A model generated the notes under the pieces. It saw nothing but the letters and a program-made list of their open reading frames with translations. It was not told the DNA's origin and did not search any database. Positions 1 to 39,265 of a stretch of 39,265 nucleotides of DNA are shown piece after piece. Position numbers and translations under genes: made by a program. Source of the DNA: Clostridia bacterium (GTDB taxonomy: Bacteria > Bacillota > Clostridia > Oscillospirales > CAG-272); NCBI GenBank assembly GCA_017451735.1, contig JAFTNU010000079.1:1-39265 (forward strand), read 5' to 3'. How positions within the stretch are numbered: the first letter of the stretch is position 1; every line of letters starts with the position of its first letter.

Positions 1-1026
1 ATCTTCGGTATGTGCTATATCATCACCCTTGAGGACGGTTCCTTCCTTATCTTTGACGGTGGTAAGGGCGGTGAGCTCTGCGATTACAGTGAAGTGTGGA
101 AGATATTGGAGAGCCTTTACAAGTCCATGCCGGGCAGAGAGGAAGGCCCCACTAAGGATGATCCTATCCATATCAGCGGATGGATCCTGACCCATGGACA
201 CGGCGACCATTACAATACGGTCGTTCAGTTCCTCAAGAATTACGGTAAGAGCGGTAAGCTGAAGGTTGATACGCTCTTTGCCAACTATGCTTCCGATACC
301 GAGCTGGTCAACGTATATAACCCCAACACCTATACTCAGGATAATCTCACATCGATTCAGGGCTATGTCAATGGCGGCTTTGACTACGTTAAGGTACATA
401 CCGGTCAGGTCTTCTATATTGCAAATGCAAAGCTTGAGGTGCTTTACACGCATGAGGACATCTATCCTCAAAGACTGGAGTACTTCAACAATACCAGTAC
501 CATCTTCCGTATCACCACGGAGAATACCGAGGACCGCGGAATGACTCTGTCCCGTGCATCCGGTGTATGGTTGGGTGACCTGGAGCGTATCGGCAGCAAG
601 TGTCTGCGCGCCATGTGGGGAACCTCGCTGTCGGGTGCAAGTTATGCCGCCACTTACGGCGACGGTAAGACACTGACCCAGATGGTTCAGGTTGCTCACC
701 ACGGTTATAACGGTGTTGAGGCGGCTCTCTATAATTTGATCGAGGCCGAGGTTGTTTGGGCTCCGACCAACCAGTATATGTCCAGTGGTAAGACCAGATA
801 CCAGAACAGCTTCTGCAATTCCACCAGCACCAACTACAGTGTGCAGGCCAACTATGCAGCCGCGCACGGTGTCAACGTCAAAATGTTTATTTTGGCGGAT
901 AAGTGGCACACCACTTTGAAATTCTCCGGTAGCGGCCCGCTTTATGATGATATGTTTGATGCCGTTACCAATGAGGCTGCCATCCCGGATGGAGTCTACA
1001 TCGTCGATTCCCGCTCGGCAGCATAA
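1..1026 (+). CDS. MBL-fold lipoprotein paralogue A, 5'-truncated by window edge
   Basis: The reading frame is open from base 1, and its first residues (IFGMCYIITLEDGSF) align with internal positions of the three downstream paralogues, so this is the C-terminal catalytic part of a longer protein rather than a gene starting at the ATG at base 10. It carries the metallo-beta-lactamase signature T-H-G-H-G-D-H (first His codon 193-195), a later W-L-G-D-L-E-R segment and V-A-H-H-G, in the order and style of ComEC-type MBL domains. These residues would bind a di-metal centre. The substrate is unknown. By analogy with B and C the missing N-terminus should hold a lipoprotein signal and accessory domains. 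Fourteen bases after the stop lies a UUCG hairpin, then paralogue B. The family assignment is good; the biochemical role is not known. Confidence 0.85.
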   Translation: MFGMCYIITLEDGSFLIFDGGKGGELCDYSEVWKILESLYKSMPGREEGPTKDDPIHISGWILTHGHGDHYNTVVQFLKNYGKSGKLKVDTLFANYASDTELVNVYNPNTYTQDNLTSIQGYVNGGFDYVKVHTGQVFYIANAKLEVLYTHEDIYPQRLEYFNNTSTIFRITTENTEDRGMTLSRASGVWLGDLERIGSKCLRAMWGTSLSGASYAATYGDGKTLTQMVQVAHHGYNGVEAALYNLIEAEVVWAPTNQYMSSGKTRYQNSFCNSTSTNYSVQANYAAAHGVNVKMFILADKWHTTLKFSGSGPLYDDMFDAVTNEAAIPDGVYIVDSRSAA

Positions 1027-1039
1027 CCGTTTTGCTTCC

Positions 1040-1065
1040 AAGTGCCGCACTTCGGTGCGGCGCTT
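1040..1065 (+). other. Intercistronic UUCG-tetraloop hairpin between paralogues A and B
   Basis: An 11-bp stem (1040-1050 with 1055-1065, one G.U pair) closes a C(UUCG)G tetraloop at 1051-1054, an unusually stable RNA hairpin. No T-run follows; the next bases are the ribosome binding site of paralogue B. It is therefore more likely an mRNA stabilising, processing or partial attenuation element than a full intrinsic terminator. I see no sigma-A promoter between A and B, so the two may be cotranscribed. Confidence 0.6.
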
Positions 1066-1086
1066 GCAGTAAGAGAGGAGAATTTT

Positions 1087-3489
1087 ATGAAGAGAATTAT
1101 CAGTGTATTGCTGTGCATGATCACGGTGTTTTCCTGTGTCACTCTTTTGACATCTTGCTCCAAAGGGGATGGGACCGAACCCCAAGTATCCGGAAAGACG
1201 ATTGACATCAATATTACCGATTATACCGTTGTCTACGGTTCCGAGCTGACAACGGGCGGAAAACAGCAGGTCGTCAACATGACCCAGATGATCAAGATGT
1301 TGACCTCTGTGTCCATGCGTACCCAGCAGGATAACGAATCCGAAGAGGTGCAGACCGAGGACCTTGAGATCCTGATCGGGCAGACCAGCCGCACAGAAAC
1401 CGCCAAGGCCCTAAAAAGCATTAAGGGGGCCGGCTGGACGGTTCGCGTGTTCGACAACAAGCTTGTCATTGCGGGTACCACCCCCTTTCTGACCCGCACG
1501 GCACTATCCTGGTTTACCGAAAATTATCTGACTGCCGAAAAGGCCAAGGACTCCACACTGTCGGTGAACAAAAAAGTGGTGCTTTCCAATATCGAAACCA
1601 TTTCTTTGACCAAGCTTGTGGATGGTACGGAGCAGGGACAATACATAGTTGTTTACGATGATTCGGTAGACGATAAGGTCAATAGCAAAAACTATCAGAT
1701 CGATACGAATCCTCCCGGAGGCTCCGCCACCGACTACATTTATGATTTAAGTAAAAATGTTCAGTCCTTGCTTTCCTCCACCACCAAGGCAAAAGCATCC
1801 ACTTTTCCTTTTAAGGTTGCTTCCACAGAGGCAAGCGATTACGAGATCCTGGTTGGCTCCATGAATCGCGCAGAAATGCGTGAGGAAAGAAGCAAGCTGC
1901 AGGTGAACGAGTATGCCGTTGCTATTCGCAACGGAAAAATCATGCTTGTGGCTTGGAACGATGTAACCCTTGCTTCTACTTACGCACTGTTTGAGGATCT
2001 GCTCAAGGGCTGTGCCGTGGTAGACGAGGAAGGAAATACCACATACATGATTCCCGCCAATGCCCGGATCAAGGATCAGATCGCAACAGATTGGGTCATT
2101 GATTTTCCCAAACCCGAGGGCGAAAATATCTCTCTTGACGGCACTGTGGATGTATATAACAATTCCATTGAGTATATTTACAGTGGTAGCGGTGTGAACA
2201 GAGAGTCTTATGTGGCGTACTGTGAAAAGCTGGAAGCCGCAGGCTTTGGACTACTTGCAGCCGAGACCCAATGGGCGGGCAGCAGCTTCCGTACTTATCT
2301 TAACGAAGAGACAGGCGTGACTCTCCATGTTTATCATGCCGCCTATACCCATGCCGCAGAGCAGAATGTAACGGATGTCATCAACAGCATTCGCATTGTG
2401 GCTGCCACAACCGATGATGTGACGGTACCCGATGCCGAGATACTTACCCGACAATCCTACGATGTTGTTACCGATTCCATGATCACCGCCGTGGACTTGG
2501 ATTATCAATACGGCGAGAGTGCCAACTTTGGCTTGGCTCAGATCATCACCCTTGCCGATGGCTCGTTTATTATCGTTGATGGCGGACAGGGAAGTTTGAC
2601 TGATGACGAGACCAATCTGTGGGGTGTGCTGAATAATCTTTATAAGAAGATCTACGGTGAAGATGCAACGCCCTCCAAGGAAAAGCCTATTTATGTCAGA
2701 GGATGGATCATCACGCATGATCACGGTGATCATTACGGCGTATTTACCAAGTTTGTAAAGAAATACGGTAGCAATGAAAAGTTCAAAATGGACTATCTGT
2801 TCTTCAATAGCGCCTCGGACAGTGAACTGTACAACTCCGAAAATCCCGGCTATACCGTTCGGAAAAACATGAATTCCTTGCAGAGTGCCGTGACAGGCGG
2901 CTTCAAGTATATCAAGGTGCACACCGGTCAGGTGTTTTACCTTGCCAACTGCCGGCTGGAGGTGCTTTACACACATGAGGATATTTATCCCAGAAAGGTC
3001 GAGTATTTCAACAATACCACTACCGTCATCCGTACGGTCCTGATCGAGACCGACGGCAGTAAAACCTACGAATCGGGTTGCGTGTGGTTGGGCGATGTGG
3101 AGCGTATCGGCAGTAGCCGTATGCGCGCTATGTACGGTGACTTCATGCAGACGGAGATGGTGCAGGTTGCTCATCACGCTTCCAACGGTGCGGAATCGGC
3201 ATTGTATGATCTTATTGCGCCCTCGGTGGTCTGGTTGCCCACCGATAAGGGTAGATATCAGAGTATGTGTGTCAATCAGCCCAGTAGCTCCAAGGACTGG
3301 AGGTATCATGTGGATTATAAGCTTTGCCAACAGACCGCGTCGGTCAAGATGATCGTCGTGGCCGATGTGTACGATACCACTTTGCCCATCACGGCAGATG
3401 GCCCGCAGTATGACCGGATGTTCAACGCCAATGACGGCAAATCGGTCGGCCCCGACAATATAGTGATTATCGATAAGAGAACCAATTGA
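1087..3489 (+). CDS. Secreted MBL-fold lipoprotein, paralogue B
   Basis: An 800-residue predicted lipoprotein. ATG 1087 is chosen because it follows an AGAGAGGAG ribosome binding site and begins a signal peptide (MKRIISVLL...) with lipobox L21-T-S-C24; the in-frame GTG at 1042 lies in the upstream hairpin. After the lipobox come two related alpha/beta domains (roughly residues 38-165 and 190-330). Both contain an 'EILxGxxxR' stretch and a 'xxxKxxxxxW/FTxxxL' end, resembling GH20b/alpha-glucuronidase N-like accessory domains. A conserved block with TYLNEETGVTLHVYH follows (about 345-470), then the MBL domain with H544-D-H546-G-D548-H549, D670 and H696-H697. The second half of the last motif is A-H-H-A rather than the A-H-H-G seen in A, C and D. 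It is probably an extracytoplasmic, membrane-anchored metallohydrolase; the substrate is unknown, and nothing nearby fixes it. Confidence 0.88.
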   Translation: MKRIISVLLCMITVFSCVTLLTSCSKGDGTEPQVSGKTIDINITDYTVVYGSELTTGGKQQVVNMTQMIKMLTSVSMRTQQDNESEEVQTEDLEILIGQTSRTETAKALKSIKGAGWTVRVFDNKLVIAGTTPFLTRTALSWFTENYLTAEKAKDSTLSVNKKVVLSNIETISLTKLVDGTEQGQYIVVYDDSVDDKVNSKNYQIDTNPPGGSATDYIYDLSKNVQSLLSSTTKAKASTFPFKVASTEASDYEILVGSMNRAEMREERSKLQVNEYAVAIRNGKIMLVAWNDVTLASTYALFEDLLKGCAVVDEEGNTTYMIPANARIKDQIATDWVIDFPKPEGENISLDGTVDVYNNSIEYIYSGSGVNRESYVAYCEKLEAAGFGLLAAETQWAGSSFRTYLNEETGVTLHVYHAAYTHAAEQNVTDVINSIRIVAATTDDVTVPDAEILTRQSYDVVTDSMITAVDLDYQYGESANFGLAQIITLADGSFIIVDGGQGSLTDDETNLWGVLNNLYKKIYGEDATPSKEKPIYVRGWIITHDHGDHYGVFTKFVKKYGSNEKFKMDYLFFNSASDSELYNSENPGYTVRKNMNSLQSAVTGGFKYIKVHTGQVFYLANCRLEVLYTHEDIYPRKVEYFNNTTTVIRTVLIETDGSKTYESGCVWLGDVERIGSSRMRAMYGDFMQTEMVQVAHHASNGAESALYDLIAPSVVWLPTDKGRYQSMCVNQPSSSKDWRYHVDYKLCQQTASVKMIVVADVYDTTLPITADGPQYDRMFNANDGKSVGPDNIVIIDKRTN

Positions 3490-3584
3490 GAGACCGATAC
3501 GGGAGATTTATAAGGTAGACCACACGCTCTGTCAAGCGGGACATGACCCTCGGTATAGAGAGGCCGGCCTTTAAACTTAAAAAA

Positions 3585-3617
3585 CCGTCAATCCCATCGG
3601 CGTGAAGGGATTGACGG
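3585..3617. terminator. Hairpin between paralogues B and C
   Basis: A perfect 11-bp stem (3585-3595 with 3607-3617) closes an 11-base loop. The A-run lies on its left (3579-3584), so the U-tract expected of an intrinsic terminator appears only for minus-strand transcripts; on the plus strand the stem is followed by CATCAAAAATAAT. It could block antisense transcription into B or act as a weak or processing hairpin for B mRNA. The 168-base B-C gap also contains the 10-bp palindrome AGGCCGGCCT at 3561-3570. Confidence 0.55.
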
Positions 3618-3657
3618 CATCAAAAATAATTTGGATTAAGCCCAAAGGAGTTTTATC

Positions 3658-6069
3658 ATGAAAAGAATCATCAGTATATTGCTCTGCCTTGTTATGGTGC
3701 TTTCCTCGGTCACACTTCTGGCATCCTGCTCGAAGAGTGGGGAAGGAGAGCCCAAGGTCAGCAAAAAACAGATCGCGGTCGATCTGACCGACTATGTCGT
3801 GGTTTGCGGCAGTGAATTAAATAGTGACTATAAACAGGCGGTGGTAAATTTTGCCGCCCGCTTGAAAGCCTTAACCTCCGTTTCACTGCGCACCCAGACC
3901 GACTCCGAGAGTGAGGCGGTAGAGACCGAGGACCTGGAAATTCTGGTGGGACAGACCAACCGCGTTGAAACACAGAAGGCTCTGAAGGCTACCGGCGATC
4001 TCGGCTGGGCCGTTCAGGTTTTCGATAACAAAATCGTTATTGTCGGTACCACACCTTTTCTGACCCGTGCGGCTCTCAGCTGGTTCACGGAAAATTGCAT
4101 CGAGAACGGCACAATCAGCGGCACGACCATTTCTGTATACAAAAAGGCTGTTGTGAAAGATCTGGAGACTGTGGCACTGACTGCCGACGGTATGGGTCGT
4201 TACACCATTGTGTATAGCCACAATGTGGATGACGTGGTCAACTCCACGCACTATGCCAGTGACTCCAATCCCGTCAGTGGCGGTAACGCGACAGATTATA
4301 TTTACGATACCTGCGGTAATATCCAGACTTTGCTTGGCGCCAATACCGATGCAAAGGGTACAACATTCCCCTTCAAGGAGGATACCACCGAGGCGAGCGG
4401 CCCCGAGATTCTGGTGGGCCAGTCTGATCGCGAATTGATGAAGAATGAGCTCAGCACCATGAATGCCAATGAATATGCCGTTGCCATTCGTGACGGGAAT
4501 ATTCTGATTGCTGCCTGGAACGATACAGCACTGACTTCTGCCGTGGCGCTTTTTGAGGGAATGATCAAAGGCTCTACCATCCAGGACGAGGAAGGAAATT
4601 CCACTCTGCTGATTCCTGCCAACTGTGCGGTAAAAGAGACGGTGAACAACGGTTGGACCGTTGATTTTCCCAAGCCAGACGGGGCTGATATCACCCTGCA
4701 CGGCACGGTGGATGTAAACGATAATTCGATCGAGTATATTTATACCGGCTCCGGTGTCAACAGAGAGTCCTATGTGGCGTACTGCGAGAAGCTGGAGGCC
4801 GCAGGCTTCAAGACCATTACAACCGAGAATCAGGTGGAGGGGAACAGCTTCCGTACCTACCTCAACGAAGAGACCGGCGTGACCCTGCATGTTTATCATG
4901 TGGCTTATACCCATTACGATGAATACAAAGAGACCCATAAGCTGGAATATTACGGTGATACCCTTGCCAGCATCCGCATCGTGGCATCCAGCACCGACTA
5001 TGTAACTCTGCCCGACGATGAAATGCTGAATCCCAATCAGCAGTATACCTGGATAACCTCTCCCATGATCACCCAAAGCAAGCTGGACGGTGAATCCGAT
5101 GGCGGTATGTCTTATATCGTTACTCTGGCCGACGGTAGCTTTATACTCTTTGACGGTGGCTACAAATTTACCAACAGCCACAAGGAACTGTGGGATATGT
5201 TGGTGGCTCTGTATAAGGAGAGTCATGACGGCAACGATCCCAGCTCTGCCGATCCTATCCGTATCAGAGCATGGGTCATGACCCATGAGCATCAGGACCA
5301 TTTTGGTACCTTCCTGCAATTCGTTCAGAATTACGGCCAGAATACTGCCGTAAAGCTGGAGCGCCTCCTGTTTAACTCGACCTCTACAAGCGAGCGTTAC
5401 AACTGCCACAACCCCGAGAATACCGTGCAAGCCAGCTTCGAAAGCCTTCAGTCCCGGGTGAATGGTGGCTTCAAGATCATCAAGATGCACACCGGCCAGA
5501 TCTACTATTTTGCTAATATGAAGATGGAGGTTCTCTATACCCATGAGGATGCTTATCCCAAGGGCTTGGAGTATTTCAACAACAGTACCACCGTTGTGCG
5601 GACCACGTTATCCGCTTTGAACGGAAAGAGCGATACCGCCACCTCCACTTGCATTTGGCTGGGTGACGCCGAGCGTATTGTCAGCCGCAGATTGATCGCT
5701 ATGTACGGCGATACATTGGATGTGGATCAAGTCCAGGTGGCTCACCACGGCCATACGGGCGTTTACTATGAATTGTACGAGGTCATGTCTCCCGAGGTGC
5801 TTTGGTGGCCGACCCGTTTCAGCGCCTTCAAGAACCGTATTTCCAGCGAAAATTCCAAGACCTGGTACTATCGTGTGAATTACAAGCTGGTTCGTAATAT
5901 CGCATCGGTTAAGCTGATCCTGGTGGCCGATACCTATGATACCACCATGACCATCACCGGAAAAGCCAGCGATTATGAGGATGCCAATTTGTTTGACTTG
6001 GTTAAGGGGAAAGAAATTACTTCCACGACCTCGCTGACAGGCGGCGTGATCATTCACAAGGTTTCATAA
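3658..6069 (+). CDS. Secreted MBL-fold lipoprotein, paralogue C
   Basis: 803 residues, starting at an ATG about six bases after an AAAGGAG site. The signal peptide is nearly identical to that of B, with lipobox L21-A-S-C24, so the mature protein should be a lipid-anchored exported protein. The architecture matches B: two tandem glycosidase-accessory-like domains, a conserved TYLNEETGVTLHVYH block, and an MBL domain with H543-E-H545-Q-D547-H548, D670 and H696-H697-G. The segment before D670 (LSALNGKSDT...STCIWLGD) is shared with D and absent from A and B, so C and D are the closest pair. A strong terminator follows at 6082-6113. The fold is clear; the reaction and substrate are not identified. 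Confidence 0.88.
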   Translation: MKRIISILLCLVMVLSSVTLLASCSKSGEGEPKVSKKQIAVDLTDYVVVCGSELNSDYKQAVVNFAARLKALTSVSLRTQTDSESEAVETEDLEILVGQTNRVETQKALKATGDLGWAVQVFDNKIVIVGTTPFLTRAALSWFTENCIENGTISGTTISVYKKAVVKDLETVALTADGMGRYTIVYSHNVDDVVNSTHYASDSNPVSGGNATDYIYDTCGNIQTLLGANTDAKGTTFPFKEDTTEASGPEILVGQSDRELMKNELSTMNANEYAVAIRDGNILIAAWNDTALTSAVALFEGMIKGSTIQDEEGNSTLLIPANCAVKETVNNGWTVDFPKPDGADITLHGTVDVNDNSIEYIYTGSGVNRESYVAYCEKLEAAGFKTITTENQVEGNSFRTYLNEETGVTLHVYHVAYTHYDEYKETHKLEYYGDTLASIRIVASSTDYVTLPDDEMLNPNQQYTWITSPMITQSKLDGESDGGMSYIVTLADGSFILFDGGYKFTNSHKELWDMLVALYKESHDGNDPSSADPIRIRAWVMTHEHQDHFGTFLQFVQNYGQNTAVKLERLLFNSTSTSERYNCHNPENTVQASFESLQSRVNGGFKIIKMHTGQIYYFANMKMEVLYTHEDAYPKGLEYFNNSTTVVRTTLSALNGKSDTATSTCIWLGDAERIVSRRLIAMYGDTLDVDQVQVAHHGHTGVYYELYEVMSPEVLWWPTRFSAFKNRISSENSKTWYYRVNYKLVRNIASVKLILVADTYDTTMTITGKASDYEDANLFDLVKGKEITSTTSLTGGVIIHKVS

Positions 6070-6081
6070 TTTAAACGATCC

Positions 6082-6113
6082 AAAGAGGAGATGCTATGCA
6101 TCTCCTCTTTTCT
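6082..6113 (+). terminator. Intrinsic terminator after paralogue C
   Basis: A perfect 13-bp stem (6082-6094 with 6098-6110), a TAT loop and a TTTTCT tail, starting 12 bases after the stop codon of C. The ATG at 6091 lies inside this hairpin, which argues against reading it as the start of the next gene. Confidence 0.85.
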
Positions 6114-6117
6114 GCGC

Positions 6118-6146
6118 TTGACATTCATGCGATTTAGTGTTAAAAT
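6118..6146 (+). promoter_or_regulatory. Sigma-A promoter for paralogue D
   Basis: TTGACA (6118-6123), 17 bases, then TAAAAT (6141-6146): a full-consensus -35 and a 5/6 -10 element. The predicted transcript begins around 6153, only about 26 bases before the ATG at 6179. Together with the terminator just upstream this makes D an independent transcription unit. Confidence 0.8.
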
Positions 6147-6178
6147 GAAAGCAACAAATCTTGCAAAGGAGAACGGTG

Positions 6179-8688
6179 ATGAAAAGAGTAGTCAGCCTTT
6201 TACTGTGTCTTGCTACACTACTGTCCGCTGTCACGCTTCTGGCTTCCTGTGCCAAAAACGAGGGGACGGCATCAACCCATTGCTCAGCAAGAAAGTGTTG
6301 AGCTTGGACCTGACCGATTACACCATTGTCTACGCCTCCGATCTGACAACAGGTGGCAAACAGCAGGCAGTGGATTTTGCCAAGTCGCTGAAAACCGCAA
6401 CCGGCCTTGCTTTGCGCTCTCGGGTCGATACCGAGACTGCGTATGTAGAGACCGAAGATCTCGAGATCCTGATCGGTAATACAGGGAGAAAAGAAACCGA
6501 AAAGGCTTTGAGCAAGGTGAACGGAACCGGTTGGACGGTTCGTGTGTTTGATCATAAGCTGGTCATTGTGGGCACCACGCCTTTTTTGACTCGCGTGGCA
6601 TTGAATTGGTTTACCCAAACCTATCTTACTGCCGATCATGCAAGCGAGCATACTTTGTCTGTCCATCAAAGCGTTCTTCTTTCCAATATGGAGACCACCG
6701 CATTGACGGTGGACGGAGCAGGGCAATATGCCATCGTGTACGGCGACCGTGTAGACGATGTTTCCACCGATACGGCCTATTCGGCTGATGACAATCCTCA
6801 GGGCGGTATTGCCACCGACTACATTTACGATCTGAGCGTAGAGATTCAAAGTCTTTTGGCCGCTACCACGGGTGCCAAGAGCTCGACCTTCCCCTTTAAA
6901 GAGGAAGGAGCCGCCTCCACCAATACCGAATTGTTGGTGGGAAATATGGATCGTACCGAGATGCGCGAGGAGCTGGCAAAGATCGAGGCAGATGAATATG
7001 CCATCACCGTGCGCGACAGCAAGATCATGCTGGTTGCTTGGAACGATGCTACCCTGAAATCCACCTATACTTTGTTGGAGGATATGCTCAAGGGCTGTGC
7101 TGTTACGGATGAGAACGGAAAGACCTCCTATCTTATTCCGGCCAACTGCACCGTGAAAGAAAATGCAGGGAATGATTGGGTCACCGATTTTCCAAAGCCT
7201 ACGGGGGAGAATATTGCTCTTGACGGTACCGTTGAGGTTGCCGACAACTCTATTGAATATGTTTACAGTGGAAGCGGTGTAACCAGAGAGTCCTATGTGG
7301 CGTACTGCCAAACCCTTGAGGCAGCGGGCTTCAAGACCCTTGCTGCCGAGAATCAAACGCAGGGCAGTAGTTTCCGTACTTATCTCAATGAGGGGACGGG
7401 TGTTACCTTGCATGTATATCATGTGGCCTATGCCCATGCCGAGGCGCAGAAAGTGACCGATGTACTGGCCAGCATCCGTATTGTGGCCTCTACCACCGAA
7501 GATGTGAATCTTCCCGATGCCGAGATGCTGACCCCAAATCAGGAATATGAGTGGAAGACCGCTCCCCGGATCACTCAGTTGCAGTTGCTGGATAGCACGA
7601 CCGTAAACAGCGCGGGAGAAATACTGAAGAACTTCGGTATGTCTTATCTCATTACCTTGGCCGATGGAAGCTTTATTATGTATGACGGCGGCATCGGCCG
7701 TGCGGATGACGCCACCAATTTGTGGAACGTCATGTCCACCATTCATGAGGAGATTTCCGGTGCCGAGGTCAGTATCAAAAATCCGATCCGAATTCGGGCA
7801 TGGGTCATGACCCATGAGCACAGCGACCATTTTACCGTGTTCAGAAAGTTCTGCAAGGAGTATGGCCCCTCGGGTAAATTGATCTTTGAGCGCTTGCTTG
7901 CCAATTACACCTCGGATACCGAGCGTTATAACTGTCACAATCCCGAAAATACGGTGCAGTTGAATATGGCGACCTTGCAGAGTCAGGCCGGATTCAAGTA
8001 TATCAAGGTTCACACAGGGCAGGTATTCTATTTTGCCAACCTCAAGATGGAGGTTCTTTACACGCATGAGGATATTTATCCCAAGCGTCTGGAATACTTC
8101 AACAACAGTACCACCATCGTTCGCACTACGCTGTCCGCTTTGAATGGGAAGAGCGATACCAAGACCTCTACCTGCATCTGGCTTGGAGATGCGGAGCGCA
8201 TTGCCAGCCGCAGATTGCGTGCTATGTATGGTACTTCTCTGGATGTGGATCAGGTCCAGGTGGCTCATCACGGTCATACAGGTGTGGAATGGAGTCTTTA
8301 TGAGATCATGTCGCCCGATGTGCTCTGGTGGCCCACCAACTGCGCCGATTTCCGCGGTTACATCAATAAAAACACAAGCTCTCGTGCACATGCCGACACC
8401 TATGAAGGATGTCAGGGCAGCACCTGTACCTCTACCGCACCTTGGTATTACTGTGTTGACTATCATCTGGCCTACTCTCTGGATAGTGTGAAGCTGATTT
8501 GTGTAGCCGCTCTTTATAACACCACCATGGTCATCACCGGCAATGAATCCGACTATGTTAATCTGAAAAATATTGCCGACCCGGATAAAAGCACCATCGT
8601 ATACACCAAATATTACAACGGTGAGGTTATTCGTCCTTCCAAAGCCACCAATCAGAATACCGTTATTTTGAAGCAGGAGATCAAATAA
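6179..8688 (+). CDS. MBL-fold lipoprotein paralogue D, frameshifted after the lipobox
   Basis: The true start is ATG 6179, seven bases after an AAAGGAG site and downstream of the promoter at 6118. It encodes MKRVVSLLLCLATLL... with lipobox L-A-S-C, as in B and C, but this frame stops soon after, at about 6300. The rest of the protein (from about 6266, then LLSKKVLSLDLTDYTIVYASDL onward) is in another frame that is open from 6091 to 8688. Restoring one base in the GGGG run at 6262-6265 would join them into a smooth 836-residue lipoprotein. The body keeps the two accessory-like domains, the TYLNEGTGVTLHVYH block and the MBL motif T-H-E-H-S-D-H (first His codon 7813-7815), W-L-G-D and V-A-H-H-G. 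It also has a four-cysteine stretch near 8320-8460 not seen in the other copies. As written, the long frame would make a protein with no export signal. This is a sequencing or assembly error, a recent inactivation, or phase variation. Confidence 0.8.
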
Positions 8689-8691
8689 TAC

Positions 8692-8730
8692 AACAAGGGC
8701 GGGAGATGCATGCATCTCCCGCCCTTGTTT
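8692..8730. terminator. Bidirectional terminator between paralogue D and pantothenate kinase
   Basis: A perfect 19-bp inverted repeat (8692-8710 with 8711-8729) lies between two convergent genes, three bases after the stop of D and eleven before the end of the minus-strand kinase gene. Both flanks are moderately T/A-rich, so it can terminate either transcript. Confidence 0.8.
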
Positions 8731-8740
8731 GGTGGATGAA

Positions 8741-9595
8741 TTACTTATCGGTGGGGCATAGCGCCGCGCCGATGACGGTACCGTACTGAGCGTTTTCGGG
8801 AATGATAAAGCGAATCCCGAAATTCCGCTCCATCACACCGAATACGTGGCGAATGGGGGCAATGGTGGTCAGATTACCGGTCAATACCACCCGATCCAGC
8901 TTGAAGTTCCGTGCCGCAAAAACGGCCATCATACCAATGGTCTCGGCTACCATGTTGACGATACCGAGGGCGATGTCGTGCTTGTTGGCCAGATCACTGA
9001 GCTTGCCAAAGTTAGAGGCGGTCAACTCATAGTTGACACCGGGGTAGATGTTTTTTGCCGAAATATCACGGATGCGCAGATCCACATTGGAAAGATCTCC
9101 CCCCTCGCAAAGCTGTTCGATATGCTCCACCGTGTCTACTCCCAGCATTTTACGTGAAATGCCGATCAGCGTGCCGCCGCCAACGCCCGTACCGCCCAGA
9201 TATTCGATTTCGGTACCGCCGTTTTGATGCTTGGCATGGATCAGTGCCGTACCGGTGCCCATACTGACCACGACAGCCTCGTCCAGGTCGGAAAGATAAA
9301 GACCACCCAGCCCCACGCTGTTGAACTCGGGCACGGTGCGGCAATCCAGCCCTTCGTAAAGGGGACGGTCAAGAAAGGCGGAGCCCGCTCCCGTTACCAT
9401 TACACGTTCAATGTCCGAGAGTGCCAATCCGTTTTGCATGGTGAATTTTCCGAACGCGCCGTAAATAGAGGTCAGGGGATCGGTTGCACGGACGCATTGA
9501 GGCTCGATCAGTACCCGATTGCCGCTTTTCTCGCGAAAACCGACAATTTTGGTGGTACTGCCACCCACATCAATGCCAAGAACGGCTTTTCCCAT
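8741..9595 (-). CDS. coaW: Type II pantothenate kinase
   Basis: 284 residues. It is predicted to phosphorylate pantothenate with ATP, the first step of coenzyme A synthesis, in the cytosol. The N-terminal phosphate-binding loop GIDVGGSTTKIVGF, the later MGTGTALI and the glycine-rich LGGTGVGGGTLIG are characteristic of the type II (fumble/CoaW) branch of the ASKHA superfamily. The length fits that family. The start is supported by an AAGGAG site eight bases upstream and by a promoter at 9633-9661. It is divergent from a HAD phosphatase gene. Type II enzymes are typically insensitive to CoA feedback (known for the staphylococcal enzyme, inferred here). A BadF/BcrA-like ATPase role is less likely given the motifs. 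Confidence 0.85.
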   Translation of the reverse strand: MGKAVLGIDVGGSTTKIVGFREKSGNRVLIEPQCVRATDPLTSIYGAFGKFTMQNGLALSDIERVMVTGAGSAFLDRPLYEGLDCRTVPEFNSVGLGGLYLSDLDEAVVVSMGTGTALIHAKHQNGGTEIEYLGGTGVGGGTLIGISRKMLGVDTVEHIEQLCEGGDLSNVDLRIRDISAKNIYPGVNYELTASNFGKLSDLANKHDIALGIVNMVAETIGMMAVFAARNFKLDRVVLTGNLTTIAPIRHVFGVMERNFGIRFIIPENAQYGTVIGAALCPTDK

Positions 9596-9632
9596 AGGTC
9601 ACACTCCTTGCAAGAGAAATAAATACAAATTT

Positions 9633-9661
9633 ATTTTACCATAATATTGCAAAAAAATCAA
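9633..9661 (-). promoter_or_regulatory. Promoter for pantothenate kinase gene (minus strand)
   Basis: Read on the minus strand: TTGATT (9661-9656), a 17-base spacer ending in TGG, then TAAAAT (9638-9633), an extended -10. The predicted start of transcription is near 9626, about 30 bases before the ATG. It physically interleaves with the opposite promoter at 9647-9675. Confidence 0.65.
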
Positions 9662-9675
9662 GTCTATGCTATAAT
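9647..9675 (+). promoter_or_regulatory. Promoter for the NagD-like HAD gene
   Basis: TTGCAA (9647-9652), a 17-base spacer and TATAAT (9670-9675) preceded by TGC (extended -10). The -35 hexamer lies inside the spacer of the divergent minus-strand promoter. Confidence 0.75.
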
Positions 9676-9709
9676 TAAGGGGAATATTTTAAATAGAGAG
9701 GTTTTCACC

Positions 9710-10531
9710 ATGGATTTCAAGAACCCCGATGCCAAAATTCTCAAGGACAAAAAGCTTTATATTTTTGATATGGACGGCACCATTTACCTGGGTTATCAGG
9801 TATTCCCCTTTGCCATCCGTTTCATCAACAACCTGCGTGCGGCAGGGAAGAAGGTGCTCTTTTTCACCAACAATGCTTCCCATACCACCGATTTCTACGT
9901 GCAAAAGCTGACTAAGCTCGGTTTTTCTCCGACAAAGGATGAGATCATGACCTCGGGCGATGTGACCATTGAGTTCCTCAAGCGCCACCGTGCGGGCAAG
10001 TCGGTCTATCTTGTAGGTACTGACGAGCTGGTCGAGAACTTCCGCGAGAATGGTATCCCCATGCTCACGGGCAAGGAGGAGAGCGCCGACATCGTGGTCA
10101 CCAGCTTTGACACCACGCTCACCTATGAGAAGATGGACAACGCCTGCCGCCTGGTGCGCAACGGTGCCGAGTATCTTTCCACCCATCCTGATTTCAACTG
10201 TCCCACCGAGACCGGTTTTATTCCCGATAGCGGAGCCATTGCCGCCTTCGTGACCGCCTCTACGGGCAAAAAGCCCACCTACTTCGGCAAGCCCTATAAG
10301 GAGACCATCGAGATGATCTGTGAGGCAACGGGCTTTAGCTGTGATGAAATGTGCATCTTCGGTGACCGTCTGTATACCGATATTGCTGTGGGTAAGCGTC
10401 ACGGTGTTACCGCCGTTTTGGTTCTTTCCGGTGAGACCACACCCGCCGATGTGGATGCTGCAGAGGTGGCTGATAAACCCGATTTCGTTTACGATTCGCT
10501 GGATAACGTCGATCAAGTCATGTTCGGCTAA
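9710..10531 (+). CDS. HAD-IIA (NagD/AraL-like) sugar-phosphate phosphatase
   Basis: 273 residues from ATG 9710, which follows AGAGAGG by eight bases; the in-frame ATG at 9647 overlaps the promoter and is not used. HAD motif I is FDMDGT with the nucleophile and general-acid aspartates, motif II is in FFTNNAS, and the C-terminal FGKPYKE and FGDRLYTDIAVG supply the conserved Lys and Asp residues. The cap placement and the 'TNNAS' signature are typical of subclass IIA enzymes such as NagD, AraL and p-nitrophenyl phosphatases, which dephosphorylate small sugar phosphates or nucleotides. The precise substrate cannot be read from sequence. It is monocistronic, with a strong terminator directly after the stop. 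Confidence 0.85.
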   Translation: MDFKNPDAKILKDKKLYIFDMDGTIYLGYQVFPFAIRFINNLRAAGKKVLFFTNNASHTTDFYVQKLTKLGFSPTKDEIMTSGDVTIEFLKRHRAGKSVYLVGTDELVENFRENGIPMLTGKEESADIVVTSFDTTLTYEKMDNACRLVRNGAEYLSTHPDFNCPTETGFIPDSGAIAAFVTASTGKKPTYFGKPYKETIEMICEATGFSCDEMCIFGDRLYTDIAVGKRHGVTAVLVLSGETTPADVDAAEVADKPDFVYDSLDNVDQVMFG

Positions 10532-10538
10532 TACCCGC

Positions 10539-10563
10539 AAAGGGGCGCATTGCGCCCCTTTTT
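10539..10563 (+). terminator. Intrinsic terminator after HAD gene
   Basis: A 10-bp stem (10539-10548 with 10552-10561) with a GGGGCGC core and a three-base loop, running into a TTTTT tract at 10559-10563. Confidence 0.85.
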
Positions 10564-10594
10564 CCCCCTTTACAAGCATTGAAAGGAGAAAGCA

Positions 10595-12358
10595 ATGGCT
10601 TTAGATGCCGGATTTTTGGCGGCGATCGCCGCCGAGTTTAAAGAGACCGCCATGGGTGCCCGCGTGGAGAAGGTCTATCAGCCTGAACGGGATACCGTTG
10701 TATTGCAAATGCGTACCTTTGCGGGTGGCAAGCGGTTGCTGATCAACGCCGGATCTGCCAATCCTCGGGTGGGGTTTACCTCCATTCCTATGGAAAATCC
10801 CCAGAATCCTCCGCAGTTTTGCGTGTTACTGCGCAAGCATCTCTCGGGCGCCAAGCTGACGGATGTGCGTCAGCCTGCCTTTGAGCGTGTGCTGATTCTC
10901 GAATGGGAAACCCGCGACGAGATGGGCTTTTTGTGCAAACGCCTACTCATTGCCGAGATCATGGGCAAATACAGTAACCTGATCTTTACAGACGAGAGCG
11001 AAAAAATTTTGGCTGTTCTGCGCCCTGTGGATTTCACCACCAGCACCAAGCGGCAGGTTTTGCCGGGTATGCGCTATGAAATGCCTCCGCCCCAGGAAAA
11101 GGCAAACCCGCTTACCTGCACAAGAGAGGCTTTTTCCGCGTTTTTTGTCGAAGGGGGAGACCGCCCCGCCGATAAGTGGCTGACAGGTACTTTTTTAGGG
11201 TTGAGCGCCACGGTAGCGCGGGAGATCGTCTATCGCGCAACGGGACGTAGCGATGCCATGCTATATGATGGTACCGAGCAGGCGTTTTTTGATGCCTTTG
11301 ATGCCGTTATGGACATGATCAAGGGCGAGCGCTTTGCTCCTTCGATGTTTTTTAACGAGAACGGAAAGCCGGTGGAGTATGCCTTTTTACCCCTCACCCA
11401 TTATGGTGAGGTCCGCACCTTTGAAAGCCCCTCTGCGCTTTTGGACGAATGGTTTGGTACAAGAGACAGGGAAGCCCGTGTCAAGCAACGCGCCGCCGAT
11501 GTTCTGCACATCGTCAACAACGCTCATGCCCGTGTGCTCCATAAATTAGAGCTACAACGGGGCGAGCTGGCACGGTGCGAGGAAGGGGAAACCTACCGTA
11601 AGGCTGGGGATTTGATCGTGGCAAACTGCTACCGCCTGGAGCGAGGTATGACCAAGGTCTCTCTGACCGATTATGAAGATCTGCGCCCCGACGGCAGCTT
11701 CGGCCAGGTGGAAATTGAGCTGGATCCGCGCCTGACGCCCACCGCCAACGCCCAGCGATTCTACAAAAAATACAATAAGAGTAAAAACGCCCGCGTGGAG
11801 CTGACCCGACAGATCGAGCTGGGGGAGCGGGAACTGATTTATTTGGAATCGGTGCTGACGGCACTGCAGACCGCCGAGACCCCAACCGATCTTGCCGAGA
11901 TCCGCGAGGAGCTGGCGCGTTCCGGCTACGCTTCACGTGGCAAAATGGTACCCAACGGGCAAAAAAAGGGCGGTGCTCCGGCCTATGCCGAATACCGCAC
12001 CTCGGGCGGTTATCGGGTGCTTTGCGGAAAAAACAACCTGCAAAACGAGTATATCACCCACAAGGTGGCATCCAAAACCGACTATTGGTTCCATGCCAAG
12101 AATATGCCGGGCTCTCACGTGGTGATGCTGCTGGAGGGCAAGGGCGAGCCCGATGCCAACGATTTCACCGAGGCGGCAAGCATCGCCGCTCTGTATTCTG
12201 CGGCGCAGGGGGCACCCATGACCGAGGTGGACTATACCACTGTTCGTCAGTTGAAAAAAGCCCCCGGCGGCGCCCTCGGTTTCGTGATCTATCATACCAA
12301 TTGGAGCGCCATTGTCAGTCCCGATAAGGACAAGATCAATGCTCTGCGTGTGAAATAG
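10595..12358 (+). CDS. rqcH: RqcH / NFACT family ribosome quality control protein
   Basis: 587 residues, with GAAAGGAG upstream of the ATG. The N-terminal NFACT-N domain (MALDAGFLAAIAAEF...), a central coiled-coil region (about 300-430) and the C-terminal NFACT-R domain with YWFHAKNMPGSHVV identify the Rqc2/NEMF/FbpA family. In Bacillus subtilis the RqcH protein binds obstructed 50S subunits carrying peptidyl-tRNA and recruits tRNA-Ala to add alanine tails that mark nascent chains for degradation. The older annotation is fibronectin-binding protein. At the position of the Asp97-Arg98 pair reported as important in B. subtilis RqcH, this protein has Glu97-Arg98. It is monocistronic, and terminators flank it on both sides. 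Confidence 0.9.
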   Translation: MALDAGFLAAIAAEFKETAMGARVEKVYQPERDTVVLQMRTFAGGKRLLINAGSANPRVGFTSIPMENPQNPPQFCVLLRKHLSGAKLTDVRQPAFERVLILEWETRDEMGFLCKRLLIAEIMGKYSNLIFTDESEKILAVLRPVDFTTSTKRQVLPGMRYEMPPPQEKANPLTCTREAFSAFFVEGGDRPADKWLTGTFLGLSATVAREIVYRATGRSDAMLYDGTEQAFFDAFDAVMDMIKGERFAPSMFFNENGKPVEYAFLPLTHYGEVRTFESPSALLDEWFGTRDREARVKQRAADVLHIVNNAHARVLHKLELQRGELARCEEGETYRKAGDLIVANCYRLERGMTKVSLTDYEDLRPDGSFGQVEIELDPRLTPTANAQRFYKKYNKSKNARVELTRQIELGERELIYLESVLTALQTAETPTDLAEIREELARSGYASRGKMVPNGQKKGGAPAYAEYRTSGGYRVLCGKNNLQNEYITHKVASKTDYWFHAKNMPGSHVVMLLEGKGEPDANDFTEAASIAALYSAAQGAPMTEVDYTTVRQLKKAPGGALGFVIYHTNWSAIVSPDKDKINALRVK

Positions 12359-12359
12359 C

Positions 12360-12392
12360 AAAAGCGGTTGCCTTGCAAGGCAACCGCTTTTT
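12360..12392. terminator. Bidirectional terminator between rqcH and phosphohexomutase
   Basis: A perfect inverted repeat with a 13-bp stem (12360-12372 with 12379-12391), AAAA on the left and TTTTT on the right. It lies between convergent genes and can serve both. Confidence 0.88.
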
Positions 12393-12396
12393 GGGA

Positions 12397-14076
12397 TCAG
12401 CGAAAGCTTTTTTCAATACTGCAACGAAGGCACGATGTTAGCTCGCTTGCCGCTTTTTTGTTTTCTGCACGAACCGAGGTATAGATTTTGATCTTTGGCT
12501 CGGTGCCGGAGGGGCGGATCACAAAGCTACAGCCCTCCGACAGCTTGAATTGAAGCACGTCTGATTTAGGCAGTTCGTTGATACCGCACCGATAATCGGT
12601 GACGTCGGTCACGGAGAACCTTCCAAAGGCGTCGATCCCTGACCGCAAGCGGGACATGATGCTCTGCATTTTCTCAAAGCCCTTGGCACCGGGGAAGGAA
12701 TAGGAGAACAGGGAATTTTGCATATAGCCGAATTCGCGGTAAATCTCCTCCAATCGCTCGGCAAGCCCCAAGCCTTGTGCCTTATAGAAAGCGCACATTT
12801 CGGCGATCAGATACGCCGCATTCACGCCGTCCTTGTCCCTCACGTGGGTGTCGCTGAGATAGCCACAGCTTTCCTCAAAACCGAAAATATATCGGTTGCT
12901 CTCGCTCTTTTTCTCCAAATTACAGATGGTCTCACCGATGTATTTAAAGCCGGTCAACACGTTGATCAGGCCGATGCCGTATTTGCGGGCAACCTGCTCG
13001 GCAAGCTTGGTGGTGACAATGGTTTTGACGGCGATCGGAGAGCCGGGCATCCGACCGTGCCGCACTCTCTGTGCGGCAACGTAATCCAATAGCAGAACAC
13101 CCACCTCGTTGCCCGAAAGCAGTCGATAATCGTCTCCCTCCCGCACCGCAACGCCGACGCGGTCGCAATCGGGGTCGGTTGCAAGCAGAAGGTCGGCTTG
13201 CAACTGCTTGGCATAGGAGAGCCCCAAGGACAGTGCCTCGGGCAACTCGGGGTTGGGGGAGGGGCAGGTGGGAAAGGTGCCGTCCGGCTCTGCCTGCTCC
13301 TTGACGACCGTGAGGTTACGATATCCGTTTTGGCGCAAAACCTCGGTTACCGGAACGTATCCCGTGCCGTTGAGCGGGGTGTAGACGATAGAGACCGTTT
13401 TATCCGCTTTGTCGCCGAACCGCATGGAAAGAGAGCCGATCTTCTCGATGAAGCGTCGATAGATCTCCTGCGGTACATAAGAGATGCTGCCGCGTGCAAG
13501 TCCCTCGGCAAAGGAAAAGGGAGAGGCACTCTCAAAATAATCTGCGGCGTTGATGTGGCTCAGAATATCACTCGCCGTCTGCTCGGTGATCTGACTGCCG
13601 TCCGCACCGTAGACCTTATAGCCGTTGTAATGACTCGGATTGTGAGAGGCGGTGATCATGATGCCCGCGTCACAGGCAAGCTCTCGCACGGCAAAGGAAA
13701 GCAGAGGGGTGGGGAGTGGAGCATCATACAGATGTACCCGGATGCCTCTTGCGGCAAGGGTCGTTGCCGCCACCTCGGCAAACAGACGGGAGTTGATGCG
13801 GGTATCGTAGCCGATCGCTACGCGCTTTTCTCCCGTGTCACGCTCACGCAGATAGTCGGCAAGCCCTATGGTGGCGCGTCTGACGGTATAGAGATTCATG
13901 CGGTTGGTGCCTGCGCCCAGTATGCCGCGGAGACCGCCCGTGCCGAATACCAAAGGACGGTAAAAGGCGTCCTCCAATGCGTCCGGAGCGTCCGCCAGAG
14001 TTGATAGCTCGCCCGCGAGCTCCGTATCCTTCACAAGGCGGCACCAGCGCCCGTATTCTTCTCGGATCGTACTCAT
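12397..14076 (-). CDS. Phosphohexomutase (phosphoglucomutase/phosphomannomutase)
   Basis: 559 residues. It interconverts hexose 1-phosphate and hexose 6-phosphate through a phosphoserine. The active-site loop TASHNPSHYNGYK has Ser144, the metal loop is D301-P-D303-C-D305-R, and the phosphate-binding loop RPSGTEPKIKIY sits near the C-terminus. Length and motifs match the long PgcA-type alpha-D-phosphohexomutases of Bacillota. The start at 14076 is preferred over an upstream in-frame ATG because it overlaps the stop of the GH130 gene as ATGA, implying translational coupling. GH130 phosphorylases release mannose 1-phosphate or a related sugar phosphate, and this mutase would feed that product into glycolysis. 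Glucose versus mannose preference cannot be told from sequence. Confidence 0.88.
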   Translation of the reverse strand: MSTIREEYGRWCRLVKDTELAGELSTLADAPDALEDAFYRPLVFGTGGLRGILGAGTNRMNLYTVRRATIGLADYLRERDTGEKRVAIGYDTRINSRLFAEVAATTLAARGIRVHLYDAPLPTPLLSFAVRELACDAGIMITASHNPSHYNGYKVYGADGSQITEQTASDILSHINAADYFESASPFSFAEGLARGSISYVPQEIYRRFIEKIGSLSMRFGDKADKTVSIVYTPLNGTGYVPVTEVLRQNGYRNLTVVKEQAEPDGTFPTCPSPNPELPEALSLGLSYAKQLQADLLLATDPDCDRVGVAVREGDDYRLLSGNEVGVLLLDYVAAQRVRHGRMPGSPIAVKTIVTTKLAEQVARKYGIGLINVLTGFKYIGETICNLEKKSESNRYIFGFEESCGYLSDTHVRDKDGVNAAYLIAEMCAFYKAQGLGLAERLEEIYREFGYMQNSLFSYSFPGAKGFEKMQSIMSRLRSGIDAFGRFSVTDVTDYRCGINELPKSDVLQFKLSEGCSFVIRPSGTEPKIKIYTSVRAENKKAASELTSCLRCSIEKSFR

Positions 14077-15134
14077 AGCTGCTCGGTGCAAAGGGCGATC
14101 AGATCGTCCACGTGGGCGGTGGCAACGCATTCCACCGTATCTGCGGCGCCGTAATAAATTTTGACCTCGCCGCTCTCCTCTAAGATCATGCCGCCGGGGA
14201 AGATGACATTCTGACGGAAACCATGATCCGCCTCGTGAGGCAGCTCGGGGACGATGAGGGGTGTTTTGCACATGCCGATCACCTTGGAGGGATTCTCTAA
14301 GTCAAGAAGCATGATGCCCGCAGTATAGCGTTTGTTCCACCAGCCCTCCCATTCGGTCTGCCCTCTGCCCTCGGTTTCCTTATCCACGGCGTGGAAAAGA
14401 GTCAGCCATCCGTGGGGCGTTTTGACGGGCGGCGCCGCAGGCCCGATCTTGTCGTTTGCGAAGGGAACGTGCTCAACGCCGAGCAGAAGCTGGCTTTCAC
14501 CCCAGAATTTAAGATCGGGAGATTTGGAGAGCCAGATGTCAAAGCGGTCCTTGCCACTGCGACCGTACACGGGGAAGGGACGCTCCAATCGGACGTAATA
14601 GCCCCCGATTTTTTGGGGAAAGAGCACCATGTTGCGGTTATCTGGCACTGACGCACTGACGATCTCATAGTGCTCCAGATCCTTATCCAGTTTTGCAATG
14701 CAGCCGCGGATGCCGTGGGTGGTGTCCGCCGCCAGGCAGAGATAGATCTCATCCTCGATCACCGTGATGCGGGGGTCGTAAAGGCGTCGGATATCGGGGA
14801 GACCGCAATCGGCCTCCAGCAGATTATAGCCCACCTTGTTGATCACGCTGTAGCTGATCAGAGGTGTTTCCTTTACCTGCCAGCCGTCGATGCCGTTGTC
14901 GCTGATTGCAATGCCGACCGACGTTTTTGAAAGCTTGCGCTCCTTTTTCTCATACTGCTCGCGGGTGGCACCGCAATCGTTGCGGAATGCCATGATGTAT
15001 TTTCCGTTCACCTTTGCCACACCGGCGTTGAAGACCAGCTCGGCTTCATAAGGGATATCGTCCTTGGTCAGAATCGGTTTTGCGATTTTTTTGACGCATG
15101 AGGCGCCCTTTAAACGAGGTTCCCAAACAGGCAT
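14073..15134 (-). CDS. GH130 family glycoside phosphorylase/hydrolase
   Basis: 353 residues with a five-bladed beta-propeller GH130 pattern: FNAGV near the N-terminus, YDPRITVIEDEIYL, MVLFPQKIGGYYVRLERPF, KIGPAAPPVKTPHGWL and a C-terminal IYYGAADTVECVATA. The basic residues around 'RLERPF' and the 'PPVKT' region fit the phosphate-binding pocket of phosphorylase members. Known GH130 enzymes phosphorolyse beta-1,4-mannosyl-glucose or beta-mannooligosaccharides to alpha-mannose 1-phosphate, although hydrolytic members exist. There is no signal peptide, so it acts in the cytosol on imported oligosaccharides. AAGGAG precedes the ATG. It is coupled by an ATGA overlap to the phosphohexomutase and lies divergently from an AraC-type regulator. 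I saw no transporter gene here. Confidence 0.88.
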   Translation of the reverse strand: MPVWEPRLKGASCVKKIAKPILTKDDIPYEAELVFNAGVAKVNGKYIMAFRNDCGATREQYEKKERKLSKTSVGIAISDNGIDGWQVKETPLISYSVINKVGYNLLEADCGLPDIRRLYDPRITVIEDEIYLCLAADTTHGIRGCIAKLDKDLEHYEIVSASVPDNRNMVLFPQKIGGYYVRLERPFPVYGRSGKDRFDIWLSKSPDLKFWGESQLLLGVEHVPFANDKIGPAAPPVKTPHGWLTLFHAVDKETEGRGQTEWEGWWNKRYTAGIMLLDLENPSKVIGMCKTPLIVPELPHEADHGFRQNVIFPGGMILEESGEVKIYYGAADTVECVATAHVDDLIALCTEQL

Positions 15135-15156
15135 AAAATTTCTCCTTTTTTATTTT

Positions 15157-15240
15157 AGAATAGCATGGTTGCCCGCGAAAATCTTTCCTTATCTTCACAG
15201 ATTTTTTGCAAAAATTCATTTTTTGGTGAAAAAAGATTGA
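15157..15240. promoter_or_regulatory. GH130/araC divergent control region with repeats
   Basis: On the minus strand an extended -10 (TGC-TATTCT, 15165-15157) has no recognisable -35, as expected for an activator-dependent promoter. Beside it lie ATCTT direct repeats ten bases apart (15181 and 15191), an inverted AAAGATT copy (15233-15239) and the palindrome TTTTTGCAAAAA (15203-15214). These are candidate sites for the adjacent AraC-type regulator. The implied GH130 leader would be very short (about 16 bases), which weakens the -10 call. Confidence 0.35.
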
Positions 15241-15265
15241 TTTTAATATGGTTTTGATATATACT
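15237..15265 (+). promoter_or_regulatory. Promoter for AraC-type regulator
   Basis: TTGATT (15237-15242), a 17-base spacer and TATACT (15260-15265). The predicted transcript starts near 15272, so the in-frame ATG at 15248 lies upstream of it and the ATG at 15290 is used. Confidence 0.7.
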
Positions 15266-15289
15266 GAAATAAAAAAAGGGGGAAGGGCG

Positions 15290-16093
15290 ATGGCAAGCTC
15301 GAGACTGGTGAAAAGCGGTTTTCGTAACGGTGTGAACATATTGATCGAGCAAAAGCCCGATTTCAGTCTTTGCACCTTGCACGGGCATGATTTTTATGAG
15401 CTGGATATCATCCTCGGCGGTTGTGCCCCGACTACACTGAACGGAAGGGAAGCAATGGCACAGGCGGGGACCGTATTTTTCCTTTCTCCAGCGGATTTTC
15501 ACGATTATCCCACTGCCGCGCCGTTGGATATCTGTAACATTCAATTTGCCGAGGATATGGTGTCCGCCGAGCTTTTGATGCGCCTGACCGACAGTCAGAG
15601 CAGACTTTACCGTCCCGATGAGGCGAGCTTTGCCGAGATCAATCGACTGACTGCCATTATGCAAGGATTGAGTGCGGCTAATGTCGTCAACGTGGAGATC
15701 CTGACCCGTTTGTTGGAATGCATTTTGCTGTTATTGTGCCAAAGTTTGAAGGAGGAGCGTCATATCGGTGCGGATTGCGGAAATCTGCAAAGAGCAGTGA
15801 CATATCTGCACGGGCATTTCAGAGAGAATCCCTCCCTTGGGGAGGTGGCGGCCCTTTTGCATCTGAACGAGCGGTATTTTTGTACTGCCTTTCACGAATA
15901 CACAGGGCAGACCTATAAGGAATATCTCAAACGGATGAAGCTGCGCTATGCAAGGCGTCTGCTTCTGGCAACCTCACTCTCCGTTACGGAGATCGCAGAG
16001 CAGAGCGGCTACGGCACACAGTCTCACTTTAATCGGGAATTCAAGACGTACTACGGCGTGGCACCCTTGATGTTGCGCAAGAACCCGGGTTGA
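15290..16093 (+). CDS. AraC/XylS-family transcriptional regulator
   Basis: 267 residues from ATG 15290, preceded by a G-rich AGGGGGAAGGG site. The N-terminal half (HGHDFYELDIILGG, then ...VFFLSPADFHDY) looks like a cupin-type ligand-sensing domain. The C-terminal ~100 residues contain two helix-turn-helix units, the first around SLGEVAALLHLNERYFCTAF and the second around SVTEIAEQSGYGTQSHFNREFK, typical of AraC DNA-binding domains. It diverges from the GH130-mutase operon, and members of this family commonly activate the adjacent sugar genes, so it is a likely local regulator responding to an oligosaccharide or derivative (inference). It ends at a strong shared terminator. Confidence 0.88.
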   Translation: MASSRLVKSGFRNGVNILIEQKPDFSLCTLHGHDFYELDIILGGCAPTTLNGREAMAQAGTVFFLSPADFHDYPTAAPLDICNIQFAEDMVSAELLMRLTDSQSRLYRPDEASFAEINRLTAIMQGLSAANVVNVEILTRLLECILLLLCQSLKEERHIGADCGNLQRAVTYLHGHFRENPSLGEVAALLHLNERYFCTAFHEYTGQTYKEYLKRMKLRYARRLLLATSLSVTEIAEQSGYGTQSHFNREFKTYYGVAPLMLRKNPG

Positions 16094-16130
16094 CACAAGA
16101 GCGGCCCCCACGTAGGGGCCGCTCTTGTGT
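16093..16130. terminator. Bidirectional terminator between araC-type gene and recombinase
   Basis: A perfect 16-bp stem (16093-16108 with 16115-16130), a six-base loop and a G/C-rich core, between convergent genes. The plus-strand tail is TGAGTCTTTATT. The stem begins at the last base of the regulator stop codon. Confidence 0.8.
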
Positions 16131-16137
16131 TGAGTCT

Positions 16138-17160
16138 TTATTCGTTTTTGTCCTTCCGTTTGATATTTGCCAACGGATTCTGCGCCATGGCCTCCTCCAT
16201 ACCGGTGTTGCTGACGTGTGTATAGATCTGTGTAGTATTCAATTGCTCGTGTCCCAGAATATCCTTCAGCACACGCACATCCACGCCGCCCTGCTGATAC
16301 ATCAACGTGGCGGCGGTGTGGCGTAGCTTGTGTACCGACAGATGCCTGTCCCCAAGCCCCGCCATATCAAGATATTTGTAAACCATCCATTGTACGGTTT
16401 TTACGCTGATGCGCTTGCGCTGACCGCTGAGAAAGAGCGCCTTTTCCTTAGTGGAAAAGCCGTTCTCGTCTGCCATGCGGAGGGGCAGGTATTCGGTCAG
16501 AGCGTCCCGACAGGCATCGTTGAGATAAATGATACGCTCCTTGGCGCCTTTGCCCGTAACGCGCAGGGACCGCATCTCCCGATTGATGTCCGAAAGATCG
16601 ATGCCCACCAGCTCCGATACACGCATCCCGCAGTTGAGAAACAGGGTCACAATGGCATAGTCTCGGATCACCGTGCGGGAGGAGCGATCGTTTTTGATGG
16701 TTTCCAGCAGAAGCAGGGATTCGTTCAAGGTCAAGAATTTGGGCAAGGCTTTACGCGGCTTGGGAGATTCGATATCGGCAGCAGGATTGACCTCCAACTG
16801 CTTGGTCTTGTTGACCAGATACCGATAGAACATACGGATGGTTACCAGCTTGCGCGCTTTTGCCGCCCATAAATTTTTACGTACCGACCCCGAGTACTGC
16901 AAAAAAGCATAAATTTCGGAGGTGCGGATCGATGCCATAAAGTCAAGATCAAGGTTGCGGATGTCGATATTTACAAACGCCTCCGATTCGGGATCGATCC
17001 CATCGCGGCTGGCCACGATGTAGCGCAAAAAGGTGCGCAGGTCGAGAAGATATTCCGAAACGGTTTTCGGGGAGCAGTTCTGAATTCCCGATTTATAGGC
17101 GGCAAAGTCTCTGACGGGAACGGGCATTTCCGTAAGGGACACGGCGTACATTTTGCTCAT
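16138..17160 (-). CDS. Xer-like tyrosine site-specific recombinase
   Basis: 340 residues. The start is taken at 17160 (MSKMYAV...), with GGAG upstream; a longer in-frame extension to 17469 would run back across the divergent promoter and the neighbouring gene. An N-terminal SAM-like core-binding domain (SPKTVSEYLLDLRTFLRYI) precedes the catalytic domain. The visible catalytic set is Arg180 (GMRVSEL), a Lys in VTGKGAKERI, His277 and Arg280 (HKLRH), His304 (LGHEQL) and Tyr313 (IYTHV), so it should be active. The size and lack of adjacent att sites, phage genes or excisionase suggest a chromosomal XerC/D-type protein rather than an integrase of a mobile element. No dif-like site was recognised in the window. 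Confidence 0.85.
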   Translation of the reverse strand: MSKMYAVSLTEMPVPVRDFAAYKSGIQNCSPKTVSEYLLDLRTFLRYIVASRDGIDPESEAFVNIDIRNLDLDFMASIRTSEIYAFLQYSGSVRKNLWAAKARKLVTIRMFYRYLVNKTKQLEVNPAADIESPKPRKALPKFLTLNESLLLLETIKNDRSSRTVIRDYAIVTLFLNCGMRVSELVGIDLSDINREMRSLRVTGKGAKERIIYLNDACRDALTEYLPLRMADENGFSTKEKALFLSGQRKRISVKTVQWMVYKYLDMAGLGDRHLSVHKLRHTAATLMYQQGGVDVRVLKDILGHEQLNTTQIYTHVSNTGMEEAMAQNPLANIKRKDKNE

Positions 17161-17215
17161 AAATACTCCTTTTTTCAGGGCAAAGGGCGGTTGGTCGTGA
17201 TATTTTGGTTGATAA

Positions 17216-17244
17216 AATGTAAATATTTCGCGTTTTTCTTGCAA
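17216..17244 (-). promoter_or_regulatory. Promoter for recombinase gene (minus strand)
   Basis: On the minus strand TTGCAA (17244-17239), a 17-base spacer, then TACATT (17221-17216, 4/6 match). Its -35 hexamer is a palindrome and is the same six bases used by the divergent promoter. Confidence 0.5.
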
Positions 17245-17267
17245 TAAAGTATACACTCCGTTATAAT
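17239..17267 (+). promoter_or_regulatory. Promoter for membrane protein/HAD/SGNH unit
   Basis: TTGCAA (17239-17244), a 17-base spacer, then TATAAT (17262-17267). Transcription would start near 17274, about 25 bases before the ATG at 17299. Confidence 0.75.
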
Positions 17268-17298
17268 GAAGGGGAAAATAACGGAAAGGATCTTTTGA

Positions 17299-17883
17299 AT
17301 GAAGAATTTTTTCACTCGCTACTCGTATACCGCAGTCAAGCTGTTTTTGAATCAGTTTGCGATTGCACTGTTTGGTGTAGGCCTGGCCTTTGCCTGCGCT
17401 AAAGCGCAAAAGACCACGTTGCTCTACGTTACCAGTATTTTTGCGGTGCTGTTCTATCTTTTTTTGCAATATGCAGTGATGTGGGAGGTCGGTGCCAAGG
17501 ATGGCATCAGCGCACAGGCGCGGGGAACAAGTCGCGGTCTTTGGCGAGGATTTGCCATTGGCGCCCTGTCCAATGTGATCAATCTTCTGCTTGCCTTGCT
17601 TGGCCTATTTCGCGATTTCTCTGCGACAGGCTCCGGTCTTTCCAAAATGGGGGCCGTGTGTCGCAGTATCGCGCTGATGCTGGAAGGGATGTATCAAGGC
17701 ATTCTCTCCGCACCCTTCCGCGGCGTACAGTTGCATGATTTTGCCTGGGTCTATTTCGCCATTACCGTACCTGCTATTCTTGTGTGTGGGGTCTCTTATA
17801 TCATTGGCAGCTACAATTTGCATGCTACCAATATTTTAATCCCAAAAAACAAGGATGTCAAGAACAACGGCAGACCCAAGTGA
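17299..17883 (+). CDS. Conserved-looking membrane protein of unknown function, about 4 TM
   Basis: 194 residues; I do not recognise the family. The ATG follows a GGAAAGGAT site and a good promoter. Hydrophobic segments lie at roughly residues 13-35, 40-62, 83-105 and 155-177, so it should sit in the cytoplasmic membrane. A hydrophilic segment between the second and third helices (GAKDGISAQARGTSRG) and the basic C-terminal tail (NKDVKNNGRPK) are the soluble parts. It is the first gene of a probable unit with the HAD phosphatase 60 bases downstream and the SGNH esterase. No catalytic motif is visible. Confidence 0.75.
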   Translation: MKNFFTRYSYTAVKLFLNQFAIALFGVGLAFACAKAQKTTLLYVTSIFAVLFYLFLQYAVMWEVGAKDGISAQARGTSRGLWRGFAIGALSNVINLLLALLGLFRDFSATGSGLSKMGAVCRSIALMLEGMYQGILSAPFRGVQLHDFAWVYFAITVPAILVCGVSYIIGSYNLHATNILIPKNKDVKNNGRPK

Positions 17884-17943
17884 AAAAATTTCAGCCGTTT
17901 TTCGCAAAAACACCCGGAACGGCTTTCCGGAAGGGGCATTGTG

Positions 17944-18561
17944 ATGATCGATACACTGATTTATGACTTTGACGGTACGCTTTCCGATACCTATCCGGTG
18001 GTGACCCGGGCGTTACTGCGTATTTTGAAGGAGCACGAAATCGAGGAAAGCTATGAGCAGGCTTATGCTTATCTGAAGATCTCTTACCGTTATGCCATGG
18101 AGCAATACGATATCGGATTGGATATTCCGTCCTTCAGAAAGCTTTTGGAAGATTACCATATTAAGGCGGCTATGACCGAGCAGAAGCCCCTTCCCGGCAC
18201 TAAGGAGCTCCTCGCTACTGCCGCAAAAGCGGGAAAACGCAATTTTATCTATACCCATTCGGGCAAGTTTGTTCACGATATCATCGACAAATGGGGATTT
18301 ACCCCTTATGTCACCTTTACCCTGGATTCTTCTTATCAATTTCCGCGTAAGCCCGATCCTGCGGCATTGCGCTATCTAACCGAGCGGTTTGCCATAGATC
18401 CCGCTACTGCTTTGATGGTGGGTGACCGCGATATTGATATTGAGGCAGGGCACAACGCAGGGATGGCGGGGTGTCTGTTCGATCCCGACGGGTATTATCC
18501 CGCATGCAAGGCGGAGTACCATGTCAATCAGTTGTCCGAGATTAAAAAAATTATTTTGTGA
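17944..18561 (+). CDS. HAD-superfamily phosphatase (phosphoglycolate phosphatase-like)
   Basis: 205 residues. ATG 17944 is chosen over the adjacent GTG 17941 because AAGGGG is then seven bases away. HAD motif I is YDFDGTLSDTYP (nucleophile and acid Asp), motif II is in FIYTHSG, a conserved Lys lies in the FPRKPDP segment, and motif IV is GDRDIDIEAG. The helical cap between motifs I and II places it in subfamily I (Gph/PgmB-like). Such enzymes hydrolyse small phosphorylated metabolites or isomerise sugar phosphates; the substrate here is unclear. The SGNH gene begins nine bases after its stop, so the two are very likely cotranscribed. Confidence 0.82.
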   Translation: MIDTLIYDFDGTLSDTYPVVTRALLRILKEHEIEESYEQAYAYLKISYRYAMEQYDIGLDIPSFRKLLEDYHIKAAMTEQKPLPGTKELLATAAKAGKRNFIYTHSGKFVHDIIDKWGFTPYVTFTLDSSYQFPRKPDPAALRYLTERFAIDPATALMVGDRDIDIEAGHNAGMAGCLFDPDGYYPACKAEYHVNQLSEIKKIIL

Positions 18562-18570
18562 GGTAGAGTT

Positions 18571-19515
18571 ATGACGCTTTCTTTTGAGCAGATCAAAAAT
18601 GTGACCTTTGGCGCTCTGCGTGTGCGTAGATCCGATGAGGGGATCCTTTTTGACAAATGTACAGAAAAACAGGTTACCGCTTGGTATACGCTTTCAGGAA
18701 CTTTGGGAGCCCGTGCGGAAACGACCACCGGCGTACGCCTGGATTTTGTCACCGATTCCCAAAGCCTGTCTTTTGATACGGCCGACGGTGATAAGTTCGA
18801 GGTATTCATTAACGGCTTGCAACGCTACCGCATCCATGCGGAGGCCTACCGTGCCAAAGGAGAGACTCCTACCTTTGAGCTTGGGGAAGGGGAAAAGCGA
18901 GTGACGCTTCTGTTCCCGAGTCATAGCCGCGGTGTACTGACCTCGGTGGCATTGGACGACGGAGCAACTCTGACGCCTTACCGCTATGCGTGTAAAATGC
19001 TTTTTATCGGCGATTCGATCACCCAGGGATGGAATAGCCGTTATGATTCGCTTTCCTATGCCCAGCGTGTCAGCCGTTTCTTTAATGCCGACAGCGTGAT
19101 CCAGGGCATTGGCGGTGCTTACTATCACGAGGGAACACTGGATAAAATCGATTTTGATGCAGAAACGGTGGTTATTGCCTACGGTACCAACGATTTCGGT
19201 CACTATCCCACTCTTGAGGAGATGCGTTTACGCGCCTCGCGATTCCTGGATGGGATCGCTGCTCAATTCGGCAACAAGCGTGTGTTTGTGATCTCTCCCA
19301 TTTACCGCGCCGATTGGCAGAAGCCCAAGAAAATGGGGAGCTTTGCCGACGCCTGCAATCTGGTCAAGGAGGAGGGAGTACGTTGCGGCTTTACAGTTGT
19401 GGACGGCATGGAATTGGTGCCTCACAACAGTGATTTTTATGCCGATGCGGTTCATCCAAACGATCTTGGATTCGGTGTTTATGCCGAGCGTCTGATTGCC
19501 GAAATGCAAAAATAA
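18571..19515 (+). CDS. SGNH/GDSL-family esterase with N-terminal beta domain
   Basis: 314 residues. The C-terminal half is an SGNH hydrolase: block I GDSITQG with nucleophile Ser149, block III YGTNDFGH, and block V D292-A-V-H295 providing the catalytic Asp and His. The first ~140 residues form a separate beta-rich domain, similar in layout to two-domain carbohydrate esterases of the CE2 type, which deacetylate sugars. No signal peptide is present, so it acts in the cytosol, perhaps on imported acetylated oligosaccharides or small esters (inference). It lies nine bases behind the HAD gene with only a weak GAGG site, so it probably depends on upstream translation. A terminator follows. Confidence 0.82.
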   Translation: MTLSFEQIKNVTFGALRVRRSDEGILFDKCTEKQVTAWYTLSGTLGARAETTTGVRLDFVTDSQSLSFDTADGDKFEVFINGLQRYRIHAEAYRAKGETPTFELGEGEKRVTLLFPSHSRGVLTSVALDDGATLTPYRYACKMLFIGDSITQGWNSRYDSLSYAQRVSRFFNADSVIQGIGGAYYHEGTLDKIDFDAETVVIAYGTNDFGHYPTLEEMRLRASRFLDGIAAQFGNKRVFVISPIYRADWQKPKKMGSFADACNLVKEEGVRCGFTVVDGMELVPHNSDFYADAVHPNDLGFGVYAERLIAEMQK

Positions 19516-19520
19516 GTCGA

Positions 19521-19555
19521 ACAGCCGGGACGAGTGTCGTCCCGGCTGTCTCTTG
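19521..19555 (+). terminator. Intrinsic terminator after SGNH esterase gene
   Basis: A perfect 13-bp stem (19521-19533 with 19537-19549), GTG loop and CTCTTGTT tail, immediately after the stop. Confidence 0.78.
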
Positions 19556-19637
19556 TTACAGAATGTTCACATTTGCATAACATGGTATACATTTCCTCTT
19601 GATATCATTCAATCACCACGAAATGTGGTTTCTAAAA

Positions 19638-19667
19638 CTGCATAAAACGGTAAATGATGCATATAAT
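19638..19667 (+). promoter_or_regulatory. Possible promoter for PAP2-like gene
   Basis: TATAAT at 19662-19667 is a consensus -10, but the best -35 is poor (CTGCAT at 19638-19643, 18-base spacer). The 175-base gap upstream is AT-rich with the small inverted repeat ACCAC/GTGGT near 19616-19630, possibly an operator. Confidence 0.4.
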
Positions 19668-19690
19668 ATACATGAAACAAGGAGGATGCT

Positions 19691-20320
19691 ATGATGAACT
19701 GTACGTGTTATGTAGAAAAAAGTGAAAAAAAGCCGCTTGCCTTAAAGCTGGCAAAATTGATTCGCGCGCTGACGGTGCCGCCCATTATGGTGGGTACGCT
19801 CTTGCTGATCCTGTTTTTCTGTGACGATGTTTTTCCCAGCGCTCTTGATTTTGGACTGTCTCTCGCTTTTCTGGCGATCGTGCCCAGCCTTGCTTATGTG
19901 GCGCAAAAGCTGTTGCCCGCCTGGAGAGAAGGGGGACAAAAGGCTCAGCGCAAGCTGGCGTTCGTGTTCAGCTTCGTGGGCTATACGGGTGCGGTGATCT
20001 GCAGTGCTCTGCGCGGTGCTGTGCCCAATCTGCTTTATATCTCACTGGTTTATTTGGTGTCGGTGGTGATCCTGACACTCATCAACTGTCTCACACCTTG
20101 GCACGCCAGCGGGCATGGGTGTAGCTTGATGGGTCCCATCCTTCTGACCTGTCTTTTCGTGGGCTGGTATGCTGTTCCCGCAGGCATTGTGGTATATTGT
20201 GCATCTCTTTGGGCGTCGGTGTATATGAAGCGCCATACCGTGCGTGAATTTTTTCTTGGCTCGCTTTCTGCCATTCTTGCGGCATTCGTCTGCTATTTTA
20301 TCGTCCATCCAATCTTTTAA
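19691..20320 (+). CDS. PAP2-like integral membrane protein
   Basis: 209 residues with about six hydrophobic segments, the last ending at the C-terminus. AAGGAGG lies five bases before ATG 19691 and eight before ATG 19694; either may be used. The sequence W-H-A-S-G-H-G followed about 40 residues later by a membrane-proximal R-H-T-V-R-E-F resembles motifs 2 and 3 of the PAP2 phosphatase superfamily (PSGH and SRxxxxxHxxxD). The first position of motif 2 is changed, Glu stands where Asp is expected, and no clear motif 1 is visible. It may act on a lipid phosphate such as an undecaprenyl or phosphatidyl intermediate, or be a catalytically altered relative. Confidence 0.65.
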   Translation: MMNCTCYVEKSEKKPLALKLAKLIRALTVPPIMVGTLLLILFFCDDVFPSALDFGLSLAFLAIVPSLAYVAQKLLPAWREGGQKAQRKLAFVFSFVGYTGAVICSALRGAVPNLLYISLVYLVSVVILTLINCLTPWHASGHGCSLMGPILLTCLFVGWYAVPAGIVVYCASLWASVYMKRHTVREFFLGSLSAILAAFVCYFIVHPIF

Positions 20321-20328
20321 ATAAGCGT

Positions 20329-20357
20329 AAGCGGCGTATTGTTACGGTACGCCGCTT
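20329..20357 (+). terminator. Hairpin after PAP2-like gene
   Basis: A perfect 10-bp stem (20329-20338 with 20348-20357) with a nine-base loop, just before the next promoter. The tail CTGTCATATT is only weakly T-rich, so termination efficiency is uncertain. Confidence 0.6.
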
Positions 20358-20365
20358 CTGTCATA

Positions 20366-20394
20366 TTGACATATACAGCGGAAGGATGTATAAT
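20366..20394 (+). promoter_or_regulatory. Perfect-consensus sigma-A promoter
   Basis: TTGACA (20366-20371), exactly 17 bases, TATAAT (20389-20394). Both hexamers match the consensus fully, the strongest promoter in the window by sequence. It drives a 118-residue unknown membrane protein. Confidence 0.88.
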
Positions 20395-20416
20395 GTATTT
20401 GTAAGGAGCTGATGAA

Positions 20417-20773
20417 ATGAAAAAAGCAATTTTTGCAATTCTTTCGATCCTGATTGTATTTTTAGTTCTTCCACTTTACGTGGATCATGCCTGTAGCCCT
20501 GCCGGCAAGGAAGGGTGGTATTTCACCATGTTTTTGATGATCGATCCGATCTTTGTGGCGCTTCTCGGTATTTTCGCGGGTAGTGACTTGAAACGGCTGT
20601 GGTTTGCACCTGTGTTGGGAGCGCTGATATTTGCGCCCGGCTTTTGGCTTTCAACTTTGGCGGTCGATACGTCGGTTTTGGTCTATGCACCCATTTATCT
20701 GGTGATCGGCGCTGTTGCCATGGGAATCTCCGAGCTCTTTTTTGACCGTACCGCAAAAAAGAAAACCGAATAA
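20417..20773 (+). CDS. Small membrane protein of unknown function, 4 TM
   Basis: 118 residues, family not recognised. Four hydrophobic segments span most of the length (about 4-24, 34-56, 62-82 and 86-108), with a short charged C-terminal tail rich in Lys (DRTAKKKTE). AAGGAG sits eight bases before the ATG. It is a single-gene unit with a perfect-consensus promoter and its own terminator, so it is probably strongly and constitutively transcribed. No cysteine, histidine or other catalytic pattern suggests an enzyme; a membrane stress, immunity or small-transport role would be speculation. Confidence 0.75.
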   Translation: MKKAIFAILSILIVFLVLPLYVDHACSPAGKEGWYFTMFLMIDPIFVALLGIFAGSDLKRLWFAPVLGALIFAPGFWLSTLAVDTSVLVYAPIYLVIGAVAMGISELFFDRTAKKKTE

Positions 20774-20777
20774 CAGG

Positions 20778-20815
20778 GAGCGCGTTCGTCGGACGCGCTC
20801 TCTTACTTTTTGGGC
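20778..20815 (+). terminator. Intrinsic terminator after small membrane protein gene
   Basis: A 10-bp stem with one G.U pair (20778-20787 with 20791-20800), GTC loop and a TCTTACTTTTT tail. Confidence 0.8.
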
Positions 20816-20882
20816 TTTAACCCTGTCGCTTCAAAGCGCATAATCTGTGGGTAGAAGTCTTTTTTGTCGAAAGGGGACTGCC

Positions 20883-21116
20883 ATGGATTCTGTTTTGCGC
20901 CTTTGCGACATCGCGCCGGGAGAGAAGTGCACCGTTTCGGGCTTGACCGCCACGGGCGCCATGCGCCGCCGCTTGTTGGATATCGGCTTGGTGGAGCATA
21001 CGCCTGTTTATTGTATTGGCAAAAGCCCCGGCGGGGACCCTTCCGCCTATCTCATTTGCGGTGCCGTCATTGCCATTCGTGCCGCCGATGCCGCCACCGT
21101 TTTGGTGGAGAGGTGA
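20883..21116 (+). CDS. feoA: FeoA-family protein
   Basis: 77 residues forming a single SH3-like FeoA domain (LCDIAPGEKCTVSGL...GAMRRRLLDIGLVEHTPV...). FeoA proteins are small cytosolic partners thought to modulate the FeoB iron channel. ATG 20883 follows AAGGGG by six bases; an upstream in-frame start at 20847 has no good ribosome binding site. The feoB gene begins six bases after the stop. No Fur- or DtxR-type box could be recognised upstream, and the only promoter candidate (CATAAT near 20840) is weak. Confidence 0.88.
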   Translation: MDSVLRLCDIAPGEKCTVSGLTATGAMRRRLLDIGLVEHTPVYCIGKSPGGDPSAYLICGAVIAIRAADAATVLVER

Positions 21117-21122
21117 CGGAGC

Positions 21123-23267
21123 ATGGGGCTAACCTTTCGCTCCACGGGGACGGGAGCGCTTGATTCGGGGCTTGAGATCAAAAAACGGAGCGAGAGTGAC
21201 CTTGTGATCGCCCTTGCGGGGAATCCCAACGTGGGGAAAAGCACGGTGTTTAATGCGCTGACAGGATTGCACCAGCACACGGGGAACTGGCCCGGCAAGA
21301 CCGTTGCCAATGCCCAGGGCTATGCCGAGGCGGCGGGACAGGGCTTCGTGCTGGTGGATATTCCCGGTACCTATTCGCTGATGGCGCACTCTGCCGAGGA
21401 GGAGGTCGCCCGCAATTTTATCTGCTTCGGTGCGCCCGATGTCGTTGCGGTGGTCTGCGACGCCACCTGCCTTGAGCGTAATCTCAATCTGGTTTTGCAG
21501 GTTATCGAGATCTGCCCCCGCACCGTGGTCTGTGTCAATCTCATGGACGAGGCAAGGCGAAAGGGCATCACTCTTGATCTCGATCTGCTTTCCGCCCGTC
21601 TCGGCGTGCCCGTTCTGGGCACGGTGGCGCGCCGTAAAAAGACCTTATCTCATCTGCTTTCCACCCTTGCCGAGGCGGCGAGGGCACCGTCAAGTGAGGT
21701 TCTGCAGGTGCGGTATGATGCCCCCGTGGAGCAGGCAATCTCCTTAGTGGAAGCCGCTCTTGTGGGGCGAGATCTGCGCGCGCTGAAGCCGCGCTTTCTT
21801 GCCTTGAAGCTCCTGGATGCCGATCCCTCGCTGCAAGCCGAGCTTACCGCCTATCTTGGGGAGAATTTTGTGGATGAAGCCCTTGACGACGCGCTGACCC
21901 AAGCTCGCGATCTGCTGGCGGCATCGGGCTTGGATGCCGAAGCCCTCCGCGACAGCGTTGTGTCCTCTCTGTCCCGCACTGCCGGGGAAGTGATAGCGGG
22001 TGCTGTCACCCGTCGGACCGATCCCCGCCAGGAGACCGACCGCAGGCTGGATCGGCTTCTGACGGGGCGTTGGACGGCATATCCCTTTATGCTATTCCTG
22101 CTGGTGGGCGTCTTTTTTATCACCATCATCGGCGCCAATTATCCCTCGGAATGGCTGTCAAGGCTGTTTTCCGTCCTTGGCGGATGGCTGAAGGCGGGGC
22201 TTGTGCATGTCGGCGTACCCCCGTGGCTTACGGGGCTTTTGATGGACGGTATCTATCTGGTGCTCACCTCGGTGATCGCGGTGATGCTACCCCCCATGGC
22301 GATCTTTTTTCCGCTCTTTACGCTGCTGGAGGACATTGGCTATCTGCCGCGCATCGCCTACAACCTGGATCGCCCCTTTTGCCGTTGCAGGGCGTGCGGC
22401 AAGCAGTCCCTGACCATGTGCATGGGTTTCGGCTGTAACGCTGCAGGGGTGGTGGGATGCCGCATCATCGACTCACCGCGGGAGCGGCTCCTTGCCATTC
22501 TCACCAACAGCTTTGCCCCCTGCAACGGGCGCTTTCCCACCTTTATTACGGTGCTGACCGTCTTTTTTGCGGGGAGTGCCGTAGGCGCGGTGGGTACGCT
22601 GCGGGTGGCGCTTTTGCTGACCGCGCTGATCCTGCTCGGCGTTCTTGTAACCTTCGGTGCCACGCGGCTCCTTTCTGCCACCCTGTTAAGAGGCGCGCCC
22701 TCCTCCTTTACGCTGGAGCTCCCCCCCTATCGCCCGCCCCAGGTGGGTAAAATTTTGGTGCGCTCGATCCTTGACCGCACCCTCTTTGTCCTCGGCCGTG
22801 CCGCGGCGGTGGCGGCGCCTGCAGGTGCGATTCTGTATCTGCTTGCCAATGTCAGGGCAGGGGATCTGACCCTTCTTGCCCACGCCGCAGGCTTTCTTGA
22901 TCCCGTGGGACACCTGATCGGCTTGGACGGCTCCATCCTGCTCGGGTTTATTCTCGGCTTTCCCGCCAATGAGATCGTTTTACCCATCGTTCTGATGGTC
23001 TACACGGCACAGGGCACCATGCCCGCCCTTGGCGGCATTGCCGAGATCGGCGCCACGCTGACGGCAAACGGCTGGACGGCAGTCACCGCGGTCTGCTTTC
23101 TCCTGTTTTCCCTGATGCATTGGCCCTGCTCTACCACGGTTCTGACCGTGAAAAAGGAAACGGGCAGATGGGGCTGGACGGCAGTCTCCGTTCTCCTGCC
23201 CACCCTTTTTGGCGTCCTCGCCTGCGCCCTTGTCAACGGTGTGGCACATCTGTTCGGTATGGCCTGA
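21123..23267 (+). CDS. feoB: Ferrous iron transporter FeoB
   Basis: 714 residues. The N-terminal G domain has G1 GNPNVGKS (33-40), a G2 Thr in NWPGKTVA, G3 DIPGTYSL and G4 NLMD; a helical regulatory region follows, then a polytopic membrane domain from about residue 310 to the end with two gate regions. FeoB imports Fe(II) across the cytoplasmic membrane with GTP-dependent gating. The first gate region is cysteine-rich (FCRCRACGKQ, MCMGFGCNAAGVVGC, FAPCNGRF), a form different from the E. coli-type LSGKAF...GFxCxVPA sequence. The ribosome binding site GGAGAGG lies inside the feoA 3' end, nine bases from the ATG, so feoA and feoB are coupled. Confidence 0.93.
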   Translation: MGLTFRSTGTGALDSGLEIKKRSESDLVIALAGNPNVGKSTVFNALTGLHQHTGNWPGKTVANAQGYAEAAGQGFVLVDIPGTYSLMAHSAEEEVARNFICFGAPDVVAVVCDATCLERNLNLVLQVIEICPRTVVCVNLMDEARRKGITLDLDLLSARLGVPVLGTVARRKKTLSHLLSTLAEAARAPSSEVLQVRYDAPVEQAISLVEAALVGRDLRALKPRFLALKLLDADPSLQAELTAYLGENFVDEALDDALTQARDLLAASGLDAEALRDSVVSSLSRTAGEVIAGAVTRRTDPRQETDRRLDRLLTGRWTAYPFMLFLLVGVFFITIIGANYPSEWLSRLFSVLGGWLKAGLVHVGVPPWLTGLLMDGIYLVLTSVIAVMLPPMAIFFPLFTLLEDIGYLPRIAYNLDRPFCRCRACGKQSLTMCMGFGCNAAGVVGCRIIDSPRERLLAILTNSFAPCNGRFPTFITVLTVFFAGSAVGAVGTLRVALLLTALILLGVLVTFGATRLLSATLLRGAPSSFTLELPPYRPPQVGKILVRSILDRTLFVLGRAAAVAAPAGAILYLLANVRAGDLTLLAHAAGFLDPVGHLIGLDGSILLGFILGFPANEIVLPIVLMVYTAQGTMPALGGIAEIGATLTANGWTAVTAVCFLLFSLMHWPCSTTVLTVKKETGRWGWTAVSVLLPTLFGVLACALVNGVAHLFGMA

Positions 23268-23307
23268 TTTTATGTGAGCGGTTTGTCATACAACGTCAAA
23301 TGAAGGT

Positions 23308-23346
23308 AAGATTTTTGCCATCAAAAGCCATCAAAATCTTTCTTTT
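23308..23346 (+). terminator. Probable terminator after feoB with a 10-bp tandem repeat in the loop
   Basis: AAGATTTT (23308-23315) pairs with AAAATCTT (23333-23340) and is followed by TCTTTTT. The loop and distal arm hold two perfect tandem copies of GCCATCAAAA (23317-23326, 23327-23336). The stem is AT-rich, so terminator strength is uncertain. Confidence 0.45.
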
Positions 23347-23352
23347 TCCGCC

Positions 23353-23381
23353 TTTACTTTTAAAATGTATTGTGATATACT
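23353..23381 (+). promoter_or_regulatory. Promoter for uvrB-uvrA-methyltransferase operon
   Basis: TTTACT (23353-23358), a 17-base spacer ending in the TGTGA context, and TATACT (23376-23381). I looked for a Gram-positive LexA box (GAAC-N4-GTTC) in 23268-23423 and found none. Confidence 0.6.
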
Positions 23382-23423
23382 AAATATGTATATGCAAAAG
23401 CAGGGAAAGGGAGGAAAAAGGCG

Positions 23424-25397
23424 ATGCTTGACGGAAAATTCCAATTGAAAAGCCCCTTCAGGCCCACGGGCGATCAGCCTCAGGCGATCGAGGCACTTTG
23501 TCAGGGGCTGAACGCGGGTATGCGGTATCAGACGCTTCTTGGTGTCACGGGCTCGGGCAAGACCTTTACTATGGCAAACGTCATCGAGCGCATGAACCGT
23601 CCCACCCTCATTTTAGAGCCCAACAAGACCTTGGCGGCACAGCTTTGCTCTGAGATGCGGGAATTCTTTCCCGATGCCGCCGTTGAGTTTTTCGTTTCCT
23701 ACTACGACTACTATCAGCCCGAGGCGTATATACCCGGCAAGGATATGTATATCGAAAAGGATGCTTCCATCAACGACGAGATCGACCGCCTGCGCCATTC
23801 CGCTACCGCCGCCCTGTTGGAGCGGCGGGACGTGATCATTGTGGCAAGCGTCTCCTGCATTTACTCGCTGGGCGACCCCGAGGACTATAAAAATCTCATG
23901 ATCAACCTGCGCCCCGGCATGGAAATGAGCCGTGATGTGCTCATCCGCCGTCTGGTTTCGATCCAGTACGAGCGCAGTGACCTGAACTTCGTCCGTGATA
24001 AGTTCCGCGTGCGCGGAGACACGGTCGATATCTATCCCGCAGGCTTCGGCGATACCGCCGTCCGCGTGGAATTCTTCGGGGACGAGATCGACCGCATCAC
24101 CGAATTCCGTGTGGTCACGGGGCAGATCCTGCGCGAGCTGCGCTATTTCGGTGTCTTTCCCGCCACCCACTACGCCGTTTCAGACGAAAAGCGCGAGACG
24201 GCGCTGGCGCAAATCGGCGCCGAAATGCTGGATCGCGTGGCATTCTTCAAGGAAGAAAACAAGCTGATCGAGGCACAGCGCATCGAGGAGCGTGTCAAAT
24301 ACGATCTGGAGATGCTCCGCGAGGTGGGCTACTGCTCCGGCGTCGAGAACTATTCCCGCGTTTTGGCGGGCAGACCTGCAGGCTCCACGCCCTATACCTT
24401 GCTGGACTTTTTCCCCGAGGATTATCTGATGATCGTAGACGAGTCCCACGTCATGCTCCCGCAGGTGCGGGGCATGAGCGGCGGCGACACCGCCCGTAAG
24501 AAGAATCTGGTGGATTTCGGCTTCCGTCTCCCCTCGGCATACGATAACCGTCCCCTGTATTTCCATGAATTTGAGGAGCGGGTGGGGCAGGCGATCCTGG
24601 TCAGCGCCACCCCCGCCGATTTTGAAAAGGAGCACTCCGAGCAGGTGGTAGAGCAGATCATCCGTCCCACCGGGCTCCTTGACCCCGAGGTGGAGGTGCG
24701 TCCCATCGAGGGACAGGTGGACGACCTGTTGGGCGAGATCCGCACCCGCGCCGCCAAAAACGAGCGTGTGCTGGTGACGACCTTAACCAAGCAGATGGCG
24801 GAGGATTTGACGTCTTATTTGGAAGAAAACGGTGTCCGCGTGCGCTACATTCACTTCAACGTAGAGACCATGGAGCGTATGGAGATCATCCGCGACCTGC
24901 GTCTTGGCAATTTTGATGTGCTGGTGGGCATCAATTTGTTGCGCGAGGGGCTGGATCTCCCGGAGGTCTCTTTGGTTGCCATTCTGGATGCCGATAAAGA
25001 GGGCTTTTTGCGCACCGAAACCTCGCTGATCCAGACCATCGGGCGCGCCGCCCGAAATGCTGAGGGCAAGGTCATCATGTACGCCGACAGCATCACAAGA
25101 TCCATGGAAAAAGCAATTGGCGAGACCAACCGCCGCCGCAAGATACAGGATGCCTACAACAAAGCAAACGGTATTACGCCGACCACCATCGTCAAGGGCG
25201 TTCACGATATCATCGAGATCGGTAAGGCGGCAGACGAGGCGGCATCGAAGAAGGGCAAGGAAAAGCTGACGCCCACCGCAAGAAAGAAGCTGATCGACAC
25301 GTTAACCTCCGAGATGAAGGAGGCTGCCAAAAAGCTGGAATTCGAGCAGGCGGCATTCCTGCGTGATAAGATCAAACAACTCAGAGAAGAAAAGTAA
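23424..25397 (+). CDS. uvrB: Excinuclease ABC subunit B
   Basis: 657 residues, normal length. UvrB is the DNA-loading helicase-like subunit of nucleotide excision repair that receives damaged DNA from UvrA and recruits UvrC. Walker A is GVTGSGKT (40-47), the damage-probing beta-hairpin is [12 protein letters not shown], the DEAD-like box is D339-E-S-H342, motif VI is QTIGRAARN, and a C-terminal UVR motif ([20 protein letters not shown]) is the UvrC-contact region. After the DESH box the usual V-T-I-P is V-M-L-P here, a minor variation. AAAGGGAGG precedes the ATG. uvrA follows after eight bases. Confidence 0.96.
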
Positions 25398-25405
25398 GGA
25401 AGCGT

Positions 25406-28243
25406 ATGGCAAATCAATTGGTTTTAAAGGGCGTTCGCGTCCACAACATGAAAAATATAGATATCACCATTCCGCGTGACAAGCTGGTGGTGTTTACGGG
25501 GCTTTCGGGCTCGGGTAAGTCGTCTCTGGCGTTCGATACCATTTACGCCGAGGGGCACCGTCGCTTTGTGGAGTCTCTCTCGTCCTACGCCCGTATGTTT
25601 TTGGGGCAGCTGGATAAGCCCGATCTGGATTCTATCGAGGGGCTTTCTCCCGCCATCTCCATCGACCAGAAGACCACCTCAAAAAACCCCCGCTCCACGG
25701 TGGGCACGGTGACCGAGATCTATGACTATCTCCGCCTGCTTTATGCCCGTATCGGCATCCCGCACTGCCCCGTGTGCGGCAAGGAGATCCGTCAGCAGAG
25801 CAAGGATCAGATCGTGGATCGCATCCTCGCCCTGCCCGAGGGGACACGCTTTCTGGTGCGGGCTCCCGTGGTGCGGGCGCAGAAGGGTATGCACGAAAAG
25901 GTGTTTGCCGATGCCCGCAAGAGCGGCTACGCCCGCGTCCGTGTGGACGGCAATATGTACGAGCTTTCCGAGGAGATCAAGCTGGAGAAAAACAAAAAGC
26001 ACACCGTTGAGGTGGTGGTAGACCGCCTTGTCAACCGCGGTGATATTCGCGCGCGGTTGGGCGATTCGGTGGAGACCGCCCTTGCCCTTGCCGACGGCAA
26101 TCTGCTGATCTCGCCCGTGGCAAGAGAAGGGGACGAGACAAACGAGGAACTGGCGTTCTCCCAGAACTACGCCTGCGAGGAGCACGGCATTTCCTTCGGT
26201 GAGCTGGAGCCCCGCATGTTTTCCTTCAACAACCCCCAGGGCGCCTGCCCCCATTGCGCGGGGCTTGGCGAAATGCGCCGCTTGGCAGTTTACAAGCTGA
26301 TTCCCGACGACTCGCTCTCCCTGTCCAAGGGTGCTATCGCCGTCAATGGCTTTAAAACTCTGGAGACGATGAGTTGGAACGGCCCTCTTTTTGCCGCAGT
26401 GGGCGAAAAATTCGGCTTTACCTTGGATACTCCCGTTAAAGATTTCACCAAAGAGCAATTGAATGTGCTCTATTACGGTTCGGGTGACGAGCGTTACCAC
26501 GTGGTACGTTATTTCGGCGGGGAAAGACATGAGCAGATCGTGCCCTTTGAGGGTTTGGTGAATATGATCGAAAAGCGGATGCGGATGTATCCCAACGAGT
26601 ATTACGATGATTTCGTAGAGGATGCTCCCTGTCCCGAATGCGGCGGCAAGCGTCTGTCAAAAAATGCACTTGCCGTGACCGTGGGCGGGAAGAATATCCA
26701 CGATTTCTGTAATCTGTCTGTCAAGGATGCCCTTGATTTCGTCAACGGATTGACGCTGAATGAGACCGAGCTGACCATTGCCAAGGAGATTCTCAAGGAG
26801 GTCCGCTCCCGTCTTGGCTTTCTCATCAGCGTGGGACTGGACTACCTGACCCTTTCCCGCAAGGCGGGTACCCTTTCGGGCGGCGAGGCACAGCGCATTC
26901 GTCTGGCGACCCAGATCGGCTCTGCGCTCATGGGGGTGCTTTATATTTTGGACGAGCCCAGTATCGGGCTTCATCAGCGGGATAACATCAAGCTGATCCG
27001 CACCTTGCAGCGCTTGCGTGACCTGGGAAACAGCGTGATCGTCGTAGAGCACGACGAGGAGACCATGGAGGCAGCCGACTATATTGTAGATGTGGGACCC
27101 GGTGCTGGTATCCACGGCGGTGAGATCGTGGCGCAGGGAACGCCTGCCGAGATCATGAAGTGCCGGCAGTCCCTGACCGGCGCCTATCTGTCGGGCAGGG
27201 AAAGGATTCCTGTACCCAAGGAGCGCCGGCCCGGTAACGGGCATTTTCTTACGGTCAAGGGCGCACGGCAGAATAACCTCAAAAAGCTGAATGTAGATAT
27301 TCCCTTGGGGTGCATGGTTTGCGTGACCGGCGTTTCCGGCTCCGGCAAATCTTCTCTGGTCAACGGCATTCTGTATCCCTATCTTGCCCATAAGCTGAAC
27401 CGCGCGGCCATGTATCCCGGCCCCCACGATAAGATAGAGGGCATAGAGTTTCTGGATAAGGTTATTGCTATCGACCAAAGCCCCATCGGGCGTACCCCCC
27501 GCTCCAATCCCGCCACCTATACGGGATTGTTCAATGAGATCCGCGATCTGTTTGCCAAAACCGCCGATGCCAAGGCTCACGGGTATACCAGCGGCCGTTT
27601 TTCCTTCAACGTGAAGGGGGGACGGTGTGAGGCCTGCGAGGGTGACGGCGTGAAAAAGATCGAGATGCACTTTCTCCCCGATGTTTACGTGACCTGCGAT
27701 GTTTGTAAGGGCAAGCGCTATAACCGCGATACTCTGGATGTCCATTATAAAGGAAAAAATATTTCTGATGTATTGCAGATGACGGTAGAGGAGGGATTGA
27801 CCTTCTTTGACGGGATCCCCTCCATCAAGCGCAAGCTTCAGGCTCTTTACGACGTGGGACTCGGCTATATCGGTATCGGTCAGTCCTCCACCACTTTATC
27901 GGGCGGCGAGGCGCAGCGCATCAAGCTGGCAGAGCAGCTGGCACGCCGCTCCACGGGTAAGACCATCTATATTTTGGATGAGCCCACAACGGGTCTGCAC
28001 AGCGCCGATGTGGCCAAGCTGATTCAGATGCTGACCCGCTTGGTAGAGGCAGGAAACACTGTCCTTGTCATCGAGCACAATCTGGATGTCATCAAGACTG
28101 CTGACTATATCATTGACCTCGGACCCGAGGGGGGCGAGGGCGGCGGTACGCTTGTGGCAACGGGTACGCCGGAGCAGGTGGCCGAAAATCCCGCCTCTTA
28201 CACGGGGCAATATCTGAAGAAATGGCTGGTGAGAAATCAATGA
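25406..28243 (+). CDS. uvrA: Excinuclease ABC subunit A
   Basis: 945 residues. UvrA is the damage-recognition ABC ATPase of nucleotide excision repair and works as a dimer. It has two ATPase modules: Walker A GLSGSGKS (32-39) and GVSGSGKS (642-649), and two LSGGEAQRI signatures each followed by ILDEP. Zinc-binding cysteines occur as CPVCG, CPHCAG, CPECGG and the C-terminal CEACEGDG...CDVCKG. The length matches the family. It overlaps the next gene by four bases (ATGA), so a THUMP methyltransferase is translationally coupled to it. Confidence 0.96.
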
Positions 28244-29376
28244 TCGAGCTTGTCGCAACCTGCCTGTTTGGCTTAGAAAAGCAGCTTGGCGAGGAGATCG
28301 ACGCTCTTGGCTGCAAACGCCTTGACACCATGGACGGGCGCGTGACCTTTCAAGGGGAGCTCTCCGATATTGCCCGTGCCAATATTCGTTTGCGCTGTGC
28401 CGAGCGTGTTTTTGTTCGTGTGGGCCAGTTTCCCGCTCGCACCTTTACCGAACTGTTTGACGGTGTCCGCACCCTGCCATTTGAAAATTTTATCGGTAAG
28501 AACGATGCTTTTCCCGTAAAAGGGCATGCCATCAAAAGTACGCTTTTCTCTGTGCCGGATTGCCAGAGTATTGTAAAAAAGGCCGTGGCCGAGCGGCTTT
28601 CCGCAGCTTACGGCTTCAAATGGTTTCCGGAGGAGGGCATCAAGTATCAGATCGAATTCTTCCTGTTTAAGGATGTTGCCACCCTGATGATCGATACCAG
28701 CGGCGTGGCACTTCATAAGCGTGGGTACCGCCCTGCGGCAGGGGCCGCACCCTTGCGCGAGACCCTGGGCGCCGCTCTGGCGCTGAATGCCCGCCCTCGT
28801 GAGGATATTCTTTTCTGGGATCCCTTCTGTGGCTCGGGCACCATCGTCATCGAGGCGGCGATGATCCTGCGAAATATGGCACCGGGCTTCGGTCGCCGTT
28901 TTGCCTCCATGGAGTTTCCGTGGCTTTCTCGCGATGCCTGGTACCGCGCAACCGAAGAGGCGCGTTCCGCAGTGCGGCATGATATCCGTCCGGATATTTT
29001 TGGTTCCGATATTGATGAAAAGGTGTTGCAGTATGCCCGCGAGAATGCAGAGCGGGCAGGGGTATCCGATTGCATCAGATTTTTTAAGGCCGATGCCCGA
29101 GATATTCGGAAGCCGGCCCCCGATCGCCGCGGTACCGTGGTCTGCAATCCGCCGTACGGTGAACGGATGATGGAACTACGGGAGGTGGAGGCGCTTTACC
29201 GTGACTTGGGGAAAGCATTTGCCGGTCTGACTCCCTGGCAGATCTATGTGCTGACCTCTCACGAAAAGTTCGAAATGCTTTACGGCCGTCGTGCCGATAA
29301 AGTGCGTCGCCTGTATAATGGTATGATTCCGTGTAACCTTTATCAGTATTTTCGCCCACCCTTCAAAAGGATGTAA
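28240..29376 (+). CDS. THUMP-domain RNA methyltransferase (RlmK/L / YpsC-like)
   Basis: 378 residues from ATG 28240, chosen because it overlaps the uvrA stop as ATGA; an in-frame ATG six codons upstream lies inside uvrA. The N-terminal THUMP RNA-binding domain (about 1-155) is followed by a class I methyltransferase domain with the SAM loop [15 protein letters not shown] (from residue 194) and the catalytic NPPYGERM motif near 303, which marks N2-guanine methylation. By homology with YpsC and E. coli RlmL it should methylate a guanine of 23S rRNA. Its coupling to uvrBA is probably an operon convenience rather than a shared function. Confidence 0.88.
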
Positions 29377-29446
29377 ATATTTCTTTTGCACACATATCCG
29401 GTGGGAACGGCGCTCTTTTGTCGGCGCTCTTCCGCATAAATTCTAT

Positions 29447-29474
29447 AAAAAGGCGCAGTATCGCGCCTTTTTTT
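29447..29474 (+). terminator. Terminator at end of the uvrBA-methyltransferase operon
   Basis: A 10-bp stem (AAAAAGGCGC at 29447-29456, pairing with 29463-29472), a six-base loop and a T7 tract. Just upstream the sequence CGGCGCTCTT occurs twice (29409-29433), with no assigned role. The whole gap from 29377 to 29639 otherwise holds only the hrcA promoter and CIRCE. Confidence 0.85.
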
Positions 29475-29546
29475 GATGCTTTTGTGATGGGATGCGGAAA
29501 ATTTGCACTCATGCAAGAAAAATATGAAAAAATTTGCTTAAAATCC

Positions 29547-29575
29547 TTGACAAAAGGGAATAATCGTGCTATATT
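29547..29575 (+). promoter_or_regulatory. Sigma-A promoter of the hrcA chaperone operon
   Basis: TTGACA (29547-29552), a 17-base spacer, TATATT (29570-29575) preceded by TGC (extended -10). Transcription should begin near 29582, directly before the CIRCE operator. Confidence 0.85.
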
Positions 29576-29587
29576 TTTAGTATGAAA

Positions 29588-29614
29588 TTAGCACTTGGAA
29601 CAAAAGAGTGCTAA
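29588..29614 (+). promoter_or_regulatory. CIRCE operator (HrcA binding site)
   Basis: TTAGCACTT-N9-GAGTGCTAA. It differs from the canonical TTAGCACTC-N9-GAGTGCTAA at one base. It lies in the 5' leader, where HrcA binding would repress the operon and where the transcribed inverted repeat may also affect mRNA. This indicates autoregulation of hrcA and heat induction of grpE, dnaK and dnaJ. Confidence 0.95.
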
Positions 29615-29639
29615 TTTAAGCCAGGAGGAGGGAGCAAAC

Positions 29640-30710
29640 GTGAGCAATCGCATTGACGGGCTCAGTGATCGTAAGAAGCTGATTCTCAAAGCCATTGTTG
29701 AGGCACACATTCAGGGCGGTGAGCCTGTCGGATCCAAATATATCACCGAAAGCAAGCAACTGACCTGCTCCTCCGCAACCATCCGCAACGAGATGGCTGA
29801 GCTTGAAAATATGGGTTATCTTGAACAGCCTCATACCTCGGCGGGGCGTATCCCCAGTAAGCAGGGCTACCGCTTTTATGTGGATACACTCCTGGAGGAA
29901 TATGCCATGACCGCCAAGGAGATCGCTCAGATCAATCAGCTCATGAAGATCAAAATGTCTGAGCTGGATCGAATCCTGGATAAAGCCTCTAAGGTCGCGT
30001 CATCGCTGACCAACTATACGGGCTTTGCTATCAAGCCCCGTTCCCGTGCAGTCACGGTCACCCGTTTCGAGACTGCGCTCATTGACAGTCGCAGCTTTAT
30101 TTTGATTCTTGTTGCATCCGACGGATCGGTTAAAACCCGTAATATTCTGACCGACTCCGCCATCGACCTTCATACAGTCACCGGGCTCTCGCAGGCACTC
30201 AACGAGCTGGTGGCCGGCTTGGATGCCGAGGAGATCACATTGCCCATTATGATGAGCTTGGAGAACCGTATCGGCGATTCTGCTCTGGCGAACACTGTGA
30301 TGAAAAGCATCTACGAGGTACTGGGTGAGCTGGACGGCGGAGAACTGAAGGTCAGCGGTTTGGATCGGTTGTTGCAATATCCCGAGTTTTCCGACAGCTC
30401 TGACCTTGGTGAATTGTTGGGGGCCTTTGAGAGAAAGGATGAGATTCTCGACCTTGTTTCGGATACCGAGAGCGATCGCGTCAACGTGGTCATCGGTTCC
30501 GAGAGCTCGGTCAAGGTGATCAATAATTCCACCTTTGTATTCAAGCCCATCAAAAGCAAAGGAAAAACCGTGGGTGCCATCGGCGTGATCGGCCCCTTGC
30601 GCATGGATTATGCACGGGTGCTGGCAACTTTGGATAACCTGGGGGGCAACATCAGTCAACTGTTGAATGAACCCAAACATACGGAAAAAGGAGATAATCA
30701 TGACGGATGA
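29640..30710 (+). CDS. hrcA: Heat-inducible transcription repressor HrcA
   Basis: 356 residues from a GTG at 29640, five bases after an extended AGGAGGAGGGAG purine run. An in-frame TTG at 29595 falls inside CIRCE and is rejected. The N-terminal winged helix (LSDRKKLILKAIVEAHIQGGEPVGSK..., then SSATIRNEMAELENMGYLEQPHTSAGRIPS) is the classic HrcA DNA-binding region, and the rest fits the GAF-like and dimerisation domains. It represses class I heat-shock genes through CIRCE and its activity is normally assisted by GroE. Its 3' end overlaps grpE by 11 bases. Confidence 0.95.
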   Translation: MSNRIDGLSDRKKLILKAIVEAHIQGGEPVGSKYITESKQLTCSSATIRNEMAELENMGYLEQPHTSAGRIPSKQGYRFYVDTLLEEYAMTAKEIAQINQLMKIKMSELDRILDKASKVASSLTNYTGFAIKPRSRAVTVTRFETALIDSRSFILILVASDGSVKTRNILTDSAIDLHTVTGLSQALNELVAGLDAEEITLPIMMSLENRIGDSALANTVMKSIYEVLGELDGGELKVSGLDRLLQYPEFSDSSDLGELLGAFERKDEILDLVSDTESDRVNVVIGSESSVKVINNSTFVFKPIKSKGKTVGAIGVIGPLRMDYARVLATLDNLGGNISQLLNEPKHTEKGDNHDG

Positions 30711-31287
30711 TATCATGAAGGAAGAAGCAACGGTCGAGGAGCCCCTGCCCGAGACCGAAGACATTCTTACCGAAGCGGAGGAGATCAACCGCGGCGGAAA
30801 GGATCAGAAAAAGAAAGTTCGTAAGCTGGAGGCACAGGTTGCCGAATCGGAAAAAAAGCTTGCCGAAAAGGAAGGGGAGTTGACCGAGCTCAACGACAAG
30901 TATTTACGCCTTGCCGCTGAGTACGACAATTTCCGCCGCCGCACGGCGCAGGAACGGGATCGGATCTATGACGATGCCTATGCCGCTGCTCTTGCTGCGA
31001 TTTTCCCGGTGATTGATAACCTGGAGCGCGCCGCACAATACGCCGATGGTGAAAATGTAACCAAGGGCGTTGCCATGACGCTGAAAAGCGCCGCCGAGAC
31101 TTTGGAGAAGCTCGGCATCACCGAAATTGAGGCCATGGGAAAGACCTTTGATCCGCAGTATCATAACGCTGTTCTTCATGTAGAGGATGCGGCATATGGT
31201 GAGAGCGAGATCGTGGAGGTCCTGCAAAAGGGCTATATGAAGGGTGACCGCATCCTGCGGTACGCCATGGTCAAGGTTGCAAACTGA
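30700..31287 (+). CDS. grpE: Nucleotide exchange factor GrpE
   Basis: 195 residues from ATG 30700, six bases after AAAGGAG inside the hrcA 3' end; an in-frame ATG at 30667 lacks such a site. The acidic, disordered N-terminus is followed by a long coiled coil (about residues 40-85) and a C-terminal beta domain ending VLQKGYMKGDRILRYAMVKV. The signature LAAEYDNFRRRTAQER and the 'GKTFDPQYHNAV' segment are typical. It accelerates ADP release from DnaK. It is overlapped and coupled to hrcA, so repressor and chaperone cofactor are produced together. Confidence 0.94.
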   Translation: MTDDIMKEEATVEEPLPETEDILTEAEEINRGGKDQKKKVRKLEAQVAESEKKLAEKEGELTELNDKYLRLAAEYDNFRRRTAQERDRIYDDAYAAALAAIFPVIDNLERAAQYADGENVTKGVAMTLKSAAETLEKLGITEIEAMGKTFDPQYHNAVLHVEDAAYGESEIVEVLQKGYMKGDRILRYAMVKVAN

Positions 31288-31343
31288 AAAACAAATTCAA
31301 ATAAATTACAGAAGACAGATTCTTCGGGAGGAAAATTTTAATT

Positions 31344-33188
31344 ATGGGAAAAATTATCGGTATTGATTTGGGTACGACCAACTCTTGCGTCGCCGTTTAT
31401 GAGGGCGGCGAGCCTAAGGTGATTCCGAATCCGGAGGGAGCTCGCACCACCCCTTCTGTGGTGGCGTTCTCCAAGACCGGTGAGCGTATGATCGGTCAGG
31501 TTGCAAAGCGTCAGAGCATCACCAACCCCGACCGCACGGTCATTTCGATCAAGCGTCATATGGGTACTGCTTACAAGGTGAGCATCGACGGCAAGGATTA
31601 CACCCCTCAGGAGATCTCCGCTATGGTCCTGCAGAAGCTGAAGGCAGACGCAGAGGCGTTTCTCGGCACCACCGTGACCGAGGCGGTTATTACCGTCCCC
31701 GCTTACTTCTCTGACGCACAGCGCCAGGCTACCAAGGATGCGGGTAAGATTGCGGGCCTTGATGTCAAGCGTATCATCAACGAGCCTACTGCCGCCGCTC
31801 TTGCTTACGGCATGGATAAGGATCAGAATAAGGATCAGACCATTATGGTATTCGACCTTGGCGGCGGTACCTTTGATGTTTCGATTCTTGAGATCTCCGA
31901 CGGTGTGTTTGAGGTGCTTGCTACCAATGGTGATACACACCTCGGTGGCGATGACTTTGACCAGCGTATCATCGACTGGATGGCTGATAAGTTCCAGAAG
32001 GAGAACGGCGTTGACCTGCGCAACGACAAGATGGTCCTGCAGAGACTAAAGGATGCTGCCGAGAAGGCAAAGATTGAGCTTTCCGGCATGACCTCCTCCA
32101 ATATCAATCTGCCCTTTATTACCGCAACCGCGGCAGGTCCTCTCCACTTTGAGGCGACGCTCACCCGTGCCGAGTTTGACCGCATCACCGCAGATCTGGT
32201 CGACCGTTGCATGGAGCCCACCCGCAAGGCGCTTGCTGATGCAGGGAAGTCGGTTTCCGAAATCGAAAAGGTTCTGCTGGTGGGCGGCTCCACCCGTATT
32301 CCCGCCGTGCAGGAGGCTGTGAAGAAATTCACCGGCAAGGAGCCCTTCAAGGGCATCAACCCCGACGAATGCGTGGCGCTGGGTGCCGCCATTCAGGGCG
32401 GTGTACTGGGCGGTGACAAGACCGACCTGCTCCTCCTTGATGTTACCCCTCTGTCCCTTGGTATTGAGACCCTGGGCGGCGTGTTCAACCGTATCATCGA
32501 TCGTAATACCACTATTCCTGTTAAGAAGAGCCAGGTCTACTCTACCGCGGCCGATAATCAGACCTCGGTTGAGATCCACGTGCTCCAGGGTGAGCGCGAG
32601 ATGGCGGCAGGCAACACTACCCTTGGCCGCTTCAATCTGGACGGCATTCCTCCCGCACCCCGCGGCGTGCCTCAGATCGAGGTCACCTTTGACATCGACG
32701 CCAACGGTATCGTGAACGTCAGCGCCATGGATAAGGGTACGGGCAAGGAGACGCATATCACTATTACCTCCTCCACCAACATGTCTCAGGAGGAGATCGA
32801 CCGCGCCGTGAAGGATGCGGAGAAGTTTGCCGCCGAGGATAAGAAGCAGAAGGAAGCCGTGGATACCAAGAATCATGCCGAGACTCTGATCTTCCAGAGC
32901 GAAAAGACCCTGGGCGAGATCGGCGACAAGGTGAGCGAGGACGAAAAGGCCCCTGTGAAAGAGGCCATCGAAAAGCTTCGTACAACCGTGGCAGGTGGCG
33001 ACACCGACGCCATCAAGGCGGATACCGAGGCGCTGGAGAAGGCCTTCTACGCCCTTTCCGAAAAGCTTTATAAGGCACAGGGTGGCGCTGCAGGCACCGA
33101 TGCGGGTGCGGGAGCTGATGCTACGGGCAACAACGCCGGCGGCGAGGGCTTCTATAATGCCGATTTTGAAGACAAGAGCAATCAGTAA
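31344..33188 (+). CDS. dnaK: Molecular chaperone DnaK (Hsp70)
   Basis: 614 residues, the length usual for Gram-positive DnaK. The ATPase domain shows [18 protein letters not shown], the [15 protein letters not shown] segment and [14 protein letters not shown]; the substrate-binding domain follows and the C-terminal tail is Gly/Ala-rich, ending [11 protein letters not shown]. With DnaJ and GrpE it binds and refolds unfolded proteins in an ATP cycle. A GGGAGG site lies upstream of the ATG. The gene is dominated by highly favoured codons, consistent with high expression. Confidence 0.97.
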
Positions 33189-33204
33189 TCAATAAAAGGG
33201 CTTG

Positions 33205-33230
33205 GGCTGATGTCGAATTCGGCATCAGCC
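33205..33230 (+). other. Intercistronic hairpin between dnaK and dnaJ
   Basis: GGCTGATG (33205-33212) pairs with CATCAGCC (33223-33230), with an inner T.G pair and the self-complementary CGAATTCG core. There is no T-run. It may set the dnaK:dnaJ expression ratio by mRNA stabilisation or partial termination, a known theme in this operon in other bacteria. Confidence 0.6.
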
Positions 33231-33251
33231 TGATTCCCGTAGAGGAGAATC

Positions 33252-34397
33252 ATGGCAGATAAACGCGATTATTATGAGGTCCTGGGCGTACAAAAAGGGG
33301 CGGACGAGGCGACGATCAAAAAGGCGTACCGTTCGCTGGCTAAAAAATACCATCCCGACCTTCATCCCGGCGACAAGGAAGCCGAAAAAAATTTTAAAGA
33401 GGTCAACGAGGCGTACGACGTTTTGTCGGATAGCGAAAAGCGTGCCAAATACGATCAGTACGGCCATGCCGCTTTCGATCCCGCAGCAGGTGCGGGCGCC
33501 GGCGGATATGGCGGTGGCTTTGGCGGCTTCGGAGATTTCGGTGACATCTTCAGCAGCTTCTTTGGAGGCGGCTTTGGCGGCGGAACGCAACGCCGCAACG
33601 GCCCTGTTCGCGGTGACGATATCGGCGCGCGGGTGTCGATCTCCTTTGAGGAGGCGGCATTCGGTGTCAAAAAGGAGATTAACTACAATCGCATCGCCCG
33701 CTGTCCCGACTGTGCGGGGAGCGGTGCGGCGAAGGGAAGCTCTGCAGAAACCTGTAGTAAGTGCCGCGGCTCGGGGCAGATGACGGTCACCCAGCGTCTT
33801 GGCGGTATGCAGTTCAATTCCCAGACCACCTGTGACGCCTGCCGCGGTAAGGGTAAGATCATTAAAAACCCCTGCAACAATTGCCGCGGAACGGGTTTTA
33901 TTCGTATTTCCAAAAAATTGGAGGTCTCGATCCCTGCGGGTATTGACGACGGTGAGCGTATTGCACTGCGCGGGCAGGGCAACGACGGGCGCAACGGCGG
34001 TGCCGCAGGTGATCTCATTCTGCAGGTGATGGTCAAGCCCCATGCCATTTTTGAGCGTGACGGTTACAACATCTATTGCGAGGTGCCGATTCCCGTGACC
34101 GATGCGATCCTTGGTGCTGAGATCGAAATCCCCACCTTGGAGGGCACCGAAAAGTACACCATTCCCGAGGGGACCCAGCCCGGCACGCGCTTTACCATGC
34201 GGGGAAAAGGAATACCGTATGTCAACAGTACACGTCGCGGCGATCTGATCTTCGTGGTGAACGTGGAGATTCCCAGATCTCTCTCAGATAAGCAAAAAGA
34301 AGAGGTACGGGCGTTTGCAGGGGATTGCAAAGAATCGAACTACGGCAAAAAATCGGGCTTTTTCAAGCGTATTTTCGATAAGTTCAATAAAAAATAA
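33252..34397 (+). CDS. dnaJ: Chaperone protein DnaJ (Hsp40)
   Basis: 381 residues, type I DnaJ. The J domain contains H34-P35-D36, needed to stimulate DnaK ATPase. A Gly/Phe-rich linker (about 75-115) follows, then four zinc-binding repeats [24 protein letters not shown] and CNNCRGTG, and a C-terminal substrate-binding and dimerisation region. AGAGGAG precedes the ATG. It belongs to the HrcA operon and is followed 12 bases later by prmA. Confidence 0.96.
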
Positions 34398-34409
34398 GCG
34401 AGGTTTATC

Positions 34410-35336
34410 ATGGACGCCTGCAAGGATTGGACACAACTCAAGGTCACGGTTCCGCTGGAGCAGTTAGATGCTTTGGTGGCAGTGATGAGCATGCTCAATA
34501 ACAATTTGATGATCGAGGATTACAGTGATATCGACCTGAAGACCTGTTATGGGGATCTGATCGACGAAAGCATTCTCAACGCCGATAAGACCGTGGCGTC
34601 TGTCTCGGTTTTTTTGCCTGCTGACCGTCCTTTTTCGGATGCGGTGGCATTTCTCAACGAGCGGATGGGCGCCGAACACATAGACGGCAAAATGGAATTG
34701 ATCGGCGTTAACGAGGAGGATTGGGCAAACTCCTGGAAGGCCTACTATAAGCCTTTGCACATCGGCAAAAAAATGGTCATCGTGCCCGCTTGGGAAAGGT
34801 ATGAAGAGCAACCGGGTGAGATTATTGTGCGGATGGATCCCGGTATGGCCTTCGGTACGGGGAGTCATGAGACCACCCGCCTTGTGATCGAGCTCCTGGA
34901 GGAGCTGGTCACCCCCGGCATGCGCGTGGCGGATGTAGGATGCGGCAGTGGCATCTTGGCCATCTGTGCCTCCAAGTTGGGTGCCGCCGCCTGCCGCGCC
35001 TACGATATAGACCCGGTTGCCGTTCGTGTGGCAAGAGAAAATATTGCCGATAGCGGCCAACAAAATGTGACCTGCGATGTCTCCGATCTGCTCAAGGGTG
35101 TGGACCTTTCCGAAGGACCTTATGATTTGATCTGTGCCAATATTGTGGCGGATATCATCATCCGCATGGCGCCCGACGTGGGACGCTATATGAAGGACGA
35201 TGCCATTCTGCTGGCGTCGGGTATCATCACCGAGCGGGCAGAGGAGGTCATCGGTGAGCTGGAGAAAAATGCCTTGCGCGTTGTGCGCCGCTTGGACGAC
35301 AACGGCTGGTGCGCACTGGTTGTGCAAAAAGCATAA
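34410..35336 (+). CDS. prmA: Ribosomal protein L11 methyltransferase
   Basis: 308 residues. PrmA uses S-adenosylmethionine to trimethylate ribosomal protein L11. The class I methyltransferase core starts near residue 170 with VADVGCGSGILAICASKLGA, preceded by the PrmA-specific MDPGMAFGTGSHETTRL stretch, and includes YDLICANIVADIII. The N-terminal domain that binds L11 is present. It follows dnaJ by 12 bases with a modest GAGG site. A strong terminator directly after its stop ends the heat-shock operon, so prmA is probably under CIRCE control as well. Confidence 0.95.
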   Translation: MDACKDWTQLKVTVPLEQLDALVAVMSMLNNNLMIEDYSDIDLKTCYGDLIDESILNADKTVASVSVFLPADRPFSDAVAFLNERMGAEHIDGKMELIGVNEEDWANSWKAYYKPLHIGKKMVIVPAWERYEEQPGEIIVRMDPGMAFGTGSHETTRLVIELLEELVTPGMRVADVGCGSGILAICASKLGAAACRAYDIDPVAVRVARENIADSGQQNVTCDVSDLLKGVDLSEGPYDLICANIVADIIIRMAPDVGRYMKDDAILLASGIITERAEEVIGELEKNALRVVRRLDDNGWCALVVQKA

Positions 35337-35370
35337 AAAATTGCCGTGGGTTTTCCACGGCAATTTTTTA
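35335..35370 (+). terminator. Terminator of the hrcA-grpE-dnaK-dnaJ-prmA operon
   Basis: A perfect 15-bp stem (35335-35349 with 35355-35369) with GTTTT loop, an A-run on the left and TTTTTT on the right. It overlaps the prmA stop codon and should work in both directions. Confidence 0.9.
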
Positions 35371-35445
35371 TGGATTTTCTCATATCGTAGCAGGGGATAT
35401 TTGTAAAAATCGTCCAGTACACAGTGAAAAATCACAAAAAGGTCA

Positions 35446-35474
35446 TTGACAAATTGGGCAATTTGCGCTATACT
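35446..35474 (+). promoter_or_regulatory. Sigma-A promoter for rsmE
   Basis: TTGACA (35446-35451), a 17-base spacer and TATACT (35469-35474). The transcript should start near 35481. The long reading frame opening at 35446 therefore starts upstream of transcription, and the real start is the TTG at 35506. Confidence 0.85.
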
Positions 35475-35505
35475 ATATATACGTTTAGCGAAAGGGGGCG
35501 ATCGG

Positions 35506-36321
35506 TTGCCGCGTTTCTTTGTTACAAGTAGCCAAATTAACGGCGACACGGTCACAATCCTGGGGGAGGATGCGCATCATATCTCAAGGTCTCTGCGTTG
35601 TGCTGTGGGCGATTCGGTCACGGTCTGCGACATGAGCCGTACTGAATATACCTGTGCGCTGACCGATTTTTTGCCTGACCGTGTTTTGGCAAAGATCCTG
35701 TCTGTCGCCTCATGCAGTACCGAGCCGCCTGTTCGTATCACCTTGTACCAAGCTCTTCCGAAAGGGGATAAGCTGGATACCGTTATTCAAAAGGCAGTGG
35801 AATGCGGTGCTTCGCGCATTGTGCCTTTTGAAAGCGAGCGTTGCGTTGTGCGTTTGAAATCCGATAGCGAAGGGCGCAAGACCGAGCGCCGCTTGCGCAT
35901 TGCTCATGAGGCGGCCAAGCAGTGCGGACGCGGAATTTTGCCCGAAGTCGGGGAGACGGTTCCGTTTGCTGACATGTTACGGCTTGCCGGCACTGCCGAT
36001 ACCGTTTTTTTCTGCTATGAGGGGGATGGAACCGCTCCCATCGGCACCTTGCTGAGAAACACATGCTTACCTCAAGGGGGAGAAATCGCTCTGATCATTG
36101 GGAGCGAGGGCGGCTTTTCGGTAAGAGAAGCTGAATTGGCACGAAGCATGGGATTTCTTATGACGGGACTGGGCCCCCGTATTTTGCGCACCGAGACGGC
36201 GCCCTTGTTCGCTCTTGCTTGTATCTCCTGTCATTTTGAGTTGTCTGAAACGGCAAATAATACAATAAAAAATTGTGAAAAAAAGCAATTTCCTATTGCA
36301 ATATACCCAAAAAGCGTGTAA
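35506..36321 (+). CDS. rsmE: 16S rRNA m3U1498 methyltransferase RsmE
   Basis: 271 residues from a TTG start at 35506, preceded by AAAGGGGGC about seven bases away. The N-terminal PUA-like domain (PRFFVTSSQ...EDAHHISRSLRCAVGDSVTVCD) and the C-terminal SPOUT domain with the trefoil-knot SAM site IIGSEGGFS...GLGPRILRTETA are diagnostic. The enzyme methylates U1498 of 16S rRNA in assembled 30S subunits. It often follows prmA in Bacillota; here a terminator and its own promoter separate it from the heat-shock operon. The C-terminal tail after CISCHFEL is Lys/Asn-rich and variable. Confidence 0.93.
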   Translation: MPRFFVTSSQINGDTVTILGEDAHHISRSLRCAVGDSVTVCDMSRTEYTCALTDFLPDRVLAKILSVASCSTEPPVRITLYQALPKGDKLDTVIQKAVECGASRIVPFESERCVVRLKSDSEGRKTERRLRIAHEAAKQCGRGILPEVGETVPFADMLRLAGTADTVFFCYEGDGTAPIGTLLRNTCLPQGGEIALIIGSEGGFSVREAELARSMGFLMTGLGPRILRTETAPLFALACISCHFELSETANNTIKNCEKKQFPIAIYPKSV

Positions 36322-36324
36322 AAT
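36296..36324 (+). promoter_or_regulatory. Promoter for PucR/CdaR-like regulator
   Basis: TTGCAA (36296-36301), a 17-base spacer ending in GTG, then TAAAAT (36319-36324). The -35 and most of the spacer lie within the 3' end of rsmE. Confidence 0.65.
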
Positions 36325-36375
36325 ATATGTGATTCTATACAATTCAACATAAAAGTGAAGGAAGAGGAAAACGGT

Positions 36376-37461
36376 ATGTCAAACAGATTGTTTCAGGGCG
36401 TGATACATCAAATGAAGGATGCCATTGACCGCGTGATTGGCGTGATCGATGAGAATGGCGTCATCATCTCCTGCTCAGAACTTGTTAAGATCGGCGAGAT
36501 CAGACAGGGTATCCGCGATGAACTGGCTTATGCTGCCGAGGGTATCGTAAACGGTGGATACACCTACCGTCCGGTATTTGGCGGTGCGAAGACCGAGTAC
36601 ATCGTTTTCGTCGAGGGCGAGGACAAGATGGCGGAAAAGATGTGCAAGCTTCTTTCCATCTCTCTTGGTAATATCAAAAATCTCTATGACGAAAAGTATG
36701 ACAAAGGCTCCTTTATCAAAAACATCATTCTGGATAACATTCTTCCCAGTGACATCTACATCAAGAGCAAGGAACTGCATTTCAATACCGAGGAGAGCCG
36801 CATCGTTTTCCTGATCAAATTCTTCGGCAAAACCGATATGCTGCCCTTTGAGATGCTGCAGAATATGTTCCCGGATAAATCCAAGGATTATGTCATCAGC
36901 GTAGGTGAGCATGATATCGTGCTGGTTAAGGATATCAAGCCGGGGACTGACAGCAAAGAGATCGAAAAGATGGCTACCAATATTGCCGATACGCTTTGCA
37001 CCGAGTTTTATACCAAGGTTGCTATCGGTATTTCCACCACGGTGGACAATATCAAGGACCTGGCCAGGGCTTATAAAGAAGCACAGGTCGCATTGGAGGT
37101 CGGTAAGGTTTTTGAGACCGAGAAAAACATCATCAGCTATGAGAATCTGGGCATCGGCCGTTTGATCTATCAGCTGCCCACCACTCTTTGTGAAATGTTT
37201 TTGCAGGAGGTCTTTAAAAAGGGAAGCCTTGAGTCTCTTGATCGCGAGACGTTGATGACCATCCAGTGCTTCTTTGAAAACAATTTGAATGTTTCCGAGA
37301 CCTCCCGTAAGTTATTCGTGCACCGCAACACCTTGGTTTATCGTTTGGAAAAGATCCGCAAGCTCACAGGCCTTGATCTGCGCGAGTTTGAGCACGCCAT
37401 TACCTTCAAGGTGGCGCTTATGGTTAAAAAATATCTGAATTCCAAGCCCATTAAATTCTGA
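36376..37461 (+). CDS. PucR/CdaR-family transcriptional regulator
   Basis: 361 residues from ATG 36376, eight bases after GAGG; a GTG seven codons upstream is a weaker start. The C-terminal segment (about 300-358: LNVSETSRKLFVHRNTLVYRLEKIRKLTGLDLREFE) is the characteristic PucR/CdaR helix-turn-helix. The middle region (FYTKVAIGISTTVDNIKDLARAYKEAQVALEVG) fits the GGDEF-like domain found in this family, and the N-terminus (DRVIGVIDENGVIISCSE) looks like a PAS/sugar-diacid-type sensor. Members respond to sugar acids, purines or unknown metabolites; the ligand here cannot be assigned. The S41 protease gene follows 126 bases later. Confidence 0.85.
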   Translation: MSNRLFQGVIHQMKDAIDRVIGVIDENGVIISCSELVKIGEIRQGIRDELAYAAEGIVNGGYTYRPVFGGAKTEYIVFVEGEDKMAEKMCKLLSISLGNIKNLYDEKYDKGSFIKNIILDNILPSDIYIKSKELHFNTEESRIVFLIKFFGKTDMLPFEMLQNMFPDKSKDYVISVGEHDIVLVKDIKPGTDSKEIEKMATNIADTLCTEFYTKVAIGISTTVDNIKDLARAYKEAQVALEVGKVFETEKNIISYENLGIGRLIYQLPTTLCEMFLQEVFKKGSLESLDRETLMTIQCFFENNLNVSETSRKLFVHRNTLVYRLEKIRKLTGLDLREFEHAITFKVALMVKKYLNSKPIKF

Positions 37462-37468
37462 TTGAAAC

Positions 37469-37516
37469 GGGCCGGGAGCAGGAGCGCTTTGCAAATCGCT
37501 CCTTTCCTCTCGGGCC
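37469..37516 (+). terminator. Imperfect terminator-like hairpin after the PucR-like gene
   Basis: Inner stem GGAGCG (37481-37486) with CGCTCC (37497-37502), extended by an imperfect GGGCCGGGAG/CTCTCGGGCCC outer stem. The tail CCCCTTGGTTTCTT is only weakly T-rich. I could not place a convincing promoter between it and the next gene. Confidence 0.5.
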
Positions 37517-37587
37517 CCCCTTGGTTTCTTGCCCGATGACTGTTGATACAGTCCCTTTCAGTATCTCACAGATTAGAAAGGCGTTTT

Positions 37588-39150
37588 ATGGACCTTCGTT
37601 TCTCGATTTCTCCCAATATTCTGCGTAATAGAAATGCGGAAATTTCCGCTCTGATAGCCAATGCTTTGCCCGGTTCCTTTTGCTTTGCCGATGTGCAAAG
37701 AGGCGTTCTTCGTGTCACAGTTCCGCAAGGGGTAGACCCCATGCTGGCGGCCGACACTGTCTGCCGTGCTCTTGGCGGCATCGGTATCACGGCCTATTAT
37801 ATGAGCGATCGCGCTTCCGTTCCGCCTATACAGATCAGTGAAAAGAAGCAACGCAGTGTGCCGTTGTCGGTTTTCATCCTGTCCTTGGTTGCGGTGGCTT
37901 TGGTTGTCTCCATGCTGACCGTTCTTTTTACGGGAGTGCTTTCCACGGCTTTTTCGGGGCTTGGCTTCGGAAACGAATCAACCTTGGGTACAGGAGAACA
38001 GGAAGGGGAGAATTATGCCGAAAAGATCGCGCTGATCGACAGCATATTTGAGCATTATTCGCTCTATGATACCAATGGTGAATTGCTCCTTGACGAGATG
38101 CTTAAGGCCTATGCTGCCGCCACGGGAGATACCTATGCCAAGTATTATACCGAGGCGGAGTATGCCGAAATGATATCTGATAACAATGCCAAAGTGGTTG
38201 GAATTGGCATTTCTGCCGTGGAGGATTCCCAAGATCACGATATTTTGGTGATTAACGTAATGTCAGGTTCGCCTGCTTTGGCGGCGGGATTGCAGCCGGG
38301 TGATCACATTATCACCGTGGGAGAGGATAAGGCAAAGGTTTCTGACATCGGATATGAAGCCGCTATCAAGCGCTTGCAGGGCGAGGAGGGAACTACTGCT
38401 TATTTTGCTGTTTCACGTAACGGTACCGAGATGGAGTTTTCTGTGGTACGTGCTACGGTGCAGATCGAATCGGTTACAGGTCGGGTCAGTGAGACCGATG
38501 CTACCGTCGGTGTGGTTCGTATCACTCAATTCGATACCAAAACCCCTTTGCAACTCAAAACAGTCATGAACAGTCTGCTTTCTGCCGGATGTATCCGCTT
38601 TGTCTTTGATGTACGCAGTAACCCGGGTGGGGACCTGAAATCGATCAGCGCGGTGCTTTCATATTTTCTGCAGGAAAATGACACCATACTCAGCACTGTC
38701 AAAAAGGATGGAACGACCACTTACTACCAAGTGAGGGAGGTTTCTTACACCGGCGACTATGAGGGGTGCAGTGTTACGGAAGCCGAGATCGGTATGTTTC
38801 GCGGTTATCCCATGGTGGTACTGACCAATCAAGACACCGCCAGTGCTGCTGAGCTGTTTACTGCGGCGCTCAAGGATTACGGTCTTGCTACTGTAATGGG
38901 CACTACCACCTATGGCAAGGGTGTTCTGCAAAATATCATCAGTCTTGAAACCTGGGGATACAAGGGGGCCGTCAAGCTGACGGTCGGCTATTACAGCCCT
39001 CCTTCCGGGATCAATTACGATGGTGTGGGCATTGCGCCCGATATTGAGGTGACTTTGGATGAAAGTCTTGCCAAAAAGCATCTCTACCTTTTGACCGAGA
39101 GCGAAGATAATCAATTGCGTTCGGCCATCCAATATTTGCAAACCAAATAA
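37588..39150 (+). CDS. S41-family C-terminal processing protease with cytosolic N-terminal domain
   Basis: 520 residues from ATG 37588, six bases after GAAAGG; an upstream in-frame start at 37543 has no ribosome binding site. The layout is an N-terminal ~90-residue soluble domain (MDLRFSISPNILRNRNAEIS...), one transmembrane helix (about 93-122), a linker, a PDZ domain (about 205-300; VINVMSGSPALAAGLQPGDHI) and an S41 catalytic domain. Catalytic Ser419 (QDTASAAELF) and Lys444 (TTYGKGVLQ) are 25 residues apart, as in Tsp/CtpA. It should be a type II membrane protein with its protease outside the membrane, cleaving cell-envelope or secreted proteins near their C-termini. Most CtpA/B proteins begin directly with a signal anchor, so the N-terminal domain is an addition. 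Confidence 0.9.
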   Translation: MDLRFSISPNILRNRNAEISALIANALPGSFCFADVQRGVLRVTVPQGVDPMLAADTVCRALGGIGITAYYMSDRASVPPIQISEKKQRSVPLSVFILSLVAVALVVSMLTVLFTGVLSTAFSGLGFGNESTLGTGEQEGENYAEKIALIDSIFEHYSLYDTNGELLLDEMLKAYAAATGDTYAKYYTEAEYAEMISDNNAKVVGIGISAVEDSQDHDILVINVMSGSPALAAGLQPGDHIITVGEDKAKVSDIGYEAAIKRLQGEEGTTAYFAVSRNGTEMEFSVVRATVQIESVTGRVSETDATVGVVRITQFDTKTPLQLKTVMNSLLSAGCIRFVFDVRSNPGGDLKSISAVLSYFLQENDTILSTVKKDGTTTYYQVREVSYTGDYEGCSVTEAEIGMFRGYPMVVLTNQDTASAAELFTAALKDYGLATVMGTTTYGKGVLQNIISLETWGYKGAVKLTVGYYSPPSGINYDGVGIAPDIEVTLDESLAKKHLYLLTESEDNQLRSAIQYLQTK

Positions 39151-39151
39151 A

Positions 39152-39262
39152 ATTTTTCGCCATGGATTCTGCAATGCTTTCCATTTCTGAAAGAAGTGCT
39201 TCTTCGTTATCACTAACCAGAGCAGAAACAGTTACATGGGGTGGAATTTTGGACTGTTTCAT
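39152..39262 (-). pseudogene. 5' fragment of a minus-strand gene at the right edge
   Basis: A minus-strand frame begins with ATG at 39262 and reads MKQSKIPPHVTVSALVSDNE... for about 37 natural-looking residues. It then enters the antisense of the protease 3' end, where the translation loses any protein-like character before stopping at 39011. The 'IPPHVTVSAL' opening recalls the first H-x-T motif of 2H phosphoesterase (2'-5' RNA ligase-like) proteins, which are usually about 170 residues. The stretch is more AT-rich than the protease gene. Either a real gene was truncated at this junction or the sequence end is chimeric. Family assignment is tentative. Confidence 0.35.
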
Positions 39263-39265
39263 ATA

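Follow-up and report, generated by a model that had tools for sequence, protein, structure and literature searches.

A variable array of putative MBL-fold lipoproteins between alaS- and coaW-like genes of gut Clostridia: candidate surface phosphodiesterases

The window analysed here, a stretch of 39,265 nucleotides from a Clostridia bacterium (contig JAFTNU010000079.1), opens with an array of four adjacent genes on the same (+) strand whose sequences share one C-terminal layout. Genes 2 (1087–3489) and 3 (3658–6069) are built alike, with a lipoprotein signal, two tandem domains, a linker domain and an MBL domain. Within gene 3, the tandem domains occupy 3769–4191 (residues 38–178) and 4195–4632 (residues 180–325), the linker domain with its TYLNEETGVTLHVYH block approximately 4630–5037, and the MBL domain 5020–6066, with HEHQDH at residues 543–548, YTHED at 627–631, GD at 669–670 and HH at 696–697. 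Genes 3 and 4 are 56–57% identical to gene 2 over about 775–787 residues, and the resemblance among the array genes, judged from their sequences, is far beyond chance.

The sequence-only reading had described four consecutive genes of one layout, in an array that might be larger beyond the left edge. The order, strand and C-terminal layout hold, and two of the genes depart from that description at their N-terminal ends. The window takes in the final 341 residues of gene 1, with the MBL domain (1–1026, + strand); a second contig, C54, whose end overlaps the start of the window by exactly 35 bases, carries its N-terminal half (L011:6631-8070) with signal peptide, lipobox and tandem domains, gene 1 thus spanning the contig break. 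Upstream of the array, C54 carries alaS-like and ftsZ-like genes, which rule out an array extending far leftwards. The signal peptide and lipobox of gene 4 (6179–6301, + strand, from an ATG at 6179 to a stop) are out of frame with the remainder of the gene (open frame 6091–8688, + strand, family homology starting at about 6211–6247), so that either the gene carries a frameshift or the assembly is in error here. By eye, a lipobox cysteine follows the signal peptide in genes 2 and 3 and, on C54, in gene 1.

Hairpins, read by eye on the + strand, occur in each of the three intergenic gaps of the array: at 1040–1065, with a TTCG loop and without a clear T run; at 3585–3617; and at 6082–6110, with a 13-base stem. 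The promoter-like TTGACA-17-TAAAAT ahead of gene 4 (6118–6146, + strand) is weak by itself, because 15 such sites occur in 9700 bases against a shuffle mean of 11.5. Terminator-like sites are near their number in shuffles (10 vs 8.4), and no known RNA element in the window matched Rfam at the gathering score. A 17-pair hairpin (8692–8729) lies between gene 4 and a converging pantothenate-kinase-like gene (8741–9595, − strand), which we call coaW here and which forms a conserved border of the locus.

Across related genomes, the interval from alaS to coaW holds one to six copies of the family in 15/15 same-genus genomes with both borders on one contig, and is an empty site in three other genera. 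Copies of other species are 32–66% identical to gene 3, compared with 79–90% for AlaS (full-length matches) and 72–88% for CoaW in those genomes. A tree of the MBL part only contains both orthologues and lineage-specific duplications; it omits gene 1's N-terminal half, and the table of domain identities omits both gene 1 halves and the C3 copy. The earlier description of a diversified family is borne out. Such an array may have originated by insertion between coaW and alaS followed by duplication, loss and divergence, and the divergence would spread substrate or surface specificity.

The two N-terminal domains are related to each other (hhalign E 3.4e-22), as had been proposed, and the GH20b-like character assigned to them finds indirect support. 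Window proteins do not reach the Pfam gathering score of 26.1 for Glyco_hydro_20b, and in a profile comparison with this family domain 2 gave a probability of 59.5 (E 9e-5, over 37 columns only) and domain 1 one of 20.6. Two sister module proteins do pass Pfam cut-offs, C61b for GH20b (27.7 vs 26.1) and L240 for GH67N (28.3 vs 24.3). NAGLU_N matched 3/29 family members weakly (best E 0.011), and a PDB search with the tandem module gave no useful match. Whatever their likeness to Glyco_hydro_20b, Glyco_hydro_67N and NAGLU_N, the domains occur here in tandem and are joined to phosphoesterase-type domains, not to glycosidases.

In the same genome, alkaline phosphatase (E 2.1e-34) and Exo_endo_phos (EEP) domains (E 8.9e-12 and 1.3e-5) are further fusion partners of the tandem module. 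Across 35 regions of the genus, hand-picked rather than random, it occurs in 39 open frames, of which 13 carry alkaline phosphatase, eight EEP, six MBL, eight the module only and four no recognised partner; most of these assignments are by similarity to the own-genome proteins, not by Pfam. The EEP partners show weak likeness, all below cut-off, to ExeM/NucH, exodeoxyribonuclease III and MnuA nucleases, and a homologue in a Roseburia MAG combines MBL with a calcineurin-like phosphoesterase (49.8 bits against a cut-off of 21.5). The accessory domains had been read as hinting at a carbohydrate-linked substrate; that hint is weakened by the module's fusions with alkaline phosphatase and EEP domains in the genus, partners which, as classed from sequence, point to phosphoester substrates. 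A carbohydrate-only reading was rejected, the partners being of phosphoesterase type.

The metal ligands of the MBL domain (HxHxDH, D, HH) are complete in all four window genes, as the sequence-only reading had it, and intact in 31/32 array copies examined. HxHxDH, D670 and HH are also complete in 76/78 aligned relatives (all 55 longer relatives, 21 of the 34 partial ones and two window genes), a count that is not independent of the former because many rows are the same genes. Three ligands are gone from G016, a relative with one copy only, which means that not every copy depends on catalysis. The best PDB match of the MBL profile is ComEC (9vc6, E 1.4e-10), in keeping with the domain's earlier designation as ComEC-like; Pce/CbpE also matches (12qj, E 1.7e-6; 2bib, E 2.3e-6), and the PqsE thioesterase weakly (E 0.0073). 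Lactamase_B matches 27/29 family members at E ≤ 0.1 (best 9e-10), with the window proteins at 15.4–21.3 bits, below the Pfam gathering score of 22.7. The PqsE match and these sub-threshold Lactamase_B scores are compatible with an MBL hydrolase of another class (lactonase, thioesterase or beta-lactamase-like), but ComEC and Pce match far better and the enzymes recognised as fused to the module belong to phosphoesterase families, which leaves this option a slim chance. An anti-phage defence MBL seems exceedingly improbable: a weak PADLOC match to LmuA (gene 3, 5.9e-6; gene 2, 1.7e-4; gene 4, none) speaks for it, but spans only about 90 residues around HxHxDH, the proteins carry export signals, and the neighbours observed are alaS- and coaW-like. 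A defence system was rejected on the ground that the LmuA match is partial, not a full-length family match; against the NCBIfam model 6A-MBL, gene 4 scored 11.8 bits (cut-off 220).

Residues flanking the ligands had been thought to diverge, and the reverse was found. Among 30 array copies from 8 genomes, the 26 positions at most four residues from a ligand have a mean entropy of 1.50 bits, against 1.87 for the other 268 MBL positions. The most variable 15-residue stretches in a scan of gene 3 residues 330 to 779 are 720–734 and 735–749, after the HH and WWPT motifs. Together with the surface location expected of lipoproteins, a single locus with one to six copies, identities well below those of AlaS and CoaW, and one array copy with lost ligands, the variable stretch 720–749 would suit proteins in which divergence itself is selected, to evade phages, protists or host immunity, and any enzymatic role is secondary. 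We regard this as improbable, given the ligands retained elsewhere and the conservation near them; moreover, variability in the tandem domains is little above that of the MBL domain (entropy 1.96 and 2.12 vs 1.80).

No model in Pfam or NCBIfam matched the window proteins at cut-off, and in the PDB the MBL part alone had relatives, all of them remote, with nothing useful from a search with gene 2 by itself; a single-protein query of the genome contigs found no relative. These results agree with the earlier statement that no characterised protein is known to have the full architecture, and literature searches aimed at the combination of tandem module and MBL found no description in the portions of papers they covered. 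The architecture and the variable array look undescribed. The broader claim of an undescribed system stands in that part, but not for the kind of enzyme, whose catalytic domain is related to MBL phosphodiesterases already known.

We give an even chance to the reading that all four genes encode metallo-phosphodiesterases tethered to the surface and owe their diversity to birth and death at the coaW/alaS locus. The proteins would be exported and, we infer, attached to the membrane through the lipobox cysteine, an arrangement broken in gene 4 as assembled. The two related GH20b/GH67N-like domains may serve as a spacer or for binding, with the small linker domain next, and the MBL domain would cut phosphodiester bonds of an extracellular polymer. 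These proteins would form one branch of a modular surface set for phosphoester degradation; since the module is shared with alkaline phosphatase and EEP branches, polymer, oligomer and phosphomonoester steps could all occur at the cell surface. As the substrate, extracellular nucleic acid is slightly favoured over an envelope phosphopolymer. Several points run counter to this reading: MBL folds also include lactonases, thioesterases and others; with the motif II aspartate of ComEC absent, nuclease chemistry does not follow directly; 12 of the 39 module-bearing frames lack a recognised partner, eight of them carrying the module only; and G016 has three of its ligands missing.

The same features could instead describe Pce-type esterases of envelope glycopolymers, which would strip teichoic acids or phosphorylated capsules, the cell's own or its neighbours', of phospho-substituents, with the array matching varied glycopolymers. 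Among the PDB relatives, Pce/CbpE is the one whose match takes in most of the MBL domain (profile 85–265), and it has the HxHxDH motif II in common, in which ComEC replaces one histidine by aspartate (PMC8579336). The tie of the tandem domains to GH20b/GH67N-type accessory domains and the CBM_4_9, Laminin_G_3 and F5/8C domains of larger homologues would also fit. On the other side, window proteins have no choline-binding or other cell-wall-binding Pfam match (nor do family members match choline-binding repeats), and scavenging of nucleic acid or of phosphate in general would suit the EEP and alkaline phosphatase partners equally well or better; we consider such esterases unlikely, though a serious candidate.

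On a wider and more tentative view, which we think somewhat less probable than not, surface phosphodiesterases of this kind would belong to an undescribed modular system for phosphoester degradation in gut Clostridia. A tandem GH20b-like lipoprotein module would be exchanged among MBL, alkaline phosphatase and EEP enzymes, the MBL branch sitting in a genus-wide coaW-alaS hotspot that gains, loses and diversifies copies, giving species-specific repertoires of surface phosphodiesterases. If right, this would tie an MBL family to phosphoester chemistry and supply a sequence-defined family for asking what surface phosphodiesterases do in uncultured gut Clostridia, along with a comparative system in which one fixed locus has one to six copies, other genera have the site empty, and one copy has lost ligands. 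ComEC/Pce-like MBL domains, known from DNA uptake and teichoic acid editing, would moreover gain a further use in an expanded surface repertoire.

Among known systems, the extracellular or membrane nucleases ExeM/NucH and MnuA, with alkaline phosphatase, offer a functional analogy in surface nucleic-acid breakdown; the EEP partners resemble them weakly, below NCBIfam cut-offs, whereas the window proteins are MBL, not EEP. The C-terminal domain of ComEC, the DNA-uptake nuclease (PDB 9vc6, 9vc9, 9vcb, 9vcf), is a demonstrated phosphodiesterase and nuclease (PMC8579336). Besides the profile match, it shares the GD and HH motifs, the extracellular MBL phosphodiesterase type and the asparagine of the ND.S block (N641, 78/78 rows). 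Where ComEC has aspartate at motif II, however, H545 here is histidine in 77/78 rows (D in one), a difference for which we rejected plain ComEC fragments; genes 2 and 3 score 14.2 and 13.1 bits against an NCBIfam ComEC_Rec2 cut-off of 190.05, a Pfam scan found no competence domain in the window proteins, and unlike ComEC these carry tandem GH20b-like domains and a lipobox. Pce/CbpE, the pneumococcal teichoic acid phosphorylcholine esterase (PDB 2bib, 12qj, 1wra), is described as a modular surface MBL phosphodiesterase (PMC4929436, PMC7785958). The similarity is remote; the shared HxHxDH is seen in sequence only, and the LYNYEN stretch of Pce aligns with LYTHED here. Pce is held at the surface by a choline-binding module, whereas the proteins of this array carry a lipobox and tandem GH20b-like domains.

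The array spans two contigs of the 2.37-Mb, 81-contig assembly. The window is one of them in full (C68) and contains the last 341 residues of gene 1 and the open frames of genes 2 (1087-3489), 3 (3658-6069) and 4 (6091-8688). The end of contig C54 carries the N-terminal half of gene 1, including signal peptide and lipobox, and shares an exact 35-base overlap with C68. Upstream of the array, C54 holds genes that resemble alaS (minus strand), ftsZ, murG and ftsW; the converging gene on the 3' side is pantothenate-kinase-like and is here called coaW. With these genes on either side, both ends of the array are reached and it therefore comprises four genes, rather than leaving the contig edge as a possibly larger array, as the sequence-only reading had supposed. 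The leader of gene 1 contains a stem-loop (CGGTATGT...ACATACCG) just 3' of a TATAAT box, at 6562-6587 of the extracted C54 region L011. Elsewhere in the window, AT skew is strongly negative (-0.19 to -0.23) at 20001-24000, spanning long open frames at 21123-23267 and 23424-25397.

Gene 4 differs from the description of four genes with in-frame lipoboxes. The frame of its signal peptide and lipobox begins at the ATG at 6179 and stops at 6301; its homologous body lies in another. This is either a copy disrupted directly after the lipobox or an error of the draft assembly at that point. The lipobox is therefore in frame in three genes (one of these lipoboxes outside the window), not four.

Relatives were present in all 20 same-genus genomes. 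In 15 of these, alaS and coaW lie on a single contig, always with MBL lipoproteins between them (15/15); the pair is split across contigs in the other five. The interval holds six copies in genome G004, five in G001 and G009, four in G005 and G018, three in G011, two in G003, G013, G014, G019 and G020, and one in G002, G010, G015 and G016. Among 17 genomes from other genera of the family, G066 has one copy at the locus, and coaW is next to alaS in G022, G025 and G052, with matched ends 49 to 170 bases apart. In G070 the two genes diverge across 4 kb with no MBL match between them; for the remaining 12 genomes, the genes sit on separate contigs, lie far apart or were not both found. Because the array strand is opposite to that of both neighbours, it is simplest to suppose that the array was inserted into a pre-existing coaW-alaS gene pair. 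In G038, of another genus, an MBL lipoprotein (C6:231-2387) adjoins alaS at a contig start and coaW lies at the start of a different contig; here, too, the site may be occupied. Tandem runs of shorter MBL relatives also occur, five of ~500 residues at G223:C2:42872-49663 and four of ~590 residues at G037:C20:56443-63077, the latter ~2 kb from alaS.

Identity to the proteins of the array's own genome (G000) was 79-90% for AlaS (full-length matches), 72-88% for CoaW and 32-66% for array copies against gene 3. In the MBL tree, genes 1, 2 and 3 are orthologous to copies 1, 2 and 5 of G004, and lineage-specific duplications account for the four copies of G005 (100/100), the G020 pair and two G001 pairs. 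We read this pattern as birth and death. Across the order, the MBL profile at E 1e-20 matched 37 of 197 sampled genomes, G000 included. Many of 73 named loci carry the titles of Clostridia MAGs from the caecum, colon or rumen of roe deer, water deer, goat or sheep; one is from Acetatifactor muris DSM 23669 and one from a Roseburia MAG. G000 itself carries a diverged fifth copy on contig C3 (L012:2445-4763; ~36% identical), by eye seemingly without a signal peptide. Two short MBL proteins, on C12 (L194:354-1214) and C15 (L195:3783-4787) and by eye also without signal peptides, match the PADLOC models LmuA and RTasMBL (E 1e-11 to 3e-15).

We aligned the domains of 78 relatives, with domain 1 covered by 61 rows and domain 2 by 67. 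The two match each other in hhalign (probability 99.5, E 3.4e-22, 98 columns), confirming the proposed pair of related tandem N-terminal domains. For their description as GH20b-like accessory domains the evidence is indirect: a profile of 13 GH20b domains from the genus matched domain 2 over 37 columns (probability 59.5, E 9e-5; 20.6 for domain 1), and sister proteins with the same module exceed the Pfam cut-offs of Glyco_hydro_20b (27.7 vs 26.1) and Glyco_hydro_67N (28.3 vs 24.3), but the window proteins fall below both. These matches point to a possible kinship with GH20b. A linker domain of ~120 residues follows, including the TYLNE(E/G)TGVTLHVYH block, and then the MBL domain, whose motifs are, in order, HxHxDH, an EVLYTHED block specific to the family, GD and HH.

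The tandem module also occurs with other partners. In G000 it is joined to alkaline phosphatase on C78 (E 2.1e-34) and to Exo_endo_phos in two neighbouring lipoprotein-like genes on C61 (L193:946-4666; E 8.9e-12 and 1.3e-5), and on C31 and C37 it lacks a catalytic Pfam match. A genus survey of 35 regions, picked by hand rather than sampled at random, gave 39 open frames with the module. Thirteen carry alkaline phosphatase, assigned by 45-68% identity to C78 with one confirmed in Pfam; eight carry an endonuclease/exonuclease/phosphatase (EEP) domain (five above the Pfam cut-off, one under it, two by homology only); and six carry MBL. Eight were scored as the module alone on their resemblance to C31 or C37 rather than on a Pfam scan, and four have no assigned partner, three of them scanned in Pfam with no match. 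All 27 recognised catalytic domains belong to phosphoesterase-type families, with MBL, we infer, among them. The EEP domains bear weak likeness, below cut-off, to ExeM/NucH, exodeoxyribonuclease III and MnuA. Larger MBL homologues carry fn3, Laminin_G_3, CBM_4_9, FIVAR and F5/8C above the Pfam cut-off and dockerin slightly under it, and one Roseburia MAG protein fuses a calcineurin-like phosphoesterase to MBL. Three further proteins (L241, L242, L243; 723-734 residues) combine a single module domain with a large C-terminal region that has no Pfam match and is perhaps a beta-propeller, a guess from one sequence.

The ligands HxHxDH, D670 and H697 (gene 3 numbering) are retained in 76 of the 78 relatives, the exceptions being L069 (three ligands missing) and L098 (HxDxDH). 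Ligand retention in every copy, as first proposed, held for 31 of 32 copies (the four array genes and the C3 copy of G000, plus 27 array copies from seven genomes). The flanking residues, said to diverge, are instead more conserved: mean entropy is 1.50 bits at MBL positions within 4 residues of a ligand vs 1.87 elsewhere in the domain. The most variable 15-residue stretches within 330-779 are 720-734 and 735-749. The sole locus copy of G016 (L167, G016:C7:19680-22019) has lost three ligands (HxHxDN, NN) and is likely a non-catalytic survivor; it and L069 appear to be one gene met via two collections (same contig, same frame length). In G005 (L063, contig C27), all four array copies have an altered YTHED block and intact ligands.

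Judged from sequence, the reading we favour, at even odds, is that the array proteins are surface phosphodiesterases, and nucleic acid is slightly favoured over an envelope phosphopolymer as substrate; we infer their lipidation, catalysis and substrate. The best-ranked matches of targeted literature searches included no publication on this architecture. Among solved structures, the MBL profile matched ComEC (9vc6, E 1.4e-10), Pce/CbpE (12qj, E 1.7e-6; 2bib, E 2.3e-6) and, weakly, PqsE (E 0.0073). PMC8579336 demonstrates that the ComEC domain is a Mn-dependent phosphodiesterase and nuclease, and names two differences from Pce, a motif II Asp and a motif III Asn. The array family shares the motif II His of Pce; like ComEC, it has an Asn, invariant in 78/78, in the block aligned to the ComEC ND.S block, which would correspond to motif III. 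Pce also has an Asn in the block aligned there by the MBL profile. Falling within the tested definition of neither, the array family bears likeness to both ComEC and Pce.
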